This document shows, piece by piece, positions 1 through 32,614 of a stretch of 32,614 nucleotides of DNA. Under the pieces are notes generated by a model. It was not told the origin of the DNA and ran no database searches. It saw only the letters and a list, made by a program, of their open reading frames with translations. Numbering within the stretch: position 1 is the stretch's first letter; each line of letters starts with the position of its first letter. Origin of the DNA: Deltaproteobacteria bacterium (GTDB taxonomy: Bacteria > Myxococcota_A > UBA9160 > UBA4427); the NCBI GenBank assembly GCA_019310975.1, contig JAFDDH010000068.1, positions 1-32,614 on the forward strand, in the 5' to 3' direction. Position numbers and translations under genes: made by a program.

Positions 1-1090
1 ACGGAACCCTGCTGCGGTCCGCCCAGGCGATCCAGCCGGGCTCGTTGCCGCTGGCTTCCATCCACTCGGGTCGCCGCGGCGCGAACCAGGGGGCGTCGTA
101 GGAGATCATCACGCCGTTGACGGTGGCACCGCCGGCGTTCAGGTACTCGATGGAGAGGATGTCGTCGTGGTTCGTGAGCTGGCGGTGGATGTAGCCGAAG
201 CGCGTCTGCCAGGGCTCGGTGCGCTCGGTGCCCGTATTCGTCACCTGCGCGTAGGCGGTCCAGGGGCGCGGCTCGTAGACGCGGTAATCCAGGGTGATGC
301 CGTCGCCGTCGTCGGAGGCGGCCAGGGCGGCCTCCACCTGGCGGCCCGGATGGCGGTTGAGGCGCCACACGTACTCCTCGAGCAGCTCCCTCTGCAGGAT
401 GTCCGTGCTGCCCTCGATGCCCGCGACCGCCGGGTGCAGCGGGGAGTAGCTGCGGATCTTGCGGTGGACCGGATTGTCGACCTTCCACTCACTCTGGATC
501 CGGTCCCCGGCCGCCACCGTTCGCACGGTATCGATGCGCCCGACCCAGATCTGCACGTGCAGCGCGCCCCGGCCCTCTGCGCGCAGATCGCGCTCGCTCT
601 CGATGTCGATGTCGGCGGGGTCCGGGCGCACATAGATGCCGAGCAGCCCGGCCTCGTGCAGCCGCTCCAGCATCGCGCGCACCACCGCGGCGATCGCGCT
701 GGCGTGGTAGACGGCCGGTGCCTCGTCGGCGCCGCCCACGCTCACGCGGATGTGCTCCTCGCCGTCCCGCGTCGCGACATAGCCCGACTCGGCGGCCTGC
801 AGCTCGACACGCAGGGGCAGCAGGCTGGTCAGCGGCGGCGCGTCCGGGTGCGGGTCGCGATACACGAACTCGAAGCGGTCGATCGCGAAGCCGGGACCGT
901 CGTTCTGGTTGGCGAGCGTGGGTCCCGGCTCGGAGGGTGGAGCGCGCCGCAGGGGAGGCAGCTGCGGGGCCGGTGAGCCCGGCAGCCGGATCTGCGCGGA
1001 CGCCGGGTCGGCGCCGCCCAGCACGAGAATCGTGCACGCGATCAGCCCGGCCCAACGCGGCCAGCAGCCGGGCTCTCGTGCGCCGTTCAC
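1..1090 (-). CDS. FhaC/ShlB/HecB-family outer-membrane secretion protein (partial, 5' part)
   Basis: The minus-strand frame is open from a GTG at 1090 to the left edge, giving about 363 residues without a stop; the 3' end lies outside the window. The N-terminus has a hydrophobic stretch (LIACTILVLGG) ending in an ASA-Q signal-peptidase-like site, then a proline-rich linker. Residues about 60-240 look like two POTRA modules of the two-partner-secretion transporters, including LHEAGLLGIYV and the NRHPGRQVEAAL motif typical of FhaC/ShlB. After that come alternating strands (DYRVYEPRPWTAYAQVTNTG) that begin the 16-stranded barrel. Such proteins sit in the outer membrane and export a partner or assemble surface proteins; no TpsA partner is visible here. 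A second in-frame GTG at 1138 would give a 16-residue longer N-terminus. The family is fairly secure; the cargo is unknown. Confidence 0.78.
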   Translation of the reverse strand, partial: MNGAREPGCWPRWAGLIACTILVLGGADPASAQIRLPGSPAPQLPPLRRAPPSEPGPTLANQNDGPGFAIDRFEFVYRDPHPDAPPLTSLLPLRVELQAAESGYVATRDGEEHIRVSVGGADEAPAVYHASAIAAVVRAMLERLHEAGLLGIYVRPDPADIDIESERDLRAEGRGALHVQIWVGRIDTVRTVAAGDRIQSEWKVDNPVHRKIRSYSPLHPAVAGIEGSTDILQRELLEEYVWRLNRHPGRQVEAALAASDDGDGITLDYRVYEPRPWTAYAQVTNTGTERTEPWQTRFGYIHRQLTNHDDILSIEYLNAGGATVNGVMISYDAPWFAPRRPEWMEASGNEPGWIAWADRSRVP

Positions 1091-1510
1091 ATCAGCAGGA
1101 CACGGCGGGACAGGCGCGTTCGAGGTGTCCAGAATCACTCCGGGGTCCAGCGGATGCTGTGGCGCGCCCCGGACCCGGAGCGCACGGTGTGGCCCTTCCA
1201 AGTGGCCGAGATCACGACTGAATGCTCCGGAGAAGGGGCGGCCCACGGGTGTTGCCACCGGCACCCGAGCGAGCGCCGCCCGACACGCGGACGGCCCCGC
1301 CCACAGCAGCGGGGCGGACGATAGCGAGAGTGGCGCGCGGACTCCCCCTGTCCGGCCAGCAAATTTCTTTTCCGAGCTCTCTTCCGTGCAGATTGACGCC
1401 CCGGCCGGACGTCCGCGCACACCCCCCGAGTGGCCGCAATCTGCCCCGCGACTTCCTTCGGACACCCGCGCCCGACTTTCGTTCCCGGCTCCTGGAATCT
1501 GGGTGGGCGC
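1091..1510. other. 420-bp intergenic region, no convincing gene
   Basis: This gap separates the divergent-free starts of the FhaC-like gene (starting at 1090) and the 3' end of the WYL regulator (1511), both minus strand. A 95-codon minus-strand reading frame (1135-1422) is arginine-rich, low in complexity and unlike any family I know, so I did not call it. A GC-rich inverted repeat, GCCCCGC at 1294-1300 and GCGGGGC at 1309-1315 with an 8-nt loop, could form a hairpin but has no T-tract. It probably holds the promoter of the FhaC-like gene and the terminator of the WYL gene, but I cannot locate either with confidence. Confidence 0.5.
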
Positions 1511-2488
1511 TCAGGCGTGGGGATATCGATCCAGGGCGGCCGCCAGCTGAGTCGCGACGGCGTCCCTCAGTGCCTCGGGCTCGACCACGCGGGCTCCGGC
1601 ACCGAAGGACAGGATCCAGCTGGTCAGCTCATGCGTGCCGCCCACCTCCATCACCAGCTCGACGCCGCCGTCCTCGAGCGGGGCCAGCTTCTGGCTTGGA
1701 TGCCACGTCCGCTCGCGCACGTGGGTCGCCCACTCGGGGGTGAAGTGGATCCTGACACGCACCGCCGGCTCGGCGATCACGCCAAAGCTGGCCGCCGTAT
1801 AGGCGTCGAAATCGAATTCGGCCGGAATCTCGAAGCCCTCGCCGCTCGGCTCGATCGTGCGGATCCGATCCACCGCGAAGGTCCGGATTTCGCCGGAGAG
1901 GTGGTCGTGGCCGATCACGTAGAGGCCGCCGCTGCGATACCAGAGCCGGTAGGGGTCGAGCACGCGCTCGCGCTCCGCCCCGGTTCGCCCGGTGTAGTAG
2001 AGCATGCGTACGGCGCGGCGGCCGAGCACGGCCTCGTTCAGCGCCTGGATCGTGTCCTTGAAGTCGGCGTAGCGCTTGTGCGGTCCGGGCAGGACGCGGA
2101 TCGATTCGGCCAACCCGTCCAGGAAGGCGATCAGCTGGTCACCCAATCCGGCCCGGATCTTGGCCAGCGCAGACTGGATCGAATCGTGGAAGACGGTGCC
2201 CTCCAGGGCACGAAGCAGATCCGCGCCGAAGGCCAGCGCCAGGATCTCGTCGGTGGTGAAGGGCACATCGCCGAGCTGGAAGCCATCGAGGAAGCGGTAG
2301 TAGACCTTGCCGTCGCGCTTCTCGCTGACGACCGGGAAGCCGGCGTACATCAGGGCATCGAGGTCGCGGTAGACGGTGCGGCGAACGCATCCGAGCTCCT
2401 CGGCGAGCTGCTCCAGGCCGATGCCGGCTCGGCTCTTGCCGAGTCGCTGGATGAGTTGCCACTGCCGCGCGAGCTGGTCCCCCCGCAT
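1511..2488 (-). CDS. HTH-WYL domain transcriptional regulator
   Basis: A 325-residue protein with an N-terminal winged helix-turn-helix of the HTH_11/DeoR type (LEQLAEELGCVRRTVYRDL, residues about 25-45) followed by a WYL domain (DPYRLWYRSGGLYVIGHDH, about 180-200) and a WCX-type C-terminal extension. WYL proteins are cytoplasmic regulators whose WYL domain is thought to bind a ligand or nucleic acid. It follows the patatin-like gene on the same strand after 74 nt. A TACGCT hexamer ends 6 nt before the ATG and there is no Shine-Dalgarno sequence, so it may have its own leaderless promoter. WYL regulators often control DNA-repair or defence genes, but none are present here. Target unknown. Confidence 0.88.
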   Translation of the reverse strand: MRGDQLARQWQLIQRLGKSRAGIGLEQLAEELGCVRRTVYRDLDALMYAGFPVVSEKRDGKVYYRFLDGFQLGDVPFTTDEILALAFGADLLRALEGTVFHDSIQSALAKIRAGLGDQLIAFLDGLAESIRVLPGPHKRYADFKDTIQALNEAVLGRRAVRMLYYTGRTGAERERVLDPYRLWYRSGGLYVIGHDHLSGEIRTFAVDRIRTIEPSGEGFEIPAEFDFDAYTAASFGVIAEPAVRVRIHFTPEWATHVRERTWHPSQKLAPLEDGGVELVMEVGGTHELTSWILSFGAGARVVEPEALRDAVATQLAAALDRYPHA

Positions 2489-2494
2489 CCGGGC

Positions 2495-2500
2495 AGCGTA
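2495..2500 (-). promoter_or_regulatory. Candidate -10 element (leaderless) of the WYL regulator
   Basis: On the minus strand TACGCT (fits TANNNT) is followed by 6 nt (gcccgg) and then the ATG at 2488. No Shine-Dalgarno-like purine run lies within 15 nt. If this is the -10 box, transcription would start at or next to the A of the ATG. No good -35 box is apparent. The call rests on spacing only and on the same arrangement at three other genes in the window. Confidence 0.3.
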
Positions 2501-2562
2501 GCTCGGCCGGCCAGGATCCCGAACGAAGGGCTGCTGCCGGCGGGGGCTTCCACCCGACCCGG

Positions 2563-3843
2563 TCAGGGCTGGCTGCGCGGGTCGAGATCCGCGTCGTCGT
2601 CGAAGAAGCGGGCCAGGTCCTCTTCCTTCGCCATCGCGTCCGCGTAGCCGAGCTCGGCCAGCGGTATTGTGAAGGCCGCATCGAAGAGCAGGTAGGAGAG
2701 CAGATCCGCCTCCTTGAACTCGCCGCCCACGCCCGAGCCGCGAATGAACATCTTCAGGAAGGCGCCGAGCTCCAGCTGGCTCGCCTTGTCGGCGATCAGC
2801 TCGCCGGCCATCACACCGAGATCGCGCGAGGGTCGGATCACCATATCCTCGATGCGCTGGATCGGGCGTCCGCCCCGCTCGACGCCCACGGCGTTGAGGG
2901 TTTCGAGGAAGTCATCGCCGAAGGCGATCTCGCCGTTGCTGATGATGTCGTTGATGAAGTGCATGCGCGCCAGGTCCGCATCCACGGGGCTCAACATGAG
3001 GGCGTTGAGCACCTTGCCAAAGAGGAACATCGGATTGCCAAAGCCGGCCGTGCGCTGTTGGGCGAGCGCCTCGCTCACGGTCGGCGGCACACCGTGGCTG
3101 AGGCCGATCACCAGCACGCGGCTGGCCCCCAGCCTCACGGCCGGGGCCAGCGGTGTGTTGAGACGCATCCCCCCGTCCGCGTAGTAGCGCGAGCCGACGC
3201 GTACGGCGGGAAAGAGCAGGGGGATTGCCGCCGAAGCCAGGGCATGGACCGGCGCCAGGCGAATGCCCTGCATGCGGATGTTGTCCTGGTTTGCCCACGG
3301 GGGCAGTGCGCGGTCCTTCTGCTCGACGAAGACCACGGCGCGGCCGGTGGCGAGCTGTGTGGCGGCGATGCATACGGCCTCCACGTGGCCGGAATCGAGG
3401 TTGCGCCGGATTCCCGGCCAGGGAATGGCATCCAGCACCAGCTGCTCGAGCGGACCGGTATCGAGCAGTCCGAAGAGCCGGTCGGGGCGTCGCCCCTCGC
3501 GTAGCTGCTGCGCGACCTTGCGCACGCCGAAGAGCTTGCGCGGTATGGAGATCAGGTCGCGTGGACTGAAGCGGAAGATCTCGTCGACGTGGAGATCCTC
3601 CCAGATCTTCACCAGCCGTGGACCGCGGCCGTGCTCCTGGTCGGCGGTGGCGGCCACGAAGGCCGCGTGGATGGCGCCCACCGAGGTGCCACAGATGATC
3701 TCGAAGCGAGGCTCCACGCCCTTGCGCCTGGGCAGGTCGTCGAGGATGAACTGCAGGACGCCTGCCTCGTAGGCGCCGCGGGCGCCACCACCCGAGAGGA
3801 CGATGGCGCGCTTCGGGCGACCATTCTGCGCGTTGTTGGCCAA
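2563..3843 (-). CDS. Patatin-like phospholipase
   Basis: A 426-residue patatin-domain serine hydrolase. It has the glycine-rich oxyanion motif GGGARGAY (residues 18-25), the nucleophile elbow GTSVG with Ser54 (52-56) and the catalytic-dyad Asp in DGG (223-225), all intact. The family hydrolyses acyl esters of glycerophospholipids or lysophospholipids in the cytoplasm or after secretion; there is no signal peptide. The C-terminal 170 residues are less conserved and end in an acidic tail (DDDADLD). The likely start is TTG at 3843, only 10 nt after the efp stop, with no clear ribosome binding site, so translation may depend on efp. CapV-type phage-defence patatins are an alternative in general, but no nucleotide cyclase is nearby, so a housekeeping lipase is favoured. 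Confidence 0.9.
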   Translation of the reverse strand: MANNAQNGRPKRAIVLSGGGARGAYEAGVLQFILDDLPRRKGVEPRFEIICGTSVGAIHAAFVAATADQEHGRGPRLVKIWEDLHVDEIFRFSPRDLISIPRKLFGVRKVAQQLREGRRPDRLFGLLDTGPLEQLVLDAIPWPGIRRNLDSGHVEAVCIAATQLATGRAVVFVEQKDRALPPWANQDNIRMQGIRLAPVHALASAAIPLLFPAVRVGSRYYADGGMRLNTPLAPAVRLGASRVLVIGLSHGVPPTVSEALAQQRTAGFGNPMFLFGKVLNALMLSPVDADLARMHFINDIISNGEIAFGDDFLETLNAVGVERGGRPIQRIEDMVIRPSRDLGVMAGELIADKASQLELGAFLKMFIRGSGVGGEFKEADLLSYLLFDAAFTIPLAELGYADAMAKEEDLARFFDDDADLDPRSQP

Positions 3844-3853
3844 TCGTCGGCCG

Positions 3854-4420
3854 CTACTTGGAGACCCGCTCCGAGTACTCGCCCGTGCGTGTGTCCACGC
3901 GGATCGTGTCCCCCTCTTCGATGAAGAGCGGGACGTTGAGCGTGGCGCCGGACTCGATCGTGGCCGGCTTGCTGGCGCCCGAGGATGTGTCTCCCTTCAC
4001 ACCCGGGTCGGACTTGACGACCTTTGCCACGATGTAGTTCGGCAGCTGGATTTGGACCGGCTTGCCCTTCCAGAAGAGGACCTCGACCTCCATATTTTCC
4101 AGCAGGTAGTCGACTGCGCGGCCGAGCACGTCTCCGCCGATCGGGATCTGGTCGTAGGTTGCTGAGTCCATGAAGATGAGCCCCTCGCCATCGTGGTAGA
4201 GGTACTGCATCCCCTTCTCCTCGATGTCCGCCTCCTCGAGCTTCTCGCCCGAGCGGAAGGTCCGGTCCACCACCTTGCCGTTGAGCAGGTTCTTGAGCTT
4301 GGTGCGCACGAAGGCGCCGCCCTTGCCCGGCTTCACGTGTTGGAAATAGGTGATGTTGAAGGGCTGGCCGTCGAGCTCGAGCTTGAGGCCGTTCTTGAAC
4401 TGGGACGTATCTACAGCCAT
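3854..4420 (-). CDS. efp: Elongation factor P
   Basis: A 188-residue protein with full-length EF-P architecture: KOW-like domain I, then two OB domains. EF-P binds between the P and E sites and relieves ribosomes stalled on proline stretches. The modification loop is VKPGKGGAF with Lys33 at the tip, matching the E. coli Lys34 context that is beta-lysylated by EpmA/EpmB, rather than the arginine type modified by EarP. The C-terminal signature (GATLNVPLFIEEGDTIRVDTRTGEY) is present. An AAGGA ribosome binding site lies 4-5 nt before the ATG. It is followed by the patatin gene after 10 nt; 135 nt separate it from the upstream SDR-like gene, long enough for its own promoter. Confidence 0.97.
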   Translation of the reverse strand: MAVDTSQFKNGLKLELDGQPFNITYFQHVKPGKGGAFVRTKLKNLLNGKVVDRTFRSGEKLEEADIEEKGMQYLYHDGEGLIFMDSATYDQIPIGGDVLGRAVDYLLENMEVEVLFWKGKPVQIQLPNYIVAKVVKSDPGVKGDTSSGASKPATIESGATLNVPLFIEEGDTIRVDTRTGEYSERVSK

Positions 4421-4555
4421 GATTTTCCTTGCGTTTTTCAGGATCTGGGCCGCCGGAGGATAGCCGAGCCGCCCCCGCCCGCCACGAATCGGAACAATTC
4501 GCGATCGACTGAAGAAGAGTCCGCAGGGCGTCGATCGAGGGCCGCCGCTCGCGCC

Positions 4556-5581
4556 TCAGATCTGGGTGGTTTCGATGCGCGCCCGACCGTCATCACTGCG
4601 GCCGGCGCCGATCCGGTAGCCGGGCCGGAAGCCCAGCTCGCTGCGCGCCCGGCTGGTGTCGAGGGTGAAGCCGTAGCGCAGGTGCGGGCCGACGAGCCCG
4701 GTCCGCCAGCCGTCGGCGCCAAGCATCCGGGCGGCCCCCGCGGCGCCGCGTAGGAGTGGGCCCGGCAGGGGGATCGAGCGCCAGCCGCTCCAGCTCGTCA
4801 GCACCGACATCGGCAGACTCTCGTCGCCGGCGATATTGAAGATGCCCGACACGCGCCGGTGCACGGCGAGACGCAGTGCGCTGCAGACGTCGCGGTCCGC
4901 CACCAGCGCGCACATCGGATCGAAGCCCATCGCGCGGATACCCGATCGCACCGAGCCGGACTGCCAGGGATTGAGGAAGAGCGTCCCGTCGGCGCCCACC
5001 ACCACGGGAACGCGCAGAAGCGAGACCGCCAGCCGATCGTTGTGGATCTCACCGTGCAGCAGCATGTCGCAATCGATCCACGAGCGGGTGTCCGGCGGAA
5101 GGTCGGGATCGAGGTCGAGCTCGCTCTGCTCCGTCAGCCGGTTCGCGTTGCCCGGCGCGAGTCGGTACACATAGGCACTGCCGAGCGCGACCAACTGACG
5201 CACAGTGGCCGTCTCGAGACAATGCTGCAGGATCAGGCGCGCCTCGGTGGTGCGATCCGGCACACCCGAGAGCGTGGCCCGACTGCCCGGTAGCGGCTGT
5301 GCATGGGGCGGCAGGTGGATCACAGCGTCGACACCGTGCTCGCGCAGCGGTCCGGCGTGGAAGAGATCGTTGACCTGGCGATGTCGTGTCAGGTCAACGC
5401 GCGCGTAGTCGAGCCGGCGCCCCGGACCGCGCATGAAGCGGTCGAAGGCACGCGGCGGTGGGCCGGATCCGACCGCCAGGATGCTGCGCACCGATTCGTC
5501 GAAGTGCAGGCGCTTGACCAGCCGGCGGCCGATCGGCTCATCGGCGTGCGTGATCATGACATTGCGCGGTTCGCTGCTCAT
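4556..5581 (-). CDS. Degenerate extended SDR / NAD-dependent epimerase-like protein (copy A)
   Basis: A 341-residue protein with the fold signature of NAD-dependent epimerase/dehydratases: N-terminal beta-alpha-beta (NVMITHADEPIGRRLVKRL), VDAVIHL, QLVALGSAYVY, LLRVPVVVG and GIFNIAGDE. Key residues are missing. The TGxxGxxG cofactor motif reads T11-H-A-D-E-P-I-G18, losing two of three glycines, and the YxxxK active-site region reads RSWIDCDML, without Tyr or Lys. It probably lacks normal dehydrogenase activity; a binding or scaffold role is inference. It starts 16 nt after the stop of acyltransferase A in the parA unit. A paralogous SDR with intact glycines pairs with a paralogous acyltransferase at 11568-13387. 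Confidence 0.8.
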   Translation of the reverse strand: MSSEPRNVMITHADEPIGRRLVKRLHFDESVRSILAVGSGPPPRAFDRFMRGPGRRLDYARVDLTRHRQVNDLFHAGPLREHGVDAVIHLPPHAQPLPGSRATLSGVPDRTTEARLILQHCLETATVRQLVALGSAYVYRLAPGNANRLTEQSELDLDPDLPPDTRSWIDCDMLLHGEIHNDRLAVSLLRVPVVVGADGTLFLNPWQSGSVRSGIRAMGFDPMCALVADRDVCSALRLAVHRRVSGIFNIAGDESLPMSVLTSWSGWRSIPLPGPLLRGAAGAARMLGADGWRTGLVGPHLRYGFTLDTSRARSELGFRPGYRIGAGRSDDGRARIETTQI

Positions 5582-5597
5582 GCCCGGATGCCGGCCC

Positions 5598-6779
5598 CTA
5601 TCGGTTGCGGTCGATCAGGGCCTGTACTTCGCGGCGCACCCTGCGTGCCAGGTAGCGGACGAGGCGCGGATCGTCCGCGTCCTCGGGGCCAAATTGCTCG
5701 GCGAGATGCAGCGGCTCACCGTACACGATGCGATAGCCGACCGGGTAGGGGAGCAGACCGAGCGGCCCGAGCAGTGGGAAGGTCGGCGTGATCGGTGCCA
5801 TCGGGAGACCGAGGGTCTTGGCGACCATCGGCAGGTCGAAGAGAATCGGCATTTGATCGTCGCTGCCGATCACGGCGGCCGGCACCACGGGCGCCTCGGC
5901 GCGCAGTGCCTGCTCGATGAAGCCGATGTGAAACTTCTGCAGTCGGTAGCGCTGCGTGATGCGCTTGGTGACGCCCGCCATGCCCTCCGGAAAGACCAGC
6001 ACCATCTGGCCCTCGCGCAGCAGGTCGCCGAAGTTCTCTCGGGTGCCCACGATCTGGCCCATACGCGCGAAGAAGACGTTCACCCAGGGCAGGCTGCCAG
6101 CCCAGTGATCGACGACCGAGCGCGCGAGCCGCGGCGGGTCCGTGTTGAGTGCCACGTCCATCACCATCATCGCGCCGTCGAAGGGCAGGAGCCCGGCGTG
6201 GTTCGATGCGATCACGGCCGGTCCGCTCGTCGGCAGGTGCTCGTGCCCGTGACTCTTGACGCGGAACCAAGTGCTGTAGAGGAGGAGAAAGAGCGGAAAG
6301 GCCTGGCGCAGGGCGCGGCTCGAGAGGCCGAAGCGATCGTAGGGAGTCTCGCCGCCGACGAGGTGGGCCAGGGCGGCGAGCCGGCGCCGGTCATCGGCGT
6401 CCAGCAGCCGGTCGATCAGGTCGGCCGGCTCCTCGAGCTCGATGTCCTGGAGCGATGGTGTGGCGATCCAGCGCCGCGCCTGTAGGGGCGTCGGCGAGAT
6501 CTCCACGGCGTCCGCTGCGGGCGGCACTTCGGAGCCGGCCGGCGCATCGCGGATGACCTCGCGCAGCACCGGCGGCGGCGCCGGCTTCTGGCTTGGGGCC
6601 GGCAGGCCCAGTGCGCAGAGGCCGGTCTCGAAGGGATCGGGGTCGGCCAGGCGGTCGAAGGGGTCGGAGCCGAGGGCGGGGGTCGTGTCGTCGTGGAGCT
6701 GCACCGGCATCGATGTCGTGCCCGTCGCGGGATCCAGGCTGGTCGGATTGGGGGCACTGGGGCCGGTGGGCTCACTCAC
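5598..6779 (-). CDS. PlsC/DGAT-like lysophospholipid acyltransferase (copy A)
   Basis: A 393-residue protein starting at GTG 6779, which overlaps the parA stop in GTGA, with GGAGA 5 nt upstream; longer upstream extensions in this frame are shadows of parA. Residues 1-about 130 are proline- and acid-rich and probably disordered. The rest is a glycerolipid acyltransferase domain: SNHAGLLPFDG (His and Asp separated by six residues rather than the usual four), LVFPEGMAG, and a PITPTFPLLGPLGLLP segment near the C-terminus. The family transfers acyl groups from acyl-CoA or acyl-ACP to a lipid acceptor at the inner membrane face. It is clearly related to the acyltransferase at 12488-13387, but the other copy lacks the long N-terminal extension. 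Substrate unknown. Confidence 0.87.
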   Translation of the reverse strand: MSEPTGPSAPNPTSLDPATGTTSMPVQLHDDTTPALGSDPFDRLADPDPFETGLCALGLPAPSQKPAPPPVLREVIRDAPAGSEVPPAADAVEISPTPLQARRWIATPSLQDIELEEPADLIDRLLDADDRRRLAALAHLVGGETPYDRFGLSSRALRQAFPLFLLLYSTWFRVKSHGHEHLPTSGPAVIASNHAGLLPFDGAMMVMDVALNTDPPRLARSVVDHWAGSLPWVNVFFARMGQIVGTRENFGDLLREGQMVLVFPEGMAGVTKRITQRYRLQKFHIGFIEQALRAEAPVVPAAVIGSDDQMPILFDLPMVAKTLGLPMAPITPTFPLLGPLGLLPYPVGYRIVYGEPLHLAEQFGPEDADDPRLVRYLARRVRREVQALIDRNR

Positions 6780-7678
6780 CTCGTCTCCTCGAGCGGCACG
6801 TGCTCCGGACGAATGGAAGACGAATCCTCCGCAGCGGGCGGCGGCGCCAGGGAACGGACTCGCAGCGGCGGCCGGCTGCGTTCTTCGAGCTCCTCGGCGA
6901 GGGCGGCCATCGTCGCGGCCGCGCGATCCCGGGGTGCGTACTCGAAAATCGACTGCCCGTGCGATTGTGCCTCGTCGATCTTCACGTGGTAGCCGACCAC
7001 GGTGTGGGCGATCTCCTTGGGGAACTGCTGCTTGAGGCGCTCCAGGATTTCGTTGGCCAGCCGCGTGCGGCGGTAGAAGGTGGGGATCACCATGCTGACG
7101 CGCAGATCCGGCCGTTCGTAGCGCCGCCGCACCATGCGGAGTGTGCGCATCAGCTCCGCGCATCCATCCAGTGCCAGGAAGGTGAGCGGGCAGGGCACCA
7201 CCACCTCGTCGCTGGCGCAGAGAACATTGAGCGTGAGCGGCCCGAAGCTCGGGGGTGCGTCGAAGAACACGAAGTCGTAGCGGGCCAGCTCGGGCGCCCG
7301 ATCCAGTCTGTCGCGCAGCCGGAAGCTGGAGCCGGCTTCGCCGGTCCAGCCCGGGAAGAGGGCGAGGGCCTTGTTGCTGACGATGAGGTCGAGATTGGCG
7401 ACGCGCGTGGGTCGGGTGGGCAGGTCGTTGCCGGTCGGCGCGGATTCGGGCCGGTCGGGCGCCTCGCCGAGCAACCCGTCCACCAAGAGCTCGATCGAGG
7501 TCCGTTCGGGGCGGCGAATCTCCATGCCGAGGACCTTGCCGAGCTGGCCCTGGGGGTCCATATCGATGGCAAGGATGCGCTGTCCGCGCTCTGCCGCGAG
7601 GTACGCGGCAAGATTCGCGACGAGGGTGGTCTTTCCACTGCCACCCTTCTCGTTGATGAACGCGATGCGGCGAGGTAT
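6776..7678 (-). CDS. Orphan ParA/MinD-family ATPase with non-canonical start
   Basis: A ParA-type P-loop ATPase of about 300 residues. The deviant Walker A motif is FINEKGGSGKTTLVANLA, followed by the Walker A' segment ILAIDMDPQGQL and Walker B FVFFDAPPSFGPL. ParA proteins dimerise on ATP, bind DNA non-specifically and position cargo. No ParB gene or parS-like cluster is seen. No ATG, GTG, TTG or CTG occurs in frame between the upstream stop (7709-7711) and the Walker A box. The best fit to the family start (xPRRIAFINEKGG) is an ATA at 7678, 6 nt after a GGGGGA purine run. The next in-frame ATG (7561) would remove the Walker A motif. The stop overlaps the acyltransferase start, so the two are translationally coupled; cargo positioning for lipid enzymes is a hypothesis. 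Confidence 0.88.
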   Translation of the reverse strand: MPRRIAFINEKGGSGKTTLVANLAAYLAAERGQRILAIDMDPQGQLGKVLGMEIRRPERTSIELLVDGLLGEAPDRPESAPTGNDLPTRPTRVANLDLIVSNKALALFPGWTGEAGSSFRLRDRLDRAPELARYDFVFFDAPPSFGPLTLNVLCASDEVVVPCPLTFLALDGCAELMRTLRMVRRRYERPDLRVSMVIPTFYRRTRLANEILERLKQQFPKEIAHTVVGYHVKIDEAQSHGQSIFEYAPRDRAAATMAALAEELEERSRPPLRVRSLAPPPAAEDSSSIRPEHVPLEETR

Positions 7679-7845
7679 GACCGATCCCCCCTGTCTCGGG
7701 CGCTCTCGCTATGGTCCGCTCGGCTTGGTGCCGATTCCTGAGTCGCATCAGGGCCTATCGCAGAGACCATGATGTGACGCTTGAGGTTTGGGCTGTGACT
7801 TGAACGCTGTGGTGCTCGGCTTGACTCCCGACTCGCAGATCAGCA

Positions 7846-7874
7846 GGCGTTCGCGCGACGCCCGAACGCCTTTT
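7846..7874 (+). terminator. Candidate intrinsic terminator reading plus strand
   Basis: GGCGTTCG (7846-7853) and CGAACGCC (7863-7870) form a perfect 8-bp stem with a 9-nt loop, followed directly by TTTT and CATT. The T-run is on the plus strand, yet no plus-strand gene lies upstream: the nearest gene, parA, starts at 7678 on the minus strand. It could end a short plus-strand RNA or be a chance hairpin in the parA leader. Confidence 0.4.
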
Positions 7875-7890
7875 CATTCGTCTGTTTCGT

Positions 7891-7919
7891 TCATTACTCG
7901 TGACGATCGTTGGTGTCAA
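7891..7919 (-). promoter_or_regulatory. Weak promoter candidate upstream of parA
   Basis: On the minus strand a perfect TTGACA (-35, 7919-7914) is followed 17 nt later by TAATGA (7896-7891), a poor match to TATAAT. It reads toward parA, about 210 nt before the proposed start. The segment 7679-8020 holds no gene; it is visibly more AT-rich than the coding DNA around it and contains this candidate plus the hairpins at 7846 and 7959. Confidence 0.25.
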
Positions 7920-7958
7920 CGGTCAACGATGCGGATTCTGCCGATCGAGCCAAAGGCA

Positions 7959-7991
7959 GAGGGCCCGCAGCGCAAAGCGCTGCGGGCCCTC
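7959..7991 (-). terminator. Strong hairpin after etfA (likely terminator)
   Basis: Perfect 15-bp inverted repeat, GAGGGCCCGCAGCGC (7959-7973) and its complement (7977-7991), with a 3-nt loop. It begins 30 nt after the etfA stop. On the minus strand the stem is followed by TGCCTTTGG, only a weak T-tract, so it may act as a terminator, an RNA-stabilising structure, or both. Confidence 0.7.
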
Positions 7992-8020
7992 GTTTCGGTT
8001 CTCGCCACGCCCGGAAGGGA

Positions 8021-8992
8021 TCAGCCCTTGGCCGCCTTCACCGCCTCGGTCAGGGCCGGAACGATGTCGAAGAGGTCGGCCACGATGCCGACATCCGCAA
8101 CCTCGAAGATCGGGGCATCCGCATCCTTGTTGATGGCGACGATGTAGTTGCTGCCCTTCATGCCCACGAGGTGCTGGATCGCACCGGAGATGCCACAGGC
8201 GATGTAGAGCTTGGGAGTGACAATCTGCCCCGACGAGCCCACCTGGTAGGGGTGGTCGAGCCAGCCGGCGTCCACGACTGGGCGGGATGCGCCCATGGCA
8301 CCGCCGAGCGCATCGGCGAGGGGCTGGATGACTTCGGTGAACTTCTCGGGCGCCCCGACTCCGCGGCCACCCGAGACGATGACGTCCGCCTTGGTGAGAT
8401 CTACGCCGGTTGCTGGGGCCTGCTTGATCTCGATGAATTTCGAACGGAGGCCCTCCAGCGAGACGTCCAAGGCCTTGGTACCTCCGTCGGCCGATCCTTC
8501 GTAGGCATCGGTGGCGCCCGGCTGCACGGTCACGACCGTGCGGCCCTGCGTCGACAGCTGCGCGTCGAGCTTGCCGTTGAAGATGCGGCGGAAATAGGTG
8601 AGCTCCCCGCCCTCGGCCTCGATATTGAAGCAATCGCTCACGTACGCGGCGTCCAGACCGGCTGCCACGCGCGGCGCGACATCCCAGCCCATCGGCGTGT
8701 TCGAGATCAGGACCAGGTCCGCCTCGGCCGCCTCGACCGCAGCACGGATGGCCTTCGACCATCCGTCCACGTTGTAGTTGGCCAGTGCGGCGTCATCGAC
8801 CACCAGGGTCTCTCCGGCACCCCGGGTGGCGAATGTGCTGGCGACGTCGCCGACACCGCTGCCGATTACCAGGCCGCGCGTGCCCTGGCCAGTGGCGTCG
8901 GCCAGCTTTCGTGCGATGGAAACGAGCTCGTAGCTCGACTCGCGGATGGCTCCATCGGGGCTCAGCTCCGCGACGATGAGGATGTTGCCCAT
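8021..8992 (-). CDS. etfA: Electron transfer flavoprotein subunit alpha
   Basis: A 323-residue EtfA. The N-terminal half is the ETF alpha/beta-type domain (ILIVAELSPDG, NTPMGWDVAPRVAAGL). The C-terminal FAD-binding domain shows VSGGRGVG, GSSGQIVTPKLYIACGISG and AINKDADAPIFEVADVGIV. Together with EtfB it forms a soluble heterodimer carrying FAD and AMP, passing electrons from acyl-CoA and related dehydrogenases to ETF-quinone oxidoreductase. The usual GD after VADYGIV is AD here, a mild change. It follows etfB by 30 nt and is closed by the hairpin at 7959-7991, so the two form a two-gene operon. Length is normal. Confidence 0.97.
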   Translation of the reverse strand: MGNILIVAELSPDGAIRESSYELVSIARKLADATGQGTRGLVIGSGVGDVASTFATRGAGETLVVDDAALANYNVDGWSKAIRAAVEAAEADLVLISNTPMGWDVAPRVAAGLDAAYVSDCFNIEAEGGELTYFRRIFNGKLDAQLSTQGRTVVTVQPGATDAYEGSADGGTKALDVSLEGLRSKFIEIKQAPATGVDLTKADVIVSGGRGVGAPEKFTEVIQPLADALGGAMGASRPVVDAGWLDHPYQVGSSGQIVTPKLYIACGISGAIQHLVGMKGSNYIVAINKDADAPIFEVADVGIVADLFDIVPALTEAVKAAKG

Positions 8993-9022
8993 CGGTCAAT
9001 TCTCCTGACTGCTTGGCGGGCC

Positions 9023-9805
9023 CTAGAGGAGCCCGAGCTCCTTGATCTTGCCCACGAGCTGCGAGACGACCTCGTCTGCACTGCCCTCCAGGATCTCGGC
9101 GGTGTCGGACTTGGGCGGGACGTAGATCTTGTTGATCTTCACCTTGGCCGCGCCGGCACCCACCTGATCGGCCACACCGAGATCCGCGGCCGTCTTCACA
9201 TCCACCGGCTTCTTCTTGGCCTGCATGATGCCCTTGAGCGACGCGTAGCGGACCTGGTTGGCGCCGGTCTGGATCGCGAGCAGGCACGGCTTCGGCAGCT
9301 CCACCACCTCCCTCGAGCCGCCCTCGAGCTCGCGCTCGATCTTCAAGCTGCCATTGGCCGCGTCGATTGCGAGCACACTCGTCGCCGAGGGGATGTCGAT
9401 CAGCTCCGCCAGCATCGGCGGCAGAGAGGAGAAGTTGTCGTCTTCGGCCATCAGGCCGCAGAGGATCATGTCCGGGTTCTCCTCCTTGGCGATCGCGGCG
9501 AGAATCTTCGCCTTGCCCAGGGAGTCGGAGGCGTCGGCCTCCGGGTCCTTCACGTGGATGGCGCGATCCGCTCCCATACCGAGCGCGGTACGCAGGGCTT
9601 GGGTGATGCGGTCGGGGCCGATGGAAACCACGACGACCTCGGCCTCGCCGGCATCCTTGATGCGAAGTGCCTCCTCGAGCGCGTACGTGTCGTAGCTATT
9701 GATCTCGAACTTGATGTTGTCTTCCTGAATCCAGTTGCCGTCGGCCGCGACGTCGAGTCGCGCGTCCTGATGCGGCACCTGCTTCAGGCACACCATAACC
9801 TTCAT
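9023..9805 (-). CDS. etfB: Electron transfer flavoprotein subunit beta
   Basis: A 260-residue EtfB starting at ATG 9805, with GGAGG about 10 nt upstream; a longer in-frame opening to 9919 encodes a non-conserved leader and is rejected. Family marks are MKVMVCLKQVPHQDARL at the N-terminus, NSYDTYALEEALRIKD, and the AMP-site region LCGLMAEDDNFSSLPPMLAELI. The usual family motif there, GxxAxDxxxxQxGPxLAE, is altered to MAEDDNFSSLPPMLAE, losing the Q/G positions. It is the first gene of etfBA. The acyl-CoA dehydrogenases it would serve are not in this window. Identification is secure. Confidence 0.97.
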   Translation of the reverse strand: MKVMVCLKQVPHQDARLDVAADGNWIQEDNIKFEINSYDTYALEEALRIKDAGEAEVVVVSIGPDRITQALRTALGMGADRAIHVKDPEADASDSLGKAKILAAIAKEENPDMILCGLMAEDDNFSSLPPMLAELIDIPSATSVLAIDAANGSLKIERELEGGSREVVELPKPCLLAIQTGANQVRYASLKGIMQAKKKPVDVKTAADLGVADQVGAGAAKVKINKIYVPPKSDTAEILEGSADEVVSQLVGKIKELGLL

Positions 9806-9915
9806 GGGGGGCCAGCCTCCGTGCTGTCGGTAGTTGGGTGGAGCGGGAAAGGGTTCCTGGGGAGGAACCGAAAAGGCCGCGACGCGAAGGCGCCCGGCCC
9901 TGCAAATGCGCGGGA

Positions 9916-9944
9916 ACACTAACGGAGCGGGTGTGTGATTTCAA
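9916..9944 (-). promoter_or_regulatory. Candidate sigma70 promoter of etfBA
   Basis: On the minus strand TTGAAA (9944-9939) and TAGTGT (9921-9916) are separated by 17 nt, reading toward etfB (start 9805). This would leave a leader of roughly 105 nt. The -35 is a good match, the -10 a moderate one. Confidence 0.4.
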
Positions 9945-10014
9945 CGCTGCAAAGGGGTGCCCCCCGGCCGCGCTAGGGGCTCTTCAGGGCTGACCCAAGT
10001 TCCCGGAAGTTTGA

Positions 10015-10020
10015 TATAAA
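10015..10020 (+). promoter_or_regulatory. Candidate -10 element of the cupredoxin-like gene
   Basis: TATAAA (five of six consensus positions) stands 53 nt before the ATG at 10074, in an otherwise GC-rich stretch. A possible -35, CTGACC at 9990-9995, has a long 19-nt spacer, so the -35 remains uncertain. Confidence 0.35.
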
Positions 10021-10073
10021 TCGCGTCGGGCGCCGAGTTCGGCGACCGCTTCCCAGGGAGGTCGTGGGTCACC

Positions 10074-10613
10074 ATGTCGCATCTGCCGAAAGCTGCTGCG
10101 GTCGTGCGTCTCGCCGGCCGATTTCGACTCCTGATGACGATCGCGCTCGGTCTGGTCGTGCCGATGACGGCCACGGTCCGAGTCTCCGCCGAGGACACCC
10201 GCCCGACCGAGATCCCCTACGACATGCCGGGTGAGATCCCCTATCTGGACCCGACCTACCACCAGACGCGGCACGAGATGGTCATCATCACCGACAACGC
10301 GTTGCGGCCGCGGCTGATCACGCTCGAGGAGGGGCAGCTGGTGGCCTGGATCAGCTACTCGAAGGCCGCCTCCACGGTCGTCTTCGAGCGCGAGATTGCG
10401 CGCTCGATGATCTGTCACAGCCTGGTCAACTTCTCGATCCAGGAGGACGAGCTGCGCTCCGCCGAGATCCACACCGGCGAGTTCGCGAGCTTCTGCGAGC
10501 TCAAGCCTGGGCGCTACCGATACAAGGTGGTGCGCAAGAACCCGAAGCACGCCGGCGCCGGCGGCGCAGCCCGGCGCCTCGAGGGCGAGATCATCGTCGG
10601 CGACGTGCCCTGA
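10074..10613 (+). CDS. Secreted cupredoxin-like protein of unknown function
   Basis: A 179-residue protein. Residues 1-40 form a signal peptide (FRLLMTIALGLVVPM core, SA-ED cleavage), so export is expected. The mature part has the order of a plastocyanin-like beta sandwich: MVIITDNALRPRLITLEEGQ, VAWISYSKAASTVVFE, and near the end FCELKPGRYRYKVV, resembling the G-x-Y-x-Y strand of cupredoxins. The type-1 copper ligands (His...Cys-x-x-His...Met) are not recognisable, and the two mature cysteines (ICHSL and SFCEL) may instead form a disulfide. GGGAGG lies about 12 nt before the ATG. It stands alone, convergent with the next gene. The fold is inferred; function unknown. Confidence 0.7.
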   Translation: MSHLPKAAAVVRLAGRFRLLMTIALGLVVPMTATVRVSAEDTRPTEIPYDMPGEIPYLDPTYHQTRHEMVIITDNALRPRLITLEEGQLVAWISYSKAASTVVFEREIARSMICHSLVNFSIQEDELRSAEIHTGEFASFCELKPGRYRYKVVRKNPKHAGAGGAARRLEGEIIVGDVP

Positions 10614-10640
10614 CGAACCCGAGCAGCGTGGCCGCGGCGC

Positions 10641-11360
10641 CTAGCGGCTCTGCAGGATCTTCTCGATCCAGCTGGCCACGACACCCGACACCGCGTGCCG
10701 CGCAGCGAGGTCTTCGCTCTCGCTCTTGCCAGGTGCCAGCAGCCCGTGGTCGGCGCTCTCGACGATGCGCAATGTGGTCTGTGTGCCGACGCGCGAGAGG
10801 CAACGCCGCAGGGTGGGGAGATCACAGCGCGGGTCGGCGTCGCCCTGCACGAAGAGCATCGGCGGGATGACGCGATAGAGATGCTCGGCCTCGGGCTTAT
10901 CGGGCTGGTCCGGCGCGTGCAGCGGGTAGCCGAGCAGGAAGACGCCGTCGGTCTCGACCCGGGCGGTGGAGAGCCCCGCCGCGACCCGGCCGCCGATTCC
11001 CATACCGCCCAGGAAGAGGTGGGAGGGGGCGGCGGCGGCGTCGCGCCCGAGAATCGAGAGCGCCGCCCGGTAGGCGAGGTCCAGCGTCTCGCTGTCGTTC
11101 TCGTCTGCCGGGGCGCCGGATTCGGCGAAGGGGAAGTTGAAGCGGATGCTGAGCAGCTTGCGAGCCGCCAGATCGCGCTGCATGCACTCGATCAGTGGAT
11201 CATTCAAGTCCGCATCCGCGTCATGCGCGATGGCCACCGCGACACGCGAGCCCGTCGGCCACCATTCGGGAATCCCGACCACGGCGGAGATGGAGTCGAC
11301 ACCGCCGAGGGGCTCCGGCAGCCCGATGGTGATCTCTTCAAACTTCGCAGCCTGCTGCAC
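10641..11360 (-). CDS. Alpha/beta hydrolase of the TEX30/KANL3-like type, nucleophile lost
   Basis: A 239-residue alpha/beta-hydrolase-fold protein using GTG 11360, with GAGGG 7 nt upstream; an ATG at 11411 would add 17 unlikely residues. The layout matches the dienelactone-hydrolase-like TEX30/KANL3 group: VAVAIAHDADADLNDPLI (family AHGAGA), IRFNFPFAESG, LFLGGMGIGGRVAAGL, FVQGDADPRCD and SADHGLL. The usual nucleophile elbow GxSxG reads G119-M-G121-I-G123, so the Ser is Gly; the AHGAGA oxyanion loop is altered too. Asp and His are kept. It may be catalytically dead or use a different mechanism. Divergently placed with the SDR/acyltransferase pair. Confidence 0.75.
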   Translation of the reverse strand: MQQAAKFEEITIGLPEPLGGVDSISAVVGIPEWWPTGSRVAVAIAHDADADLNDPLIECMQRDLAARKLLSIRFNFPFAESGAPADENDSETLDLAYRAALSILGRDAAAAPSHLFLGGMGIGGRVAAGLSTARVETDGVFLLGYPLHAPDQPDKPEAEHLYRVIPPMLFVQGDADPRCDLPTLRRCLSRVGTQTTLRIVESADHGLLAPGKSESEDLAARHAVSGVVASWIEKILQSR

Positions 11361-11567
11361 CGACCTTCCCTCTGGGGGCGAATCAGTATCACAGGGGCTC
11401 GGAATGTGCACGGCGTCGCGGCGCCGCCGGGCGGCAAAAGCGTCGATTGCGCTGCATATTCAGCCCATGGAACCGTGCCGGTCGACCGATCCCTCGGTGG
11501 TGAGGAGAGCGGAGAAAGAAGAGAAATTGGAGCGCGTGCCCGCCCCGGATCTCTCGGGGGGGCCGCG

Positions 11568-12491
11568 GTGAAGAAGGTCCTGATTACCGGGGTCGCCGGC
11601 GCGCTGGGCCGGCTGCTGGCCGCCCGACTGTCCGACGGCGTCGAGGTCTGCGGCGTCGATGTCGTTCCGTGGCGCGGCCCAGGACTCGGTGTACGCATGC
11701 ATCGGGTGGATCTGCGCAAGCGCAGGTTCGAGGACGTCGTGCGCACTGAGCGGCCGGACGCGGTGGTCCACATGGGCTTCGTGCGGCACTTCGACGTCGG
11801 CGAGCGAGAGCGCCACGACGTGAACGTGCGTGGCACCAAGCAGCTGCTCGATCACTGCGTGAAATACGCCGTGCAGCAGCTGGTGGTGGTCTCGAGCAGC
11901 GCCGTCTACGGCGCCTTCGCGGAGAACCCGTACGCGGTGGGCGAGGACTTTCCACTCTCGGCGAGCCGCTCCTACCCCGAGATCCGTGATCAGGTGGAGG
12001 TCGACACGCTGGCCTCCGGCTTCCTCTGGCAACATCCCGAGGTGCACACCTCAGTGCTGCGACCGGTCAACGTGCTGGGGCCCACGATGCGCTCGATGAT
12101 GGCCACCTATCTGCGCCTGCCGCGTGTTCCGACCGTCGCCGGCTACGACCCCATGATGCAGGTCATCGCCGAGGCCGACATGACGGAGTCGCTCGTGCTG
12201 GCCCTCCAGAAGAAGCTGCGTGGCGTTTACAACGTGGTCGGCTCCGGCGAGGTTCCACTCCACACCGCGATTCGCGAGTCGGGCGGCGTGTCCTGGCCGA
12301 TCCCGATGCCCTTCGCGCGCATGATCTGCCAGCGCTTCTTCGAATGGGGGGTCTGGAGCTTTCCGCCCGGCCTGGTCGACTATCTCCGCTTTCCGGTGAG
12401 TGTGTCGGGGAAGCCTTTCGCCGAGGCCACGGGCTTCGAGCCGCGCGTATCGCTGCGTGAGATTTTCGCGTCCATGAGGGACGCGCGATGA
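11568..12491 (+). CDS. NAD-dependent epimerase/dehydratase-like SDR (copy B)
   Basis: A 307-residue extended SDR starting at GTG 11568 after a GGGGGG run; the far longer open frame upstream is the antisense shadow of the hydrolase gene. The Rossmann motif is intact (KKVLITGVAGALGRLLA, TGxxGxxG), with DAVVHMGF, LVVVSSSAVYG and SVLRPVNVLG. The active-site YxxxK reads Y-P-E-I-R (RSYPEIRDQ), the Lys replaced by Arg. It overlaps the acyltransferase start by 4 nt (ATGA), so the two are coupled. Related to the SDR at 4556-5581, which pairs with a related acyltransferase. Likely substrate is a sugar nucleotide or lipid-linked group; not determinable from sequence. Confidence 0.84.
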   Translation: MKKVLITGVAGALGRLLAARLSDGVEVCGVDVVPWRGPGLGVRMHRVDLRKRRFEDVVRTERPDAVVHMGFVRHFDVGERERHDVNVRGTKQLLDHCVKYAVQQLVVVSSSAVYGAFAENPYAVGEDFPLSASRSYPEIRDQVEVDTLASGFLWQHPEVHTSVLRPVNVLGPTMRSMMATYLRLPRVPTVAGYDPMMQVIAEADMTESLVLALQKKLRGVYNVVGSGEVPLHTAIRESGGVSWPIPMPFARMICQRFFEWGVWSFPPGLVDYLRFPVSVSGKPFAEATGFEPRVSLREIFASMRDAR

Positions 12492-13387
12492 GGCCGGCGG
12501 GCGGCGATTCGGGATTCCTGGCGACCCTGCGCGATCTCGGCGGGGCGTTGCTTCCGCTCTTCATGCACCGCCTCCAGGATGAGATCGCCGCCCGCGTCGC
12601 GAACGTGCCGAGCCGCCTGAACGAGTACGGCTTTGATCCGGTCGGGCTCTCCCCGGATTGGGTGATACGCACGTACCTGCCCGCCGCGCTGATGTATCGC
12701 TACTACTTCCGCGCCGAGGTGGTCCAGATCGAGAATGTGCCGAGCGGGCCCGTCCTGCTCGTCGGCAACCACGCCGGCCAGCTCCCCTTTGATGGAATGA
12801 TGCTGGGCGCCGCCATGCTGCTCGAGGCCGAGCCTCCGCGAATCGTGCGCGGGATGGCAGAGTACTTCGTGTCCGAGCTGCCGTGGGTGAGCGTCGCGGC
12901 GGCGCGCTCGGGCTCGCTGGTCGGCACACCCCTCAATTGCGTCGCGATGCTGGAGGCGGGCGAGTGCGTGATGGTCTTTCCGGAGGGCGTCCGTGGCATG
13001 AACAAGCTCTACCGCGACCGCTACCAGCTGCAGCGCTTCGGGCTGGGCTTCATGCGCCTGGCGCTCGAAACCAACACGCCCATCGTACCGGTCTCCATCG
13101 TCGGTTCCGAGGAACAACAGCCGGGCCTCGCGAACTTCGAGAGGGTGGGCCGGCTCTTCGGTCTACCGGCGCTGCCCATCACGCCCACGTTCCCGTTGCT
13201 CGGTCCACTGGGGCTGCTTCCGCTGCCCGTGAAGTACCGCATCTATTTCGGTGAGCCCCTGCACTTCGAGGGTGATCCCTCGGACGACGACGCGCGAATC
13301 GAGGAGCAGGTGGACGTGGTTCGGGCCGCCATTGCACGGGGTTTCGAGCGGGGGCTGTCAGAGCGACGCGGAATCTTTTCGGGTTGA
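12488..13387 (+). CDS. PlsC/DGAT-like lysophospholipid acyltransferase (copy B)
   Basis: A 299-residue acyltransferase. Motif I is NHAGQLPFDG (His95 to Asp102, six residues between), motif III-like VMVFPEGVRG, then VPVSIVGSEE and PITPTFPLLGPLGLLP, followed by a strand RIYFGEPLHF. The same blocks occur in copy A at 5598-6779, showing a common ancestor. It should act at the inner membrane, acylating a lipid or alcohol acceptor from acyl-CoA or acyl-ACP. Its ATG overlaps the SDR stop as ATGA. It is shorter than copy A because it lacks the proline-rich N-terminal extension. The acceptor is unknown. Confidence 0.88.
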   Translation: MRPAGGDSGFLATLRDLGGALLPLFMHRLQDEIAARVANVPSRLNEYGFDPVGLSPDWVIRTYLPAALMYRYYFRAEVVQIENVPSGPVLLVGNHAGQLPFDGMMLGAAMLLEAEPPRIVRGMAEYFVSELPWVSVAAARSGSLVGTPLNCVAMLEAGECVMVFPEGVRGMNKLYRDRYQLQRFGLGFMRLALETNTPIVPVSIVGSEEQQPGLANFERVGRLFGLPALPITPTFPLLGPLGLLPLPVKYRIYFGEPLHFEGDPSDDDARIEEQVDVVRAAIARGFERGLSERRGIFSG

Positions 13388-13492
13388 AGCGGGCCGCAGC
13401 CGACGATTGCAGGGGCAGCCAGGCGCCTGCATGGCGGGAAGTCGAGACCCGGCACACACTGTGGGTGACGTGGGGCGCGGAGGTCGATCCCA

Positions 13493-13972
13493 GTGGCAGA
13501 AGAGACTCAGACGATCACCATCGAGCTCAATCCGGGTGAGCGCAGGCTCTGGGACCGCATGCGATCGCAGGTCATTGCCAAGAAGGACCCGGGTGTGTCC
13601 TCGGGCATCTTCGATCTGCTCTTCTTGCTGCCCGACCTGAGCGTGCTGCTGCTCCGGTTGCTGCGCGATCGTCGCGTTCCGATTGCGTCCAAGGTGATCG
13701 CGTTGGCCGGTATCGGCTACGTGATCTCACCCCTCGATGCCATGCCCGCGCTGATCTTCGGGCCGATCGGGTTGGTGGACGATCTGGTCGTTGTGGCCGC
13801 CTCGCTCTCGGTCATCCTCAACCGGATCCATCCCGACGTGGTGCGCTCGCACTGGTCCGGCCAGGGCGACGCCCTCGATGCCATTCAGGCGGTCACCGGC
13901 TGGGTCGAGACCGAAATCGTCGGTGGGTTGTCGAGCGTGATCGGACGACTCGGACGCGTTGGCCGGCGCTGA
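13493..13972 (+). CDS. DUF1232 (YkvA-type) membrane protein
   Basis: A 159-residue protein starting at GTG 13493, with GGAGG 9 nt upstream. The DUF1232 core is RRVPIASKVIALAGIGYVISPLDAMP followed by GLVDDLVVVAASLSVIL, two hydrophobic segments joined by the family's SPxDxxP and DD residues. Residues 1-50 are hydrophilic with a further hydrophobic stretch (SSGIFDLLFLLPDLSVLLLRLL). Such proteins are small inner-membrane proteins of unknown function. It follows the acyltransferase by 105 nt on the same strand and is convergent with the thioesterase gene (21-nt gap). Confidence 0.85.
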   Translation: MAEETQTITIELNPGERRLWDRMRSQVIAKKDPGVSSGIFDLLFLLPDLSVLLLRLLRDRRVPIASKVIALAGIGYVISPLDAMPALIFGPIGLVDDLVVVAASLSVILNRIHPDVVRSHWSGQGDALDAIQAVTGWVETEIVGGLSSVIGRLGRVGRR

Positions 13973-13993
13973 CCGGGCGTACCACGGGCGGCA

Positions 13994-14440
13994 TCAGCCC
14001 AACTTGTCAGCCTCGCCCACCGCCAGCGCGGCCAGCCGCCTGCGGTCCTCGCGCGGGATGCGGCGCACACGGCCCTGGTCGTTGAGCGCTGCGTGCTCGG
14101 TCCGGCCGACGACGATGATCTCGTCTCCGCGCTCGATCCGGTACGCCATGCCGAGCGACGCGCCGGCCACCCATGACAGCCAGGTCAGCACGCGCAAGCG
14201 GTCGTCGAAGCGCGCACCGCGCCGGTAGTCGAGCTCCGCATGTGTGACTGCGAAGTGCAGACCGGCGTCGACATACTCCACATAGGGGCGGTCGTGCTCG
14301 TCGAGCCAGCGCACGCGGCCGAGCTCGAAGAAGCGCAGGTAGTTGGCGTGGTGGACGACGCCCATGGCGTCGGTCTCGTAGAAGGCGACCCGATGCTCGA
14401 CGTGCGAGCAGGCGGTGCCGGGCGGCGGCGCGTCGCTCAC
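13994..14440 (-). CDS. Hot-dog acyl-CoA thioesterase (YbgC/4HBT family)
   Basis: A 148-residue hot-dog protein. The catalytic loop YETDAMGVVHHANYLRFFELGR is the 4-hydroxybenzoyl-CoA thioesterase/YbgC signature, with the catalytic Asp in ETDAMG. YRRGARFDDRLRVLTWLSW is the central helix-strand region. It hydrolyses acyl-CoA thioesters in the cytoplasm; chain length cannot be told from sequence. The start is GTG 14440, with only a poor ribosome binding site, and the region in front is a tandem repeat that copies the end of gloB. It follows gloB on the same strand with 73 nt between, so readthrough is possible. Confidence 0.9.
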   Translation of the reverse strand: MSDAPPPGTACSHVEHRVAFYETDAMGVVHHANYLRFFELGRVRWLDEHDRPYVEYVDAGLHFAVTHAELDYRRGARFDDRLRVLTWLSWVAGASLGMAYRIERGDEIIVVGRTEHAALNDQGRVRRIPREDRRRLAALAVGEADKLG

Positions 14441-14445
14441 CGGAT

Positions 14446-14531
14446 CAGAAGACCTTCGCCCACCGCACTAGAAGCCTTTGGCCCATCGCGCTAGAAGCCT
14501 TTGGCCCATAGCATTAGAAGTTGTCTTTGGC
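14446..14531. repeat. 23-bp tandem repeat at the 3' end of gloB
   Basis: Two nearly identical 23-bp units (14468-14490 and 14491-14513, CTAGAAGCCTTTGGCCCAT plus 4 nt) are flanked by degenerate copies at 14446-14467 and 14514-14531. The last copy is the actual end of gloB, including its TAA stop (14514-14516); the other copies carry TAG or a near-stop at the same place. It appears that the gene terminus was duplicated in tandem toward the thioesterase gene. Confidence 0.85.
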
Positions 14532-15272
14532 GCTGCGGATACGGCCGAGCTCGGCGGCGTCCACGGCGCGCATGAAGGGATTGGTGGCCTTCTCCTCGCC
14601 GATCGTGGACGGGATGGTCATCTCATCGGGGAGCGCATCGTGCCAATTGGCCGCGGCGCGACCGCGGATCTTCTCCACCCGCTCGAGCCTCTCACGCATG
14701 GCCTCGTTGTCCGGCTCGATCGTCACCGCAAAGCGCAGATTCCCTTCGGTGTACTCGTGCCCGCAGTAGACCTTCGTCTCATTCGGCAGAGCGGCGAGCT
14801 TCTCGCAGAGTGCCGTGTACATCATCTGCGCGTCGCCCTCGAAGAGGCGCCCGCAACCACCCGCGAAGAGCATATCCCCCGAAAAGACAGCGCCCGCATC
14901 GTCGAATACGTACGCGATATGGCCCATCGTGTGGGACGGGATGAAGAGCACGCGTGCGCTGTGTTCGCCCACGCTGACCGTATCGCCCTCGTCGACACCG
15001 TGGGTGAAGCCGGGCACGCGCTTGGCATCGGAGACGTGCGCGTAGACGGGCGCCTCGTAGAGCCGGGAGAGCTCCGGGTTGGCGGCCGAGTGGTCCGGGT
15101 GGTGGTGGGTAGAGAGGATCTTCGTGACCTTCGCCCCGGTCTCCTCGACCCGGGCCACCACCGGATCGACCTCGGGTGCGTCGATGATGGCCGCCTCGTT
15201 CGTGGCCTCGCAGAGGACGAGATACGTGTAGTTGTCGCCAAAAGTCGGGATGCGTTCGATTCGAAGTGCCAT
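14514..15272 (-). CDS. gloB: Hydroxyacylglutathione hydrolase (glyoxalase II)
   Basis: A 252-residue metallo-beta-lactamase-fold enzyme. The binuclear metal motif THHHPDHSAAN is intact, with further ligands in SHTMGH, FSGDMLF and CGHEYT. The C-terminal helical domain holds the substrate-binding KATNPFMR motif (family NPFLR) typical of GloB, which separates it from other lactamase-fold hydrolases. It converts S-D-lactoylglutathione to D-lactate and glutathione in methylglyoxal detoxification. Length is typical. No glyoxalase I is in view. Its 3' end is the source of the tandem repeat next to it. Confidence 0.96.
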   Translation of the reverse strand: MALRIERIPTFGDNYTYLVLCEATNEAAIIDAPEVDPVVARVEETGAKVTKILSTHHHPDHSAANPELSRLYEAPVYAHVSDAKRVPGFTHGVDEGDTVSVGEHSARVLFIPSHTMGHIAYVFDDAGAVFSGDMLFAGGCGRLFEGDAQMMYTALCEKLAALPNETKVYCGHEYTEGNLRFAVTIEPDNEAMRERLERVEKIRGRAAANWHDALPDEMTIPSTIGEEKATNPFMRAVDAAELGRIRSAKDNF

Positions 15273-15283
15273 CCCGGGAGCCT

Positions 15284-15400
15284 AGCAGCCCGTTGAAGAA
15301 CCCCCGCCGTCGCCATGCACCGGCCTTCTGGCCCAGCTCTGCGTTGCGAAACCTTGCCGTAGAGCGACTACGCCTGCGGTTCCGCGCCTTGATCTGGGTC
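15284..15400. repeat. Dispersed intergenic repeat overlapping a gene end
   Basis: The block runs from CAGCCCGTTGAAGAA through TGCACCGGCCTTCTGG and CTGCGTTGCG to CTACGCCTGCGG. The order CTGCGTTGCG ... CTACGCCT recurs at the right edge of the window (32545-32614), so this is a repeat family and not unique sequence. Here it contains the last codons and the stop of the PD-(D/E)XK gene (stop at 15368-15370). From memory, similar CCGTTGAA(G/A)AACCC blocks recur in several proteobacterial genomes. Confidence 0.65.
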
Positions 15401-16198
15401 GCCGCCCGCCTGCGGCTCGGCGGGCGGCGGGGTGTGGCCGAAGGCCGGGCAGACGTCCTTGTACTCGCACCACGGACACAGGTTGTTCTTCTGGGCCGGG
15501 AAATGCGTTTCGGCCTGGATCCGGTCGATCAGCTCGATCGTCTCTCGCTGGAGCGCCTCGAGCTGCTCCGGCGTGCGCGTGGAAGTGCACGTCCGACCCC
15601 GCGCGAGGTAGTGCCAGACGAGACGGATCGGCGCGTCGGTTTCGAGCTGGCGCGCCACGCCGATCTGGTAGAGGGCGAGCTGCCGGTCGGTGTCGAGCTT
15701 CTTCTGGCTCGGCACGTAGCTACCGGTCTTGTAGTCCTGGATCTCGATCACGCCATCGCGCGTTCGAACGATCCGGTCGATGACTCCCTGGATTTCGTAC
15801 TGGCCGGCCTCGTCGAGATCGAAGACCACGCGTTGCTCGATACCCAGGGTCTCGCCCTCGTCGAAGGGGTAATGACGGCGGTAGTGATTCTCGATGCACT
15901 GAGCACCCAGATCGCGGTAGTGCGAAACGTCCATCCCCTGCTTGACGATCTTCACGCGCGTCGGGTCGTAGTGCTCGTCGAAGAGCGCGTAGTAGCGCTT
16001 CTGCACCTTCGGGAGCGAGGGGATCCGCTCCTCCTCGACGAATCGATACAGCCGCTCGAGCACTTCGTGGACGCGCTTGCCCACGAAGGCCTCGATGCCC
16101 TCCGTCCGCTGCGGAAGACCCTGCACATAGCGGAAGTAGAACTTCTTCTTGCAGGTCTCGAAGCTCGAGAGGCGCGAGTGGCTGTAGAGCGTGGGCAT
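15368..16198 (-). CDS. RecB-family PD-(D/E)XK nuclease with Fe-S-type cysteines
   Basis: A 276-residue stand-alone RecB-like nuclease domain (PDDEXK_1). It starts at ATG 16198, with GGAG 5 nt upstream; a longer frame to 16717 is antisense to cysE. The catalytic core is IQGVIDRIVR followed by IEIQDYKTG (Asp ... (D/E)-x-K). Four cysteines, one at the start (SSFETCKKKF) and three at the end (LCPWCEYKDVC), fit the Fe-S cluster arrangement of AddB, Cas4 and related nucleases. Role is probably DNA end processing. No cas or add genes lie nearby, so neither Cas4 nor AddAB can be claimed. The C-terminal tail (GDPDQGAEPQA) is encoded by a dispersed repeat. Confidence 0.87.
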   Translation of the reverse strand: MPTLYSHSRLSSFETCKKKFYFRYVQGLPQRTEGIEAFVGKRVHEVLERLYRFVEEERIPSLPKVQKRYYALFDEHYDPTRVKIVKQGMDVSHYRDLGAQCIENHYRRHYPFDEGETLGIEQRVVFDLDEAGQYEIQGVIDRIVRTRDGVIEIQDYKTGSYVPSQKKLDTDRQLALYQIGVARQLETDAPIRLVWHYLARGRTCTSTRTPEQLEALQRETIELIDRIQAETHFPAQKNNLCPWCEYKDVCPAFGHTPPPAEPQAGGDPDQGAEPQA

Positions 16199-16226
16199 TC
16201 GTCTCCGCCGGGGGGCCGCTCGCTGC

Positions 16227-16232
16227 ATCATA
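16227..16232 (-). promoter_or_regulatory. Candidate -10 of the PD-(D/E)XK gene
   Basis: TATGAT (five of six consensus) reads on the minus strand 28 nt before the ATG at 16198. No clear -35 at 17 nt. The partner plus-strand element for cysE is TAGAAT at 16289-16294, 37 nt before its ATG, also without a clear -35. The 133-bp gap between the two genes is thus a divergent promoter region. Confidence 0.35.
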
Positions 16233-16288
16233 GAGGCTGCCGGCGAGGTCGCCACGGGCGTTCCGGGGGCACGATTGTGGGCATGAGC

Positions 16289-16294
16289 TAGAAT
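16289..16294 (+). promoter_or_regulatory. Candidate -10 of cysE
   Basis: TAGAAT in an AT-richer patch (TAGAATAATCC) 37 nt upstream of the cysE ATG. The -35 is not recognisable, so confidence is low. Confidence 0.35.
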
Positions 16295-16331
16295 AATCCG
16301 GCGTTCTGCGGGGAGCGTCGGAGGAGACCAG

Positions 16332-17318
16332 ATGGCTGCCAATGCATCCGGCGTCGGGCCGCGCAGCGACTCGGACGAGCCGGTGACTGTGCGCGCCGCG
16401 GAGCGGCGCGCACGTGTAGCGGGCGCGCCGCAGGCGGATCCCCATGGCGGCTGCCCGCCGGAGGCGATCGAGGCCGCTGTGCGCGGTCTCTCCGGCTGTT
16501 CTGAGGACCCGCTCTCGCAGGCGGTTTGCCGGGGCATCGTCGATCCCGCGCACGTGGTGGCCTGGACGGCACGCACCGAGCGTCTGCTCCGCTTCCAATT
16601 CGATCGCTCCGAGCTGCGCGTCGAGATCCCCGCAGTGGCCGAGCAGCTGACCGAGCTCTTGCGCCAGGTCGATCTGCCGGAGAATACGAGCGCCGCGAGC
16701 GTGACCGCCGACTTCATCGTCCGCCTCGTGGGACTTCGAGAGATGCTCTCCGATGACGTGGCCGCGGCCTTCGCGGGTGATCCGGCTGCGACCGGCTACG
16801 AGGAGATCGCGGTCGCGTATCCATCGGTGCTCGCGCTCTCGATTCATCGCATCGCCCACGAGCTATACCTGCGTGGCGTCCCGCTGATCCCGCGCATCAT
16901 GAGCGAGTCGGCACACGACCGCACGGGCATCGACATCCACCCGGGCGCGCGCATCGGCGGGCACTTCTTCATCGACCACGGCACCGGCGTCGTGATCGGC
17001 GAGACCACCGAGATTGGCCACAACGTCCGCCTCTACCAGGGCGTGACGCTGGGGGCGACCTCGCTGCGCGACGCCAGCTCGAAGCGAGGGGTCAAGCGTC
17101 ATCCCACCGTCGAGGACGACGTCACGATCTACGCCGGTGCCAAGATACTGGGTGGCGAGACTGTGATCGGGGCCGGCAGCGTGATCGGTGGAAATGTGTG
17201 GCTGACCGAGTCGGTTCCGCCGGGCTCGCGCGTGATGGCGGACCCGCCCCGCAACGTCGTGCACAGCGAGAACTCGCTCGGCGAGCCCCTGCCCCTGCAG
17301 CTGCCCTGGGAGGAGTAG
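16332..17318 (+). CDS. cysE: Serine O-acetyltransferase
   Basis: A 328-residue serine acetyltransferase of the longer EpsC/SrpH type. The N-terminal 180 residues are helical. The C-terminal left-handed beta helix of hexapeptide repeats begins at [20 protein letters not shown] and continues [18 protein letters not shown], ending PPRNVVHSE. The catalytic His/Asp pair (HPGA and DHG) is present. It makes O-acetylserine from serine and acetyl-CoA, the first step of cysteine synthesis. ATG 16332 has GGAG 5 nt upstream. Only 1 nt separates its stop from the CcmH-like start, so they are co-transcribed. Longer than the E. coli enzyme (273 residues) at the N-terminus. Confidence 0.95.
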
Positions 17319-17319
17319 C

Positions 17320-17835
17320 GTGAGCCAACGGATGCGCGGAGCGCGCTTCGCAGCGCGACTGATCCTTGGCCTGGTCCTCGTACTCGGCTCCGCATCGTCG
17401 GTCTCCGCGGCCGAGGAGGCGAGCTGGGGCTACGCGCTCGCCCACGAGCTGATGAGTCCCTTCTGTCCCGGCCGGACACTCGCGGCCTGTCCCAGCGACA
17501 AGGCGGCCGAGTTGCGGCAGTGGATCCTCCTGCAGGAGGCCGCGGGCGCCACGCGCACACAGGTGATCGCCCAGCTCCACCAGCAGTTCGGCGATGTGAT
17601 CGACTCCAGCCCCGAGGCCGAGGGCTGGGGGCTCGCTGCGTGGCTCCTACCGATCGCCGCGCTGCTGGGCGGGGGCGCGATTGTGATCCTCGTGCTGCGG
17701 CGCATGACCGGCGGCGGCGACACCGCGAGCCTGGAGCCAGCGGCCGCGGCCATCGCGCAGACGGCTGCAATCGACTCCGACGATGCGGACCTCGAGCGGG
17801 TCGTCGACGAGGATCTCCGCGCGAGCGGCGTGTGA
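17320..17835 (+). CDS. CcmH/CycL-like cytochrome c biogenesis protein, variant Cys motif
   Basis: A 171-residue protein with a signal peptide (LILGLVLVLGSASSVSA), a small helical CcmH-like domain and a membrane anchor (WLLPIAALLGGGAIVILVL), then an acidic cytoplasmic tail. The domain aligns without gaps to CcmH (family LRCxxC...ADLR): here LMSPFCPGRTLAACPSDKAAELRQW. The first Cys of the CxxC pair is Ser, and a new Cys lies eight positions after the retained one, giving C-x7-C. CcmH normally keeps apocytochrome c cysteines reduced at the periplasmic face for heme attachment. No other ccm genes are here. It starts 1 nt after cysE and overlaps the adenosyltransferase by 4 nt. Function is inferred from family only. 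Confidence 0.8.
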   Translation: MSQRMRGARFAARLILGLVLVLGSASSVSAAEEASWGYALAHELMSPFCPGRTLAACPSDKAAELRQWILLQEAAGATRTQVIAQLHQQFGDVIDSSPEAEGWGLAAWLLPIAALLGGGAIVILVLRRMTGGGDTASLEPAAAAIAQTAAIDSDDADLERVVDEDLRASGV

Positions 17836-18386
17836 AGATCTATACCCGACGGGGCGATCGCGGCGATACAGATCTCGCCGGTGGCGGGCGGGTCGGCAAG
17901 GATGACCCGCGCGTCGAGGCCTACGGTGCCGTCGACGAGCTGAATGCCTTCGTGGGGATCGCGGCCGTGGAGGCGCTGCCCGAGTCGGCCCCGCTGCTCG
18001 AGCGCATCCAGCGTACGCTCTTTCGCATCGGTGCGGCATTGGCGACGAATCCGGATGCCGAGAAGAAGGCGCTTGCGGGCATCGGGGCCACCGACGATGA
18101 CGTGGCCGAGCTCGAGGCCGGTATCGACACCGTCGACACCGAGTTGTCGGCGCTACGCGCCTTCGTGCTGCCCGGCGGCACGCGCGCGGCCGCCGCGTTT
18201 CACGCGGCGCGCACGGTCTGCCGGCGGGCCGAGCGACGTGTGCTCTCGCTGGAGCGCCTCGCGCCGCTACCCGATGCGAGCGTTCGCTACTTGAACCGGC
18301 TCTCCGACCTGCTCTTCGTCCTGGCACGCCAGGCGAACCACCGCGCCGGGGTCGGTGATGTGGAGTGGACCGGCCGGGACGGCTGA
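17832..18386 (+). CDS. pduO: Cob(I)alamin adenosyltransferase (PduO type)
   Basis: A 184-residue PduO-type adenosyltransferase starting at GTG 17832, overlapping the previous stop as GTGA. The N-terminal ATP-binding signature is YTRRGDRGDTDLAGGGRVGKD, followed by VEAYGAVDELNAFVG. The C-terminal CRRAERRVLSL and RYLNRLSDLLFVLAR are the family's conserved ATP/cobalamin residues. It makes adenosylcobalamin from cob(I)alamin and ATP. This is the cofactor of the mutase encoded 1.3 kb away on the other strand with MeaB, so the three form a functional group despite opposite strands. Its 3' end overlaps a small minus-strand gene candidate. Confidence 0.95.
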   Translation: MKIYTRRGDRGDTDLAGGGRVGKDDPRVEAYGAVDELNAFVGIAAVEALPESAPLLERIQRTLFRIGAALATNPDAEKKALAGIGATDDDVAELEAGIDTVDTELSALRAFVLPGGTRAAAAFHAARTVCRRAERRVLSLERLAPLPDASVRYLNRLSDLLFVLARQANHRAGVGDVEWTGRDG

Positions 18387-18530
18387 GGCGGGCAAGTCGT
18401 GCAGGCCGGGTCGGGCGCGGCCGATATAACGCTCGGGCCGCTCGATTTGACGGCGGATCAGCGTGCCGATCACCAGTCCCGCCAGCAGCGAGCCGAGCAG
18501 CGCCATCACGATGATCCGGATCAGCTTCAC
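18267..18530 (-). CDS. Small membrane protein, unknown function
   Basis: An 87-residue candidate starting at GTG 18530, preceded by GGGAGGGGAG, a strong ribosome binding site. Residues 1-25 form a clear transmembrane helix (LIRIIVMALLGSLLAGLVIG) followed by a basic patch (RRQIERPER). The last 40 residues lie antisense to the adenosyltransferase 3' end, an overlap of 120 nt. It lies downstream of meaB and the repeat at 18578-18681. The helix and start support a real gene; the antisense-coded tail may be read out of necessity because no earlier stop exists. No family recognised. Confidence 0.5.
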   Translation of the reverse strand: MKLIRIIVMALLGSLLAGLVIGTLIRRQIERPERYIGRARPGLHDLPASAVPAGPLHITDPGAVVRLACQDEEQVGEPVQVANARIG

Positions 18531-18577
18531 GAGAGTGCTCCCCTCCCTGCAAGGGCCTTGACGCGAAATATTCGATC

Positions 18578-18681
18578 TCGGCTTGCCGCAGCTGCGCGGC
18601 TTCATGCCGCGCAGGCTTAGCGATCGAAATCTCCGATTTCGGCTTGCCGCAGCTGCGCGGCTTCATGCCGCGCAAGCTTAG
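18578..18681. repeat. 61-bp-spaced direct repeat with hairpins, at meaB 3' end
   Basis: Two 43-bp copies (18578-18620 and 18639-18681) differ at one base and are 61 bp apart. Each contains GCGCGGC-TTCAT-GCCGCGC, a 7-bp stem with a 5-nt loop, an adjoining GCAGCTGC palindrome, and an outer GCTTGC/GCAAGC-type pair in one copy. Between copies GAAATC-TCC-GATTTC makes another small hairpin. The structure resembles a REP/BIME unit. The second copy ends on the meaB stop codon (18678-18680). Confidence 0.8.
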
Positions 18682-19676
18682 GACTTTCTGAGAGCGTCCT
18701 CGATTTCGTGCGAGAGGTCGAGGACGAGCCGGAATGGGCTGCGGTTGACCGCGTCCTCGATTCGCCGGCGCAGCTTCGCAGTGCCCCCGACCCGATCGAG
18801 CCCATACTCGCCGTGGCGGGCCCGCAGAGACTCCAATACGAAGGCCGTGCCGGCCTGGGCACGCCGCTTCTCCCAGCCGCCCGTCTGCTGCATATGCTCG
18901 CGGTGGGCCGTGAGCGCAGTCGCGAGCTCGTCGATACCCACGCGATCGCGCGCCGATGTCAGCAGTACGGGCGCTTGCCATCCATCCGACCCAGCGGGCT
19001 CGCCGAGGGAAAGGCCGGCGATCAGCTCGACGCGTGTGCGCTCAGCCACCGGACCGATATCCGCCTTGTTGACCACGAAGACGTCCGGTAGCTCCAGGAT
19101 GCCGGCCTTCATGAATTGGAGCATGTCGCCCGCTCCCGGCTGGGCGACGAAGACCAGCGTGTCGACCAGGTTCGCGACGTCGCACTCGGATTGGCCCACA
19201 CCCACGGTCTCGATGAACACCCAGTCGTACACCGCGGAGAGTACTGTGGCGCTCGCCTGGGTGGCGTCCGCGAGGCCGCCGAGGCGGTCGCGTGCCGCCA
19301 TCGAGCGCAGGAATACGCCCTGCTCGCGCGCGCTGGCGCCGAGCCGCATGCGGTCGCCGAGCAGCGCACCGCCCGAGCGCTGGCTGGACGGATCAACGGC
19401 GATCACGCCGATCCCGCTCCCGTCCTTGCGCAGCCGGCCCACCAGGGCATCGAGCAGGGAGGATTTGCCGGCACCCGGGGCGCCGGTCATGCCGACCCGC
19501 TGCACCGAGTCGGTGCTCGGCGACTGGGCCAGAGCGTCCAGAAGCTCGAATGCCAGCTCGCGCTCTTCGGGTCGGCGATCGTCGACGAGATTGAGGGCCT
19601 CGGATACAGCGGACCGGTCCCCAGCGGCCAGGCCGTCGAGCAGTCGCGATACGCGGGTGTCGGAGGCCGGGGGCAA
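18678..19676 (-). CDS. meaB: MeaB/ArgK-family GTPase, mutase chaperone
   Basis: A 332-residue G3E-type GTPase of the MeaB/ArgK/MMAA family. The P-loop is GAPGAGKS (residues 65-72), the switch region includes FIETVGVGQSECDVANLVD, and NKAD is the base-recognition motif. MeaB gates cofactor loading and protects adenosylcobalamin-dependent acyl-CoA mutases from inactivation. It starts at TTG 19676, 4 nt after the mutase stop, in line with coupling. An adenosyltransferase on the opposite strand nearby supports the role. The stop codon is embedded in a REP-like repeat. Older annotation as an arginine/ornithine transport kinase is not supported. Confidence 0.95.
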   Translation of the reverse strand: MPPASDTRVSRLLDGLAAGDRSAVSEALNLVDDRRPEERELAFELLDALAQSPSTDSVQRVGMTGAPGAGKSSLLDALVGRLRKDGSGIGVIAVDPSSQRSGGALLGDRMRLGASAREQGVFLRSMAARDRLGGLADATQASATVLSAVYDWVFIETVGVGQSECDVANLVDTLVFVAQPGAGDMLQFMKAGILELPDVFVVNKADIGPVAERTRVELIAGLSLGEPAGSDGWQAPVLLTSARDRVGIDELATALTAHREHMQQTGGWEKRRAQAGTAFVLESLRARHGEYGLDRVGGTAKLRRRIEDAVNRSPFRLVLDLSHEIEDALRKS

Positions 19677-19680
19677 GCGC

Positions 19681-21660
19681 CTAGGCCTGGGCTTCGGACA
19701 CGACGTCGACGACCTCGTTCATGATCTGGGTGAGGTCGAAGTCCTTCGGCGTATAGACACGCTTTACACCCGCCTCCACCAGGCGCGCCGCGTCCTCCTC
19801 GGGGATGATGCCGCCCACCACGACCGGAATGTGCTCGAGGCCCTCTTTGCGCAGGCCGTCGAGCACGTCGATCACCAACACGCCGTGCGATCCCGAGAGG
19901 ATCGAGAGGCCGATCACGTGCACGCCCTCGTCGCTCGCGGACTGCACGATCTCGTCCGGTGTGAGGCGGATGCCGTCATACACGACCTCCATGCCGACAT
20001 CGCGCGCCTTCACGGCGATCTGCTCGGCGCCATTGCTGTGGCCGTCGAGGCCGGGCTTGCCGACCAGGATCTTGAGCCGTCGGCCCAGGCGCTCCGCGAG
20101 CTCGTCGACACGTGCCCGTACGGCGTCGATGCGGTCGCCGGAGGGCGCCACCCGGGCCGCTCCCACTCCAGTGGGCGCGCGATACTCCCCGAAGACCCTG
20201 CGCAGTGTGTCGGCCCACTCGCCGGTCGTGACACCGGCGTGCGCACAGCGGATCGAGGCGGGTACCACATTGTCCGAGCCCTTGGTCGCATCCTCGAGGC
20301 CGCGCAGTGCTGCATCCACGTCCTTCTGGTTGCGCCGGCTGCGGAAGGCCTGCAGCCGCTCGACCTGTCGGATCTCGGCTCGCTCGTCGACCTTGAAGAT
20401 CGCGTCGTCGCCGCCGCCGGTGAGCGGCGACGGGACCGTCTCCTGGAAGCGGTTGACCCCCACCACCACAAGGGCGCCGGACTCGATGTCGCGAATCCGG
20501 CGTGAATGGGATTCGACGAGGGCCTGCTTCATGTAGGCATTGTCGACCGCTGCGACGGCACCGCCCATCTCCAGCACCTTCTGGAGCTCCGCCTTCGAAG
20601 CCTTCACGAGGTCGGCCGTGAGCCCCTCGATGACGTGCGAGCCGTCGAAGATGTCAGGGTATTCGAGCAGGTCCGTCTCGTGGGCCAGGATCTGCTGCGT
20701 GCGAAGCGAGAGCTGCTGGTCCCACGGACGCGGCAAGCCCAGCGCCTCGTTCCAGGCCGGAAGCTGCAGCGAGCGCGTGCGTGCTCGCTTGGAGAGCGTT
20801 ACGCCCAGCGCTTCGAGCGCGATGCGCACGATGTTGTTCTCGGGCTGTGCCTCGCAGAGGCCCAGGCTGTTCACCTGCACGCCATAGCGGAAGCGCAGCA
20901 TCTTCTCGTCGTGGATCCCGTAGCGCTCGCGCCCGATCTCCTGCCATAGGGCCGTCATTGCGCGGCATTTGCTGACCTCCTCGATGAAGCGGATGCCGGC
21001 GTTCAGGAAGAATGAGATGCGGCCGAAGACCTTTGGGATCACGGCTTCGGGTACATCCTCGCGCGCCTTCACAGCGTCGAGCACAGCCACCGCATTCGCC
21101 ATTGCGAAGGCGATCTCCTGGATCGGCGTCGCGCCCGCCTCCTGCAGGTGGTAGGAACAGATGTTGATCGGGTTCCACTTGGGGATGTTCTCCACCGTGT
21201 ACGCCACGATGTCACTGGTCAGACGCAGGGAGGGCTCGGGCGGGAATACGTAGGTTCCGCGCGAGAGGTACTCCTTGATGATGTCGTTCTGGGTCGTTCC
21301 ACCCAGCTGGTTCGGCGTCACGCCCTGGCGCTCGGCCACCGCTACGTAGAGTGCCAGTAGCCAGCCGGCGGTCGCGTTGATGGTCATCGACGTGTTCATG
21401 CGATCGAGGGGGATCTGCTCGAAGAGCGTCGCCATGTCGTCGATGTGGCAGACCGGCACGCCGACTTTGCCGACCTCGCCGCGCGCCAGCGGGTGGTCGG
21501 AGTCGTATCCGGTCTGCGTGGGGAGATCGAAGGCGATCGAGAGGCCTGTCTGGCCGCGGGCGAGATTGCCGCGGTAGAGCTCGTTGCTGGCCCGGGCCGA
21601 GGAGTGTCCCGAGTAGGTCCGGATCAGCCAGGGGCGGTCGCGCTTCGCGTCGGAAGCCAT
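19681..21660 (-). CDS. meaA: MeaA-type acyl-CoA mutase, probably ethylmalonyl-CoA mutase
   Basis: A 659-residue single-chain B12 mutase starting at ATG 21660, with GAGGGA 5 nt upstream; a longer open frame is non-conserved. The N-terminal catalytic barrel shows RTYSGHSSARASNELY, FDLPTQTGYDSDHPLARGEV and the NTSMTINATAGWLL block. The C-terminal B12-binding domain has DGHSNG (539-544), with His541 as the cobalt ligand. The FDLPTQTGYDSDH and GEVGKVGVP segments match the MeaA/ethylmalonyl-CoA mutase branch rather than methylmalonyl-CoA mutase, which has FDLATHRGYDSD. It would convert (2R)-ethylmalonyl-CoA to methylsuccinyl-CoA. Paired with meaB, 4 nt behind. Methylmalonyl- or isobutyryl-CoA activity cannot be fully excluded. 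Confidence 0.9.
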   Translation of the reverse strand: MASDAKRDRPWLIRTYSGHSSARASNELYRGNLARGQTGLSIAFDLPTQTGYDSDHPLARGEVGKVGVPVCHIDDMATLFEQIPLDRMNTSMTINATAGWLLALYVAVAERQGVTPNQLGGTTQNDIIKEYLSRGTYVFPPEPSLRLTSDIVAYTVENIPKWNPINICSYHLQEAGATPIQEIAFAMANAVAVLDAVKAREDVPEAVIPKVFGRISFFLNAGIRFIEEVSKCRAMTALWQEIGRERYGIHDEKMLRFRYGVQVNSLGLCEAQPENNIVRIALEALGVTLSKRARTRSLQLPAWNEALGLPRPWDQQLSLRTQQILAHETDLLEYPDIFDGSHVIEGLTADLVKASKAELQKVLEMGGAVAAVDNAYMKQALVESHSRRIRDIESGALVVVGVNRFQETVPSPLTGGGDDAIFKVDERAEIRQVERLQAFRSRRNQKDVDAALRGLEDATKGSDNVVPASIRCAHAGVTTGEWADTLRRVFGEYRAPTGVGAARVAPSGDRIDAVRARVDELAERLGRRLKILVGKPGLDGHSNGAEQIAVKARDVGMEVVYDGIRLTPDEIVQSASDEGVHVIGLSILSGSHGVLVIDVLDGLRKEGLEHIPVVVGGIIPEEDAARLVEAGVKRVYTPKDFDLTQIMNEVVDVVSEAQA

Positions 21661-21844
21661 ACTTCCCTCGTCGGGTGGGTTGCGGGCCGAGGACCGTCGG
21701 CCCCGGTCCAAGTATCGGATAAAGCTATCGAAAGGCAGCGGAGGGAACAAACGGAACCCGGCTGCCGGGCCGTGTGTGGGCCCCGCTCGCAATTGGCGCT
21801 CGACGCTGCGGTGCGGGCGCGTGCCGGCGATCCAACCCGTCGGG

Positions 21845-22723
21845 TCAGCGACCATCCACGAGACGCCAGGCGTCTTGGAAGTAGCTGAGCATCGTCTCGT
21901 CGACCCGCCCGTCGCGGTTCTCGCCGCCCCAGAGTGAGACCGTATTGCGCGCCGACCAGCTGGCAATGCGGGTGTAGCAATTGTCGAAGGGCACGACGAA
22001 GCGCTCGATGCCGCGCCGGGCCAGATGGGCGGAGAACCAGATGTCGTCCTGGAAGAAGGCTTCCTTGGGTGCCGCGCTGTAGTCGAAGACGTCCTCGCTG
22101 AAGTAGCGCGATCGAACCAGGTAGCTCCCGCTGCCTTGAATGATCTCGATCGGTTCGGGCTGGCCGAGGTTCTCCCCCAATTGGGTGTTGCGTGCGTGGA
22201 TCCGGAAGCCGGCCGGGACGCAGAAGCCGCGCGCGCAGACCACGGCTTCGGGCAGCTTCTGATTCCAGTCGACGAGCGTCTCGATCATGTTGCGCGGATA
22301 GATCTGATCGTCATCGGTCACGACGATACGCGTGTCGGGTTCTTTCTCGCGCGCGAGCGTCGGGAGAAGCTTGGTGGCCGGGCCCATATCCTCGCCGCAG
22401 TCGATCACATGAACCGGGCCGTACTCGGTCAGGAATGCCGGCAGCTCGTAGCCCCGGCCCTCTCGTCGCGATTCGTTGGGCAGATTCAGGTAGATCGCAT
22501 CCGGCCGTCGAGTCTGGTCCAGGAGGGAGTTGAGCGTTGGGCGAATTCGATCGATCCGGTCCGGGATGGTCGTGAGCGAGACGACCACACGATCAGGCAC
22601 GTCAGAGCGCGAGGCTCTCTCGTAGCGGCGAACGCAGGCCCGGGCACTCGCCCGATGCAGATACACGAAGCGGATCAGCTCCTGCGCCCAGCTCACGGGA
22701 CGACGCAGCATCGGCTGAGTCAT
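21845..22723 (-). CDS. GT-A family glycosyltransferase, substrate unknown
   Basis: A 292-residue protein. Residues 45-60 (VVSLTTIPDRIDRIRPTLNSLL) and the RIVVTDDDQIYP segment (DxD metal/nucleotide site, about 130-140) fit a GT-A glycosyltransferase; GSGSYLVRS and FFQDDIWFSAHL fit the acceptor-side region. The protein lacks a signal peptide or membrane segment. These enzymes move a sugar from a nucleotide donor to a surface or lipid acceptor. It precedes meaA on the same strand with 184 nt between, long enough for separate promoters, and is divergent from the srkA-like gene. No polysaccharide cluster is present. Confidence 0.78.
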   Translation of the reverse strand: MTQPMLRRPVSWAQELIRFVYLHRASARACVRRYERASRSDVPDRVVVSLTTIPDRIDRIRPTLNSLLDQTRRPDAIYLNLPNESRREGRGYELPAFLTEYGPVHVIDCGEDMGPATKLLPTLAREKEPDTRIVVTDDDQIYPRNMIETLVDWNQKLPEAVVCARGFCVPAGFRIHARNTQLGENLGQPEPIEIIQGSGSYLVRSRYFSEDVFDYSAAPKEAFFQDDIWFSAHLARRGIERFVVPFDNCYTRIASWSARNTVSLWGGENRDGRVDETMLSYFQDAWRLVDGR

Positions 22724-22957
22724 TCGCCCGGTCCGGAGTGGCGCTGCGATGCGGCGAGGTCGGGTTCATCGTCGAGCGACTGCGCGTGTGCTCGCTCGCG
22801 GGTCATCGGATGCACGCGGCAAGTCAACCTCCGATCCAGAGAGACGTCAAGCGCGGACGGTCGCGCACGAGGGGGTCCCGTTGCAGGCGATCACGCGGTC
22901 GGGCGGAGGCGTGTCGGTGTTTCGATCACAGATTCTTTCCGGTCGCCGAACGTGGGG

Positions 22958-22963
22958 TACCCT
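22958..22963 (+). promoter_or_regulatory. Candidate -10 element (leaderless) of the srkA-like gene
   Basis: TACCCT (TANNNT) lies 7 nt before the ATG at 22971; only a weak GTGGGG precedes it and there is no Shine-Dalgarno sequence in the usual place. Same spacing as at 2488, 24649 and 31134. The remaining 22724-22957 between the divergent genes shows no other obvious signal. Confidence 0.3.
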
Positions 22964-22970
22964 GCCGGCG

Positions 22971-24029
22971 ATGGACGAGTCCGAGTTCTTCTTCCGTCTC
23001 TCCCCGGATCGCGTCCTGCAGGCCGTGGAAGCCGGGGGACTCTCGCCGAGCGGACACTGCTTCACCCTCAACGCCCTGGAGAACCGCGTCTACGACGTTC
23101 GCTTGGAGGACGGCCGGCACGTCGTGGCGAAGTTCTACCGGCCCGGCCGCTGGAGCCGCGAAGCGATCCTGGAGGAGCACGGCCTGCTCGCCCTGCTCGC
23201 CGAGATGGAGATCCCCGTGGCCGTGCCGCTGGCCTTCGAAGACGGCGAGACGCTGCATCGCGTCGAGGGCATCCACTATGCGGTCTGGCCGCGCACCGGT
23301 GGGCGCTCACCCGACGAGCTCGACGACGGGCAGGTCGCGGTGCTCGGCCGGCTGCTGGCCCGCATCCACAGCGCCGCCCAGGCCGCATCGATCGAACGGC
23401 GACCCGCCCTCGACTCGGAGCACTTCCCGCTCGCAGCCCTGACGTTGCTGGAGGAGCGCGGCTTCCTGCCGCCATCCTGCGCGAATCGCTACCGCGCTGC
23501 CGTCGAGGAGCTGGTTGCGATCTACGACGATTGGAGCCGCGATGTGGCCCTGCATCCGATCCACGGCGACTGCCATCGCGGCAACCTGCTGCTGGGCGAC
23601 GCGGGCTGGCTCTTCCTCGACTTCGACGACGTGGTGATCGGGCCCGCCGTGCAGGATGTGTGGATGCTCTTGCCGGGACGGGACGCCGAGGCGGCCCGGC
23701 AGCGCGCGCTGCTGGTGGAGGCCTACCGCGAGTTTCGCGACTTCGACGAGCGCTCGCTGCGCTTGATCGAGCCGCTGCGCGCCTTCCGCTTCGTGTGGTA
23801 TGCGGGCTGGATCGCGCGGCGCTGGGATGACCCCGCCTTCCCCGACGCATTTCCGCACTTTGGTGGCGACGAATACTGGGAGAACGAGACGCGCGACCTC
23901 GAGCAGCAGGTCGAGTTGATCGTACGCGGCGAGGGCGCCTCGGTGCCGGCGCCGGACGCACAGGCCCGCAGCGAGGAGCGGGAGGCCCAGGGCGAGCTGA
24001 CGAACGAAGACTTCTTCTGGGATCTCTGA
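22971..24029 (+). CDS. srkA: SrkA/RdoA-family stress kinase
   Basis: A 352-residue kinase of the aminoglycoside-phosphotransferase fold, related to E. coli SrkA (YihE/RdoA). Visible motifs: ALENRVYDVRLEDGRHVVAKFYRPGRW (family nucleotide-binding Lys), IHGDCHRGNLL (catalytic loop, HGDxHxxN) and FLDFDDVVIGPAVQDVWML (DFD metal site plus DxWxL). RFVWYAGWIARRW is also typical. E. coli SrkA phosphorylates Ser/Thr and counters stress-induced toxin death. This protein is about 24 residues longer, with an acidic C-terminal tail. The start ATG 22971 lacks a Shine-Dalgarno sequence. The stop lies inside a 13-bp hairpin. Confidence 0.9.
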   Translation: MDESEFFFRLSPDRVLQAVEAGGLSPSGHCFTLNALENRVYDVRLEDGRHVVAKFYRPGRWSREAILEEHGLLALLAEMEIPVAVPLAFEDGETLHRVEGIHYAVWPRTGGRSPDELDDGQVAVLGRLLARIHSAAQAASIERRPALDSEHFPLAALTLLEERGFLPPSCANRYRAAVEELVAIYDDWSRDVALHPIHGDCHRGNLLLGDAGWLFLDFDDVVIGPAVQDVWMLLPGRDAEAARQRALLVEAYREFRDFDERSLRLIEPLRAFRFVWYAGWIARRWDDPAFPDAFPHFGGDEYWENETRDLEQQVELIVRGEGASVPAPDAQARSEEREAQGELTNEDFFWDL

Positions 24030-24047
24030 GCAGAGCTCAGAGATCCC
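24019..24047 (+). terminator. 13-bp hairpin containing the srkA stop codon
   Basis: GGGATCTCTGAGC (24019-24031) pairs perfectly with GCTCAGAGATCCC (24035-24047), with a 3-nt loop. The TGA stop (24027-24029) is inside the left arm, so a terminating ribosome would melt it. TT follows on the plus strand but no longer T-tract. Bidirectional terminator or RNA 3'-end structure is likely. Confidence 0.6.
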
Positions 24048-24050
24048 TTG

Positions 24051-24168
24051 GCGGAGGGCTCCCTTACGTAGCTGAGGGCTCCACGTAGCTGAGGGCTCCC
24101 CTACCTCGCTGAGGGCTCCCCTACCTCGCCGAGGGCTCCCCAATTCTGGCTGAGGCCTCCTGCTTCCG
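24051..24168. repeat. 20-bp imperfect tandem repeat between convergent genes
   Basis: Six units of GCTGAGGGCTCCCCTACCTC or close variants: 24051-24070, 24071-24087, 24088-24107, 24108-24127, 24128-24148 and 24149-24168. Units 3 and 4 are identical; the outer ones have drifted. The array starts right after the srkA hairpin and ends 2 nt before the next gene's stop. No spacers, so it is not CRISPR. Confidence 0.85.
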
Positions 24169-24170
24169 AC

Positions 24171-24452
24171 CTACGCCGCGGCCTCGTCGTCTCGGCGGTC
24201 GACCCGCTGGTCCAAGAGCTCGCTGGCGAGCTTCGTGACACTGTGATTCACGGCGCGGATCAGGTCGTAGATGGCGCCGATCGACGTGTCCTGGATCCGA
24301 CGCACTTCCGACACGGTCTGCTCGAAGAGGCCGAGCTGCTCGAGCACCGTGATCGGCAGGTTGGCCACTTGGCGGTGAATCTCCTCAACGGTCGTCGCGC
24401 CCTGGTCGACGGCCTCCTCGACCAGCTCGCTCAAGCCTCTCTGGTTGCTCAT
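24171..24452 (-). CDS. 93-residue helical protein, unknown function
   Basis: A 93-residue protein with GGAGGA 6 nt before ATG 24452. It reads as amphipathic helices with few aromatic residues: GLSELVEEAVDQGATTVEEIHRQVANLP, then VLEQLGLFEQTVSEVRRIQDTSIGAIYDLIRAVNHSVTKLASELL, and a charged tail. No cysteine, signal peptide or membrane segment is visible. A coiled-coil or granule- or protein-associated role is conceivable but unproven. It faces away from a ribbon-helix-helix gene, with a perfect palindrome 31 nt upstream of its start, so it is probably repressed or induced by a dedicated regulator. I recognise no family. Confidence 0.75.
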   Translation of the reverse strand: MSNQRGLSELVEEAVDQGATTVEEIHRQVANLPITVLEQLGLFEQTVSEVRRIQDTSIGAIYDLIRAVNHSVTKLASELLDQRVDRRDDEAAA

Positions 24453-24482
24453 GACGTCTCCTCCGCTTTGAGATGGTCTGCA

Positions 24483-24509
24483 TTGATGTAATACGTACTA
24501 TTACATCAA
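24483..24509. promoter_or_regulatory. Perfect 11-bp inverted repeat, likely operator
   Basis: TTGATGTAATA (24483-24493) and TATTACATCAA (24499-24509) are exact complements, 5 nt apart, in an AT-rich island of an otherwise GC-rich genome. A minus-strand promoter fits over it: TTGCGC (24516-24511) with 17 nt to TATTAC (24493-24488). The palindrome therefore covers the spacer and -10 of the 93-residue gene, a classic repressor position. The ribbon-helix-helix protein at 24649 is the natural candidate, though TetR-type regulators bind similar sites. Confidence 0.7.
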
Positions 24510-24551
24510 AGCGCAATGGGTGAGCCATTCCATTTCCCACATACTTGAGAA

Positions 24552-24563
24552 AAATAATTATTT
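24552..24563. promoter_or_regulatory. AT-only palindrome AAATAATTATTT
   Basis: A 12-bp perfect palindrome in the same AT-rich island (24480-24595), halfway between the operator and the ribbon-helix-helix gene. It may be a second binding site or an UP-type/curved element; no function can be assigned. Confidence 0.3.
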
Positions 24564-24635
24564 ACAGGAAGTTATGTGACTTTCTCGAACCAGGGCAGGG
24601 CTCCCGCCGGGCCTAGCGGCCTTTCTCGGGCGTAG

Positions 24636-24641
24636 TACAAT
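24636..24641 (+). promoter_or_regulatory. Candidate -10 element (leaderless) of the RHH gene
   Basis: TACAAT (five of six consensus) is followed by 7 nt and ATG 24649. An earlier in-frame ATG (24640) overlaps the hexamer. No Shine-Dalgarno sequence exists before either ATG. Confidence 0.4.
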
Positions 24642-24648
24642 GTCTCTC

Positions 24649-25173
24649 ATGGTCAAGCGCACTGACGCGACCGAGTCCGCGGTAGGCTGCTCGCGGGCTG
24701 CGCCGCGCAAGGATCGGCTCGTCCAGGCTCGCGTGCCCCGCGAGCTCGAGGCCAGCTTGAAAGAAGAGGCGCGCCGCCGCCGGCTCTCAGTCTCCCACCT
24801 GGTGCGCAACGTGCTGGAGGACGCCCTGAAGCTCGTCGACGGGGTGGTCCACGATGTCGATCGCATCGTGAGCGACTCGGTCCACCTGGCACGCAGCCTT
24901 GGACGCGGCGCCGAGCGCAGTCACGCCGGCCACGACCGCGAAGCATCAGTGGGTGGACGGACGCGTGAAGCGACGCGCGAGGACATGCGGGGAGAGACCG
25001 CTGATGATCTGTCGCACGTCTACGCCTGGAACGAGGTCGTGCTCCACCGACCCGCCGCGTGCTCGTCCTGCGGCCGGGCGCTCGAACGCGGACAGCGCGG
25101 CTACGCGGGGCTCAGTGACGAGCCGGGTGCAGCGCGGGCATGGCTCTGCGAGGGCTGTGTCGCCCGGCTCTGA
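24649..25173 (+). CDS. Ribbon-helix-helix protein with C-terminal zinc-ribbon-like motif
   Basis: A 174-residue protein (177 if ATG 24640 is used). Residues about 20-60 are a ribbon-helix-helix DNA-binding domain: RLVQARVPRELEASLKEEARRRRLSVSHLVRNVLEDAL, with the short beta strand followed by two helices. Residues 60-135 are a charged linker. The C-terminal 45 residues carry two CxxC pairs (CSSCGRALERGQRG ... WLCEGC), a probable zinc ribbon. RHH proteins bind as dimers to palindromic operators, and an 11-bp inverted repeat lies 140 nt upstream, nearest the 93-residue gene. The fusion could add metal or redox sensing; that is inference. I chose ATG 24649 because a TACAAT box ends 7 nt before it. 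Confidence 0.78.
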   Translation: MVKRTDATESAVGCSRAAPRKDRLVQARVPRELEASLKEEARRRRLSVSHLVRNVLEDALKLVDGVVHDVDRIVSDSVHLARSLGRGAERSHAGHDREASVGGRTREATREDMRGETADDLSHVYAWNEVVLHRPAACSSCGRALERGQRGYAGLSDEPGAARAWLCEGCVARL

Positions 25174-25281
25174 AGCGATCGGCGCAACCCGCGCAGCATC
25201 CCAGTATCTGGCGCCCCCGCGCCGCGACGTGGCGAATCGTGTCCAGCCCGCTCGCCAGACCCGCGCCGACGCGCCGCGTCC

Positions 25282-26496
25282 TCACGGCTGGTTGCTCCGC
25301 TCGGCTTGGGTCCGCGCGAGGAAATAGTCCAGAGTCGGTCGCAGTCGCGCGTGTCTGCGCGCGGCCTCGATCGCTGAATCCAGCGCCGGCAGCTTCTCGG
25401 ATGACCGATCGCCGGGCGGCCAGAGCAAGGCGGTGCGGATCAAGTCGGCGGCGCCGTCCGATGGCGTGCGCTCGATGGCGGCGTACTCCGCGCCGACGAT
25501 CACCGCCAGCTCCAGCGGATGCTCGGCGAAGAGCGCCCGCGCCGGCTGGCTTTCGCCGACGGAGTCCGCGAGTGGAAGCGGACGTCCCTCGAACGCACCC
25601 GGCAGTGCGACACCGGCCGAATCGAGCAGCGTCGGCGCCACGTCGAGCGTGCTCACCGGCGTCGTGATGCGGCGGCCCACCATCGGTCCGGTGCCGGTCC
25701 TCGGCGGCCGCCAGAGCAGCGGCACACGGATCTCCGCCAGGTCGACGCCGCGCCCGTGGCTGGCCGGCGAGCCGGGCTCGGCGTCTCGCTGGCCATGCAG
25801 TCCGACGAGCAGAACGCCGGGCGGCGTGGGGCGCGCGTCGAGCACGGCGATCAGCTGCGAGAGGCGACGATCCAGGTGGCGGATCGATTTCTCGTAGTCG
25901 GCGGGGGTCCAGGGCGCCGAGCCCTTCCCGGGTGGATGCGGCTCGGAGAAGTGTACCCAGACCAGCCATGGTGACCGGGCGGCATCTGTCCACGCGATGG
26001 CGCGATCTCCGACGCTCTCGAGGCGGTCGGACTGGACGCTGGAGAGGCCGTCGTCGTAGACACCGAAGCCCTGCTGCAGATTGCGCGACCGGTTCAGCTC
26101 AGGGCTCGCCACGAAGGCCGCCGTCTCGTAGCCGGCCGAGACGAGCGCCTCGGCAGCCGTTGCGACCCGCTGCGGCAGAAATTGGGCCGCCGAGTCACGG
26201 ACGCCGTGCTGCGATGGATGCAGGGAGGTCAGGAGCGAGGCGGCCGCCGGTCCACCCGACGAGGCGGCCGCGAAGGCCCACACGTAGCGGGCGCCTTCAT
26301 CCCCGAGGGCGCATGCCTCGACTCCGAGATCCCGGCGCCCACCATAACAATCGAGCGCATCGGCGCGTAGCGCGTCGATGCTGATCAGCACGAGGTCCGG
26401 CCGGATCGACGCCTGGCGGCTACAGCCCCCGACAAGCACGACCAGGCCGATCACGAGAGGGATCGGGTGGGGGTGGGTCCGCCAGCTGGGTCGCAT
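25282..26496 (-). CDS. Sulfatase-like lipoprotein, catalytic residues missing
   Basis: A 404-residue protein of the alkaline-phosphatase/sulfatase superfamily. The N-terminus is a lipoprotein signal (LVIGLVVLVGGCSRQ, lipobox LVGGC), so it should be membrane-anchored in the periplasm or outer membrane. The first metal motif is near normal (LVLISIDALRADALDCYG). The formylglycine motif C/S-x-P-x-R-x-S-LLTG reads GGPAAASLLTS, without Cys/Ser or Arg. The second metal motif (family SDHGE) reads VGLHGQR, without Asp. STLDVAPTLLD is typical of the family. It probably cannot cleave sulfate esters by the usual route. Convergent with the RHH gene, divergent from nadA. Confidence 0.8.
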   Translation of the reverse strand: MRPSWRTHPHPIPLVIGLVVLVGGCSRQASIRPDLVLISIDALRADALDCYGGRRDLGVEACALGDEGARYVWAFAAASSGGPAAASLLTSLHPSQHGVRDSAAQFLPQRVATAAEALVSAGYETAAFVASPELNRSRNLQQGFGVYDDGLSSVQSDRLESVGDRAIAWTDAARSPWLVWVHFSEPHPPGKGSAPWTPADYEKSIRHLDRRLSQLIAVLDARPTPPGVLLVGLHGQRDAEPGSPASHGRGVDLAEIRVPLLWRPPRTGTGPMVGRRITTPVSTLDVAPTLLDSAGVALPGAFEGRPLPLADSVGESQPARALFAEHPLELAVIVGAEYAAIERTPSDGAADLIRTALLWPPGDRSSEKLPALDSAIEAARRHARLRPTLDYFLARTQAERSNQP

Positions 26497-26622
26497 GCCT
26501 GCAACGCATAGCGAATGTCCGCTGCCGGGACCCTGCCGAAGGCCTTCGACCCTACGCTATCTTCCCGCCAATCGGCCACGACTCGGCTGGTCCCAGAGCG
26601 CCCAGAACGGCGAGCCCACGAC

Positions 26623-27582
26623 ATGAAAGCAACCCCTGCCGAGCTCCTCGATCTCCCGGATGACCTCGAGGAGGCCATCCTCGAGCTCAAGCGCGAGCGC
26701 AAAGCAATCGTGCTCTCCCACTACTATCAAGAGGACGCGATCCAGGACCTCGCCGACGTCGTGGGCGACTCGCTTGCCCTGGCTCGCGCGGCGCAGAATG
26801 TGGAGTGCGATGTCATCGTCTTCTGCGGCGTACATTTCATGGCCGAGACGGCGGCGATCCTGAATCCCGGTCTGCCCGTCGTGGTGCCGGATCTGGATGC
26901 TGGCTGCTCGCTGGCCGATGGCTGCCCGGCGGAGGACTTCCGCGCCTTCGTGGACCAGTACCCGGGCGCCAGGGTGCTGACCTATATCAACACCTCGGCC
27001 GAGGTGAAGGCGATGAGCGATCTGATCTGCACGTCGTCCAACGCCGTCAAGATGGTCGAGCAATTCGCGGGTGAGAAGCTCGTGTTCGCACCGGATCGTC
27101 ACCTGGCGCGCTGGGTCTCCAGGCAGACTGGACGCGACGACCTGATCGTCTGGCCCGGCGCCTGTGTGGTGCACGAGCAGTTCAGCGCCAAGGCGCTGGC
27201 CAAGTTGAAGCTCGAGCAACCCGACGCCGAGGTGCTCGCCCATCCCGAGTGCGATCAAGGGGTCCTCGATCAGGCGGACTTCATTGCCTCGACCAGCGGC
27301 ATCATCCAGCGCGCCATCGAGCACGCCGACCGGCCGGCGATTGTGGCCACCGAGGAGGGCGTCTTTCACGCCATCCGGAAGAAGGCGCCGGATAAGGTGC
27401 TGATCCCGGCACCCGGCGGCCCGGACGAGAGCTGTTCGTGCAGTCAGTGCCCCTATATGCGACTCAATACGCTGGAGAAGCTGTATCGCGCGCTGCTCGA
27501 TCTCGAGCCGCGGGTCCGTGTCGAGCCGGCGATCGCCAAGCAGGCGCTGGTGCCGATCGAGCGAATGTTGATGCTCTCCTAG
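26623..27582 (+). CDS. nadA: Quinolinate synthase
   Basis: A 319-residue NadA. Motifs: IVLSHYYQEDAIQDLADVVGDSLALA, IVFCGVHFMAETAAIL, TYINTSAEVKAMSD and ICTSSNAVKMV. The three [4Fe-4S] ligands are Cys68 (FCGVHFM), Cys181 (PGACVVHE) and a C-terminal Cys in CSCSQCPYM. It condenses iminoaspartate with dihydroxyacetone phosphate to quinolinate in de novo NAD synthesis. Start ATG 26623 has no strong ribosome binding site; ATG 26515 would add 36 non-conserved residues. Stands alone without nadB or nadC; its stop overlaps the rsmE stop on the other strand. Confidence 0.96.
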   Translation: MKATPAELLDLPDDLEEAILELKRERKAIVLSHYYQEDAIQDLADVVGDSLALARAAQNVECDVIVFCGVHFMAETAAILNPGLPVVVPDLDAGCSLADGCPAEDFRAFVDQYPGARVLTYINTSAEVKAMSDLICTSSNAVKMVEQFAGEKLVFAPDRHLARWVSRQTGRDDLIVWPGACVVHEQFSAKALAKLKLEQPDAEVLAHPECDQGVLDQADFIASTSGIIQRAIEHADRPAIVATEEGVFHAIRKKAPDKVLIPAPGGPDESCSCSQCPYMRLNTLEKLYRALLDLEPRVRVEPAIAKQALVPIERMLMLS

Positions 27583-28319
27583 AGGCGCAGCTGGCTGAGC
27601 AGCGTGAGTCCGGCCGCCACCGCCGTTTCGATACGCAGGATTCCTTCCGAGAGTGTCAGCGCCAGGGCGCCGTCCGAGAGCAGCTGCGCGCGTTCGGCCT
27701 CGTCAAGGCCGCCCTCGGGTCCAATCACCAGCCAGATGGCCTCGGCGTCGCGCAGCTTCGGCTCAGCGACTACGGACGCCGACCGTGCACCGCTGGGATC
27801 GAGCAGGACGACGGCGCTCCTCTTTGCCGAGAGTGTCGCGTCTGCCGAGAGTGTCGCGATGACCTGCGGCGCGCACGGCTCGCCGATCTCCGGCAGCCAG
27901 GCGCGTCGGCTCTGCTTGCAGGCCTCGCGCAGAATGCGCTCCCATCGCTCGCGCGCGCCGGCCCTTGGGCGTGCGACGCCGCGCTGACATTGCAGTGGCC
28001 GAAACGACGACATGCCCAGCTGTGTCGCCATCGAGAGAAGCTGTGCGAGACGGTCCCCCCTGGGCAGTGCACTGACCACGTGCAAGGCCGGGCTCGGCCG
28101 ATCGTGATATTCGACTGCCTCGGCGCGTGCGCCCACGCACCGGCGTTCCACTTCGCAGAGGATGGCGGGCGCCGTGGCGCCGTATCCGTCGAAGAGCACC
28201 ACGCTCTCGCCCAGCTCGAGTCGCCGCGCGCCGCGCGCGTGCTGCGACTCGCGTGCGTCGAGTTGCGCGACCTGGCCCGGCTCGGGCAGCGCAGTCACGT
28301 GGAACCACGGCTCGGGCAT
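27579..28319 (-). CDS. rsmE: 16S rRNA m3U1498 methyltransferase
   Basis: A 246-residue SPOUT-class methyltransferase. The N-terminal PUA-like domain precedes a C-terminal trefoil-knot domain with VIGPEGGLDEAERAQL and LSEGILRIETAVAAGLTLL, the RsmE signatures for AdoMet binding. RsmE methylates N3 of U1498 of 16S rRNA in the 30S subunit. GAAGG lies just before the ATG. It is the last gene of the aldo/keto reductase - dehalogenase - rsmJ - rsmE cluster, 51 nt after rsmJ. Its TAG overlaps the convergent nadA TAG in a CTAG palindrome. Confidence 0.94.
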   Translation of the reverse strand: MPEPWFHVTALPEPGQVAQLDARESQHARGARRLELGESVVLFDGYGATAPAILCEVERRCVGARAEAVEYHDRPSPALHVVSALPRGDRLAQLLSMATQLGMSSFRPLQCQRGVARPRAGARERWERILREACKQSRRAWLPEIGEPCAPQVIATLSADATLSAKRSAVVLLDPSGARSASVVAEPKLRDAEAIWLVIGPEGGLDEAERAQLLSDGALALTLSEGILRIETAVAAGLTLLSQLRL

Positions 28320-28370
28320 GCCTTCGTCGCTCCGATCGTATGTCAGTGCCCGGATGGGACGGATCCGAGC

Positions 28371-29210
28371 CTATTTTCTCGACTGAACGTGGACATCGTA
28401 TCGAATCAGCTTGCCGCGGTAGCTCGCGCTCGGGCGGCCGGCCAGCGGCTCGGCGCGCAGCGACCGTTTTACGACCACGCGCCGCGCGCCGGAAGCCAGC
28501 GCGCACGCGACCAGCTCGGCCGCGTCGTCGTCGGTGCCCACGAGCCTGCGCAGGAGCTGGATCTTCTTGCGCGGCAGTGCCGAGCTCGTGCGCTCTGCCG
28601 CGAACATCGGATCGATGTACACCACATCAGGGGGGCACTCGAGCGCGCGCAGCGCGGTGGTGGCGTCCGCGCAGCGCAGCGTGATGCGCGCGGCCAGCTC
28701 GGCGAGCGCGGGGTCGGCGAGCGCGCGCCGCAGGCCGTCCGCGAGGAGCTCGGCCACGACGGGCGAGCGCTCTACGGCGAGCACGCGATGTCCCCAGGAG
28801 GCGAGCGCGATGGTGTCGTCCCCGAAGCCCGCCGTGGCATCCACCACGAAGCCGGGTCGGCGGCCGAGGGCGCGACGCAGCGGCTGCCCGGCATCGGCAT
28901 GTCCGCGGCGTGGACGGCCGGCAGCCGGGATCCTGCGGGCCGAGAAGTCGACCCAAGCGCCGTTTCTGAGGGCCGCGTCGCCGGCGCGCAGCTCGAGCCC
29001 GCGTGGGCCCATCACGAGCACGAGGTCATCGGGCGCGATCTCGGCGATCCGCAGGACGGGCAGTGCGAGTCGCTCTGCCAGCGCCGCGGCCTCTCGGGCC
29101 ACCGCCCCCTCCGAGTCGTCGCGGAGCACGACGACTCGCGCGGTCGTCGAATGATCCCGTGCGTGGGACACGACCCCTGCGGATCCCGGCGTTGTCGAAT
29201 CAGAGCCCAT
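28371..29210 (-). CDS. rsmJ: 16S rRNA m2G1516 methyltransferase
   Basis: A 279-residue class I AdoMet methyltransferase of the RsmJ (YhiQ) family. The AdoMet-binding stretch [27 protein letters not shown], the catalytic VYIDPMF and the RRVVVKR segment match the E. coli protein. RsmJ methylates N2 of G1516 of 16S rRNA. The ATG at 29210 lies inside the end of the dehalogenase gene (11-nt overlap), indicating coupling. Residues 1-50 are a lightly conserved N-terminal domain. Placement next to rsmE makes a small ribosomal modification pair. Confidence 0.9.
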
Positions 29211-30078
29211 CGAGCCAGGTTGCGACGCCCTGGCCAATCTCGTCCGGCGAGTCCTCCTGAATGAAGTGTACGCCGACGACCTCGATCTCCTTCTGGTTCG
29301 GCCAGCCGCGGCAGACGTCCCGCGCAGCGCCGCGAAGGATCGCGCCGGGCTTGGCGTTGATGAAGAGCTTGGGCACGTCACTCTGCGACAGCCAGCCCGC
29401 GTAGTCCTCGACGATCGTAACCACGTCCGGTGGCTCGCCCGCGATCGGAATCTGCCGCGGCCAGGTCAGGGTGGGGCGACGATCCTCGCCCGCCGCCGCG
29501 AAGGGGCGGCGGTATTCGTCCATTTCGGCGCTATCCAGCTTGCGTACGATCGCGCCGGGCAACACCGATTCGACGAAGACGTTCTGCTCCAACACCATCT
29601 TCTCGCCGGCCGGCGAGCGGAAGGCCTGGAAGACGGGGCGGACGGGCTCCGGCCAATCATCCCAGCTCGGAATCGGAGCGACGATCGCTTCCATATAGGC
29701 GATGCCCTTGATGGCGTCGCGGTGGCGGTTCGCCCAGTCGAAGCCCAGCGCCGAGCCCCAGTCGTGAATGACGAACGTGACGTTCTCGCGCACCCCGAGC
29801 TTCTCGAGTAGCGCGTCGAGGTATTTGCGGTGCTCGACGAAGCGGTAGCTATCCGGTCCCGGGTCCGAGAGCTTCTCGCTCTCCCCCATACCGATCAGGT
29901 CCGGTGCGATGATGCGACCGCGGCCCTCGAGGTGTGGCATGACATTGCGCCAGAGATAGGAGGACGTGGGGTTGCCGTGCAGGAAGACGATCGGGTCACC
30001 CTGGCCCTCTTCCACATAGGCCATCTTCTTGCCGAGGACGGCCGTGTGTTTCTTCTCGTACTTCATCGCTGCACTCAT
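29200..30078 (-). CDS. dhaA: Haloalkane dehalogenase
   Basis: A 292-residue alpha/beta hydrolase. The full DhaA-type catalytic pentad is visible: Asn36 (HGNPTSS), Asp106 nucleophile and Trp107 (HDWGSALG), Glu130 (YMEAIVAP) and His271 (GVHFIQED). The numbering almost equals that of Rhodococcus DhaA. It hydrolyses carbon-halogen bonds of haloalkanes to an alcohol and a halide, in the cytoplasm. Start ATG 30078 has AGGAG 5 nt upstream; a longer frame to 30117 is not needed. It follows an aldo/keto reductase by 42 nt on the same strand, and its stop overlaps the rsmJ start. Physiological substrate unknown. Confidence 0.94.
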
Positions 30079-30120
30079 GCGGGCTCCTGATCGGGTCTTG
30101 GATTCTGGGTGCTCCAAGTG

Positions 30121-31134
30121 CTAAAGGCGGGATGAGGTCAGCAGTGCTGGCCGGCCGAGCCCGCGCACCGGATGCGGGCGGTAGGGGGCCTCGAGAGCCT
30201 CGATCTCGCTGGCGTCGAGCTCGATGTCGACGGCCGCAATGGCACTCTCGAGGTGGGGGAGTCGGGTGGCGCCAATGATTGGGGCGGTTACGGCCGGCTT
30301 CGAGAGCAGCCAGGCCAGTGCGATCTGCGCCGGCTCCACGCCTCGCTCGGCGGCGATCTTGGCCGTGGCCTCGACCACCTCCCAATCCCCTGCCTGGTCG
30401 TAGAGGGCCTGCGCGATGCCGTCGCTGCCGGCGCGCGTGGTGGACTCCCTGTCGTCCAGCGCGCGGCGAGAACCGGCGAGCAGACCCCTCGCCAGCGGCG
30501 ACCAGGGAATCACACCGATGCCCTCGGCCTCGCAGAGGGGCATCATCTCGCGCTCCTCCTCGCGATATACGAGGTTGTAGTGATTCTGCATGCTGGCGAA
30601 GCGAGCCCAGCCCTGCTTCTCCGACTCGCCGAGCGCGCGCGCGAACTCCCACGCGTAGCAAGAGCTGGCACCGATATAGCGGATCTTTCCCTGGCGCACG
30701 AGATTGTCGAGGGCAGCCAGCACCTCGTCGATCGGCGTGTGCGGATCGAGACGGTGCAGCTGGTAGAGATCGATGCAGTCGACGCCGAGTCGGCGCAGGC
30801 TGGCCTCACAAGCCTGCTGGATGTGTTTGCGCGAGAGACCGCCCATATTCGGGTGGTTGTTCTGCGCAAAGAAGACCTTGGTGGCAATCACCACTTCGTC
30901 GAAGTTCGCGTACTCGCGCAGCAGTCTGCCCGTGACCTCCTCGCTCTCGCCGAGCGAGTACATATCGGCTGTGTCAAAGAAGTTGATGCCGGCCTCGACG
31001 GCTCGGCGGAAGAAGGGCCGCGCGTCTTCTTCGGAGAGCACCCAATCACGCCAGTCGGACGAGCCGTAGCTCATGCAGCCGAGGCAGATCTTCGAAACCC
31101 GAACACCGGTACGCCCGAGGTAGGTGTACTGCAT
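30121..31134 (-). CDS. Aldo/keto reductase
   Basis: A 337-residue (beta/alpha)8 AKR. The catalytic tetrad is intact: Asp and Tyr in FDTADMYSLGESE, Lys in IATKVFF and His in LYQLHRLD. NADPH-loop region IIGATRLPHLESAIAAV near the end is typical. Such enzymes reduce aldehydes or ketones. It lies upstream of the dehalogenase, and the alcohols released there could be its partners in the reverse direction, but this is only suggested by position. A TATAGT box ends 6 nt before the ATG at 31134; a GGAGG lies 13 nt upstream. An open frame to 31398 beyond the ATG is antisense to the fabV start and not coding. Confidence 0.93.
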   Translation of the reverse strand: MQYTYLGRTGVRVSKICLGCMSYGSSDWRDWVLSEEDARPFFRRAVEAGINFFDTADMYSLGESEEVTGRLLREYANFDEVVIATKVFFAQNNHPNMGGLSRKHIQQACEASLRRLGVDCIDLYQLHRLDPHTPIDEVLAALDNLVRQGKIRYIGASSCYAWEFARALGESEKQGWARFASMQNHYNLVYREEEREMMPLCEAEGIGVIPWSPLARGLLAGSRRALDDRESTTRAGSDGIAQALYDQAGDWEVVEATAKIAAERGVEPAQIALAWLLSKPAVTAPIIGATRLPHLESAIAAVDIELDASEIEALEAPYRPHPVRGLGRPALLTSSRL

Positions 31135-31140
31135 CCGGCT

Positions 31141-31146
31141 ACTATA
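31141..31146 (-). promoter_or_regulatory. Candidate -10 element of the aldo/keto reductase gene
   Basis: TATAGT (five of six consensus) is 6 nt before ATG 31134, suggesting a leaderless or very short-leadered mRNA. A GGAGG sits just upstream of the hexamer, 13 nt from the ATG, so a leadered transcript with a distant Shine-Dalgarno sequence is the alternative. The overlapping plus-strand TATAGC (31143-31148) could serve fabV. Confidence 0.4.
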
Positions 31147-31223
31147 GCCTCCGCCAGGGCTGCGAGGCCGGCGGCGCTGGGCGATCATCCGGGCGGCCAG
31201 AGAGGCCCGGAGGAGGGAGATCC

Positions 31224-32504
31224 TTGACCGAAATCGTCTTGAACGCGCCGCGCGCGCGCGGTCTCTTCGTACTGACCGCTCATCCCGAGGGCTGTCGGGT
31301 GCTCGTCGAGCGCCAGCAGGCGCGCGCGCGAGCAGCCTTCGAGAAGCCTCTGGACGCCGCCCGCGGAAAGACGGTGCTGGTCCTCGGTAGCACGACATTC
31401 GGATATGGGAGCTCCACCGCCATCGCGCTCGAGCAGGCCGGATTCGATCGCATCATCGGGGTCGGCTACGAGACAGCGCCCGTATTTCGCGGCGAAAAGC
31501 TCGCCATGTCGTCGCCGGGCTGGTACATCACAGACACTCTGCAAGCGCGTGCTGGCAATCACGTCACCTACCTGGCAGATGCATTCTCGGCCGAGACGCG
31601 TGATCGGATCGTCGGCGACCTGCGTGCGCGCGGCGAGAAGATCGATCTCCTGGTCTACAGCGTGGCCGCGCCACGGCGCAGCCATCTCGGGCAGGAGTGG
31701 ACATCGTCTCTGCTCGTGGTCGGAGAACCGCTCGAGGTATTGGGCCTCGACTTCAAGAGCGGGGAGCTCAAGCCAATTACGGTCGGGGCCGCCGACCCAT
31801 TGCAGATCGAACATACACGCCGCGTGATGGGAGGCGACGATCTCGAGATGTGGGTCAGCGCGCTCCTCTACGCCGGGCTCGCCGAGGAGGGTATGAAGGT
31901 CGCCGCGCTCTCCTACATCGGTCCCGATCTCGAGCCCTTGCGCCGAATGTATTGGGAGGGGGCGCTGGGCGAAGCCAAGAAACATATCGACGCCACGACT
32001 CGCGCCCTCGACTCGCGCCTCGAGCGCGCAGTCGGTGGGAGCGCTTTCACGGTGATGAACCCGGCGGTGGTGACCAGCGCCTCGGTCGCCATTCCAGCCA
32101 TGCTCCGGTACATCTCTGACTACCTGGGCTGTGCCGAGACGGGGCGCGGCCAATACGATGACCCGCTCGACGTGGGTATCCACTTCGCCCGCACCCTATA
32201 CGGCGAGGGCGAGCCCTGGCGCGAACACCTGGACGAGGCGGGTCGGCTGCGTCTCGATCAGCACGAGCTCGAGCCGGATCTGCAGGCGGCCATCGCCGAG
32301 CTCTGGTCAAACCAGCAGCCGGGTGTGCCCGACGAAGTAACGCGGGCGGGCTTCGAGCGTTTCAAGCGCGACTACGCACGGCTTTACGGCTGGGAGGTCG
32401 ACGGCGTCGACTACGAGGCGGCCTGCACGGTCGATCCCGAGCTGGGGCCCGAACGCAGTGTGATCGACCTGCTCGCGTCGGATGAAATGCGGGACCGTCC
32501 CTAG
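31224..32504 (+). CDS. fabV: Trans-2-enoyl-CoA/ACP reductase FabV
   Basis: A 426-residue FabV/TER enzyme. The NAD-binding region is VLVLGSTTFGYGSSTAIAL, and DLLVYSVAAPRR is the family's conserved strand. The catalytic Tyr-x8-Lys motif (YWEGALGEAK) is intact, preceded by ALSYIG. It reduces trans-2-enoyl-ACP or -CoA with NAD(P)H, the last step of fatty acid elongation, and is often insensitive to triclosan. TTG 31224 is preceded by AGGAGGGAGA, a strong ribosome binding site, which decides the start. It is slightly longer than the usual ~400 residues at the C-terminus. Divergent from the aldo/keto reductase with 89 nt between. Confidence 0.94.
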   Translation: MTEIVLNAPRARGLFVLTAHPEGCRVLVERQQARARAAFEKPLDAARGKTVLVLGSTTFGYGSSTAIALEQAGFDRIIGVGYETAPVFRGEKLAMSSPGWYITDTLQARAGNHVTYLADAFSAETRDRIVGDLRARGEKIDLLVYSVAAPRRSHLGQEWTSSLLVVGEPLEVLGLDFKSGELKPITVGAADPLQIEHTRRVMGGDDLEMWVSALLYAGLAEEGMKVAALSYIGPDLEPLRRMYWEGALGEAKKHIDATTRALDSRLERAVGGSAFTVMNPAVVTSASVAIPAMLRYISDYLGCAETGRGQYDDPLDVGIHFARTLYGEGEPWREHLDEAGRLRLDQHELEPDLQAAIAELWSNQQPGVPDEVTRAGFERFKRDYARLYGWEVDGVDYEAACTVDPELGPERSVIDLLASDEMRDRP

Positions 32505-32544
32505 AGGCGCAGCCGGAAAGTCCCCCTGCATTCGAGCACGTCTG

Positions 32545-32614
32545 CGGGCCGCTGGCTGCGTTGCGCTCCCGTCCCAGTAGGGAGGAGGCGTAGCCTCCGA
32601 GTGGCTACGCCTCG
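32545..32614. repeat. Dispersed repeat at the right edge (partial)
   Basis: After the fabV stop comes GGCTGCGTTGCG followed by an 11-bp hairpin, GAGGCGTAGCC (32585-32595) and GGCTACGCCTC (32603-32613), with a 7-nt loop. CTGCGTTGCG and CTACGCCT recur in the same order in the repeat at 15284-15400. It is cut by the window edge. It could also act as the fabV terminator. Confidence 0.6.

Follow-up and report, generated by a model that had tools for sequence, protein, structure and literature searches.

In the current work, two divergently oriented genes from a Deltaproteobacteria bacterium were analyzed, one specifying a 93-residue helical protein (hereafter the small gene; 24171-24452, minus strand) and the other a putative ribbon-helix-helix (RHH) repressor (24640-25173 by ORF analysis, plus strand), and comparison with related genomes indicates that they constitute a real and conserved, self-contained regulatory unit. 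Sequence comparison gives good support to the regulatory half of this unit, and its lipid half is plausible. In the explanation to which we assign an about even probability, the RHH protein would be a dedicated autorepressor controlling a small protein which acts at neutral-lipid droplets (phasin-like) or as a lipase partner, repression being relieved by storage lipid. The window, i.e. the whole stretch of DNA that was analyzed (32,614 nt, contig C182), is part of a host genome of 5.35 Mb in 477 contigs.

Clear homologues of the small protein are present in 18 of 98 related genomes, and in 12 of these 18 the small gene adjoins an RHH gene, this being the outcome of the co-occurrence check put forward in the initial annotation. 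Two arrangements are encountered, being either divergent (G000, which is the host genome, G002, G018, G037, G039 and G069) or tandem, with the small gene preceding an RHH gene which it almost abuts (G033, G038, G050, G054, G058 and G085). The other six genomes (G034, G043, G045, G049, G063 and G079) carry the small gene without an adjoining RHH gene, the RHH homologue of G063 being located on a different contig. RHH homologues were retrieved from 57 of the 98 genomes and are widespread without the small gene.

The high GC3 of the small gene (0.90) and the RHH gene (0.81) represents a high-GC coding signature, and both genes therefore look native, the contrast in composition being confined to the AT-rich intergenic island (24476-24590). 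Consequently, the sharp base-composition contrast described in the initial annotation stands for the island and not for the two genes. Nowhere in the window is the GC content lower than in this island (34%, in 80-bp windows around 24486-24496), and at this minimum lies the perfect inverted repeat that had been noted between the divergent genes, which is exact and consists of 11-bp arms and a 5-bp spacer (24483-24509). It is the sole AT-rich 11-bp inverted repeat of the window, the other four being GC-rich or mixed hairpins. This exact repeat occurs only once in the genome, namely in the window itself, and the proposed regulon of further exact palindrome sites was thus not recovered.

Alignment of upstream regions, performed by eye and by pattern, argues that the binding unit is not this palindrome, as had been supposed, but two tandem boxes 10 bp apart, the mirror arms being coincidental here. 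The predicted boxes follow a 9-bp consensus (YGTRNYACR), which is repeated with a 1-bp spacer to give a 10-bp period, corresponding to about one helical turn. Predicted Operator 1 (24487-24505, minus strand), located inside the inverted repeat, contains two such boxes (TGTAATAGT-A-CGTATTACA), and predicted Operator 2 (24631-24639, plus strand) consists of the box CGTAGTACA. Other examples of tandem boxes are TGTAATATT-C-TGTATTACA, TGTAATACG-A-TGTATGACA and CGTATTACG-T-TGTATTACG, the same arrangement is found ahead of RHH homologues of approximately 30% identity (TGTATCACA-T-TGTGATACA), and almost every RHH homologue compared has similar boxes ahead of it. With respect to the small gene, boxes are located upstream of all 12 paired copies and of the G063 copy; six of seven unpaired small loci are devoid of a box, with L070 presenting a single isolated match. 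At most loci tandem-box matches exceed those in shuffles and in same-locus control segments, the per-locus shuffle figures being partly circular with a consensus derived from the tested loci; stronger tests are the contrast between paired and unpaired genes and the fixed distance between box and start codon.

The predicted sigma-70 promoter of the small gene (24488-24516, minus strand) comprises TTGCGC (24516-24511) and TATTAC (24493-24488), separated by 17 bp. Both boxes of Operator 1 overlie this promoter, covering the spacer and the -10, the latter falling in the second box, and the previously claimed overlap between repeat and small-gene promoter is thereby upheld at the level of prediction. 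A TTG-type -35 is present 15-17 bp from the box-associated -10 in 8 of 13 small-gene promoters, compared to a background of about 5%. On the other side of the island, 18 loci (from the divergent, solo and distant groups) have a box which ends 8-10 nt ahead of the RHH initiation codon. With this spacing, a TACAAT-like -10 comes to lie about 7 nt upstream of that codon, which is the arrangement of leaderless genes. In the window, TACAAT (24636-24641), overlapping CGTAGTACA, fits the -10 of a leaderless RHH transcript. A repressor bound at this box would thus mask the -10 of its own gene, and the box spacing is probably that of a leaderless promoter under self-repression. ATG 24649, separated from the end of the operator box by 9 nt, as in homologues, is on this ground more likely to be the RHH start than the codon at 24640, giving a protein of 174 aa (24649-25173) as opposed to 177 aa. 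In the mechanism proposed, RHH dimers would bind the tandem boxes, one helical turn apart, and, as boxes are present on both promoters (over the -10 and spacer at the small gene, and over the leaderless-promoter -10 at the RHH gene), the RHH protein would shut off the small gene as well as itself, an anatomy which is conserved.

A genome scan allowing up to 3 mismatches retrieved 18 sites, as compared to 48 for a reversed control pattern; two of the 18 are in the window and one is ahead of an RHH paralogue on C148, while the strict double-box pattern was not found in the genome. Since this whole-genome scan revealed no excess of sites, and no wider regulon, the regulator is to be considered local. 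Together with the adjacency in 12 of 18 genomes and boxes that track this adjacency, the missing wider site set strongly supports the self-contained regulatory unit envisaged in the initial annotation. In the distant RHH sub-family of approximately 30% identity (L081-L092), the RHH gene of L083 is divergent from an HspQ/YccV-like gene, and the same is observed for L081 by translation of its upstream region.

The small protein is encoded by a verified ORF, present as one copy only in the host genome, and its description as belonging to no known family remains valid, with no covering family in Pfam or NCBIfam. The AF2 model is confident (mean pLDDT 90) and predicts helices at residues 2-16, 22-30, 32-40 and 44-92, the last of these spanning about 49 residues and the other three being short. 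The family is characterized by the motif GATxVEEIHxxIAxLPLxVLE...IQDxSIGAVYDxIRxVN and by invariant residues G18, E23, H26, P33, Y62 and R66. A fold search against solved structures returned nothing similar, and a search against PDB sequences nothing meaningful, the phmmer matches being designed toroid proteins. Further homologues occur in Desulfobacterota, Binatia, Leptospiraceae and Gammaproteobacteria, the closest named contig carrying the gene being from a Myxococcota-like 'delta proteobacterium' MAG; a plasmid search with the Agitococcus homologue yielded none.

Neighbouring genes and fusions point to a role in lipid metabolism. The small gene is followed by a lipase/palmitoyl-thioesterase-like hydrolase gene in apparent operons (L053, L054 and L061), and at two loci without the small gene (L074 and L076) a hydrolase gene of this family is transcribed divergently from an RHH gene. 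A PGAP1-like lipase gene is located immediately upstream in L097, L100, L103 and L105, such lipase-small gene pairs occurring in Gamma- and Deltaproteobacteria, and the small domain is fused N-terminally to a PGAP1-like hydrolase in L066 and L125. A desaturase gene is found upstream at eight loci (L110, L113, L114, L118, L121, L122, L124 and L126; called by Pfam on three, the others being sequence relatives), often accompanied by ferredoxin reductase and TetR genes. Two WS/DGAT genes are situated near the small gene in both L069 and L070, and a WS/DGAT gene together with a PhaR-like gene in L120. All 18 small-bearing genomes contain at least three WS/DGAT genes (13 in the host genome), but their excess of WS/DGAT genes is not significant after size matching (p=0.08), and, alpha/beta hydrolases and WS/DGAT being abundant in these taxa, nearness alone is a weak indication. 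The window itself has no lipase or WS/DGAT gene next to the pair, and the host genome yielded no homologue of the L053 lipase. Relatives of the host encode up to 18 WS/DGAT proteins, denoting a heavy wax-ester/triacylglycerol (TAG) capacity in this uncultured order. Sulfatase-family genes also recur near the small gene (25282-26496 in the window, and L054, L061, L068, L110 and L114), which may be due to chance.

Based on these neighbours and fusions, the small protein would be a helical, amphipathic component of neutral-lipid metabolism, most likely residing on wax-ester/TAG droplets or recruiting lipases to them. A narrower version retains the repressor as proposed and has the small protein accompany, activate or inhibit alpha/beta hydrolases of the PGAP1-like kind, as a detachable lipase domain and not a droplet coat. 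The N-terminal fusions, the lipase-small gene pairs and the hydrolase operons agree with this version, which we nonetheless consider rather unlikely, as many copies of the small gene have no hydrolase neighbour and the desaturase and WS/DGAT contexts suit a wider lipid role. The window protein resembles the N-terminal part of the PGAP1/DUF676-like hydrolases L066 and L125, yet it is an isolated domain without the catalytic part. Phasin models gave no Pfam match to the small-protein family and marginal NCBIfam matches only (E 0.006-0.1), namely PhaM-like (E 0.1, two members) and Leptospira phasin-related (E 0.006, one member). A reading as a polyhydroxyalkanoate (PHA) phasin is weakened by the absence of PhaC, the PHA synthase domain PhaC_N being undetected in G000 and in 96 of the 98 genomes.

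The favored reading, an RHH autorepressor controlling a droplet or lipase-partner protein, has counterparts in logic among storage-granule systems. In Rhodococcus jostii RHA1 the droplet protein MLDS and its regulator MLDSR are specified by one locus, where MLDSR occupies a pair of sites (operator and promoter), represses both genes and is sequestered by lipid droplets; MLDS itself binds DNA (PMC5504291). The present locus similarly combines a candidate droplet protein with a regulator and has predicted boxes at both promoters, and the K/R/A/P-rich basic tails of some small-protein homologues (L060, L063, L067 and L069) recall DNA-tethering granule proteins, including the DNA-binding MLDS. However, MLDSR is an XRE-type helix-turn-helix protein recognizing the box GNT(T/A)GCTNNTGCTANC (PMC5504291), whereas the regulator analyzed here has a predicted RHH fold, a putative zinc domain and YGTRNYACR boxes and is without homology to MLDSR; the former system is actinobacterial and the latter Myxococcota-like. 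In the PhaP-PhaR system, expression of a small granule protein (phasin) is blocked by a repressor until granules form (PMC3079617), which is comparable to a repressor controlling the gene of a small candidate storage-granule protein. In contrast, PhaR contains PHB_acc_N (PF07879), neither window protein reaches the phasin or PhaR cut-offs, and the PhaC_N synthase was not detected in the host genome. Since the regulators are of different fold, the unit would by analogy work like MLDS-MLDSR and PhaP-PhaR without being a member of either, its parts being unrelated. The assertion that the locus matches no known system thus holds at the sequence level, and literature searches combining RHH with phasin or with zinc ribbon, or covering the box sequence, returned no description of it, but its logic matches that of these storage-granule pairs. 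By extension from them, relief of repression may come from stored lipid, from a lipid metabolite or from the surface of the droplets, which is the weakest step of the mechanism, as the zinc domain could respond to a different signal.

Known bacterial wax-ester/TAG droplet proteins are few and mostly actinobacterial. The small domain, found alone, fused to lipases, behind desaturases and near WS/DGAT genes, opens droplet biology in several phyla to testing, with a regulator family whose defined predicted operator can be read across genomes. A bolder and still less probable proposal, which we advance tentatively, is that the small proteins form an undescribed droplet-surface family across Myxococcota-like bacteria, Binatia, Desulfobacterota, Leptospiraceae and Gammaproteobacteria, and that in one lineage a lipid-sensing RHH/zinc repressor leaves its operator once droplets form, as a third independent instance of the PhaP-PhaR logic.

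The assignment of the regulator as an RHH protein with a CxxC...CxxC motif, as originally annotated, was retained: its Pfam RHH_1 match (E=0.002, 18.4 bits) is below the cut-off of 20.5, but 31 aligned homologues share the RKDRLxQTRVP strand region and two helices, and W130, C141, C144 and C170 of the C-terminal domain are invariant among those aligned. The monomer model contains helices at residues 34-46 and 51-102, the second being a long linker helix, and sequence and model concur in an N-terminal strand-helix-helix domain as expected of the RHH (MetJ/Arc) superfamily; a PHROGs search returned generic RHH-type matches only. RHH repressors of the MetJ, Arc, CopG and ParD/RelB types bind as dimers to short boxes that recur at intervals of about one helical turn, and are autoregulated. 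The predicted tandem boxes, spacing and autoregulation reported here resemble this scheme, although the box sequence differs, a long linker helix and a putative C-terminal zinc domain are present, and sequence similarity, sub-threshold, is restricted to the RHH fold. Foldseek matched the C-terminal domain to PARP-type zinc fingers (probability up to 1.00 but E about 0.09), which we treat as a lead only.

It would be improbable, in our estimation, that the pair is a metal or redox switch, with a zinc- or oxidant-sensing zinc domain in the regulator and a stress function for the small protein: the CxxC...CxxC domain with its zinc-finger-like predicted fold and a distant RHH paralogue beside an HspQ/YccV-like gene are in keeping with it, but no metal or redox genes were recognized beside the pair in the window, and alanine replaces the fourth cysteine of the motif in seven homologues, which are mainly tandem-type, so that the zinc site is not uniformly kept. 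No evidence was found for the metal or oxidant role suggested earlier. The CxxC to CxxA change was observed at the C-terminus of L056, L057, L062, L065, L068, L071 and L077, mostly of the tandem-locus sub-family, where zinc binding may be reshaped or lost. A type II toxin-antitoxin pair, with the small protein as toxin and the RHH protein as autoregulating antitoxin, is rejected as very improbable, for although the genes are small, adjacent and probably autoregulated, include an RHH-type regulator with a predicted operator over the promoter, and nearly abut in tandem loci, pairing is not obligate (the small gene is free of an adjoining RHH gene in 6 of 18 genomes, its domain is also enzyme-fused, and RHH homologues are widespread without it) and no toxin family in Pfam or NCBIfam matches the small protein.

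On the other flank of the small gene, between it and an srkA-like gene, an approximately 20-bp tandem repeat (GAGGGCTCCCCTACCTAGCT) is present in five copies (24054-24160). A perfect hairpin (GGGATCTCTGA...TCAGAGATCCC; 24019-24047) extends across the stop codon of the SrkA-like kinase gene and is possibly a terminator.

Follow-up and report, generated by a model that had tools for sequence, protein, structure and literature searches.

A conserved palindrome in an uncultured myxobacterial relative is a probable operator of a divergently encoded ribbon-helix-helix-like protein

The palindrome and the predicted promoter beneath it

The window, i.e. the whole stretch of DNA that was analyzed (32,614 nucleotides), comes from an uncultured relative of the myxobacteria, whose draft genome comprises 5.35 Mb in 477 contigs and is 90.6% complete. 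The genes and features considered here are the following:

24171-24452, minus strand: gene of 93 codons (the 93-residue gene), encoding a predicted two-helix hairpin
24458-24464, minus strand: likely ribosome-binding site GGAGGAG of the 93-residue gene, judged by sequence
24483-24509, no strand: perfect 11-bp inverted repeat with a 5-nt spacer, TTGATGTAATA-CGTAC-TATTACATCAA
24487-24505, no strand: conserved core TGTAATAC-N3-GTATTACA, one mismatch in the window; predicted operator
24488-24516, minus strand: putative promoter of the 93-residue gene, TTGCGC (24516-24511) N17 TATTAC (24493-24488), with weak hexamers
24631-24641, plus strand: half-site CGTAGTACA, overlapping a -10-like TACAAT (24636-24641), 17-18 nt before the ATG at 24649
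24640 or 24649 to 25173, plus strand: divergent gene for a ribbon-helix-helix (RHH)-like protein with an RHH-like part and a cysteine-bearing C-terminal domain

The palindrome had been reported as a perfect repeat of two 11-bp arms 5 nt apart, and recomputation confirmed it as exact at 24483-24509. Its 22 fixed bases match the window once at up to three mismatches, with no match in 100 shuffles. The scan of the organism's own genome that had been proposed as a check was run with a 20-base version of the palindrome and yielded one place only at up to three mismatches. Arm length by itself is not special, because seven further inverted repeats (arms of at least 10 bp, spacers of up to 12 nt) occur in the window, all with higher G+C content; what sets this palindrome apart is its A+T-rich sequence, together with where it lies and how well it is conserved. 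The conserved operator core measures 19 bp, with 8-bp arms spaced 11 bp apart, and homologous loci mostly do not keep the outer TTGA/TCAA bases. Since the repeat is able to fold back on itself, we considered an RNA hairpin or a terminator, a reading that we regard as most improbable: the stem is A+T-rich, lies within a promoter and lacks a T tract, and we found neither a terminator-like match nor an Rfam match up to E 0.1. Moreover, homologues keep the bases themselves, with five right-arm positions invariant in 14/14 loci.

The palindrome precedes the ATG of the 93-residue gene by 30 bp, and the promoter that had been claimed to underlie it, TTGCGC-N17-TATTAC, is present on the minus strand. 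Its hexamers match those of sigma-70 at 7/12 positions, and a consensus promoter scan did not pick it up. When homologous loci were aligned on the site, a TTG was found at the -35 distance before TATTAC in 9/13 (own locus included) and was absent there in the other four, compared with at most 2/13 loci at any other single offset. The -10 element falls within the operator and its conservation is thus not independent of operator conservation; the recurring TTG supports the promoter independently of the -10 element.

The two divergent genes

The model of the 93-residue protein is a two-helix hairpin (mean pLDDT 87). Pfam and NCBIfam gave no convincing match for this protein, and a fold search with the hairpin returned nothing below E 1.6; PDB sequence searches with both the 93-residue and the RHH family gave poor matches only. 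Homologues of the 93-residue protein were found in 13 of the 60 genomes searched (own included), at 16 loci. At nine of these, own included, an RHH homologue adjoins the gene, either divergently or on the same strand just downstream; at the remaining seven, three of which come from one genome, the retrieved stretch contains no RHH gene. The gene following the 93-residue gene at L051, L052, L056 and L065 resembles, by eye, the alpha/beta hydrolases of L035 and L059. A role of the helical hairpin as a polyhydroxyalkanoate phasin was dropped, because the own genome (90.6% complete) has no match to a polyhydroxyalkanoate synthase, as searched for with PhaC_N.

The divergent neighbor, which had not been noticed as the likely regulator in the original prediction, is a probable RHH protein. 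Its more likely start is the ATG at 24649 (174 residues) rather than that at 24640 (177 residues). It scores 18.4 bits against Pfam RHH_1, below the curated cut-off of 20.5, and we therefore term it RHH-like by sequence. Several RHH families match the 41 family members weakly, the best E-values being 0.00023 (RHH_5) and 0.00055 (RHH_1). A sequence search of the PDB returned no RHH entry, and there was none among the best 50 of 151 matches in a fold search. The AlphaFold model of the monomer contains helices at residues 34-46 and 51-97 and no strand; in RHH proteins the strands pair within the dimer. In the presumed reading strand R31 is invariant (41/41), and Q29 is replaced by His in one clade. 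The C-terminal domain bears the conserved cysteines C141, C144 and C170 and weakly resembles zf-PARP zinc fingers (best Foldseek E-value 0.034 among the matches listed). The protein is predicted to work like an RHH regulator.

RHH homologues were detected at E 1e-10 in 42 of the 79 genomes of the order. A search of named genomes with the RHH alignment gave 23 loci, all in genomes titled as metagenome-assembled or uncultured, mostly Deltaproteobacteria or Myxococcota and one Candidatus Binatia; the 93-residue protein alone, used as query against the contigs of named genomes, found no relative. A search of phage records for relatives of the RHH protein found none at E 1e-5.

The site accompanies the RHH gene

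The site of the first type, site A (TGTAATACNNNGTATTACA), was found at up to three mismatches within 450 bp upstream in 9/9 loci (own included) at which the 93-residue gene has an RHH neighbor, and in 0/7 loci without one, all of which show at least seven mismatches. This footprint of the orthologues supports the proposal that a regulator binds over the 93-residue gene's promoter; the expected conservation upstream of these orthologues holds beside an RHH gene and fails where the RHH gene is missing.

We then sought the site within 450 bp upstream at 30 RHH loci (own included, duplicate contigs removed). It was present at up to four mismatches in 29/30, compared with 0/243 control windows of equal length taken elsewhere in these loci and with 0.2% of dinucleotide shuffles; the only locus exceeding four mismatches is L071. 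At L004, one of the nine 93-residue loci with an RHH neighbor, the best-scoring site lies further upstream and another, with three mismatches, covers the promoter; the promoter-covering site was met in the same contig, as retrieved for L026 and L051. Across the 79 genomes of the order the pattern, which is partly defined on loci that it is scored on, including some of those counted here, occurs at up to two mismatches at 17 places in 16 genomes, compared with one for the reversed control. Fifteen of the 17 are next to an RHH gene belonging to the family, in some cases separated from it by the 93-residue gene, and two of these fifteen are near-identical copies in one draft genome (G061). The other two lie beside an alpha/beta hydrolase gene (L087) and within a long open frame (L085). 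The former (G076:C16:70072-70090) has one mismatch and no adjoining RHH gene and is a possible distant target of the RHH regulator.

The site also persists where no 93-residue gene is recognized, namely beside genes for an alpha/beta hydrolase (L035, L059), citrate synthase (L033), fatty acid desaturase (L067, L068) and an ABC1 kinase (L072). It is retained whatever the other neighbor is, and hence goes with the RHH gene. The two desaturase genes (L067:1746-2852 and L068:1706-2845) are transcribed away from the RHH gene, and operator-like sites lie where they begin. In the own genome the pattern occurs at three places at up to three mismatches (own site included), the same count as for the reversed control, so that weak matches alone mean little; the two other places were therefore dropped as targets. 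With an asymmetric variant of the site, TGTAATAC-N3-GATGACA, no target turned up in the own genome at up to two mismatches.

These neighborhoods bear on two other explanations. The 93-residue and RHH proteins might form a toxin-antitoxin pair with the palindrome as its autoregulatory operator: RHH antitoxins autoregulate through palindromes, and 20 of the 41 RHH members match CopG_antitoxin in Pfam weakly (E ≤0.05). We consider this very unlikely, because the RHH gene also stands beside metabolic genes with no recognized 93-residue gene, the seven 93-residue loci described above have no RHH gene in the retrieved stretch, and structural searches matched nothing confidently to the predicted hairpin. 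The stable gene pairing of type II toxin-antitoxin systems is thus not seen; each gene occurs without the other. Alternatively, a regulator encoded elsewhere, for example of the TetR type, could bind the palindrome, with the RHH gene merely belonging to the same regulon. Perfect dyads with short spacers are also typical of helix-turn-helix dimers, and direct binding of the palindrome by the RHH protein is something we infer. Nevertheless, we judge a regulator encoded elsewhere to be improbable, given that 15/17 places adjoin the RHH family with any other neighbor, and two observations described below, namely half-sites that differ with the type of RHH protein and half-sites arranged as direct repeats, argue against it as well.

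Half-site and reading strand vary together

The presumed reading strand is of the RLIQTRV type (Gln) at the 30 loci and reads RVLHTRI (His) in a second clade; judging by alignment with Arc, we take this Gln/His residue to stand at a base-contacting place. We compared site A with a second type, site B (TGTATCACNNNGTGATACA, i.e. TGTATCAC-N3-GTGATACA). Gln-type loci were closer to site A in 29/30 cases, with one tie. In a more distant set of 11 His-type loci, which includes one with just 104 bp upstream (L048), site A was still found at up to four mismatches in 8/11, compared with 0/37 control windows; seven of the 11 were closer to site B and one to site A, two were ties and one was cut by a contig end. 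The Fisher test for the first set gave 8e-7, to be read with the loci's shared ancestry in mind. A fresh set of 20 further loci was chosen by protein only, and the reading strand was read directly. Seventeen were of the His type: 12 were closer to B and one to A, two were ties, and two (L095 and L099) have no site at up to four mismatches. Of the others, L107 encodes an Ala-type homologue and has no site, L100 (strand not read) is closer to site A, and L093 (strand not read) came without upstream DNA. The Fisher test for the fresh set, computed on 2 A/12 B, gave 6e-9; the checked count is 1 A/12 B. Because the His/Gln split coincides with a clade split and the loci share ancestry, the co-variation may reflect one evolutionary change.

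At some loci (L033, L039, L073) the half-sites are arranged as direct repeats 11 bp apart, which suits RHH dimers. The arrangement of the RHH class, two or more half-sites spaced by about 11 bp in an operator close to the gene of the regulator, is found here. We tentatively propose, at slightly less than even confidence, that the proteins form an autoregulatory RHH family with a zinc-finger-like C-terminal domain, widespread in Myxococcota, in which the change from TGTAATAC to TGTATCAC half-sites together with that from Gln to His would be a natural specificity switch. The nature of the neighbors (hairpin protein, lipase-like hydrolases, desaturases and citrate synthase) hints that the family may be connected with lipid and central carbon metabolism. 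Another conserved linkage, seen by eye, is that of His-type RHH paralogues at L040, L041 and L046, which have an HspQ-like small gene and a branched-chain aminotransferase-like gene nearby, upstream of the RHH gene.

A half-site before the RHH gene and the proposed regulation

A half-site (GTAGTACA in the window) also lies 17-18 nt before the RHH start in the window and at L051, L052, L053, L054, L059 and L065. It has one or two mismatches, is the best at that distance and is clear in at most 7/13 loci examined; at L054 shuffles score as well. In most of the seven it overlaps a TACAAT-like -10 element. This arrangement suggests that the RHH transcript may be leaderless and that the half-site could be a weaker second control point, for the RHH gene itself. 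Autoregulation of the RHH gene is the least certain part of our reading.

Taken as a whole, it is highly probable that the palindrome is the operator of the divergent RHH protein, dimers of which would cover the spacer and the -10 element and repress the 93-residue gene and perhaps their own. Comparison between loci shows that the site and the spacing within the promoter are conserved, that the site is linked to the RHH gene and that half-site and presumed reading strand vary together; for direct binding and its stoichiometry, for repression as opposed to activation, for autorepression and for the signal we suggest the following model. Each half-site would be occupied by one RHH dimer, so that two dimers would sit 11 bp apart on the same side of the DNA. 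Together they would lie over the spacer and the minus-strand -10 element and keep RNA polymerase away, and the 93-residue gene would be repressed. If dimers also bound the half-site over the RHH gene's own -10 element, in a promoter that is probably leaderless, the RHH protein might repress its own gene. To be lifted, repression would require a signal that the cysteine-bearing C-terminal domain senses, a partner that binds this domain, or the 93-residue protein.

Relation to known systems and other features of the window

CopG/Arc-type RHH autorepressors are small proteins in which two helices follow a short reading strand. The predicted system resembles them in its presumed reading strand and two predicted helices, in half-sites about one helical turn apart and in a site over a promoter adjoining the regulator's gene. 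It differs in that the protein has an extra cysteine-bearing C-terminal domain and scores below the Pfam cut-off, and in that its family is linked to the 93-residue hairpin or to metabolic genes instead of the plasmid or phage genes of CopG/Arc. NikR and AmrZ are RHH regulators with extra domains; the protein of the window likewise carries a further domain after the RHH part, in its case a weakly zf-PARP-like one. According to a study of CdbA (PMC7156744), CdbA of Myxococcus xanthus is an RHH DNA-binding protein with two DNA-binding regions one helical turn apart, and a nucleoid protein that binds c-di-GMP and has >500 sites with a G+C-rich direct-repeat consensus. As described there, this myxobacterial protein is similar in its binding regions, whereas the genome of the window has one A+T-rich site, beside the regulator's own gene.

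A literature search on RHH regulators and operators did not find this RHH family described. The predicted element is of an ordinary kind and well supported by comparison, and its regulator family is undescribed in the literature searched. What was an unexplained palindrome is now a predicted pair of regulator and operator that makes a precise prediction, and searches for targets in other Myxococcota can make use of the site. If the Gln/His residue sets the half-site, the family would offer a clean natural case of a beta-sheet DNA reader changing its target.

Two further repeats were noted in the window. At 24019-24047 a perfect 13-bp inverted repeat with a 3-nt loop spans the stop codon of an APH-kinase-like gene (22749-24029, plus strand); a terminator scan made no call for it. 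Between the convergent ends of this gene and the 93-residue gene (24171-24452, minus strand), positions 24051-24139 hold four degenerate tandem copies of a unit of ∼20 bp (GCTGAGGGCTCCCCTACCTC-like).
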